Source: Paracoccaceae bacterium
GTDB lineage: Bacteria > Pseudomonadota > Alphaproteobacteria > Rhodobacterales > Rhodobacteraceae
NCBI GenBank assembly: GCA_030066175.1
Contig: JASJCC010000008.1
Span: 1 to 37,550, forward strand
DNA length: 37,550 nucleotides
Direction: 5' to 3'
This document shows positions 1-37,550 of the stretch, one piece after another; the stretch's first letter is position 1; each line of letters begins with the position of its first letter. Below the pieces are notes generated by a model. It made no database searches. It saw only the letters and a list, made by a program, of their open reading frames with translations, and was not told the DNA's origin. The position numbers were made by a program, and so were the translations under genes.

Positions 1-141
1 CTCGGCGATGTCCGTCTGATCAGCGACCGGAACCACGACTTCCTGCTGACTACGGGGCGGCGCATCGTCAGGCGCGGTGGCACAGGCAGACAGCATCAGT
101 GCTGCGCTACAGCACAGCAAAACGTTTCGAAGTGACGCCAT
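1..141 (-). CDS. Putative lipoprotein, N-terminal part only (runs off the window)
   Basis: The minus strand is open from an ATG at 141 to the window edge. It encodes a short positively charged start, a hydrophobic stretch and a lipobox (LSAC, cysteine at about residue 20), followed by a Pro/Asp/Gln-rich linker. This is a typical lipoprotein signal peptide, so the mature protein should be lipidated and held in the envelope. An alternative in-frame ATG lies at 150. Neither start has a convincing ribosome binding site. The gene lies just downstream of dnaE on the same strand. Too little is present to name the family. Confidence 0.55.
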   Translation of the reverse strand, partial: MASLRNVLLCCSAALMLSACATAPDDAPPRSQQEVVVPVADQTDIAE

Positions 142-246
142 CTCCCCCATCGGGCCGGTGATACCGCGACCCAAAGGCCTCGTCCAGCTATGTCCGCGCG
201 CCGCGCGTTGTGTAGCGCTGGTGCATCTGTCTAACCTCGCGCACCG

Positions 247-3200
247 TCAAAACTCTTCCACAGCAAGCACACCGCCAAGCGATTTCACCGCTCCCTTGAT
301 CTCGGGGGAGACAGGGAACTCCTGCTGCAGGTCAATCTCAACCTCGCCGGGCAAGCCAGCATCGTTGAGGCAGAGATGCACGGGGCCACGCGCCGCCCTG
401 GGCATTTGCTCAGTTGCGCGGCCCAGGACGGACGCGATATTCGGGATGGCCTCGGCGTCTTCGACAAAGATGCGCAAGCCGATGCTGCCCGCGTCCGCCA
501 CCATGTTATCCACCGGCGCCACCGAGCGGCCAAGCAGCTTGAGCTGGTCGCTCTCCATCGTCGCCTCGACCGTGACAACGACCTTGGCGCCCGTTTCCAG
601 ATGCTCGCGCGATTTCTCGAGCGTTTCAGAAAACAGCGTGACCTCATAGGCGCCGGAGGTGTCCGACAACTGACAAAAGGCAAAGCGATTGCCACGGGCG
701 GATTTGCGTTCCTGCCGGCCGGCGACCACACCTGCGAGCTTGGCCACCAGCGGGCCGGCTTCGGCCTTGGCGGTCACCTCTTCCAGCGTCACCACGTCCT
801 TGCGACGCAGCGCTGCCATGTAATCGTCCAACGGATGACCCGAGAGGTAAAAACCCACGGCCTTGAACTCTTCGGCCAGCCGCTCGGCGGGCAGCCAGTC
901 CGACACGGGGCTGAGGCGCGGTTCGGGCAGATCCTCACCTGCCTCTCCAAAGAGTGACACCTGAGCCGAGTTGCGTTGATCATGGACGGCCGCCGAATAG
1001 GCCACCAGCGCGTCGAGGCTGTCAAAGACGCGGCGGCGGTTCGCATCCAGCTGATCAAACGCCCCGGCCCGGGCCAACATCTCCAACGGGCGTTTGCCGA
1101 CACGTTTCAGATCAACCCGGCGGGCGAGATCAAAGAGCGTCACAAAGGGTTTGCCCACCCCGCCCCGGACTTGATCCGGGGCCTCACTCGCGGGGTCCCG
1201 GGTCAAGCCCGGGACGGGTGTCTCTGCACCTCGCGCCTCGACGATCAGGCGCATGGCCTCGACACCCACATTTTTCAACGCCCCCAGCGCATAGACCAGC
1301 TCGCCGTCCACCACATCGAACGTCGCCTGGCTGCGGTTCACGCACGGTGGCACCCAAGGCAGGCTCAGCCCTTTGCGCACCTCTTCGAAATAGACCGCCA
1401 GCTTGTCCGTCAGGTGGATGTCGCAGTTCATCACCCCGGCCATGAACTCCACCGGGTGGTTCGCCTTCAGCCAGGCGGTCTGGTAGCTGACCACCGCATA
1501 GGCCGCCGCGTGGGATTTGTTGAAGCCATAATTCGCGAACTTGTCGAGCAGGTTCCAGACTTCCAAAGCCTTGTCCTTGTCGACACCGTTTTCCGCAGCG
1601 CCCGCCAGGAATTTCGGCCGCTCGGCATCCATCGCCTCTTGGATCTTTTTACCCATCGCGCGGCGCAGCAGGTCCGCGCCGCCGAGGCTATACCCCGCCA
1701 TCTCCTGCGCGATCTGCATGACCTGTTCCTGGTAGACGATGATGCCCTGCGTCTCATCGAGGATATGGTCGATCGTCGGATGCAGGTTTTCGCGTTCCCG
1801 CAGCTTGTTCTTGACCTCGCAATAGGTCGGGATGTTCTCCATCGGGCCAGGGCGATAGAGCGCGACCAGCGCCACGATATCCTCGATGCAGGTCGGCTTC
1901 ATGCGCTTGAGCGCGTCCATCATGCCCGAACTTTCCACCTGGAACACCGCCACCGTCTTGGCCGCGGCGTAAAGCTTGTAGCTTGCCTCATCATCCAACG
2001 GGATCGCGCCGATATCGTCCACCGTTCCGGGCGCGGGCTCGTAAAGCTCGGTCCCGTCCGCTGCGACATGCAGATGGCGGCCGGATTTCAGGATCAGGTC
2101 CACCGCGTTCTGGATCACGGTCAGCGTTTTCAGGCCGAGAAAGTCGAACTTCACCAGGCCCGCTTGTTCAACCCATTTCATGTTGAACTGGGTCGCCGGC
2201 ATTTCCGACCGCGGATCGCGATACAAGGGCACCAAAGCGTCCAAAGGCCGGTCGCCGATCACCACCCCTGCCGCGTGGGTCGAGGCGTTGCGCAACAGCC
2301 CCTCGACCTGCTGGCCATAGGTCAGCAGACGGTCGACGACCTCTTCGGCCTTGGCTTCTTCCCGCAGGCGCGGTTCATCGGCCAGGGCCTTTTCGATGCT
2401 GACGGGCTTCACACCCTCGACCGGGATCATCTTGGACAGACGATCCACCTGGCCATAGGGCATCTGCAACACCCGGCCCACGTCCCGCACCGCGGCCTTG
2501 GACAGCAAAGCACCAAAGGTGATGATCTGCCCCACCCGGTCGGCGCCATACTTGTCCTGCACATAGCGGATCACCTCTTCGCGCCGGTCCATGCAGAAAT
2601 CGATGTCGAAATCCGGCATGCTGACCCGTTCGGGGTTCAGGAAGCGTTCGAACAGCAGCGAATAGCGCAGTGGGTCGAGATCGGTAATCGTCAAAGCGTA
2701 CGCCACCAGGCTGCCCGCGCCCGAGCCGCGCCCCGGCCCCACCGGGATGTCCTGTTCCTTGGCCCATTTGATGAAGTCGGCGACGATCAGGAAGTAGCCG
2801 GGAAACCCCATGCCTTCGATGATGCCGAGTTCGAACTCGAGCCGTTTTTCATATTCCTCGACGCTGGCCGCGTGCGGGATCACGGCGAGCCGCTCTTTCA
2901 GCCCGGCGCGCGATTGCTGGCGCAGCTCCTCGACCTCATCATCGGCAAACCTCGGCAGGATCGGATCACGTCGATAGGCCATAAAGGCGCAGCGGCGGGC
3001 GATCTCCACTGTGTTTTCCAAAGCCTCGGGCAGATCGGCAAACAGTACCGCCATTTCCTGTGGGCTCTTCAGGTAATGCTGTGGCGTCAGACGGCGGCGT
3101 GGTTCCTGCTGATCGACATAAGCGCCCTCGGCGATGCAGATCAGCGCATCATGCGCCTCGTACATGTCGGATTTCGGGAAATAGGCATCGTTGGTTGCGA

Positions 3201-3819
3201 CCAGCGGCAGACCCATCTCATAGGCCATTTCCACCAATCCGCGTTCTGTCAGGCGTTCGGCCTCGGGTGGGCTGCCGTCCTCGCCCGGGTGGCGTTGCAG
3301 CTCGACATAGAGTCGGTCGCCAAACATGTCCCAAAGCCGCGTCAGCAAGGTCTGCGCCGGGGCGCGCCCGCCTTGCTGCAAGAGCCGCCCAACCGGGCCG
3401 TCGGGGCCACCCGTCAGGCAGATCACGTCCTCGGCATGCTGCGCCAGTTCGTCCAGCGTCACATGCGGCAGCTCACTGCCTTGCCGCAGATAGAGGCAGG
3501 AGTTGAGCTTCATCAGGTGCTCATAACCACGTTCGCTCTGCGCCAAGAGCACCAGCGGAGCGGGCGGTCGCGGGCGATCACCAGGTGCTGTCTCGACAAA
3601 GCGCAGATCGACCTGACAGCCCATGATCGGCTGCACCCCGGCGCCACTGGCCGCAACGGAAAACTCCAAAGCGGCAAAGAGGTTGTTGGTATCGGTCACT
3701 GCAATGGCCGGCATGCTCATGTCGGCGCATAGCCCAGGCAGCTTCTTCAGCCGGATTGCGCCTTCAAGCAGCGAGTATTCGGTGTGGACGCGCAGGTGAA
3801 TGAATCGGGGATCAGCCAT
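247..3819 (-). CDS. dnaE: DNA polymerase III subunit alpha (replicative polymerase)
   Basis: This is the catalytic subunit of the replicative DNA polymerase. The 1190-residue product starts with a PHP domain (HLRVHTEYSLLEGA). The palm carries GPGRGSGAGSLVAYAL and the metal-binding acidic motif PDFDIDF near residues 400-404. Further on come the GIIVYQEQVMQIAQ finger region, a helix-hairpin-helix region, and a C-terminal OB-fold (VAGVVAGRQERKSARGNRFA). The usual DnaE1 length is about 1160-1180, and the surplus is explained by an insert of about 20 residues at roughly 866-888. That insert is a translated palindromic repeat element (separate entry). The gene is divergent from the ArsR-type gene at 3971, with about 150 bases between them. 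Confidence 0.97.
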   Translation of the reverse strand: MADPRFIHLRVHTEYSLLEGAIRLKKLPGLCADMSMPAIAVTDTNNLFAALEFSVAASGAGVQPIMGCQVDLRFVETAPGDRPRPPAPLVLLAQSERGYEHLMKLNSCLYLRQGSELPHVTLDELAQHAEDVICLTGGPDGPVGRLLQQGGRAPAQTLLTRLWDMFGDRLYVELQRHPGEDGSPPEAERLTERGLVEMAYEMGLPLVATNDAYFPKSDMYEAHDALICIAEGAYVDQQEPRRRLTPQHYLKSPQEMAVLFADLPEALENTVEIARRCAFMAYRRDPILPRFADDEVEELRQQSRAGLKERLAVIPHAASVEEYEKRLEFELGIIEGMGFPGYFLIVADFIKWAKEQDIPVGPGRGSGAGSLVAYALTITDLDPLRYSLLFERFLNPERVSMPDFDIDFCMDRREEVIRYVQDKYGADRVGQIITFGALLSKAAVRDVGRVLQMPYGQVDRLSKMIPVEGVKPVSIEKALADEPRLREEAKAEEVVDRLLTYGQQVEGLLRNASTHAAGVVIGDRPLDALVPLYRDPRSEMPATQFNMKWVEQAGLVKFDFLGLKTLTVIQNAVDLILKSGRHLHVAADGTELYEPAPGTVDDIGAIPLDDEASYKLYAAAKTVAVFQVESSGMMDALKRMKPTCIEDIVALVALYRPGPMENIPTYCEVKNKLRERENLHPTIDHILDETQGIIVYQEQVMQIAQEMAGYSLGGADLLRRAMGKKIQEAMDAERPKFLAGAAENGVDKDKALEVWNLLDKFANYGFNKSHAAAYAVVSYQTAWLKANHPVEFMAGVMNCDIHLTDKLAVYFEEVRKGLSLPWVPPCVNRSQATFDVVDGELVYALGALKNVGVEAMRLIVEARGAETPVPGLTRDPASEAPDQVRGGVGKPFVTLFDLARRVDLKRVGKRPLEMLARAGAFDQLDANRRRVFDSLDALVAYSAAVHDQRNSAQVSLFGEAGEDLPEPRLSPVSDWLPAERLAEEFKAVGFYLSGHPLDDYMAALRRKDVVTLEEVTAKAEAGPLVAKLAGVVAGRQERKSARGNRFAFCQLSDTSGAYEVTLFSETLEKSREHLETGAKVVVTVEATMESDQLKLLGRSVAPVDNMVADAGSIGLRIFVEDAEAIPNIASVLGRATEQMPRAARGPVHLCLNDAGLPGEVEIDLQQEFPVSPEIKGAVKSLGGVLAVEEF
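1162..1215. repeat. Palindromic repeat element inside dnaE (double hairpin, in frame)
   Basis: Two perfect hairpins stand side by side. The first has 8-bp arms at 1162-1169 and 1175-1182 with a 5-base loop. The second has 8-bp arms at 1195-1202 and 1208-1215, also with a 5-base loop. The arms share a CCCCGGA/CCCGGG core and the loops are cttga and tcaag, so the two halves are related. On the dnaE strand the unit is translated as a Pro/Gly/Arg/Asp-rich stretch (VPGLTRDPASEAPDQVRGG). It falls between the conserved EAR and the FxxLFDL segment of the helix-hairpin-helix region, where E. coli DnaE has only a few residues. The sequence resembles palindromic elements common in alphaproteobacterial genomes; that family assignment is from memory. 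Confidence 0.85.
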
Positions 3820-3889
3820 GCAAACACATTATGCAGCGGTCTTGGCGTCGGAAAGCCCAAAATCAGGGGGAAATCGGGAATCTCGCACA

Positions 3890-3970
3890 GACCACATGAT
3901 TGACAATAAAAGTAAGCCTATAAGGTAAGTATAATTTGACAGAACGTAATTTTTGATTTTACTTAGCCAT
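3890..3970 (+). promoter_or_regulatory. AT-rich intergenic promoter region between dnaE and the ArsR gene
   Basis: This segment is strikingly AT-rich against a GC-rich background. It holds TTGACA at 3900-3905 and at 3936-3941, and TATAAT at 3930-3935. None of these forms a textbook 17-bp-spaced pair, so the exact promoter cannot be fixed. There is no Shine-Dalgarno sequence before the ATG at 3971. An ArsR-type protein often represses its own promoter, so an operator is plausible here, but no strong inverted repeat was found. Confidence 0.4.
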
Positions 3971-4345
3971 ATGGCTCATCAAATCTCGGATCTCTTCAAC
4001 GCGCTTTCCGATCCCACACGATGCACGGTGATCGAAGACTTATGCGCGGGTCCGGCCTCGGTCTCTCAGCTTTACAACAAGCACGACATGGCCCTGCCCT
4101 CGTTCATGAAACACCTGCGTAAGCTGGAAGAGGCCGGGCTGGTGCACAGTCACAAAACCGGGCGCACCCGCTTCTTTCGCCTCAACCCCGCGGCTCTGGC
4201 TACGGCAGATGCCTGGCTGACCCAGCAACGCGCAACCATCGCACGGCAATCGGGCGGGCTGGATGCCTTGTTGATGTGTATGGCCAATGGCAACCGGTCG
4301 TGGCGCGCCAGCGAAACGGCAAATGACCGGATTTCAGGCACATAG
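3971..4345 (+). CDS. ArsR-family winged-helix transcriptional regulator
   Basis: A DNA-binding repressor of about 124 residues. The N-terminus (MAHQISDLFNALSDPTR) is the standard opening of the ArsR winged helix. The recognition-helix region is LPSFMKHLRKLEEAGLV, and the wing is HKTGRTRFFRLNP. The metal-binding ELCVCDL-type motif is absent, so it is probably not a metal sensor; it resembles the subgroup that often regulates an adjacent AHSA1/SRPBCC or enzyme gene. No such partner follows here: the next gene, xdhA, lies about 150 bases downstream. The ATG at 3971 was chosen over the upstream TTG because the conserved domain starts there. It could control itself, dnaE's flank or the xdh operon; the target is unknown. 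Confidence 0.82.
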   Translation: MAHQISDLFNALSDPTRCTVIEDLCAGPASVSQLYNKHDMALPSFMKHLRKLEEAGLVHSHKTGRTRFFRLNPAALATADAWLTQQRATIARQSGGLDALLMCMANGNRSWRASETANDRISGT

Positions 4346-4406
4346 CACCACCCAAACGCGGCAATAGCACTTTTTCCTTGCCAAGCCGCCAGACCGCCGC
4401 CTAGCC

Positions 4407-4435
4407 TTGACCTCTGATAGGCCGCGCGTTTTCTA
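4407..4435 (+). promoter_or_regulatory. Candidate promoter of the purine (xdh) operon
   Basis: TTGACC at 4407-4412 is followed after 17 bases by TTTCTA at 4430-4435. The -35 box is good and the -10 box is poor. It lies 57 bases upstream of the xdhA ATG, in the only gap before this operon. The assignment is by eye only. Confidence 0.3.
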
Positions 4436-4492
4436 CGCCGCATCGAGGGCGCGCCGGGACCAGGCCACTTGGTAAGGCGGCAGGTTTTCACA

Positions 4493-5881
4493 ATGGATAT
4501 CACCTTTCTTCTGAATGGAGAGAGCGTGGAGTTGCGCGGCGTCTCGCCGACCGTGACGCTGCTGGACTGGTTGCGCGAAACCCGTGGGCTGACCGGCACC
4601 AAAGAGGGCTGCAACGAAGGCGATTGCGGCGCCTGCACCGTGATGGTCACGGATGAGAGCGGCGCGCGGCCGCTCAACGCCTGCATCCTGTTCCTGCCGC
4701 AACTACACGGCAAAGCCATTCGCACGGTCGAAGGCATCGCCGGCCCGGATGGCAGCCTGCATCCCGTGCAGCAGGCGATGATCGAGCATCACGGCTCACA
4801 ATGCGGGTTTTGTACGCCTGGATTCATCGTCTCGATGGCCTGCGCGCATCTGAATGGCGACACCAATCACGACGATGCGCTGGCCGGTAACCTCTGCCGC
4901 TGCACTGGCTATGCCCCGATCATCCGCGCCGCAGAGGCTGCCGAGAAGGCACCGGTGCCATTTTGGATGAACGATGTGCCACCCGCGGCCGAGGGGGCGA
5001 CGGCGCCAACCGATGCGGCCTCACCCGACGTACACGCGCCTGAAACCAGCGACGCCTTGGCCGAGCTTTATGCCCGTCACCCCAACGCGACGCTGATCGC
5101 AGGAGCCACGGATGTCGGGCTTTGGGTGACGAAACAGATGCGCGATCTGCCCGAGGTGATCTTTCTCAACCGCTGCCGCGATCTACAGAGCGTCGAGGTC
5201 TCGGATACAACCATCCGGATCGGCGCCGGGGTGACGATGGACTCGGTGCTGACGCTGATGCGCGAACACCATCCCAGCTTTGCCGAGATGGTCCGGCGCT
5301 ATGGCTCGGCCCAGGTGCGCGCAGCGGCGACGATTGGCGGCAATATCGCCAATGGCTCCCCCATTGGGGACAACCCGCCCGCGCTAGTGGCGCTGGGGGC
5401 GACGCTGCATCTGCGGTTCCGCGAGACGCATCGCGAAATGCCGCTGGAGGATTTCTATATCGACTACGGCAAGCAAGACCGCCATCCGGGTGAGTTTGTC
5501 GAGGCCGTCTCCTTCCCGCGCCAGCCCAACCGGCTGCGGGTCTACAAGCTGTCAAAGCGGTTCGATCAGGATATCTCGGCCGTCTGCGGCGCCTTTAACA
5601 TCATCGTCGACGATGGCGTGGTGTCCTCGGCCCGCGTCGCCTTTGGCGGCATGGCGGGCATCCCGAAACGGGCAATCCATGTGGAACAGGCGCTGATCGG
5701 CCAGCGCTGGACCGACGAGGCGTTGATCGCCGCGTGGGAGGCCTGGCACAAGGACTTCACCCCGATGTCGGACATGCGCGCCTCGGCCGACTATCGCCTG
5801 ACAACCGCACGCAACATGCTGTCACGCTACCTGCTGGAGGATTTGGGTGCCGATGTATCGGTGTTGGAGGTGACGCCATGA
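4493..5881 (+). CDS. xdhA: Xanthine dehydrogenase small subunit (2Fe-2S and FAD domains)
   Basis: This is the electron-transfer subunit of xanthine dehydrogenase, which oxidises hypoxanthine to xanthine and then to urate in the cytoplasm and passes electrons to NAD+. The 462-residue product has a plant-type [2Fe-2S] domain (CNEGDCGAC, cysteines 40, 45, 48 and 64). A second all-helical [2Fe-2S] domain follows (CGFC at 104-107, CRC at 135-137). The FAD-binding domain carries LIAGATDVGLWVTK and TIGGNIANGSPIGD, ending in the CO-dehydrogenase-flavoprotein C-terminal fold. The ATG at 4493 matches the conserved N-terminus. The stop overlaps the xdhB start as ATGA, indicating translational coupling. 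Confidence 0.95.
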   Translation: MDITFLLNGESVELRGVSPTVTLLDWLRETRGLTGTKEGCNEGDCGACTVMVTDESGARPLNACILFLPQLHGKAIRTVEGIAGPDGSLHPVQQAMIEHHGSQCGFCTPGFIVSMACAHLNGDTNHDDALAGNLCRCTGYAPIIRAAEAAEKAPVPFWMNDVPPAAEGATAPTDAASPDVHAPETSDALAELYARHPNATLIAGATDVGLWVTKQMRDLPEVIFLNRCRDLQSVEVSDTTIRIGAGVTMDSVLTLMREHHPSFAEMVRRYGSAQVRAAATIGGNIANGSPIGDNPPALVALGATLHLRFRETHREMPLEDFYIDYGKQDRHPGEFVEAVSFPRQPNRLRVYKLSKRFDQDISAVCGAFNIIVDDGVVSSARVAFGGMAGIPKRAIHVEQALIGQRWTDEALIAAWEAWHKDFTPMSDMRASADYRLTTARNMLSRYLLEDLGADVSVLEVTP

Positions 5882-8229
5882 GCATCGCCAAACCCCTGCC
5901 GCACGACGCCGCCAAACTGCATGTCACCGGGGCGGCGCGTTACTTGGATGATATTGCGCTGCCGGCCAACACGCTGCATCTGGCTTTTGGCCTCGCGTCC
6001 ATTGCCGCCGGGCGGGTTACGTCGATGGCGCTGGATGCTGCGCGGGCCGCCCCTGGAGTTGTCGCCGTGATGACGGCTGCAGACCTGCCGACGGATTGCG
6101 ATTGTTCGCCGTCGGCGCATGACGAACCGCTCTTGTCAGATGGCACGGTGCACTACCTGGGTCAGCCGCTTTTCCTTGTTGCAGCAGAGACCCATCTGCA
6201 GGCGCGGCGCGCGGTGCGGTTGGCGCAGGTGCAGTATGATAAGGCCGAACCGATCCTGACCATCGAAGAGGCGCTCGCCGCAAACGCGCGGTTCGAAGAC
6301 GGCCCGATTGTCTGGGAACGCGGCGCGGCAGAGGCGGCCATCGCGAGCGCGGCGCGCCAAATCAGCGGGCAGATCGAGATGGGCGCACAAGAGCATTTCT
6401 ATCTCGAAGGCCAGTCCGCCCTGGCGCTACCGCAAGAAGGCGGCGACATGGTGGTGCACGCCTCGACCCAGCACCCGACCGAGATCCAGCACAAGGTGGC
6501 GCATGCGCTGGGGATCCCGATGCATGGCGTGCGGGTGGAAACCCGGCGCATGGGCGGCGGCTTTGGCGGCAAGGAAAGCCAGGGCAACGCGTTGGCGATT
6601 GCCTGTGCGGTGGTCGCATCAACCACCAGGCGGCCGGCCAAGATGCGCTATGACCGCGACGATGATTTCCTGATCACCGGCAAGCGGCATGATTTCCGCA
6701 TCGACTATCATGTCGGCTTTGATCCGGCCGGCCGGATCGCAGGCATTACATTCCGGCACTATACCCGCTGCGGCTGGGCGCAGGATCTGTCGCTGCCAGT
6801 GGCGGATCGCGCGATGCTGCATGCCGACAATGCCTATTACCTGCCCGCGGTGCGGATTGAATCGCACCGTTTGCGCACCAACACGCAGAGCGCGACCGCG
6901 TTCCGGGGTTTTGGCGGACCCCAGGGGATGCTGGGAATCGAGCGGGTGATGGATCACATCGCCTATGATCTGGGCTACGACCCGCTGCAAGTCCGCCGGG
7001 CGAATTACTATGGGGCGACGGGCAGAGGGGGGCTGTCTGCCCCCCGCTTGCCAGAGGCAAGCCCCTCCGAAGGTATTTCTGAACCCGAGAAGAGGCAGAC
7101 CACGCCTTTTGGCCAGCCGGTCGAGGATTTCATCCTGCACGAGATGACGGATCGCCTGGCAGAAACGGCGGCGTATGAACAGCGGCGCGCAGCCGTCGCA
7201 GCCTGGAACGCCGCCAACCCGGTGTTGAAACGCGGGCTGGCGCTGACCCCGGTGAAGTTCGGCATTTCCTTTACGCTCACGCATCTCAACCAGGCCGGAG
7301 CGTTGGTGCATGTCTATCAGGACGGCTCGGTCCACATGAACCACGGCGGGACCGAGATGGGGCAAGGCCTGTTCCAGAAGGTGGCGCAGGTGGCGGCCAG
7401 CCGCTTTGGCGTGCCGCTGGAAGCGGTCAAGATCACGGCGACGGATACCGCCAAGGTGCCCAACACCTCGGCCACCGCGGCCTCATCCGGGTCGGACCTG
7501 AACGGCATGGCGGTGCGCGAGGCCTGTGACACGATCCGAGCGCGGATGGCGGACCATCTGGCCTTGCTCTACCAATCAACGCCCGACGCGGTGACGTTTG
7601 GCGATGGACAGGTCATCATCGGTGACGAGACCCTGAGCTTCGCCCGCGCCGCGCAGCTCTGTTACGAGGGCCGGGTCAGCCTGTCCTCAACCGGGTTCTA
7701 CAAGACGCCAAAGGTCGAGTGGGACCGGATCAAGGGCCAGGGCCGGCCGTTTTTCTATTTCGCCTATGGTGCGGCGTGTTCAGAGGTGGTGATCGACACG
7801 ATGACCGGCGAATACCGCATCCTGCGCGCCGATATCCTGCATGATTGCGGCGCCTCGCTGAACCCGGCGCTGGACCTGGGCCAGATCGAGGGCGGCTATG
7901 TCCAGGGGGCCGGCTGGTTGACGACCGAGGAACTGGTCTGGGATGAGGCCGGCCATCTGCGCACCCATGCGCCCTCGACCTACAAGATCCCCGCCTGCGC
8001 CGACCGGCCCGATATCTTCAACGTCGCCCTCTGGGACGGCGAAAACCGTGAGGAGACAATCTATCGCTCCAAAGCGGTGGGGGAGCCGCCGTTTATGCAC
8101 GGGATCTCCGTGCTGATGGCCTTGTCAGACGCGGTGGCCGCCTCTGGCGATGGCTACCCGTCGCTTGACGCGCCAGCTACGCCCGAGAGGGTGCTGAAAG
8201 CCATTCGGAGCCTGCGCAATGAGCTTTGA
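5878..8229 (+). CDS. xdhB: Xanthine dehydrogenase large subunit (molybdopterin-binding)
   Basis: This is the molybdenum subunit, where the purine is hydroxylated. The 783-residue product keeps the family's key sites: GGGFGGKE (about 226-233) at the cofactor; a glutamate in YLEGQ (E177) and an arginine in AFRGFGG (R343), matching the substrate-binding Glu and Arg of bacterial and bovine xanthine dehydrogenases; GGTEMGQG; and the catalytic glutamate in KAVGEPPF (about residue 737). These residues favour xanthine over aldehyde or CO as substrate. About 25 residues at roughly 381-408 are foreign to the family and come from a translated repeat element (separate entry). They lie between RANYYG and TPFGQPVED, probably in a surface loop. 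The gene overlaps xdhA by 4 bases and xdhC by 11. Confidence 0.95.
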   Translation: MSIAKPLPHDAAKLHVTGAARYLDDIALPANTLHLAFGLASIAAGRVTSMALDAARAAPGVVAVMTAADLPTDCDCSPSAHDEPLLSDGTVHYLGQPLFLVAAETHLQARRAVRLAQVQYDKAEPILTIEEALAANARFEDGPIVWERGAAEAAIASAARQISGQIEMGAQEHFYLEGQSALALPQEGGDMVVHASTQHPTEIQHKVAHALGIPMHGVRVETRRMGGGFGGKESQGNALAIACAVVASTTRRPAKMRYDRDDDFLITGKRHDFRIDYHVGFDPAGRIAGITFRHYTRCGWAQDLSLPVADRAMLHADNAYYLPAVRIESHRLRTNTQSATAFRGFGGPQGMLGIERVMDHIAYDLGYDPLQVRRANYYGATGRGGLSAPRLPEASPSEGISEPEKRQTTPFGQPVEDFILHEMTDRLAETAAYEQRRAAVAAWNAANPVLKRGLALTPVKFGISFTLTHLNQAGALVHVYQDGSVHMNHGGTEMGQGLFQKVAQVAASRFGVPLEAVKITATDTAKVPNTSATAASSGSDLNGMAVREACDTIRARMADHLALLYQSTPDAVTFGDGQVIIGDETLSFARAAQLCYEGRVSLSSTGFYKTPKVEWDRIKGQGRPFFYFAYGAACSEVVIDTMTGEYRILRADILHDCGASLNPALDLGQIEGGYVQGAGWLTTEELVWDEAGHLRTHAPSTYKIPACADRPDIFNVALWDGENREETIYRSKAVGEPPFMHGISVLMALSDAVAASGDGYPSLDAPATPERVLKAIRSLRNEL
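7027..7098 (+). repeat. Composite two-hairpin repeat element, in frame inside xdhB (copy A)
   Basis: Hairpin 1 has arms GGGGGGC (7027-7033) and GCCCCCC (7039-7045). Hairpin 2 has arms GCTTGCC (7046-7052) and GGCAAGC (7056-7062). A tail follows with the core GTATTTCTGAACCCGAGAAG (7073-7092). The same order (GC hairpin, second hairpin, then a T-rich GAACC..GAAG tail) appears on the opposite strand at 11846-11910. The element is translated without a frameshift or stop as part of XdhB. Elements of this look are frequent between genes in Rhodobacteraceae; that statement is from memory. Confidence 0.75.
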
Positions 8230-9157
8230 TCGCGATGCTTTGGCACTTGCTGTGGCGACCCATGGCCAAGTGGCCCGCGTGGTTGTGGCAGAGGTCGCCG
8301 GCTCGGCCCCACGCGAGGTGGGCGCCGCGATGCTGGTCTGGCAGGGCGGCCAAAGCGGCACGATCGGCGGAGGTGCCTTGGAGTTGCAAGCGGCCGAGGC
8401 GGCTTTGCACCGGCAGGGGGCAACGCGCCATCCCTTGGGGCCGGAACTGGGCCAGTGTTGCGGCGGGGCGGTGACGCTCTGGACGGATGTTTACAACGCC
8501 CAGAAACTTAACGCGCTGGCGGACCAAGACGTGATCGCCCGCGGTCCGGGCGAGATGCCGCTGGCCGTGCACCGCCTGATGGACCGCGCCCGCGCTCGTG
8601 GCCAGGCACCGGTGCCGCAGCTGGTGCAGGGCTGGATGGTTGAACCGGTCCTGCGGCCCAACCGTCACCTTTGGATCTGGGGCGCCGGGCATGTGGGCCG
8701 CGCCTTGGTGGCCGTGTTGGCACCCGTGCCGCAAATCGCGATCACCTGGGTCGACACCAGCGCCGATCGGTTCCCAGAGCACATCCCCAACACCGTCACC
8801 CCGCTCTGGGCCGAGGACCCGACCCGCCTTGCACAACACGCCCCGCCCGAAGCCGAGCACCTAATCCTGACATACAGCCACGCGCTGGACCTCGGACTCT
8901 GCGACGCTCTGCTCAAACGTGGCTTTGCCTGGGCCGGGCTGATCGGGTCGGACACGAAATGGGCGAGGTTTCGCAAGCGGCTTCGCGCCATGGGGCACGA
9001 GCCTGCCCAAATCGACCGCATTTGCTGCCCAATTGGGCAGAAATCCCTGGGCAAACACCCGCAAGCCATTGCCGTCGGGGTCGCCGCGCAGCTACTGAAG
9101 ACACAAACAGGGACCGAGATATCGTGGCCGATAACCTCCTCAGCCTCAGAGGTCTGA
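8219..9157 (+). CDS. xdhC: XdhC, molybdenum cofactor insertion/sulfuration protein for xanthine dehydrogenase
   Basis: XdhC binds molybdenum cofactor, supports its sulfuration, and delivers it to XdhB; it is not part of the finished enzyme. The 312-residue product has the N-terminal XdhC/CoxI domain (VAEVAGSAPREVGAAMLVW, GTIGGGALE). A C-terminal Rossmann-like domain contains LWIWGAGHVGRALVAVL near residues 148-164, and the closing segment has GLIGSDTKWARFRKRL and CPIGQKSLGKHPQAIAVGV. Its start lies 11 bases inside xdhB, and its last 34 bases are shared with the start of the transporter ATPase gene. Enzyme maturation and substrate uptake are therefore probably made from one transcript. Confidence 0.93.
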   Translation: MSFDRDALALAVATHGQVARVVVAEVAGSAPREVGAAMLVWQGGQSGTIGGGALELQAAEAALHRQGATRHPLGPELGQCCGGAVTLWTDVYNAQKLNALADQDVIARGPGEMPLAVHRLMDRARARGQAPVPQLVQGWMVEPVLRPNRHLWIWGAGHVGRALVAVLAPVPQIAITWVDTSADRFPEHIPNTVTPLWAEDPTRLAQHAPPEAEHLILTYSHALDLGLCDALLKRGFAWAGLIGSDTKWARFRKRLRAMGHEPAQIDRICCPIGQKSLGKHPQAIAVGVAAQLLKTQTGTEISWPITSSASEV

Positions 9158-10641
9158 CCAAGGCCTACCCCGGCGTGATCGCCAATGACGACGTGTCGTT
9201 CGACATCCGTCATGGCGAGATTCACGCGTTGCTGGGCGAAAACGGCGCGGGCAAGTCGACGCTGGTCAAGATGATTTACGGCCTCGTCAAACCCGACAAG
9301 GGTGAGATGACGTTCGACGGCGTGCCCTTTGCCCCCGCCAAACCCTCCGACGCGCGCAGCGCCGGTGTCGCGATGGTGTTCCAGCACTTTTCGCTGTTCG
9401 AGGCGCTGGACGTGGCGGAAAACGTGGCGCTGGGGATGGAGAACCCACCTAAACCTGGCGACCTGGCGCGGCAAATCCGTGAAGTGTCAGAGACCTATGG
9501 GTTGCCTCTGGACCCAACTCGGACGGTGGGAACCCTGTCCGCCGGCGAACGGCAACGCGTTGAAATCATTCGCTGTCTGCTGCAAGACCCGCGGCTCTTG
9601 ATCATGGACGAACCGACCAGCGTCTTGACCCCGCAAGAGGTGGAGATCCTATTCAAGACCTTGCGCAAACTGAAGGCGGAAGGCACGTCGATCCTCTATA
9701 TCTCGCACAAGCTCGAAGAAATCCGCAGCCTGTGCGACCACGCAACGATCCTGCGGCTGGGCCAGAAGGTGGCGACCTGTACGCCCGCGGAAACCACCGC
9801 GCGTGAGCTGGCTGAGATGATGGTTGGTGCGAGCTTCTCCGCACCGGAGGCCAAGCCACACAGCCCAGGAGAGGTTGCGCTGAAGGTAGACGGGCTGAGC
9901 CTGCCCGCCCCGGGCGCCTTTGGCACTCCGCTGCGTGACGTGTCGTTCGAATTATGCGCGGGCGAAGTGCTGGGCATCGGCGGCGTCGCGGGCAACGGCC
10001 AGGACGAATTGCTCGCAGCCTTGTCAGGCGAACGGCTCGCCCCGGCGGCGTCGGTGTGGCTGGGGCCCCGCGATGTCAGCCGCGAAGGCCCAATTGCGCG
10101 GCGCGATGCCGGGCTGTTATCGGCGCCGGAAGAACGTCTGGGGCACGCGGCGGCGCCAAATATGAGTCTGATTGAAAACGCCGTGCTCACCGGCGCACGG
10201 CGACAGGGCATGTTGAACAATGGGATGATCCAGTGGGGCACAGCGCGCGGCTTTGCCGAGCAGGTGATCCGTACTTTCGACGTGCGCACCCCCGGACCGG
10301 GCACCGCCGCGCGGGCCTTGTCCGGCGGGAACCTGCAGAAATACGTGATCGGCCGGGAAATCCTGCAAGCGCCCGAAGTGCTGGTGGTGAACCAACCCAC
10401 CTGGGGTGTCGATGCCGCCGCCGCCGCCGCGATCCGCCAGGCGCTGCTGGACCTGGCCTCGCAGGGCGCCGCCATCCTGTGCATCAGCCAAGACCTCGAT
10501 GAGCTGATGGAAATCTCTGACCGCTTCGGTGCGTTGAACGAAGGGCGACTGTCGGCAATCCGGCCGGTCGCAGGGCTGTCGATTGACCAGATCGGCCTGA
10601 TGATGGGCGGCGCCCATGACATGGAGGTGGCCCATGTCTGA
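9124..10641 (+). CDS. ABC transporter ATPase (two nucleotide-binding domains) for purine nucleoside/base uptake
   Basis: This is the energy-coupling subunit of a BMP-type (YufO/NupA-like) importer, with 505 residues and two ABC domains. Domain 1 is complete: Walker A GENGAGKST (38-46), signature LSAGERQRV (about 139-147) and Walker B LLIMDEPTS (about 159-167). Domain 2 is degenerate: GGVAGNGQDE in place of a Walker A, signature LSGGNLQKY, and VVNQPTWGVD where the Walker B Asp-Glu is replaced, so it probably does not hydrolyse ATP. This asymmetry is usual in sugar and nucleoside importers of the class. The GTG at 9124 was chosen because the conserved domain (LLSLRGLTKAYPG) begins right after it. 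It lies within xdhC. The open frame extends upstream to 8671, but that part is antisense-like noise. Confidence 0.92.
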   Translation: MADNLLSLRGLTKAYPGVIANDDVSFDIRHGEIHALLGENGAGKSTLVKMIYGLVKPDKGEMTFDGVPFAPAKPSDARSAGVAMVFQHFSLFEALDVAENVALGMENPPKPGDLARQIREVSETYGLPLDPTRTVGTLSAGERQRVEIIRCLLQDPRLLIMDEPTSVLTPQEVEILFKTLRKLKAEGTSILYISHKLEEIRSLCDHATILRLGQKVATCTPAETTARELAEMMVGASFSAPEAKPHSPGEVALKVDGLSLPAPGAFGTPLRDVSFELCAGEVLGIGGVAGNGQDELLAALSGERLAPAASVWLGPRDVSREGPIARRDAGLLSAPEERLGHAAAPNMSLIENAVLTGARRQGMLNNGMIQWGTARGFAEQVIRTFDVRTPGPGTAARALSGGNLQKYVIGREILQAPEVLVVNQPTWGVDAAAAAAIRQALLDLASQGAAILCISQDLDELMEISDRFGALNEGRLSAIRPVAGLSIDQIGLMMGGAHDMEVAHV

Positions 10642-10744
10642 CGTGGCCCGTTTGCTCAAGCGCGCAGAAAAACCTTGCAAGGTTTTTCCCAAATTTCTTG
10701 CAAGAAATTTCTTCCGCGCACCTCTACCGGGGGCGCAGAGATGA
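10634..10744 (+). CDS. 36-codon bridging ORF coupling ATPase and permease translation
   Basis: An ATG at 10634, inside the last codons of the ATPase gene, opens a 36-codon frame. Its TGA (10742-10744) overlaps the permease ATG at 10741 as ATGA. The product would be basic (MSDVARLLKRAEKPCK...). The ORF contains two perfect 20-bp palindromes. It may be a real coupling leader, the remnant of an older permease N-terminus, or chance. No function is claimed for the peptide. Confidence 0.3.
   Translation: MSDVARLLKRAEKPCKVFPKFLARNFFRAPLPGAQR
10668..10710. repeat. Two tandem perfect 20-bp palindromes
   Basis: The first perfect palindrome, AAAAACCTTGCAAGGTTTTT, spans 10668-10687. The second, AAATTTCTTGCAAGAAATTT, spans 10691-10710. 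Both share the TTGCAA centre and are separated by only CCC. As RNA they would form two short hairpins just upstream of the permease start at 10741. Their AT content contrasts with the surrounding genes. Confidence 0.9.
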
Positions 10745-11826
10745 TCCATCTTGAGCGCCGCCCGCAGCCTTCGCGGCTTTGGACAGCGACCACGCCGCTC
10801 ATTGCCGTGGTGCTGACGATGATCGTCGGGGGCACGATGTTTGCGGCCCTCGGCACTGACCCCTTCGAAGCCATACGTACGATCTTTTGGGATCCGCTCT
10901 TCAACACCCAATTCGCCGGTTTCACCCGCCCGCAATTGTTGGTCAAGGCGGGGCCGCTGATCCTGATCGCCATCGGGCTTTCCATTGGCTTTAGGGCCGG
11001 CATCTGGAATATCGGTGCCGAGGGGCAGTACATCATGGGGGCGATCTGCGGCGCGGCTGCCGGGCTGGCGCTATACCCCTCAGAAAGCCCGCTGATCTTT
11101 CCACTGATGATCCTGGCGGGCGGTCTTGGCGGCTGGGCTTGGGCGGCGATCCCCGCGGTTCTAAAAACCCGGTTTGGCACCAATGAAATCCTCGTCTCGT
11201 TGATGCTGGTCTACGTGGCTGAAAACGTGCTGGCCTCGGTATCGTCGGGGCTCTTGCGCAACCCGGAGGGCATGGGCTTTCCCGGCTCGCGCAATTTCAA
11301 GGAATGGGATGCCGCGCATAATGCCGAGATCGTCGCAGGCACCGGCATGCATTGGGGCGTCGTCTTTGCCTTCATCGCCGTGATCGCTGCCTATGTCCTG
11401 CTGACCCGCCACATCCAGGGCTTCAACATCCGCCTGACCGGCGAGGCCCCCCGCGCCGCACGCTTTTCCGGTGTGAACCCGGCGCGCATCATCTTTCTAT
11501 GCCTCGGCATTTCCGGCGCATTGGCCGGGCTTGCGGGCCTGTTTGAGGTCACCGGCCCAGCAGGGCAGATTAGCATCGACTTCAACTCAGGCTACGGCTT
11601 TACCGCGATCATCGTCGCCTTCCTGGGCCGGCTGAACCCGATTGGCATCCTGCTGGCCGGGCTCTTGATGGCGCTGACCTATATCGGCGGGGAGCTGGCG
11701 CAGCTCATGCTCGGCCTACCCGGTGCGTCGATCCAGCTCTTCCAGGGGATGCTCTTGTTTTTCCTTCTGGCCACGGACGTCTTCACCAATTACCGCGTCC
11801 GCTTTGGGCGGAGTGAGGTCGCATGA
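10741..11826 (+). CDS. ABC transporter permease 1 (BMP-type nucleoside/base importer)
   Basis: An inner-membrane channel subunit of 361 residues in the branched-chain-amino-acid-type permease family (YufP-like). Many hydrophobic segments are visible, the first at about residues 17-37 after a charged start (MIHLERRPQPSR). The conserved GIWNIGAEGQYIMGAICG segment lies near residues 85-102, and GEAPRAARFSGVNPARI is a likely ATPase-coupling loop. The ATG at 10741 was preferred over a TTG at 10675, which lies inside a palindrome and would add 22 non-conserved residues. It pairs with permease 2 at 11936, from which it is separated by 109 bases holding a repeat element. Confidence 0.92.
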   Translation: MIHLERRPQPSRLWTATTPLIAVVLTMIVGGTMFAALGTDPFEAIRTIFWDPLFNTQFAGFTRPQLLVKAGPLILIAIGLSIGFRAGIWNIGAEGQYIMGAICGAAAGLALYPSESPLIFPLMILAGGLGGWAWAAIPAVLKTRFGTNEILVSLMLVYVAENVLASVSSGLLRNPEGMGFPGSRNFKEWDAAHNAEIVAGTGMHWGVVFAFIAVIAAYVLLTRHIQGFNIRLTGEAPRAARFSGVNPARIIFLCLGISGALAGLAGLFEVTGPAGQISIDFNSGYGFTAIIVAFLGRLNPIGILLAGLLMALTYIGGELAQLMLGLPGASIQLFQGMLLFFLLATDVFTNYRVRFGRSEVA

Positions 11827-11845
11827 CCCCATCCCGCACCCATTC

Positions 11846-11910
11846 CTTCTTTGGTTCAAAAAAAACTCGGGGTGAATTGGCCGCAGGCCAAAAGGGGCAG
11901 CGCCCCTTTT
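11846..11910 (-). repeat. Composite two-hairpin repeat element between the permease genes (copy B)
   Basis: Read on the minus strand, this has a 9-bp-arm hairpin (arms at 11890-11898 and 11902-11910, AAAAGGGGC/GCCCCTTTT). A second hairpin follows (TTGGCC at 11877-11882, GGCCAA at 11886-11891), and then a tail with CCGAG, eight Ts and GAACCAAAGAAG. The architecture and tail match copy A inside xdhB. On the plus strand the first hairpin ends in TTTT and could act as a weak terminator or a 3'-end protecting structure within the operon. Confidence 0.75.
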
Positions 11911-11935
11911 CACCCGTCTGCACGAGAGACGTCAC

Positions 11936-12859
11936 ATGGATCTGAGCGCCATCAACCCCGTCCTGCTGGTCGCCTCGGTCATGGTCTCGGCCACACCCAT
12001 CCTGCTCGCCGCCATCGGCGAAATGGTGGTCGAGAAATCCGGCGTGCTGAACCTTGGCGTCGAAGGCATGATGATTACCGGTGCGGTGGTCGGTTTTGCG
12101 GTGGCGGTCAACAGCACCTCGCCAGGGCTAGGCTTTGTCGCCGCGGCGCTTGCCGGCGCGCTCCTATCCCTCAGTTTTGGATTCCTGACCCAGTACCTCT
12201 TGTCGAACCAGGTGGCGACCGGGCTGGGCCTGACGCTGGTGGGGCTGGGCCTCTCGAGCCTCATCGGCAAACCCTATGAGGGCATGAAAACCGCCACCCT
12301 GCCCAAGCTGGACATCCCCGTGCTCAGCGATCTGCCTGTGGTGGGCCGCATGCTCTTTTCACATGACATCATGGTTTATCTCAGCCTCGCCCTTGTCGCC
12401 GCCGTCTGGGCGTTTCTGAAATACACCCGCGCTGGCCTGATTCTGCGGGCCGTGGGTGAGAGCCACGACAGCGCCCATGCGCTGGGATACAAGGTCGTGC
12501 GGGTACGCCTGCTCGCGATCCTCTTCGGGGGTGCCTGCGCCGGGCTGGGTGGGGCCTATCTCAGCCTTGTCCGCGTGCCGCAATGGACCGAAGGCATCAC
12601 CGCCGGTGCGGGTTGGATCGCCCTCGCCATCGTGGTCTTTGCCAGCTGGCGCGCTGGCCGCGTCGCAGTAGGTGCCTATCTTTTTGGCGGCATCACCGTC
12701 TTGCAGCTGAACCTGCAGGCGGCAGGCGCGGCAGTGCCGGTGGCGCTCTTGTCGGCGTCGCCCTATCTGATAACGATCCTCGTGCTCGTCATCATCTCGG
12801 CCCGCGGCATGCATGGGGCACCCGCATCGCTCGGCCGTCCATTCCATGCCTCGACCTAG
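11936..12859 (+). CDS. ABC transporter permease 2 (BMP-type nucleoside/base importer)
   Basis: The second membrane channel subunit, 307 residues (YufQ-like), of the same permease superfamily as its upstream partner. Hydrophobic helices run through most of the protein. The hallmark GEMVVEKSGVLNLGVEGMM lies near residues 23-41, and the coupling-loop region is GESHDSAHALGYKVVRVR. It forms a heterodimeric pore with permease 1 in this transporter class. The ribosome binding site is weak (GAGAG before the ATG). The binding-protein gene follows after 38 bases. Confidence 0.93.
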   Translation: MDLSAINPVLLVASVMVSATPILLAAIGEMVVEKSGVLNLGVEGMMITGAVVGFAVAVNSTSPGLGFVAAALAGALLSLSFGFLTQYLLSNQVATGLGLTLVGLGLSSLIGKPYEGMKTATLPKLDIPVLSDLPVVGRMLFSHDIMVYLSLALVAAVWAFLKYTRAGLILRAVGESHDSAHALGYKVVRVRLLAILFGGACAGLGGAYLSLVRVPQWTEGITAGAGWIALAIVVFASWRAGRVAVGAYLFGGITVLQLNLQAAGAAVPVALLSASPYLITILVLVIISARGMHGAPASLGRPFHAST

Positions 12860-12897
12860 AGGCGTTCCGTTTTACAACCACCAACAGGGGATAAACC

Positions 12898-13995
12898 ATG
12901 AAAAGAAGAACTCTGCTTGCCAGCGCCGCGCTGGCCGCGACACTCGGCACCGCCGCCTTTGCGCAGGATCCGACCAAGGCGTGTTTCGTCTATGTCGGGC
13001 CCATCGGCGACGGCGGCTGGACCTATCAGCACCACCAGGGCGCGCTGGCCGTGAAAGAGGAATTTGGCGACGCGGTCGAGATTGCCTGGCAGGAATCTGT
13101 GCCCGAAGGGGCCGATGCCGAACGGGTGATGACCCAGATGGCGCTGTCGGGCTGCGACATCATCTTCACCACCTCCTTCGGCTATATGGACGCGACCAAC
13201 GCCGTGGCGGCCAAGTTCCCGGACATCAAGTTTGAACACGCCACCGGCTACAAGCGTGAGCATCCCAACGTGTCGAGCTACAATGCGCGCTTCTACGAAG
13301 GCCGCGCTGTGGTCGGGCATATCGCCGGGTCGATGACCAAGACCAACAAGATCGGCTATCTCGCATCCTTCCCGATCCCCGAAGTCGTGATGGGCATCAA
13401 CGCCTACTATCTGCACGCGCAGAAGGTGAACCCGGATGTCGAGCTGGTTGTGACCTGGGTCTACACTTGGTTCGATCCCGCCAAAGAGGCCGACGCCGCG
13501 CGCGCCATGATCGACCAGGGTGTCGACGTGATCACCGCCCATACCGACAGCACCGCACCTCTGGCCGAGGCCGCCAAGGAAGGTGGCGCGGTGATCGGGT
13601 TCGGTCAGGCTTCCGACATGGCGCCCTTTGCCACCAATGACGACGGCACCCCGGGGCCGCGCGTGACGTCGATCATCGACGAATGGTCGCCCTACTACGT
13701 CAAGCGCGTCAAAGCCGTTATCGATGGCACCTGGGAACAGATCGACAGCTGGTCCGGCATGCCGGAAGGCGAGGTTGTGATGGGTGAGATGACCGACGTC
13801 ATCCCCGAAAACGTGCGGCAAGAGGCCCAAGGGATGATCGACGCAATCACCGGAGGCACGTATCACCCCTTCACCGGCCCGATCAACAAGGCCGACGGCT
13901 CGGCCTGGCTGGCCGATGGTGAAGTCGCGTCGGACGGCGATCTGCTCAGCATGGATTTCTATATCGAAGGCATCGACGCCGAAATCCCGAACTGA
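12898..13995 (+). CDS. BMP-family periplasmic substrate-binding protein
   Basis: The solute-binding component of the importer, 365 residues. A Sec signal peptide (MKRRTLLASAALAATLGTAAFA) ends in an AFA-Q cleavage site without a lipobox, so the mature protein should be soluble in the periplasm rather than a lipoprotein like many BMP proteins. The BMP fold is seen in CFVYVGPIGDGGWTYQHHQG, the GYKREHPNVSSYNARFYEGR segment and IIDEWSPYYVKRVKAVIDG. The family binds nucleosides or nucleobases. Being next to xdhABC points to a purine, but the exact ligand cannot be read. A clear AGGGG ribosome binding site lies 8 bases before the ATG. It is the last gene of the operon, with its own spacing and a terminator. 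Confidence 0.93.
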   Translation: MKRRTLLASAALAATLGTAAFAQDPTKACFVYVGPIGDGGWTYQHHQGALAVKEEFGDAVEIAWQESVPEGADAERVMTQMALSGCDIIFTTSFGYMDATNAVAAKFPDIKFEHATGYKREHPNVSSYNARFYEGRAVVGHIAGSMTKTNKIGYLASFPIPEVVMGINAYYLHAQKVNPDVELVVTWVYTWFDPAKEADAARAMIDQGVDVITAHTDSTAPLAEAAKEGGAVIGFGQASDMAPFATNDDGTPGPRVTSIIDEWSPYYVKRVKAVIDGTWEQIDSWSGMPEGEVVMGEMTDVIPENVRQEAQGMIDAITGGTYHPFTGPINKADGSAWLADGEVASDGDLLSMDFYIEGIDAEIPN

Positions 13996-14016
13996 TCGGC
14001 TGACATAGCGATCATA

Positions 14017-14043
14017 GGGGCCGCATCGCGCGGCCCCTTTTTT
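14017..14043 (+). terminator. Intrinsic terminator of the xdh/transporter operon
   Basis: A perfect 8-bp GC stem (14017-14024 with 14030-14037) closes a 5-base loop and is followed by six Ts. It lies 22 bases after the binding-protein stop and is the strongest terminator in the window. Confidence 0.92.
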
Positions 14044-14064
14044 GTTGTCTGCTCGCGCCGCGCC

Positions 14065-15306
14065 TCAGCGCGTGAGGGCGGCTTTCATGCTGGCTTCGGG
14101 AAAGCAAGTGGGGGTGCGGCCGGTGGTTTCTTGCCAGCGACCGATAGAGCGGCGGGTCTTGAAGCCTGGCAGTCCGTCGGCGCCGCCCACGTCATGGCCT
14201 TGCCGTTCCAGCGCCCGCTGCATCGCTGCCACATCTGACCGGTAAAGCCCGCCAACCTTGCCCCAGGACGCGGAAAAATCCCCCATGCCGTATTGGATCC
14301 GGTCCCCCACATGGCCCACGAAGAGCGCGTAAAGATCGCTCATATTGTAGTCCTTGAGCACGTAGAAATTCGGCGTGACGATGAAGGCCGGCCCGTTGCG
14401 CCCGGCCGGCATCAGCAGGAACCCCTGCGCCCGGCGTTCGTGGTCGGGAAAGGGTTTGCCGGACACGCGATTGATCCCCAACTTCTCCCAATCGCGGATC
14501 AATCGGCCCTGGTCGGGCCCCTCCAAAGCGCAGGAGACCGAGGCCGGAACCGTCACCTCGAACCCCCAGTCGCGGCCGCTAACCCAGCCATGTTTCGCCA
14601 GGTAATTGCCGATCGAGGCGATGGTATCTGCCTCTGACCGCCAGATATCGGCGCGCCCGTCGCCATCACCGTCAGCCGCGTATTGCAAAAAGCTCGTGGG
14701 CATGAATTGTGGCTGTCCCAACGCGCCGGCCCAACTGCTTTTCATCACGCTGCCCGGCGCATGCCCGGCCTCGGCGATCACCAGTGCCGCCACCAACTGA
14801 TCGGTGAAATAGGGCGCGCGGGTGCTCATAAAGCCCTTGGTGCCCAGCACCTCGAAGGCATTGTTGCGAATGGGGACCTGGCCATAACCGCTTTCGCGCC
14901 CCCAGATGCCCAGAATGATCTGCCCGGGCACACCCGTCCGCCGCTCCACAGCCGCGAGCACCTTGGCATGGCGGCTGGCCATCTGGCGGCCGATGCGGGT
15001 GGCGCCCTCGACCGAGTTGGGGTTGAAGTACTTGCCCGGTGATCCGAATTCCGCCTGGCGTTGTTTCTTCGGTGTCGTGGCGCGGGTACCCGGCGGCACC
15101 AGGTCCGGCAGCTTCCAGTTCAGGCTGACCCCGGTAAAAGCCGCCTCAAAAGTCCGCCGCGACACCCCTTCAGCCTTGGCCCGCGGCCAGATCGTCTGAC
15201 CCAGCCAGGCCTGAAACTGCCGCTCAACCGCGGCGCGGTTCTGCGCGGCAACCGGGCCGGCAACCAAGGCCAAAGACAGCAAAAGGGCAACGGCACGCAC
15301 CACCAT
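14065..15306 (-). CDS. Lytic murein transglycosylase, MltB-like, with peptidoglycan-binding domain
   Basis: A periplasmic enzyme that cleaves the glycan strands of peptidoglycan to 1,6-anhydro ends, 413 residues. A signal peptide (MVVRAVALLLSLALVAGPVAAQ) is followed by an SLT-like catalytic domain with the likely acid/base glutamate in GIWGRESGYG (E138). GALGQPQFMPTSFLQYA and DGDGDGRADIW follow, and a C-terminal peptidoglycan-binding domain has QRALERQGHDVGGADGLPG. The ATG at 15306 was chosen because AGGAG precedes it by 7 bases and the signal peptide begins there. It is followed convergently by the purine-operon terminator. The vWA gene lies upstream on the same strand. Confidence 0.93.
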   Translation of the reverse strand: MVVRAVALLLSLALVAGPVAAQNRAAVERQFQAWLGQTIWPRAKAEGVSRRTFEAAFTGVSLNWKLPDLVPPGTRATTPKKQRQAEFGSPGKYFNPNSVEGATRIGRQMASRHAKVLAAVERRTGVPGQIILGIWGRESGYGQVPIRNNAFEVLGTKGFMSTRAPYFTDQLVAALVIAEAGHAPGSVMKSSWAGALGQPQFMPTSFLQYAADGDGDGRADIWRSEADTIASIGNYLAKHGWVSGRDWGFEVTVPASVSCALEGPDQGRLIRDWEKLGINRVSGKPFPDHERRAQGFLLMPAGRNGPAFIVTPNFYVLKDYNMSDLYALFVGHVGDRIQYGMGDFSASWGKVGGLYRSDVAAMQRALERQGHDVGGADGLPGFKTRRSIGRWQETTGRTPTCFPEASMKAALTR

Positions 15307-15355
15307 GTGACGGCTCCTGACTAACAACCTGTCTTGAAGGTAGAGCATCCGCGAC

Positions 15356-15387
15356 CCCTCTCCCAGAGGGCGGGTCAGAGAAACCCG
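15356..15387 (-). other. Two small stem-loops between the vWA and transglycosylase genes
   Basis: One hairpin pairs 15356-15361 with 15365-15370 (CCCTCT/AGAGGG). A second pairs 15371-15375 with 15383-15387 (CGGGT/ACCCG). They lie just downstream of the vWA stop on the minus strand. There is no T-run, so a conventional terminator is not supported; they may be mRNA-end structures. Confidence 0.35.
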
Positions 15388-15399
15388 GCATCAAACCGC

Positions 15400-16125
15400 C
15401 TAGCGCAGGATCGCGCCCCGAATCGTGCTCTGACTGATGACCTGGCATCCCAAGGTCACCCGCAAGGCGCGCACCAGATCGTCGAGCGTTTCCGCGCGCA
15501 CGTATTTGCCCCCCGTGCGATCCGCCAGACACCGCGCGACGGTCACCGCGTCGTTGTAATCGGAGCGGCCTTGGGACTCCCAACCAAAGTGATCGCCGCG
15601 CACCTTGAAGCCGATCACATGCACCGTCAGGTCCGCCGCGTCGGACGCCAGCACGGCCGCCAACTCACACGGCGCGCCGCCGCAAGTTTCCTTACCATCG
15701 GTGATCAGCACAATCGCGCCGGGCGCCACGCGGTAGTTCAGCACATCCGCCGCCGCCGCGACCGCTTCGGTCAGGGGCGTGTCGCCCGCCGGCTGCAATG
15801 TTTCCACGGCGTTGATGATCAGCCCCGCCGCCTCCCATTGCGGGTCAAAGCGCAGGTCGATGCTGTTGCACCCGCCCGCGCCCGTGGCCCCCGGCCCGTA
15901 GATAATCAGCCCCAGCCGCCGCGCCTCGGCAATGCCGGGCACAGCCCGGCGCATCGCGGTGCGCGCTTCGAAGATCCGCGGCTCGCCGATCTGGTTGAAC
16001 CCCATCTCGGCCATCGAGCCCGAGCCGTCAAACACCACCATCGCGTCCTCGGTGCAGTTCTCCGAGGCCCCGGCGGCCCAGGGCAGCAGGGCAAAGAGGC
16101 TGGCGGCCAACAGGCGTCGGGTCAT
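15400..16125 (-). CDS. Secreted von Willebrand factor A (VWA) domain protein
   Basis: A periplasmic or exported protein of 241 residues; the VWA fold typically binds a protein partner through a metal ion. A signal peptide (MTRRLLAASLFALLPWAAGAS) is followed by a complete MIDAS: DGSGSM at about 33-38, the threonine in AGDTPLTEAV, and the aspartate in LITDGKETCGG. Seven cysteines in the mature part suggest disulfides, consistent with export. The ATG at 16125 has GGAGAG 5 bases upstream. The exact role is unknown. It is divergent from the aldo/keto reductase gene, and downstream on the same strand lies the transglycosylase, which suggests but does not prove a cell-envelope role. Confidence 0.85.
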   Translation of the reverse strand: MTRRLLAASLFALLPWAAGASENCTEDAMVVFDGSGSMAEMGFNQIGEPRIFEARTAMRRAVPGIAEARRLGLIIYGPGATGAGGCNSIDLRFDPQWEAAGLIINAVETLQPAGDTPLTEAVAAAADVLNYRVAPGAIVLITDGKETCGGAPCELAAVLASDAADLTVHVIGFKVRGDHFGWESQGRSDYNDAVTVARCLADRTGGKYVRAETLDDLVRALRVTLGCQVISQSTIRGAILR

Positions 16126-16240
16126 TGTGGCTCTCCGGTCTGGACCTGTGAAAGGTGACAGGCGGGGCGCCCCCTGTCCATTGCCGCTTTGGTCGCCCCG
16201 CCGGTTGCACAGGCGGCTTTGCCATGGCAGAGCAGCAGAC

Positions 16241-17182
16241 ATGACCACGACGCTTCACACCCTCTCCGGCGCGCCAATCGGCGGTTTTGCCTTTGGCTGC
16301 ATGCAGTTCGGTGGCAAGGCCGATGCCGCCGCCTCTCGCACCATGTTCGAGGCCTGTCTCGAGGCCGGCATCGCGCATTTCGACACCGCCTTTGCCTACA
16401 CGGGCGGTACCGCGGAACGCCTGCTGGGCGGCTTTGCGAAGTCTGAGCGCGAGGCGTGTTTCATCGCCACCAAAGCCGGCTACACCGGCGGCGCCGGGCG
16501 CGCGAACATCCTGGCGCAGTTTGACCAGAGCCGCGCGCGTCTCGGCATGGACATGGTCGATCTGCTCTACATCCACCGCTGGGATGGCGACACGGCGCTG
16601 GAGGAAACCTTTGAGACCTTGGCCGAGCTGCAGCAAAACGGCCTGACCCGCTATATTGGCGTGTCGAATTTCGCCGCGTGGCAGGTGATGAAAGCGCAAA
16701 CGGTCGCCACCCGCCTCGGTACCCGGATCAACGTGATCCAACCGATGTATAACCTGGTGAAACGCCAAGCCGAGGTCGAATTGCTGCCGATGTGCCAGAG
16801 TGAGGGCATCCTGCCCGTGCCGTATTCGCCGCTTGGCGGCGGGCTTTTGACCGGGAAATATGGCGCGGGCGGCGCAGGGCGGATCAGCGAGGATAACCGC
16901 TACGCCACGCGCTATGGCGAGGCGTTTATGCACACGGCGGCCAAGGGCTTGTCAGCGCTCGCCGCCGAGCTTGGCACCGACCCGGCCACGCTCGCCGTCG
17001 CTTGGGTTGCGGCACACCCTTCGACACCGGTGCCGATCCTGTCGGCGAGCGCACCGGATCAGCTGGCGTCGTCGCTGGCCGGGATGCAATATCAGATGAC
17101 ACCAGAACTATACGCGCGGATCTCGGCCCTCAGCCCGACCCCTCCGCCCGCCACCGACCGGTTGGAAGAGGCCTCCGCCTAA
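16241..17182 (+). CDS. Aldo/keto reductase
   Basis: A cytoplasmic NADPH-dependent oxidoreductase with a TIM-barrel fold, 313 residues. The catalytic tetrad is visible: D48 and Y53 in HFDTAFAY, K78 in FIATKAGY, and H112 in LLYIHRWD. The C-terminal cofactor region includes PYSPLGGGLLTGKYG and PILSASAPDQL. The substrate cannot be inferred. It is divergent from the vWA gene, and its stop overlaps the stop of the convergent nitroreductase by 4 bases, so the two genes share no transcript. Confidence 0.92.
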   Translation: MTTTLHTLSGAPIGGFAFGCMQFGGKADAAASRTMFEACLEAGIAHFDTAFAYTGGTAERLLGGFAKSEREACFIATKAGYTGGAGRANILAQFDQSRARLGMDMVDLLYIHRWDGDTALEETFETLAELQQNGLTRYIGVSNFAAWQVMKAQTVATRLGTRINVIQPMYNLVKRQAEVELLPMCQSEGILPVPYSPLGGGLLTGKYGAGGAGRISEDNRYATRYGEAFMHTAAKGLSALAAELGTDPATLAVAWVAAHPSTPVPILSASAPDQLASSLAGMQYQMTPELYARISALSPTPPPATDRLEEASA

Positions 17183-17850
17183 CGCCAGTCCACAACCTCG
17201 GCAGGCGCGGCCCGTTCGGTGCGAAAGCGGTTGGCTGGGTGTTCGGGATCGGGCAGACCACAGGCGATACCACAGAGCACATCCCGGTCCTCGGCAATCC
17301 CGAACCAGTCGCGCAGAAATGGCGCGTAACCGGCGACCGAGGCCATGGCGATCCCACCCAACGCGCGCGCCTGCAACCCCAGCAGCACCGCCGTCACAAA
17401 CGCTCCGCAGTCGAGCACGCCGTACGGCCCAAGCGCTTTCGGGGTGGTGACCAGCAGAAAATGCGGCGCGCCGAAAAAGCGGAAGTTCTCCATCATCTGT
17501 TTGGCTGAACCGGCGCGGTCGCCCTTCTCCACCCCCACCGCTTCATAGAGCTGCCAGCCGCAGGTCCTCCGCCGGTCGCGATACTCATTCTCATAGGCTG
17601 TGGGGAACGGGATGTCGCTTTGTGCAGCCCCCTTGGTGGCGTGATCATAGAGCGCCGCGCGCAGGCGGTCGGTCTCCTCCCGACCACAGGCGGTCACCTG
17701 CCAGGGCTGCGAGTTGCACCAGGACGGCACGTGCTGCGCGTCGCTCAGCGCCGCGTCGATCAACGTTTGGTCAACCGGGTCGGGCAGGAACCCACGACAG
17801 GAATAGCGCGCGCGCAGAAGCTGGGCAAAAGCATCGGTCTGATCGGTCAT
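17179..17850 (-). CDS. Nitroreductase-family FMN flavoprotein
   Basis: A predicted FMN-dependent, NAD(P)H-using oxidoreductase, 223 residues. The N-terminal FMN-binding arginines are in LRARYSCRGF and the PSWCNSQPWQV segment is typical of the family. A second flavin region is LGLQARALGGIAMASVAGY, and the closing GLPDPEHPANRFRTER is common in the nitrobenzoate-reductase-like subgroup. Its ATG overlaps the stop of the upstream CaiB-like gene as ATGA, so the two are translationally coupled and may act in the same catabolic step series. The natural substrate is unknown. Confidence 0.9.
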   Translation of the reverse strand: MTDQTDAFAQLLRARYSCRGFLPDPVDQTLIDAALSDAQHVPSWCNSQPWQVTACGREETDRLRAALYDHATKGAAQSDIPFPTAYENEYRDRRRTCGWQLYEAVGVEKGDRAGSAKQMMENFRFFGAPHFLLVTTPKALGPYGVLDCGAFVTAVLLGLQARALGGIAMASVAGYAPFLRDWFGIAEDRDVLCGIACGLPDPEHPANRFRTERAAPAEVVDWR

Positions 17851-18935
17851 AGCAAGCCTTTGGTCTTGAGATCGGCAAGTATGTCGGCTGTGTCCGCGCC
17901 CCTCAGGGGGCTGGCACGGGGGGCGTTGGCTGGCACCCGGTCAAAGCGCGGCGCGGCGACGGGCTGGCCCTCGTGCCAGATCCCCCGCGCGGTGATATGC
18001 GGATCACGCATCGCTTCTTTCGGCGACAGAACCGGCGCGACACAGGCGTCCGAGTCGGCAAACACCGCCTCCCAATGCGCCCGCGGCTGCGTGGCAAAGA
18101 TCTGAGCCAACCGCGCGGTCAGCTCGGGCCAAAGCGCTGCGTCGAATTGCTGTTGAAAAGCCGGATCGTCCGCCAGCCCCATCCGCTCCAGAAACAGCGC
18201 GTAGAATTTCGGCTCAAGGCATTGCACCGCGATATGCCCGCCGCAGGCACAGGCATAACAGCGCGACCAGTGCGGCCCGTCCAGTAGGGATGCACCACGT
18301 GAGTCGGTCGAAAACTGCCCGCCCATTGACAGCAGCAACGCCATCATGTGGCTGGCCCCATCGACAATCGCCGCGTCCACCACCGTCCCCTGCCCCGTCG
18401 CACGCGCCAGCAACAACCCCGACAGCATCCCTACCGCCAGGTATAGCGCCCCGGCGCCGATATCACCCAGCATCGTCGGCGGCACACCCGGGACAGCCCC
18501 GGGCAGGCCGCTGTAAAACAAAGCCCCGCTGAGCCCCAGGTAATTCAGATCGTGCCCCGCCTGCTCCGCCCGCGGCCCGGTCTGTCCCCAGCCGGTCATC
18601 CTTCCGTAGACCAGCGCCGGGTTCAGACCCAGCGCCTCGTCCGGCCCCAGACCTAAGCGCTCCATCACACCCGGGCGCATGCCCTCGGTCAGGCCATCGG
18701 CGCTCTGGATCAGCGCCCGGGCCACGGCCAGCCCCTCAGCCGATTTCAGATCCACCGTGATCGATTTCTTACCCCGATCCAGCAGGTAGCGATCCTCTTT
18801 GCCGGGCGTCTCTGGCGCGCCGGGGCGGTGCAGCACGATCACCTCGGCCCCCAGATCGGCCAGCAGCATGCCGGCAAACGGCGCCGGGCCAAGCGCCTCG
18901 AATTCGATGATGCGGAGACCGGTCAGCGGAGCCAT
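17847..18935 (-). CDS. CaiB/BaiF family CoA enzyme, alpha-methylacyl-CoA racemase-like
   Basis: A family III CoA-transferase/racemase protein of 362 residues. It opens with GLRIIEFEALGPAPFAGMLLADLGAEVI, the CoA-binding start of the family. GRMTGWGQTGP, GHDLNYLGLSGAL (aspartate near residue 129) and QCLEPKFY (a glutamate) match the His/Asp/Glu region of alpha-methylacyl-CoA racemases. It therefore more likely epimerises 2-methylacyl-CoA than transfers CoA. The ATG at 18935 starts the conserved domain; the frame continues upstream without similarity. It is divergent from the helicase gene, and the nitroreductase follows with a 4-base overlap. Confidence 0.9.
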   Translation of the reverse strand: MAPLTGLRIIEFEALGPAPFAGMLLADLGAEVIVLHRPGAPETPGKEDRYLLDRGKKSITVDLKSAEGLAVARALIQSADGLTEGMRPGVMERLGLGPDEALGLNPALVYGRMTGWGQTGPRAEQAGHDLNYLGLSGALFYSGLPGAVPGVPPTMLGDIGAGALYLAVGMLSGLLLARATGQGTVVDAAIVDGASHMMALLLSMGGQFSTDSRGASLLDGPHWSRCYACACGGHIAVQCLEPKFYALFLERMGLADDPAFQQQFDAALWPELTARLAQIFATQPRAHWEAVFADSDACVAPVLSPKEAMRDPHITARGIWHEGQPVAAPRFDRVPANAPRASPLRGADTADILADLKTKGLL

Positions 18936-18982
18936 GCCGCCATCTGAACCCGCCCCACGCAGAGGTGCAATCGCAAATCCGC

Positions 18983-19004
18983 GGGGGCTGTGTTTTTCGC
19001 CCCC
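18983..19004 (+). other. Hairpin in the divergent region upstream of the helicase gene
   Basis: GGGGGC (18983-18988) and GCCCCC (18999-19004) can pair around a T-rich 10-base loop. It ends 18 bases before the helicase ATG, in the short gap shared with the racemase-like gene. It could be a 5'-leader structure or an operator; neither is proven. Confidence 0.3.
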
Positions 19005-19022
19005 ACGCGATAAGTGACGACC

Positions 19023-21464
19023 ATGAGCACGCTTCACCCGTCCTTGCAGGGTTTCTTTGACGCCCGCGGTTGGCAGATCCACCCGCATCAGCGCGACATG
19101 CTGGAGCGCGCGGGCGATCCCGCGCTTTTACTGATCGCGCCCACAGGGGGCGGCAAGACACTGGCCGGGTTCCTGCCGACGCTGACCGAACTGGCCGAGG
19201 CGCCGCATGACGGGTTGCACACGCTCTATGTCAGCCCGTTGAAGGCGCTGGCGGCGGACATCAAACGCAACCTGCGCACGCCGATTGACGAGGCCGGGCT
19301 GCCCATTCGCGTCGAGGATCGCACCGGCGACACGCCGGCCAGCCGCAAGAAACGCCAGCGCGCCGACCCTCCGCATATCCTGCTGACAACGCCCGAGTCG
19401 CTGGCGCTCTTGACCAGCTACGAAGACGCGCCGCGCATGTTTGCCGGGCTGCAGCGCATCGTGGTGGATGAAATCCACGCGCTTGCCGAATCCAAACGCG
19501 GTGACCAACTGATGCTGGCGCTCGCCCGGCTGCAAAGCCTCTGCCCCGATCTGCGGCGCGTGGGCCTCTCTGCCACGGTCGAAGACCCCGCCGCCATCGC
19601 CCGCCTGCTGGCGCGCCACCCTGACCCCTGCGAGATCCTGCGCGCCGATCCCGGCCCCGACCCCGACATCCAGATGCTGGTCACCGATGAGGCCCCACCC
19701 TGGTCCGGCGGCGGTGCCAAATACGCCATCCCGGCGGTTCTGGAACAGGTCCGCAGACACAACACAACGCTGATCTTTCACAACACACGCGCCCAGGCCG
19801 AGCTGTTCTTTCACAACCTGTGGCTCGCCAACGAAGACGCGCTGCCGATCGGCATCCACCACGGGTCACTCGACCGCAAGCAACGCGAAAAGGTTGAGGC
19901 GGCGATGGTCGCCGGGCAGCTGCGCGCCATCGTCTGCACCGGCAGCCTCGATCTGGGCATCGACTGGGGCGATGTCGATCTGGTGATCCAGGTGGGTGCG
20001 CCGAAAAACGTCAAACGCCTGGTGCAGCGCATTGGCCGGGCGAACCACCGCTACAACGCGCCCTCCAAGGCCCTGCTGGTGCCTGCCAACCGCTTCGAGG
20101 TGGTGGAATGCGTCGCCGCCTTGGACGCCGTGCGCGCGCATGACTTGGACGGAGACCCGCGCGGCCCGGGCCCCCGCGACGTGCTCTGCCAGCACATCCT
20201 GATCGCCGCCTGTGCGGGGCCATTCGACGCCGATGATCTCTATGCCGAGATGACCAGCGTCGGCGCCTATGCGCACCTGACCCGCGCCGCCTTTGACGCC
20301 TGTTTGGATTTCTGCGCCACCGGCGGCTACGCCCTACGCGCCTATGACCAATGGAAACGCCTGCTGCAACGCCCCGACGGCCAATGGCAACTGCGCGACC
20401 CGCGCAGCGCTGCCCGCATCCGCCAGAATATCGGCACGATCCAGGACACAGACACGCTCAAGGTGCGCTGGCGCGGCCGCGGCGGTGCGCCTCTGGGCGA
20501 GGTCGAGGAAGGCTTTGCCGCCTCGCTGACCAAGGGCGACACCTTTCTGATCGGCGGGCAGATCGTTCGCTATGAGGGGCTGCGCGAGATGGTCGTCGAA
20601 GTGACCCGCGATCCGGGCCGCAAACCCAAGATCGCCACCTTCATGGGCACCAAATTCGCCACCTCCACCCAGCTTTCGGCCCGCATCGTAGAGATGTTCC
20701 AACAGGACGCATGGCCCGATCTGCCCGCCCACACCGCCGATTGGCTCGCCCTGCAGCGGGAACTCAGCCGACTGCCCGAACCCGGGCGTCTACTGGTCGA
20801 AAGCTTTCCGCATGATGGGCGCGAACAGATGGTGGTCTACGGCTTTGCAGGGCGCAACGCGCAGCAGACGCTGGGGCTCTTGCTGACCAAGCGGATGGAG
20901 GAGATGGGCCTCGCCCCGATGGGCTTTGTGTCGACCGACTACGCGACGCTGATCTGGGGGCTGGACGCGGTCACCGATCCGGCGCCTTTGTTCGACATCG
21001 CGGCCCTGGAGGCGGGGCTGGAGACCTGGCTTGCCGGCAACGCGGTGATGAAGCGCACATTTCGCGCCTCTGCCACGATCGCCGGGCTGATCGAGCGCAA
21101 TATCGGCGCCCAGCGCAAGACCGGACGGCAGGCGACGATGTCGTCCGACATCCTCTACGACACGCTTTTGAAATACGACCCCGACCACCTGCTGATGCAG
21201 ATCACCCGCGAAGAGGCGATGCGCGGCCTGGTGGATTTCGCCCGCATCCGCGAGATGGCCAACCGCGTCGAAGACCGCATCGACCACATCCGCCTGTCAC
21301 GCGTCACCCCGCTGGCGGCCCCCCTTTTCCTCGAACCCGGCCGCGTCCCCGTCAACGGCCTCGCCGACGAACGCCTGCTGGAGGAAGAAGTCACCAAACT
21401 CCTGAACGAAAGCGGCCTCGCCCAAATAGACCCCCGCCCCCGCACCTGGCGCGTGCCCTACTGA
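19023..21464 (+). CDS. Ligase-associated DNA damage response DEXH-box helicase (Lhr-like)
   Basis: An ATP-dependent nucleic-acid helicase of the Lhr family, 813 residues. That length fits the ligase-associated subfamily rather than full-length Lhr of about 1500. Motif I is APTGGGKT (39-46), motif II DEIH (about 149-152), motif III SAT, and motif VI is QRIGRANHR in the second RecA domain. After them comes the Lhr-core winged-helix and beta-barrel region. In the ligase-associated system it works with PdeM, an exonuclease and an ATP-dependent DNA ligase. PdeM is 2.5 kb downstream; the ligase and exonuclease are not in the window. A GTG at 19014 is an alternative start. Its last 7 bases overlap the opposite-strand STAND gene. 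Confidence 0.92.
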   Translation: MSTLHPSLQGFFDARGWQIHPHQRDMLERAGDPALLLIAPTGGGKTLAGFLPTLTELAEAPHDGLHTLYVSPLKALAADIKRNLRTPIDEAGLPIRVEDRTGDTPASRKKRQRADPPHILLTTPESLALLTSYEDAPRMFAGLQRIVVDEIHALAESKRGDQLMLALARLQSLCPDLRRVGLSATVEDPAAIARLLARHPDPCEILRADPGPDPDIQMLVTDEAPPWSGGGAKYAIPAVLEQVRRHNTTLIFHNTRAQAELFFHNLWLANEDALPIGIHHGSLDRKQREKVEAAMVAGQLRAIVCTGSLDLGIDWGDVDLVIQVGAPKNVKRLVQRIGRANHRYNAPSKALLVPANRFEVVECVAALDAVRAHDLDGDPRGPGPRDVLCQHILIAACAGPFDADDLYAEMTSVGAYAHLTRAAFDACLDFCATGGYALRAYDQWKRLLQRPDGQWQLRDPRSAARIRQNIGTIQDTDTLKVRWRGRGGAPLGEVEEGFAASLTKGDTFLIGGQIVRYEGLREMVVEVTRDPGRKPKIATFMGTKFATSTQLSARIVEMFQQDAWPDLPAHTADWLALQRELSRLPEPGRLLVESFPHDGREQMVVYGFAGRNAQQTLGLLLTKRMEEMGLAPMGFVSTDYATLIWGLDAVTDPAPLFDIAALEAGLETWLAGNAVMKRTFRASATIAGLIERNIGAQRKTGRQATMSSDILYDTLLKYDPDHLLMQITREEAMRGLVDFARIREMANRVEDRIDHIRLSRVTPLAAPLFLEPGRVPVNGLADERLLEEEVTKLLNESGLAQIDPRPRTWRVPY

Positions 21465-23914
21465 GCGTCCTGCGCTTCCAACGTGGCAAGCGCCGTTTGC
21501 AGGGTTTCCACGAACGCCGCCCCCGGATCGGGGTCAAGCATCAGGGCGTACAGCGCCTCGCGGACCTCCTGTTGCACCCAGGTCCACGCCTCATGCGGTG
21601 CGCCATCGCGTTCCAGTGCCGCGGCCTTGACATCTGCGACGGCGACCAAGGCGCGCCACTTCGCCTCCCCATCCTCGCCTTCGATCCCGTAACGCGTGCA
21701 AAGCGTGTGCAGGCGAGCCGCGCCCCACTCCCGATGCGCCTGGCGGACTGCCGCGGCCTCGGCCACCAACGCCTGCAGCGCGGCGTCGAGCGCCTCGCCT
21801 GCCGCCTGAGCCATGTCAAGATAGGCCCGGAGGAAGCGCAGCGCCCTGCCATGCCCCGGCCCCAGCAGATCAAGGCACGTCGCCGCCGCTTGCCGCATCA
21901 GCAGCAGGGCTGCGTCCCGCGCCCCATCCCGCCGCAGGCGTAGCGCGCTGTTGTTCCGGTCCACCGCCACATTTGGATGGCGCGGCCCAAGGCTTTGCAG
22001 TGCAGCGTCCAGCGCCGCCTGTTTGTACGTCGCCTCCCGCGCCCACAGCGGCGCAGCCTCTGCCACAGGTACGGTTGCGGCCCATTCGCCACATACGGCC
22101 CCAAGATTGCGGTCTTGACGGATCGTACTAGGGTGTTCGGGGCGTAGCTCCTTCGCAAAGATCTCCCGCGCTTGCACATGCAGCGCCTCCGCCTCTGCAA
22201 ACGCTTGGCGATCGCGATGCACACCCGCAATGTTGTTGAGCGTTGCGGCATAAGACGGGTGGCGCGGGCCGATTTCCGGCAGTTTCGCCTGAATATCGCG
22301 GGCACGGATATAGCTTTCCAGTGCTGCCGCCGGATCACCCAGCGCCTTTTGAAAGCCGCCCAGATTGTTCAGACTGGCGGCGAGCTCCGCGCTGTCCGGC
22401 GCCAGCGCCTCGTTAATTTCTACCGAGCTTCGGGCAAAGTCCAGATCGCCCTTCTGCACCCCACGGTGCAGCGCATAGCCGCCGATCTGGTGCAACAGCC
22501 GTGCCGCCGCGGCATCCGCCGCCCCTGCCGCCAGCAAGGCGCGGGCCTGCGGCAGCAGGCGGCGATAGGTTTCCCAATTGCTGGGGCTGCTGGCACCATA
22601 AGGCGCCTTGGCATTCACGATCCGCGCCGCCGCGCCCGACCACTGCGCGGCATCGTCGCCCAGCGCGACGCGCCAGAACTCTGCCACCAGCCGGTGCAGC
22701 CGCCAGACCGGCGCGCCCTCGGCCATCTCTTCCGCAACAAGCGACACCTTTCGCAAGCCATCCATCGCCCGCCGCACCCAGCCGTCACCCGCCACCTGCG
22801 TCAGCACATGCGGCAACGCCTGGCCGTCAAACGGGTTGGTGATCTCTTCCGTCACCCCTTCCTCGACCACCTCGGGCCACAGATCGTCGGGGTTCAGAAA
22901 ACACAGGATCGACAGCAGCGCCCGTGGCGCGTCGGCCAGCCCGTCGGTCGTCAGCGCCAGCGCAGCGGCGATGTCGAAGGTTTCCGGGCGGTCGGGGTCG
23001 TAATAGGCGCAGCCTGACCAGTGCAGTTCGGTCATGTCCGTCTTGCTGGCATCAAAGCCCGCCAGATACTCCGCCACGGTGGTCGAGGGGTTTTCGGCGA
23101 GGTACCCCGCCGCCGCGGTCAGCGCCAGCGGCCAGTGGCCCAGCCGTTCTGCCACCTCTGCCAACTCATTTCGGTCGCGCTGCGGCAGCGATTCACGCAG
23201 CAGTTCCAGCGATTCCGCCGGCGTCATGCGCCCCAGATCAAGCCGGAAATGGTCAGGCCAGGATGTCGCCCGCGAGGTGTAGATCAGCGTGACATTGTCG
23301 GCCTCGGCCGGGCTGTAGGCCTGCGCCAGCGCCGGGTCGTCGGCATTGTCGTAGATCAGCAGCCAGGGCTGGCCGCTTTGCACCACGGCGTTCAGCGCCG
23401 ACTTGGCCGCGGTGGCGCGGTCGCTGTTTTTGGCGCTCGGCGTATCCAAGGTTTCGGCCAAGGCGATCAGCTCGTTCTGCAGCGTGTCGATGTTCGCCGC
23501 CGGCAGCACCCAGACCCCGGCAAAGCGATGCCGGGCCGCCCGCGCCGCCGCAATCGCCAGCGTCGTCTTGCCAATCCCACCCATCCCGGCCACGGCGGCC
23601 TGCACGACGGTGCCCTCGGCACGCGCGATGCTCGCCATCAGGTCGTCGTTTTCTTTCCGTTTCACAAAATGCTGCGGAGCGGGTTGCGACGCAAGGTTCG
23701 AGACCTCGGGCCAGTCAGGGTTTTCGGGCAGCAAATCCTTGGCGTGGTTAGCCGCTGCGCGTGCGCGCGATAGCACGAAAAACAAAATCAACGCCAATGG
23801 CGGCAGGCCGAACCAGCCCAATATATCCCAGGGCTCCAAACCCAAAAAACAGGTTTTTCCTTTGAATATCAGATCCCCAGCTTCGTTGAGAAGGCACTCG
23901 GGCAGAAAATTCAT
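21458..23914 (-). CDS. Membrane-anchored NB-ARC/TPR STAND-type NTPase
   Basis: A large signalling-type ATPase of 818 residues. Near the N-terminus (about 29-49) is one hydrophobic segment (ILGWFGLPPLALILFFVL) followed by basic residues, so the bulk should be cytoplasmic. The NB-ARC module has Walker A AGMGGIGKTT (about 109-118), Walker B LLIYD (about 185-189), an IYTSR sensor (about 211-215) and a GHWPLAL motif (about 259-265). A winged-helix-like stretch follows, and then TPR repeats from about 510 (SLNNLGGFQKALGDPAAALESY, TLNNIAGVHRDRQAFAEAEALH). There is no TIR, nuclease or protease domain. The first 200 bases are less GC-rich than the rest. ATG 23914 was chosen over GTG 23920 for GGAG spacing. 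A role in phage defence or stress sensing is inference. Confidence 0.85.
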   Translation of the reverse strand: MNFLPECLLNEAGDLIFKGKTCFLGLEPWDILGWFGLPPLALILFFVLSRARAAANHAKDLLPENPDWPEVSNLASQPAPQHFVKRKENDDLMASIARAEGTVVQAAVAGMGGIGKTTLAIAAARAARHRFAGVWVLPAANIDTLQNELIALAETLDTPSAKNSDRATAAKSALNAVVQSGQPWLLIYDNADDPALAQAYSPAEADNVTLIYTSRATSWPDHFRLDLGRMTPAESLELLRESLPQRDRNELAEVAERLGHWPLALTAAAGYLAENPSTTVAEYLAGFDASKTDMTELHWSGCAYYDPDRPETFDIAAALALTTDGLADAPRALLSILCFLNPDDLWPEVVEEGVTEEITNPFDGQALPHVLTQVAGDGWVRRAMDGLRKVSLVAEEMAEGAPVWRLHRLVAEFWRVALGDDAAQWSGAAARIVNAKAPYGASSPSNWETYRRLLPQARALLAAGAADAAAARLLHQIGGYALHRGVQKGDLDFARSSVEINEALAPDSAELAASLNNLGGFQKALGDPAAALESYIRARDIQAKLPEIGPRHPSYAATLNNIAGVHRDRQAFAEAEALHVQAREIFAKELRPEHPSTIRQDRNLGAVCGEWAATVPVAEAAPLWAREATYKQAALDAALQSLGPRHPNVAVDRNNSALRLRRDGARDAALLLMRQAAATCLDLLGPGHGRALRFLRAYLDMAQAAGEALDAALQALVAEAAAVRQAHREWGAARLHTLCTRYGIEGEDGEAKWRALVAVADVKAAALERDGAPHEAWTWVQQEVREALYALMLDPDPGAAFVETLQTALATLEAQDAQ

Positions 23915-24007
23915 CAACACGCACTCCGATCACGCAGAGGTAGAATACACGCGCGCCGCTAGCTGTCACCCCTTGCCGATGGGCGTATGGAGTGGCAAGA
24001 ACAAGGC

Positions 24008-24682
24008 ATGAACACGTATGCCTTTTCTTTTGCTGATGCCGCCTTGGTGGCGCTGCCTTCGGGGGCGTTGTATTGGCCGGAGGAGGGGCTGCTTGTTGTC
24101 TCTGATCTGCATTTGGGTAAGGCCGGGCGGATGGCGCAGGTGGGGGGGGCGCAGTTGCCGCCTTATGAGGCGCGGGAGACTTTGGCGCGGTTAGAGGCCG
24201 ATCTGGAGGCCACCCGGGCCAGCCGGGTGATCTGCCTCGGTGACAGCTTTGATCGGCCCGAGTTGGGGCATGCGCTGCCCGAGGATGATCTGCTCTGGAT
24301 CACGCGGTTGCAGGCCGGGCGCGATTGGATCTGGGTTGAGGGCAACCATGATCCCGGGCCGATGAACCTGGGGGGCACGCACAGGATTGAGGTGAAGATC
24401 GGGTCGCTGGTCTTTCGCCACATCGCGCAGCCTGACGCGACAGGCGAGGTCAGCGGGCATTATCACCCCAAGGCGAGGATCCCGGCGCGCGGGCGGCTGA
24501 TTTCGCGGCCCTGTTTTCTCTTTGACACAAACCGCCTGATCCTGCCGGCCTATGGCACCTATACCGGTGGGCTCTGCACCACATCAAACGTGCTGTCGGC
24601 GTTGATGGCACCCAATGCGCAGTCGATCCTGACAGGCAAGCGCGCCCTGGCCGTGCCGATGCCCCGCGCCCGGCCAGCCTAA
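24008..24682 (+). CDS. pdeM: Ligase-associated DNA damage response endonuclease PdeM
   Basis: A calcineurin-like metallophosphoesterase of 224 residues. All metal-binding motifs are present: SDLHLGK (D33, H35), CLGDSFD (D79), EGNHD (112-115) and SGHYH (H151, H153). The opening ALPSGALYWPEEGLLVVSDLHLGKAGRMA is characteristic of the PdeM family, which partners the ligase-associated helicase. A start at 23987 is possible but adds seven residues outside the conserved region. The helicase gene is upstream on the same strand but separated by the opposite-strand STAND gene, so PdeM must have its own promoter in the 93-base gap or read through antisense to that gene. Confidence 0.9.
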   Translation: MNTYAFSFADAALVALPSGALYWPEEGLLVVSDLHLGKAGRMAQVGGAQLPPYEARETLARLEADLEATRASRVICLGDSFDRPELGHALPEDDLLWITRLQAGRDWIWVEGNHDPGPMNLGGTHRIEVKIGSLVFRHIAQPDATGEVSGHYHPKARIPARGRLISRPCFLFDTNRLILPAYGTYTGGLCTTSNVLSALMAPNAQSILTGKRALAVPMPRARPA

Positions 24683-24730
24683 AGAGGCTCTGGCCTTGCA
24701 CAAACCGGCGGGCCATGGCCAAGTGCGGAC

Positions 24731-25144
24731 ATGACCCTGCGCGACCGTATCCAGAAGAGCTTTGACCGGCAGGCCCTGATGGCCACCCTGGGCGCGAGCC
24801 TGACGGGGGTGACGCCCGGGGCCGTCACGATCAGCTGCCCGGTCCTGCCCAACGCGACCCAGCAGCAGGGCATGGCGCATGGCGGGCTGATCTTTGCCAT
24901 CGGCGACAGTGCCGCGGGCTATTCGGCGCTCAGTCTTTTGCCCGAGGACCAAGAGGTGGTCACCTCCGAGCTCAAGATCAACTACATCGCGGCCGCCAAG
25001 GGCGGCAATCTGGTCGCCCGCGGCAAGGTTTACAAACCTGGCAAGCGGCTAATGGTGGTCGGGGCCGAGGTGTTCAGCCGACAGGGCGGTGCGGAAACGC
25101 TGATCGCAGTGCTGCAGGGCACAATGGTCCCGGTGCCGGCCTAA
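24731..25144 (+). CDS. PaaI-type hotdog-fold acyl-CoA thioesterase
   Basis: A predicted cytoplasmic thioesterase of 137 residues that hydrolyses an acyl- or aryl-CoA. The hotdog fold is marked by QGMAHGGLIFAIGDSAAGYSA, with H50 and D59 in the active-site region, and by VTSELKINYIAAAKGGNLVARGKV. This is the PaaI/YigI-like pattern; the physiological CoA ester cannot be told. It follows pdeM by 48 bases on the same strand. Its stop overlaps that of the convergent CDGSH gene by 4 bases. Confidence 0.9.
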   Translation: MTLRDRIQKSFDRQALMATLGASLTGVTPGAVTISCPVLPNATQQQGMAHGGLIFAIGDSAAGYSALSLLPEDQEVVTSELKINYIAAAKGGNLVARGKVYKPGKRLMVVGAEVFSRQGGAETLIAVLQGTMVPVPA

Positions 25145-25764
25145 CCTTCGAACCCGATCTCCTTGTGCGATCCATCGCAGAACGGCTTGTTCTTCGACGC
25201 GCCGCAGCGGCAGAGAAACGCCCGCCGCATCTTGCCGATGCCTTTGCCGGTGCCGGTGGTCAGCTCCATCGGCCCCTCCAGCTTGAGCGGCCCGTCCGGA
25301 ATCGCGGTCGCGATCAACGGGCCGTCCATCTCGATGGCCTCGGCATTGGCGTCGGTCTGCGGCTCTCCGGTGGCCGAGAAATCGGCGTCCACATGGGCGT
25401 AGTCGCAAAACGGCTTGTTCCCCGAGGCACCGCAGCGGCAAAGCGTGGCGCGCGCCATGGCCTCACCCTCGACATTCAGGTCTCCCGCAAGGGCAATCGG
25501 CCCGTTCTCCAGCACCGCGACGCGATTGATCCGGGGAGGAGTTTCGTTCAGCCCATCGTCCAGCCGCCGGAACGTCAAAGCCCCCGACGGGCAAGTTCGG
25601 ATCATCGCCGCGATCTCTTCGGCGGGGGCGGCGTCCGGTTCCACCCATGGCCGGCGCGACGGATCGAACACTTGTGGCAGCTTCAGATAGCAATTCCGCG
25701 CATGAATACAGCGCTTCATGTCAAAGCCAATCTCGATATTCGCGCCCTTGTAGGTCTTGGCCAT
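25141..25764 (-). CDS. Ferredoxin-like protein with two CDGSH iron-sulfur domains
   Basis: A predicted redox or iron-sulfur protein of 207 residues with three cluster-binding parts. The N-terminal 65 residues form a divergent ferredoxin-type module (C19, C25, C58; RCIHARNC, IRTCPSGAL). The first CDGSH site is C109, C111, C120 and H124 (CRCGASGNKPFCDYAH). The second is C185, C187, C196 and H200 (CRCGASKNKPFCDGSH). Each CDGSH site would hold a [2Fe-2S] cluster by three Cys and one His. GGGAGAG lies 5 bases before the ATG. The partner and pathway are unknown. It is divergent from the ArsR-AHSA1 pair and shares their 117-base regulatory gap. Confidence 0.9.
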   Translation of the reverse strand: MAKTYKGANIEIGFDMKRCIHARNCYLKLPQVFDPSRRPWVEPDAAPAEEIAAMIRTCPSGALTFRRLDDGLNETPPRINRVAVLENGPIALAGDLNVEGEAMARATLCRCGASGNKPFCDYAHVDADFSATGEPQTDANAEAIEMDGPLIATAIPDGPLKLEGPMELTTGTGKGIGKMRRAFLCRCGASKNKPFCDGSHKEIGFEG

Positions 25765-25851
25765 CAGTCTCTCCCATCACGTCTTCTACGGTAAGCCTAG
25801 CATGCCCACGGCAGAAGGCACGCTAAGAAGCACAACTCAGGGCTTTCATAA

Positions 25852-25867
25852 ATAACACAACCGTTAT
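25852..25867 (+). promoter_or_regulatory. Inverted repeat upstream of the ArsR-AHSA1 pair (candidate operator)
   Basis: ATAAC (25852-25856), six bases, then GTTAT (25863-25867) form an inverted repeat 14 bases before the ArsR ATG in an AT-rich island. This position suits autoregulation by the ArsR-type repressor. It was identified by eye and has no independent support. Confidence 0.45.
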
Positions 25868-25881
25868 ATAGTGATGATGTT

Positions 25882-26205
25882 ATGCAATTTGATTCAACCT
25901 TTGCCGCGCTTGCGGATCCAACCCGCCTGCAGATTGTCGCCCGCCTGGCCGAAACCGGGGAAGTGGACGCCACCGAGCTCGCGCGGCCCTTTGCGATCAG
26001 CCAGCCCGCCGTGTCACGGCACATCAAGGTGCTGGAGCAAGCGGGCTGGGTCACACGCCGCCGCGTGGGCACCCGCCGGCCCGTCCGGCTCAACCCGCAA
26101 AAGGTGGACGAGATCCACATTTGGACAGGCCGCCTGCGCGCGGCCTTGGCAGCGAACTACGCGCGGCTGGATGCGCTTTTGGACAGTGAGGAGAATGACC
26201 AATGA
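25882..26205 (+). CDS. ArsR-family transcriptional regulator paired with an AHSA1 protein
   Basis: A winged-helix repressor of 107 residues. FAALADPTRLQIVARLAETGEVDATELARPFAISQPAVSRHIKVLEQAGWV covers the dimerisation and recognition helices, and the wing is RRRVGTRRPVRLNPQKV. No metal-site cysteines are seen. It overlaps the downstream AHSA1 gene as ATGA, and such pairs are a recurring two-gene unit in bacteria. It probably represses its own operon through the inverted repeat at 25852. Confidence 0.9.
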   Translation: MQFDSTFAALADPTRLQIVARLAETGEVDATELARPFAISQPAVSRHIKVLEQAGWVTRRRVGTRRPVRLNPQKVDEIHIWTGRLRAALAANYARLDALLDSEENDQ

Positions 26206-26675
26206 CAAAGATGCTGATGGAACGCGTCGGCGACACCGATCTGCGCGTCACACGGCGCTTTAACGCGCCGCCGCAAGCGGTCTATGACGCGCATGTGCAA
26301 GAGGAAAAAGTCAAACAATGGATGCTTGGCCCCGAAGGCTGGACTATGCCGCATTGCCAAGTCGATGCCCGCCCCGGCGGCGCGTTTTCCTATACCTGGG
26401 CCAATGAGGACGGCGAAAGCTTTACCATCCGCGGCACCTTTCTCGACTTCGATCCGCCGCACCGCATCGTGCATGAAGAGACCATGGAGATGGGGGATCA
26501 GACCCCACCGATGAGCCGCGTCACTACCGATTTCGCCGCGGATGCCGGTGGCACCTTGATGACCATGGTGATCTCGTATGACAGCCCCGAGGCCCGCGAG
26601 GCTGCGGTCGCCTCGGGCATGGAAGAGGGTATGGCCTTCAGCTACGACAACCTCGACAGGTTGGTGTCGGGCTGA
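26202..26675 (+). CDS. SRPBCC/AHSA1 family protein
   Basis: A 157-residue START-like fold protein (Aha1 C-terminal/CalC type) with a hydrophobic ligand cavity. Diagnostic segments are TRRFNAPPQAVYDAHVQEEKVKQWM, the DARPGGAFSYTWANEDGESFTIRG strands, FLDFDPPHRIVHEE, and a closing helix with MEEGMAFSYDNLDRLV. The ligand is unknown. A GAGGAG ribosome binding site lies inside the end of the ArsR gene, and the starts and stops overlap, so the pair is co-translated. It converges on folD with only 8 bases between the stop codons. Confidence 0.9.
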   Translation: MTKMLMERVGDTDLRVTRRFNAPPQAVYDAHVQEEKVKQWMLGPEGWTMPHCQVDARPGGAFSYTWANEDGESFTIRGTFLDFDPPHRIVHEETMEMGDQTPPMSRVTTDFAADAGGTLMTMVISYDSPEAREAAVASGMEEGMAFSYDNLDRLVSG

Positions 26676-26683
26676 GCGGCGCG

Positions 26684-27586
26684 TTACGCGGTCAGCCCCT
26701 CCGGCTCGGCGAGCCCATTGGCGCGGCAGCAGGCGGTGACCGTGTTGGCCAGCAGGCAGGCGATGGTCATCGGACCAACCCCGCCGGGCACCGGTGTAAT
26801 GGCACCCGCCACGGCTGCGCAACTGTCGTAGTCACAATCGCCAACCAGCCGGGTCTTGCCCTCACCCTTCTCCGGCGCATCGATCCGGTTGATGCCCACA
26901 TCGATCACCGTGGCACCGGGCTTGATCCAGTCACCAGGCACCATCTCGGGCCGACCCACGGCGGCCACAACAATATCGGCGCGGCGGACAACCTCAGGCA
27001 GGTCCTTGGTGCGCGAATGGGCGATGGTGACAGTGCAACTGTCACCCAGCAACAGCTGCGCCATCGGCTTGCCGACAATGTTCGACCGGCCAATCACCAC
27101 GGCATCCATCCCGGACAAGCTGCCATGAAAATCGCGCAGCATCATCAGACAGCCCAAAGGCGTGCAGGGAACCATGCTCTTCTGCCCGGTCCCCAGCAAC
27201 CCGACATTCGAGATATGAAACCCGTCCACGTCCTTGGCCGGATCGATGCTGTTGATCACCAGGTCTTCATTCAGATGCCCCGGCAGCGGCAGCTGCACCA
27301 GAATGCCGTGCACCGCCTCGTCGGCGTTCAACGCAGCAATCAGCGCCAAAAGGTCAGCCTCGGAGGTGTCGGCGTCCAGCTTGTGCTCGATCGAGTTCAT
27401 CCCCACCTCAACCGTCATCTTACCTTTCGAGCGGACATAGACCTGGCTTGCCGGGTCTTCCCCCACCAGCACAACCGCCAACCCAGGCGTGATGCCGTGC
27501 TCCGCCTTCAGCCGCGCCACATGTTCAGCCACTTGCCCGCGCACCTTGGCGGCAAAGGCTTTGCCATCGATGATCTCTGCCGTCAT
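26684..27586 (-). CDS. folD: Bifunctional methylene-THF dehydrogenase / methenyl-THF cyclohydrolase
   Basis: FolD interconverts 5,10-methylene-, methenyl- and 10-formyl-tetrahydrofolate using NADP(H). The 300-residue product carries the catalytic Tyr-Lys pair in [20 protein letters not shown], the PAKDVDGFH motif, a Rossmann [18 protein letters not shown] and the closing [14 protein letters not shown]. The ATG at 27586 has AAAGGAAAGAGG immediately upstream. It is placed after fhs on the same strand with 79 bases between, so the two probably form one C1-folate unit with an intervening stem-loop. Confidence 0.97.
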
Positions 27587-27615
27587 GCCTCTTTCCTTTC
27601 GTGACCAAACCCACG

Positions 27616-27665
27616 GGACGGCGGGCGGGGCGATGCTGCTTGCAGCGAGCGGCGCCCCGCCGTCC
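27616..27665 (-). other. Large stem-loop between fhs and folD
   Basis: GGACGGCGG at one end (from 27616) pairs with CCGCCGTCC at the other (to 27665). The inner GGGGC/GCCCC pairs around a loop that itself contains CTGC/GCAG. It begins at the base after the fhs stop. There is no T-run, so it looks like an intercistronic mRNA structure or a repeat element rather than a terminator. Confidence 0.65.
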
Positions 27666-29342
27666 TCAGAACAACCCTTCGATCTGCCCATCCGCGTTAA
27701 GGCGGATATTCTCCGCCGACGGTACGCGCGGCAGGCCCGGCATCGTCATGATCTCACCGCAGACCACCACGATAAACCCCGCCCCCGCCGACAGCCGCAC
27801 CTCGCGCACCGGCACGCTGAACCCGGTCGGCGCGCCGCGCTGGTTGGGATCGGTGCTGAACGAATACTGCGTCTTGGCCATGCAAACCGGCAGGTTGCCA
27901 TAACCCTGCTCTTCCCAGAGCTGCAACTGGCCCAAAATCTTCTGATCCATCACCGCCGCGTCCGCGCGATAGATCTTTTGCGCAATCGTCTGCACCTTGT
28001 CGGCCAAAGACATCTCGTCGGGATAGATCGGCGCAAACTCCGCCTCATCGCGGTCGATCACCTCAACCACCTTTCGCGCCAGATCGGCCGAGCCTTCGGA
28101 TCCCAGCTCCCAATGCCGCGACAACACCGCCTCGGCCCCTTGCGACGCCACATACTCCTTGACCGCCTGAACCTCCGCCTCGGTGTCGGTGACAAAGTGG
28201 TTGATCGCAACCACCACCGGCACACCAAAGCTCTTCAGGTTCTCGATATGCCGACCCAGGTTCGCGCAGCCCGCCTGCACGGCCGACACGTTCTCGGCGC
28301 CCAGATCGGCCTTGGCGACACCACCGTTCATCTTCATCGCCCGCACGGTCGCCACACAGACCACCACAGACGGCGCGAGCCCCGCCTTGCGGCACTTGAT
28401 GTTCATGAACTTTTCGGCCCCCAGATCGGCGCCAAAGCCCGCCTCTGTCACCACGTAATCCGCCAGCTTCAACGCCGTGGTCGTCGCGATGACCGAATTG
28501 CAGCCATGCGCGATATTGGCAAACGGGCCGCCATGTACGAATGCCGGGTTGTTCTCCAGCGTCTGCACCAGATTGGGCTGCATCGCGTCCTTCAACAGCA
28601 CCGTCATCGCGCCTTCGGCCTTGATATCCCGGCAATAAACGGGTGAGCGATCGCGCCGGTAGGCGACAATCATGTCGCCCAGACGCTTTTCCAGGTCCTT
28701 CAGATCCTTGGCCAAACACAGGATCGCCATCACTTCCGACGCCACGGTGATGTCAAACCCGGCCTCGCGCGGAAACCCATTGGCCACACCCCCCAATGAC
28801 GCCGTGATCTGGCGCAAAGCCCGGTCGTTCATATCGACGACCCGCCGCCAGACCACGCGGCGCACATCGATCTCACATTCGTTGCCCCAATAGACATGGT
28901 TGTCGATCATCGCGGACAGCAGGCTGTGGGCGCTGGTGATAGCGTGGAAATCGCCGGTGAAATGCAGGTTCATGTCCTCCATCGGCACCACCTGCGCCAT
29001 GCCACCGCCGGCGGCCCCGCCCTTCATGCCGAAATTCGGCCCCAGAGAGGCTTCGCGGATGCAGATACAGGCGTTCTTGCCAATGGCGTTCAGACCGTCC
29101 CCCAGCCCCACGGTGGTCGTGGTCTTTCCCTCCCCCGCCGGGGTTGGGTTGATCGCCGTGACAAGGATCAGCTTGCCGTTTTCGCGCCCCTGAACCGAGT
29201 TGATGAACTCCTGGCTGACCTTGGCCTTGTCATGGCCATAGGGCAGCAGATGCTCCGAGGCGATGCCCAGCTTGGCACCGATCTCCTGGATTGGCTGTTT
29301 GTTGGCCTCGCGGGCGATTTCGATGTCGGTCTTAAAGCTCAT
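27666..29342 (-). CDS. fhs: Formate-tetrahydrofolate ligase
   Basis: This enzyme makes 10-formyl-THF from formate, THF and ATP, or runs in reverse to yield ATP. The 558-residue product has the phosphate loop [18 protein letters not shown] (about 66-83), [40 protein letters not shown] and [20 protein letters not shown], all typical. The ATG at 29342 has AGGGA 8 bases upstream and starts the conserved region ([14 protein letters not shown]). With folD downstream it forms a formate-to-methylene-THF route, useful for one-carbon metabolism in marine alphaproteobacteria. Confidence 0.97.
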
Positions 29343-29475
29343 TTGGCGCGGTCCCTGTTGCATGGGCAATCGATTACTGCCCCACGCATACCTGTGCATA
29401 CAACTAAGCGGCGCCGCGAATCCGACATTTCCCGGTGTTCTTGCGGCGCATTGCCTTCGCCTGTGTCGCGCATCG

Positions 29476-29497
29476 GAAACCCGCGCCCTTAGCGGGT
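29476..29497 (-). terminator. Weak terminator-like hairpin after the MOSC gene
   Basis: ACCCGC (29479-29484) pairs with GCGGGT (29492-29497). On the minus strand three Ts follow. It lies just after the MOSC stop and before the fhs leader. The short T-run makes termination uncertain. Confidence 0.45.
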
Positions 29498-29504
29498 CGC
29501 CAGA

Positions 29505-30089
29505 TCAGCCCTCAGGCGCCCAGGCCCTCTGGTCCGGCACATGCAGGCGCAACGTATCGCCAATCGCCAGCCGGCCCGGCCGTTCCACCCAGGCGGTAAC
29601 CCCGCGACGCCCTAGGGCTGCCGGTTTGAACGCCTTGCCGTAGCCGGGTTGGACCGCCTCGATCTCCTTCGCCGGCAAGGTGCAGGGGCGGTTCTCCATG
29701 TCCACCACCAGCGTCACCCCATCCGGCCCCTGCAGCCGGGACGAGGGCGGGATACGTGTGAAATCGGGAATGCCTTCCACCACCATCGACGCGCCCAGCA
29801 GAGTCGGATCGACCTCGGGCAAGTCCATGTCGCGCGCAATGGCGGCCATATCCTCCCCCGACAGGATCGACAGCTGGCGGACATTGGCAATTTCCGTGCC
29901 GCGCGGGTGCTGCGACGTGACCCGCGAACAGGAAGGCCGCGTCTTACCAGCATGGCGTTCACCCACTGGCCCGTCCCAGGTCAGTTCCATGTCCGATATG
30001 GCCGCCCCGGCGATCCCTGTGCCCTCAGGCGGCACCGCGCCCAGCCAAATGACCTCGGCCATGTAATCCGTTGGTTTCAAAGCAGGCAT
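29505..30089 (-). CDS. MOSC domain-containing protein
   Basis: A 194-residue MOSC-fold protein. The family binds sulfurated molybdenum cofactor or handles abstracted sulfur through a conserved cysteine, here in MENRPCTLPAKEI. ARQLSILSGEDMAAIA-like and RRGVTAWVERPGRLAIGDTL segments mark the fold. AGGAGA precedes the ATG by 6 bases, which decides the start. Xanthine dehydrogenase in this window also needs sulfurated cofactor, but the genes are 20 kb apart, so a link is only a suggestion. Confidence 0.85.
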   Translation of the reverse strand: MPALKPTDYMAEVIWLGAVPPEGTGIAGAAISDMELTWDGPVGERHAGKTRPSCSRVTSQHPRGTEIANVRQLSILSGEDMAAIARDMDLPEVDPTLLGASMVVEGIPDFTRIPPSSRLQGPDGVTLVVDMENRPCTLPAKEIEAVQPGYGKAFKPAALGRRGVTAWVERPGRLAIGDTLRLHVPDQRAWAPEG

Positions 30090-30179
30090 CAAAATTCTCC
30101 TGTAAATACAAACAGAATGCCCGCATAGGTAGAACTGTCAATAGCAATAACAGGTTGTGATCAGCGCGTGACCGTAGGC

Positions 30180-30952
30180 TCAGAGGCGCAGAGTGAAAAA
30201 CAGGCGCCGGAAGGGGAAGAGCACCGAGCCGTCGGCCTGGGTGTGATAGGCCGATCCGATCACGTCTTCATAGGCGGCGATCAGCTGCGCCTGCTCCTCC
30301 GTCGACAGCGCCTGCAGGATCGGGCGGGCATAAGTCGGCTCGGTAAAACGGCGCACCGGATGCGCCTGCGCGTCCGGGGGCAAAACCTGATAGTATTCGG
30401 TCTCCCACATGTCGAACTGCCCGAGCGGGGAGAGGATCTCCTGATAGGTCACCGGCGGCAGAACACCCGGGCCGCCATGGGTGTCAAAACGCTCTGGGAA
30501 CAGCTCATCGGCCAGAGACATCCACAGCCGGTGTGACGGCGCCTTGTTCTGATGGGGCATCTGCACCGCCAGCACACCGCCGTCTGCCAGCATCCCCGCC
30601 AGGCGCGGCAGCAGCACCTGGTGATCGCCGGCCCATTGCAACGCCGCGTTGGAAAAGATCAGCGCTTGCGGCTCTGGCGCCGCCCACGTTGCGGCATCCC
30701 CTTTGACCAGCGTATCGTAAACACCGGTCTCTTGCGCTGCGGCCAGCATGGCCGGGCTAAGGTCGATCCCGGTCAGCGGCCGTTGCAGCTGCGCCAGGGC
30801 CGGCCCCACCGCGCCGCTGCCGCAGCCCAATTCGGTGACCGGACCATCGGGCAGGCCGCCCACCGCGCGCAGCAGATCAATCCCGGGCCGCAAACGCAAA
30901 CCCCGGAACCTGTCATAGGCCCCGGGGTTCCAGTCATGTTCTGCGTCAACCG

Positions 30953-30956
<4 letters not shown>
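30180..30956 (-). CDS. tam: SAM-dependent methyltransferase, trans-aconitate 2-methyltransferase-like
   Basis: A Rossmann-fold methyltransferase of 258 residues. Motif I is [15 protein letters not shown], the acidic ribose-binding residue is in [11 protein letters not shown], and [12 protein letters not shown] is characteristic of the Tam subfamily, as is the opening [22 protein letters not shown]. Tam methylates trans-aconitate, an inhibitor of aconitase, and acts in the cytosol. The start overlaps the ftsH stop as ATGA, so it is coupled to ftsH; this is the last gene of the Tol-Pal-TilS-FtsH run. Confidence 0.87.
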
Positions 30957-32875
<1,919 letters not shown>

Positions 32876-32882
32876 GGGGAAA

Positions 32883-32889
32883 CTCCTTT
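32883..32889 (-). promoter_or_regulatory. Strong ribosome binding site that fixes the TTG start of ftsH
   Basis: On the minus strand AAAGGAG is followed by seven bases and then TTG, which encodes the family-conserved first residue. No ATG or GTG is suitably placed. Confidence 0.85.
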
Positions 32890-32903
32890 GAATGGCAGAC
32901 AGT

Positions 32904-32917
32904 CCTGCCGTGGCAGG
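32904..32917 (-). other. Stem-loop in the tilS-ftsH gap
   Basis: CCTGCC (32904-32909) and GGCAGG (32912-32917) form a perfect inverted repeat in the 79-base gap upstream of ftsH. There is no T-run. It may modulate ftsH expression or mark an mRNA processing site. Confidence 0.4.
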
Positions 32918-32954
32918 GCCTTTGATCAATAACATAGCTATCGGTCGCAGGCAT

Positions 32955-34319
32955 TCAATGCGAAAGAAGAAACGCGGTGAAACTGCGCTGCGGGCGTCCA
33001 AAGGGGCGCAGCTGGGTGGTCCCGCCAGGACCGATGCAAAGAGCATCGCAGGCGATCAGCGTTTCGCCCTCCCAGATCGACGGCAAGGACCGTGCCGAGG
33101 CATGCGGCGGCGCATCTACCGGCTGGTCGCCGGTTGCCTGCTGCCAGCCGTCTTCATTGAGCGGCCGTACGCGCAGGTTGCTGCCGTTTTGCGCGTTCAA
33201 ACCGAGGTCCGACACCCACCAGCGGCCGTCCCAAAGCGCGTTGCCGTCTAGCCTGTCGATATCCGGGCCAACCGCCTGCAATTCACGAAAAATGCGCAAC
33301 CGGTCGCGCTCCATCCGCGCTTCGCAGCCATGTAATGTGCCGCCTCCGCCGCTGAGCAGCCGGTCAAGGAGCGCGGAAAGAGGCGCGCCGCGTGGGCGAT
33401 AGTCTGTGCATGCAATGAACTGTAACGCATGTGACAGCAGGCGCCGTTGCGTATCGCGCTCAATCGATTGAAACCCGGTCCGGTCAAACAAAAGCTCGCC
33501 GGTTGGCGCACCGTGGCTATGCCCTTCCTGGCCGATCTCTTGCCACACCTGTGCTGCGCGGGCCCGCAGGGCATCGCGCGCCTCCGCCAAACGCGCCGCA
33601 GTGGCGGCAAGCATGTCGGTGTCGAACCCGAGTTCTTCGAAGCTGGCAAATGCCTGCCGGATTTCCGCCCGCACATAGCGCGTGTCTTCGTTGGTCGGAT
33701 CCTCGACCCAGCGTCCTTTCAAGGTGCGCAGATAGTGGCGCAGTTCGTCCCGGCGCATCCCCAGACAGGGACGGATCAACGTGAAACCGTCTGTGCGCCC
33801 GGCATCGGGCGGTTGATCGCCGGTGATGTCCCCCTTGGCCGTACCCTCAGTAAAGACCGAACGTTGCGCCGCCATCGCGGACAGCCCTTCGACACCCGAT
33901 CCCCGTTGCAGCCGCATCAGAAAGGTTTCGGCCACATCGTCGCGTGTGTGTGCCATCAAAATATGCTGAATCCCGCCCCGCCATTGATCAATCAGGTCCA
34001 GCCGCGCGCGGCGGGCGGCGTCCATCTTGTTGCCTTGCCCAACCCAGTCCCAAGTCAAGGTGGCATGCGGATGACCCAAAGCGCGCGCCTCTTCGGCGAC
34101 CAGGGCCGCCTCGTCCGCGCTTTCGAGCCGCAAGCCGTGATCGATGGTCACCACCCACAGTTTCACCCCCCAGCGATGCGCCCAATTATGCGCCAGCGTC
34201 AGCATCGCCATGCTGTCGCCGCCGCCCGAGACGGCCAAAGCGATGTCGGTTGGGAAATCCGGACCCAAGAGCTGGCCCATGGCGTCGGCATAGCGTTGGT
34301 CGAGCGAGGTCTCTGTCAC
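32955..34319 (-). CDS. tilS: tRNA(Ile)-lysidine synthase
   Basis: TilS converts cytidine 34 of the CAU-anticodon tRNA-Ile to lysidine with ATP, changing its decoding from AUG to AUA. The 454-residue product has the PP-loop SGGGDS (31-36), [35 protein letters not shown] and [15 protein letters not shown], and then a less conserved C-terminal domain. The start is GTG, overlapping the cpoB stop as GTGA. It sits between cpoB and ftsH, as usual in Rhodobacterales. Confidence 0.95.
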
Positions 34320-35137
34320 GGACAGGTCAGTTGCGCCAGCGCCGCCTGCGCGTCCGCGACCGCCGCAGCCCCCGGGTACCGCCCCGCAACCTCTTGCAGC
34401 GTCACGCAGGCCTCGGGGATCGACCCAAGATCGGCCAAAGCGACCCCCAGACGCCAGAGCGCCTCGGGCGCGACCTCGGCATCGGGGTAACCGGAATAGG
34501 CGTCGAGGAAGCGGCGTGCGGCCTCTCGTGTGTCGCCCAGCGCCTTCAACGCCCGGCCTTCGCCCAGCAAAGCGGCCGCCTCCAGCGGGCCCTGCGGATA
34601 GGTCATGCGGAAGGTGGCGAATTTCTCGGCCGCGTCGCGGTGGTTGCCGGCGGCAAACGCCTCTTGCGCGGCACGAAAATCGGTTTCCTCGCTCATCGCC
34701 AGTTGCACCCCGCCAGAGGGCAATGTGCTTTGCGCAGGCGGCGGTGCCGCGGGTGTCTGCGCCGCTGTCTGACCACCCAAAGGTGCGGTTTGCCCCAACG
34801 CGCCGATATCGCAGCCGGGTTCCATCTCACAAATGCGAAACTCCAGATCGCCCAGCCGGTTGCTGCCGTCCTTGACCACCTGCTCAATGCGGAAACCCAA
34901 CTCTTCGGTCTTGGCGGTCACCCGCTGCAGCTCCACCTCGATCGAGGTGATGCGGTCCAGCGCGCTGCCGCCCAGCGCCACGCCACTGTCGCCGGATGTG
35001 GCCAGTTCCTGCTTGAGACGCTGCAATTCCGAGGTCAGCACCGCCAGATCCTGGCGGATATCGGCCAGAGTTTCGGCCTGCGCGGGCAGAACCCCCGCGC
35101 AGAGCAACAAAGTCAGTGCAAACCCCAGCCGTCGCAT
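34316..35137 (-). CDS. cpoB: Tol-Pal system coordinator CpoB (YbgF)
   Basis: A periplasmic protein that links peptidoglycan synthesis with Tol-Pal during constriction. The 273-residue product has a signal peptide (MRRLGFALTLLLCAGVLPAQA) and a coiled coil over about residues 25-85 (DLAVLTSELQRLKQEL, SIEVELQRVTAKTEEL). A Pro/Ala/Gln linker follows, and then a C-terminal TPR domain from about 150 (FRAAQEAFAAGNHRDAAEKF). It starts 4 bases after the pal stop and overlaps tilS by 4 bases. Confidence 0.93.
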   Translation of the reverse strand: MRRLGFALTLLLCAGVLPAQAETLADIRQDLAVLTSELQRLKQELATSGDSGVALGGSALDRITSIEVELQRVTAKTEELGFRIEQVVKDGSNRLGDLEFRICEMEPGCDIGALGQTAPLGGQTAAQTPAAPPPAQSTLPSGGVQLAMSEETDFRAAQEAFAAGNHRDAAEKFATFRMTYPQGPLEAAALLGEGRALKALGDTREAARRFLDAYSGYPDAEVAPEALWRLGVALADLGSIPEACVTLQEVAGRYPGAAAVADAQAALAQLTCP

Positions 35138-35141
35138 CAGA

Positions 35142-35669
35142 TCACCCCGTCAAACCGGCCGAGATGATGGTCACGGCGCGCCGGTTCTTGGCGTAGCAGG
35201 CTTCTTCCGAGCACACTTCAATCGGGCGTTCCTTGCCATAGCTGACGAATTTCAACCGGCTGCCGGCCACACCTTTGGAAATCAGGTACTCCATCACCGC
35301 ATTCGCCCGTCGCGCGCCCAAAGCGAGGTTATATTCCCGCGTGCCCTGTTCGTCGGCATGGCCTTCGATCACCGCCAGATAGTCGGGATTGGTCAGCAAC
35401 CACTGCGCCTGCCCCTCCAGCGTCGCCCGCGCCTCGGGGCCGAGGGTTGACTGATCGACGGCAAAGAGCACGCGGTCTCCCACGGTCTGCTGGAAATAGG
35501 CGGAGGAAGTGGGATCGTTGGCGCTGCCCGGGATGATCCCGGTGCTCTGGCCTGTCCCAGCCCCGGCGCCACCGCCGCCGCTTGGATCATTGTCGAACCG
35601 GTCCGCATTGGTGCAGGCGCCGACCGCCAGCGCCGCCACCAGCATCAGGGCTTTGGATGTGTGTTTCAT
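35142..35669 (-). CDS. pal: Peptidoglycan-associated lipoprotein Pal
   Basis: An outer-membrane lipoprotein that binds peptidoglycan and TolB. The 175-residue product has a lipoprotein signal with the lipobox LAVGAC, then a glycine-rich linker. The OmpA-like domain carries VIEGHADEQGTREYNLALGARRANAV. The closing GKERPIEVCSEEACYAKNRRAV matches alphaproteobacterial Pal. The ATG at 35669 was chosen for the lipoprotein signal and a CAGGAA site upstream. It lies 78 bases after tolB and 4 bases before cpoB. Confidence 0.95.
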   Translation of the reverse strand: MKHTSKALMLVAALAVGACTNADRFDNDPSGGGGAGAGTGQSTGIIPGSANDPTSSAYFQQTVGDRVLFAVDQSTLGPEARATLEGQAQWLLTNPDYLAVIEGHADEQGTREYNLALGARRANAVMEYLISKGVAGSRLKFVSYGKERPIEVCSEEACYAKNRRAVTIISAGLTG

Positions 35670-35747
35670 GTTGTTTATTCCTGCTCTTATCATTGCCGGC
35701 AGGCTATCACAGCGCTGCCGCGTTTGGAATTCACCTGTGGTCATGCG

Positions 35748-37076
35748 TCATTGCAGCGGCCCCCAGCTTGGGTCCGACCCGCCCGAAGGCGTCCGCACCC
35801 GCCGCAAGTTGCGCCCCGAGATATCGACCGAATAAAGCGCTGTCGCGCCCTGCGCGCCCTGGGTTTCGCGCGAAAACATGATGACACGGCCATTGGGTGC
35901 CCAGGTCGGCCCTTCGTCGAGGAAGGACGCGGTCAGCAAGCGTTCCTCGCTGCCATCGGTGCGCATGACGCCAATGTGGAAACGGCCGGCATTCTGCTTG
36001 GTAAATGCAATCAGATCGCCGCGCGGCGACCAGACCGGCGTGCCATAACGCCCCTGGCCAAAGCTGATGCGCGTGCCCTCACCCCCCGCGGCGGGCATGA
36101 TATAGAGCTGCTGGCTACCGGACCGGTCGGATTCAAAGACGATCTGGCTGCCATCAGGCGAAAAGCTGGGTGCCGTGTCGATTGCCGGGCCGGTGGTCAG
36201 CCGCCGTGTGGCCCCGCTGGCGATGTCCATCGCCCAGATATCGGTGTTGGAGCCTTGCGTCATTGAATAGACCACCGTGGTGCCATCAGGCGAAAAGCGC
36301 GGCGCAAAGCTCATCACGCCTTCGGTGGTCTGCAGGATGCGGCTTTGCACATTCCCGACGCTGAGGACATGCACGCGGGGAAAGCCGGTTTCATAGCTGG
36401 TATAAAGCACCCGGTCACCACCGGGCGAAAACCGCGGCGCCAGCACGATGGCGCTGCTGTCGGTCAGGTATTGCAGGTTTTCGCCGTCATAATCCATGAT
36501 CGCCAGCCGCTTGGCGCGTTCGTTCTTGGGACCGGTTTCCGATACAAAGACCACGCGGCTGTCGAAATAGGGGGTTTCACCGGTGATCCGGGAATAGACC
36601 TGATCCGCCACCTTGTGCGCCAGCCGGCGCCAGCCATCGGCGGTCGAGGAAAACTGCATGCCCTGGCCCAGCTCGGTCCCGGCGAAGACGTCCCAGACCC
36701 GGAATTTCACCACCACTCCACCGGCACCATCCACCGTCACAGCCCCGGTGATCAGCGCCTGGGCGTTAATCGCCTTCCAATCGGCAAAGGCGATGGGGCT
36801 GGCAAAGCTGGTGATCTGGCTGATATGCGCCTCGCGCGGGATTTCGCGGAAGAGCCCGGTACCGGTCAGGTCAGCGGCAATCACCTGGGTGACCTGCTGC
36901 GCCAATTGTTGCGCCTCAAAGCTTTCGGCGACAAAGCCGGGGACAGCGTAGGGCAGCGGTTCGATCACCCCTTCGGTAATCTCGATCCGCAAGGGGCCGG
37001 ATTGCGCCAGCGCCGCGAGGGGCATCAGGATCCCCGATAGCACCAGCATCAGCGCCGCGGTCACTGCCTGTCTCAT
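35748..37076 (-). CDS. tolB: Tol-Pal system protein TolB
   Basis: A periplasmic beta-propeller that connects TolA with Pal. The 442-residue product has a signal peptide ([25 protein letters not shown]) and an N-terminal domain with [14 protein letters not shown]. The six-bladed propeller is marked by repeated FSPDG / SPGGD strands ([57 protein letters not shown]). The ATG at 37076 is preceded by GGGAGG, unlike the in-frame upstream codon at 37094. Confidence 0.96.
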
Positions 37077-37220
37077 CTCTGCCTCCCTCGCCACATGGCG
37101 GCCCGATCTGCGGAACGCTGTGGCGGTTTTCCTGCCCGTTGGCCTACCATAGCCTGCTTTTTGCCCTTTAAAAACTGCTGCGTCACGCCCCCATTGGCGG
37201 GGAATTGCCGGTGTTTTGCA

Positions 37221-37550
37221 TCACCTCAGGCGCATCTCGGACGGATTAAACACGATCTCGAGCTCGCGCCATTGTTCGTATTTCTCCGCCGGCAGGTCAT
37301 AGCCCTGCCCCTGGCAGCGCAGCACGGCCCGGCGGGCGGCATTGAAAGCGGTGTTCACTGCGATGGTGTCTCCGCCCGTGGCGTCGATCATTTCCAGCGT
37401 GCCGGGCACCACCTTGCCGTCGCGGTCCATCTCCATCGCCAGCGTGACGGTCACGTTGGCCGCTTGTGAGCCAACATCAACCACCCAGCAGGCCTGTACC
37501 GCGACACGCAGCGCATCGCTTTCGCCGCGGGTCATCGGCGGGCCGGTGGG
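37221..37550 (-). CDS. tolA: Tol-Pal system protein TolA, C-terminal part
   Basis: The minus-strand frame is open to the window edge, so the gene is cut at its 5' side. The visible 109 residues are the TolA C-terminal domain: LRVAVQACWVVDVGS, TVTLAMEMDRDGKVVPGTLEMI and AFNAARRAVLRCQ are typical. The membrane anchor and long helical middle would lie outside the window. tolB follows after 144 bases. The ATG at 37535 is internal. Confidence 0.88.
   Translation of the reverse strand, partial: PTGPPMTRGESDALRVAVQACWVVDVGSQAANVTVTLAMEMDRDGKVVPGTLEMIDATGGDTIAVNTAFNAARRAVLRCQGQGYDLPAEKYEQWRELEIVFNPSEMRLR

Follow-up and report, generated by a model that had tools for sequence, protein, structure and literature searches.

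Among bacteria, STAND proteins of the plan considered here have an N-terminal effector, a central NTPase, and a C-terminal sensor, a three-part arrangement common to the Avs and bNACHT anti-phage proteins and to the protein described below, although Avs and bNACHT belong to NACHT-type or other STAND clades (PMC12169576). Closer likenesses are found among the bacterial AP-ATPase (NB-ARC)-TPR proteins, including TIR-NB-ARC-TPR proteins and FxsT (NF040586), which have the same central NB-ARC with all of its motifs and the same C-terminal TPRs. Conflict systems whose effectors are AP-ATPases with C-terminal TPRs, and which also have EADs, are on record (PMC7159879); one relative of the protein studied here (L029) carries EAD2. 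Unlike those conflict systems, the gene studied here is solitary, with no vWA-MoxR-VMAP partners beside it. Apaf-1 and the plant NB-ARC NLRs share the NB-ARC fold, the on/off motifs, C-terminal sensor repeats, and an N-terminal effector, but their sensors are WD40 or LRR repeats and their effectors are CARD, CC, or TIR domains, whereas the present protein has a membrane helix. Since an NLR-like system of Caulobacter acts in lysis for the release of gene transfer agents (PMC13236601), phage defence is not the sole possible use of such a switch.

The window (the whole stretch of DNA analysed, 37,550 nucleotides from a Paracoccaceae bacterium) contains a ligase-associated DEXH helicase gene and pdeM on the plus strand, with a gene for a STAND ATPase as the sole ORF between them and convergent to the helicase gene (Table 1). 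This arrangement had been read from the letters alone in the original prediction, and it was borne out. The profiles for both repair proteins scored above their cut-offs, and the intact ORF, the TPR_12 score, the STAND motifs, and the structure model agree on an 818-residue minus-strand NB-ARC/TPR protein. The ORF runs from an ATG at 23914 to a stop codon at 21458-21460 and shares 7 bp (21458-21464) with the helicase ORF, within which its stop codon lies. The ligase of the same repair system is on another contig of the host genome. No tRNA was found in the window, nor were any further defence genes among the genes scanned there.

Table 1. Features of the STAND gene and its neighbours (positions in the window)
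Feature	Position	Strand	Evidence
Ligase-associated DEXH helicase (TIGR04121)	19023-21464	+	1007 bits, cut-off 850
STAND ATPase gene, 818 aa from ATG: single TM helix + NB-ARC + TPR	21458-23914	-	
TPR array, about residues 511-704	21803-22384	-	TPR_12; mostly high-confidence model helices; kinesin light chain TPR matches
NB-ARC core, about residues 82-407	22694-23671	-	Invariant columns, 8-protein alignment
N-terminal transmembrane helix, about residues 31-49	23768-23824	-	Hydropathy 2.13 over 19 residues; helix 38-61 in AlphaFold2 model
Sigma-70-like promoter of STAND gene (GTGACA-16-TATTCT)	23942-23969	-	9/12 matches; consensus match only
Right-hand insert boundary, where spacer-like sequence of relatives resumes (ACCCCTTGC...)	about 23960-23971		Comparison with G025 spacer
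CTTGC box, 36 nt upstream of pdeM ATG, probable -35 element of pdeM's own promoter	23972-23976	+	Conserved position
PdeM metallophosphoesterase (TIGR04123)	24008-24682	+	206 bits, cut-off 150

The protein encoded between the two repair genes is an NB-ARC-type STAND ATPase with an N-terminal membrane helix and C-terminal TPRs. When its domains were scored with Pfam profiles, a check proposed with the original prediction, TPR_12 was well above its cut-off (69.6 versus 30.1 bits) and NB-ARC was just below (19.7 versus 23.5 bits). The core nevertheless carries R86, the P-loop GMGGIGKTT, the Walker B motif WLLIYDN, TSR, GHWPLAL, and LHRL with an MHD-like histidine. In an alignment of eight proteins, G112, G113, G115, K116, W184, L185, D189, N190, T213, R215, P262, L263, A264, H407, and R408 are invariant, and the P-loop, Walker B, TSR/sensor, GxPLAL, and MHD-like histidine are all kept across the aligned family. 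A hydropathy scan revealed one membrane helix and no second, a feature that the earlier reading had not mentioned, and the Pfam search found no DNA-binding domain. The AlphaFold2 model (mean pLDDT, 72.8), which was built on a thin alignment of 8 rows and has poor termini that are not reliable, shows an NTPase with a TPR superhelix after it. Its best Foldseek match in the PDB was 6mfv (E, 7e-11), a crystallised STAND protein with the same order of NTPase then TPRs and about 14% identity; further matches were to kinesin light chain TPRs and to ADP-bound Apaf-1 (1z6t; E, 1e-8). The NB-ARC fold is thus recovered through Apaf-1 and 6mfv despite the Pfam score being below the cut-off. Taken together, the domains and motifs place the window protein in the NB-ARC-TPR kind already known, as a member outside both the FxsT cut-off and the PADLOC profiles.

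The interval between the helicase gene and pdeM was then compared across 150 genera of the family, in which 110 helicase matches had pdeM on the same contig. The two genes were co-oriented neighbours with pdeM downstream in 109 of the 110, in agreement with the earlier statement that they commonly adjoin, and the gap, measured between the matched parts, was shorter than 100 bp in 77 of the 109 (median, ~60 bp). In the nearest relative read (G025), which is syntenic on both flanks along most of the window, the spacer is 51 bp. No relative read had a STAND gene in this gap, the outcome of an interval comparison that had been suggested as a check. Long gaps of 0.9 to 4 kb were present in six other genera, five of which were read for cargo, leaving aside the 4-kb gap of G008. 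Four of the five contained an IS1595 transposase, an MFS transporter, ZinT, or an LCCL-domain protein, and no clear gene was seen in the fifth (G014). Because these long gaps hold unrelated cargo, the helicase-pdeM gap is a tolerated site, one that gains and loses single genes. The comparison supports insertion of the STAND gene into this gap in the host lineage, one of the options offered in the original prediction, and the presence of unrelated genes at the same place in other genera makes its position beside repair genes probably incidental. In place of a suggestive pairing of an immune ATPase with a repair locus, the better-supported account is that of operon-like neighbours with a gap that accepts insertions of single genes.

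Both junctions were inspected. At the left junction, the last helicase codons (CCC TAC TGA) contain the STAND stop codon, and the helicase C terminus reads WRVPY; since WRVPF/Y is common to four relatives (G025, G047, G002, and G190), the helicase is taken to be whole. On the right, the insert ends just before the CTTGC box of pdeM, which is kept in the window; of 23 independent relatives, 17 have a CTTGC-type box at a distance of 36 to 38 nt ahead of the pdeM ATG, which suggests that pdeM has a leaderless promoter to itself. Back to back with this box is the sigma-70-like site assigned to the STAND gene; the region has no other such site, and 0.2 were expected. With the helicase C terminus whole and the box upstream of pdeM kept, neither repair gene need be harmed by the insert, and both look undamaged. 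Neither target duplications nor terminal repeats were seen at the junctions above chance. The STAND gene has no foreign composition: its GC3 and codon score are mid-range and its codon usage is native, giving no sign of recent transfer.

The family to which the window protein belongs is sparse and highly divergent, with members mostly 25 to 35% identical, and in samples of the family, the class, and the phylum the best relative reached at most about 39% identity over only a short NB-ARC stretch. STAND matches were found in 18 of 298 genera, a tally that includes TPR-only matches and is not an exact prevalence, and that comes from a first pass scoring three candidates per genome, outside of which the host's own second STAND copy fell. 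The distribution is patchy, and most genera lack the gene. Phage records gave no match, plasmids gave only distant ones (about 37% identity or less), and viral contigs gave three weak ones (up to 28%). A tree of the NB-ARC core, another of the proposed checks, joined the window protein to family members at 95/95, a placing that is unsure because the protein has a very long branch meeting another long branch (G146).

Members of this family differ at their N termini. The window protein and those of G084, G142, and G067 begin with a TM helix; those of G296, G017, L065, and L066 and the host's second copy begin with a TIR domain; and L029 and L067 begin with EAD2 and HTH, respectively. Homologous cores are thus joined to unrelated N-terminal domains. 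The host's second STAND gene encodes a TIR-NB-ARC-TPR protein (L127 on contig C109, 6897-9347, plus strand; TIR, 74 bits) and lies near yebC, a transposase gene, and an HTH/peptidase gene. Related cores therefore occur with TIR in this very genome, and the window protein has a TM helix instead. Over 688 residues of core, this TIR copy and the TM protein of G142 share 64% identity, and their N termini are unrelated. The two form a clean TIR/TM swap on a homologous core, observed in relatives that share only about 30% identity with the window protein and not in the window protein itself. The switching of N termini between TIR and a membrane helix within a sparse NLR-like family is the point of most interest here, and the pair whose cores share 64% identity offers a natural experiment, ready for use, on the question of whether a lone TM helix acts as an effector. 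We put forward, tentatively, that a class of NB-ARC-TPR immune receptors in this bacterial family may use a single membrane helix as an effector swappable with TIR, one chassis serving either NAD depletion or a membrane route; the helix could also be an anchor only.

The TIR/TM exchange points to a role in defence. Our preferred reading, which we hold with a probability of about 0.58, is that the window gene encodes a solitary, membrane-anchored, NLR-like STAND ATPase that acts as a conflict switch and was inserted in the host lineage into a tolerated gap, the repair neighbours having no part in it. The C-terminal TPRs would bind a trigger, perhaps a protein of a phage or some signal of stress; the NB-ARC core, until then in an off state with ADP bound, would exchange nucleotide and oligomerise; and the clustered N-terminal helices would damage or depolarise the inner membrane, which would halt the infected or stressed cell, with the DNA-repair neighbours staying outside the mechanism. 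The immune-switch idea of the original prediction is made plausible by the exchange of N termini; no PADLOC-DB 2.0.0 family matched the protein at E 0.1, and its function is one that we infer.

STAND-TPR proteins include regulators, and the window protein might instead be a membrane-anchored MalT- or AfsR-like regulator, of the signalling or transcription type, or have some other house function unrelated to defence. A weak match of the NTPase to AfsR (45 bits; cut-off, 1430) agrees with such a role, which we nonetheless judge unlikely given that the protein has no DNA-binding domain, that the N terminus is exchanged for TIR within the family, and that the distribution is patchy, with most genera lacking the gene. 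It is quite improbable that the protein is FxsT, the TPR ATPase of conflict systems that process FxSxx-COOH peptides. NF040586 was its top NCBIfam match and was matched by all eight aligned relatives, and the host genome does encode a radical SAM protein that resembles FxsB (332 bits). However, the 211 bits scored by the window protein fall below the NF040586 cut-off of 300, there are no peptide-processing genes alongside, and the FxsB-like protein, the only strong one in the host, is under its own cut-off (370), is unlinked to the STAND gene on another contig (C70), and adjoins a small ORF that ends in ESAG and not in FxSxx. Given this score, and with neither an FxSxx-COOH precursor nor an FxsB linked to the gene, membership was rejected.

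The original prediction had also proposed that the STAND protein monitors damage to, or phage attack on, the repair machinery. That it senses DNA damage or an attack on the helicase/PdeM system and works with that system is very improbable in our estimation. Only position argues for this, including that of a related NB-ARC-TPR gene about 5 kb upstream of the helicase gene in G190. Against it, no other genus read has a STAND gene at the helicase-pdeM gap, conserved linkage with the two repair genes is absent from the relatives read, STAND relatives occupy other places in other genomes, and the same gap holds unrelated cargo elsewhere; the window gene is, moreover, convergent to the helicase gene, and pdeM retains its own upstream element. 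In G190, the nitroreductase-CaiB-helicase block is away from its usual neighbours and lacks pdeM, and the repair link was rejected because the STAND gene there sits at the yebC locus, as does the host's second copy, where no helicase gene is present. An assembly artefact, in which the STAND gene was wrongly joined into the contig, would be in keeping with a draft genome of 253 contigs that is 84% complete, but both junctions fall at gene boundaries, the GC content and codon usage of the gene fit those of its neighbours, and the flanks are syntenic with G025, which makes such an error exceedingly improbable.

Several other loci were noted in the course of these comparisons. On C70, the FxsB-like radical SAM/SPASM gene (L103, 2131-3249, plus strand) follows an 84-aa ORF (1751-2005) and is followed by an alpha/beta hydrolase gene; the ORF may encode a peptide precursor, and the locus is possibly a RiPP cluster. 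In G190 (L092 and L106), the nitroreductase-CaiB-helicase block lies between LysE and EamA genes, with no pdeM found within about 11 kb downstream, and the NB-ARC-TPR gene directly follows yebC. In G296 (L090, 3658-10825), the TIR-NB-ARC-TPR gene adjoins genes for a YfbK-type vWA protein and a trypsin-like peptidase.
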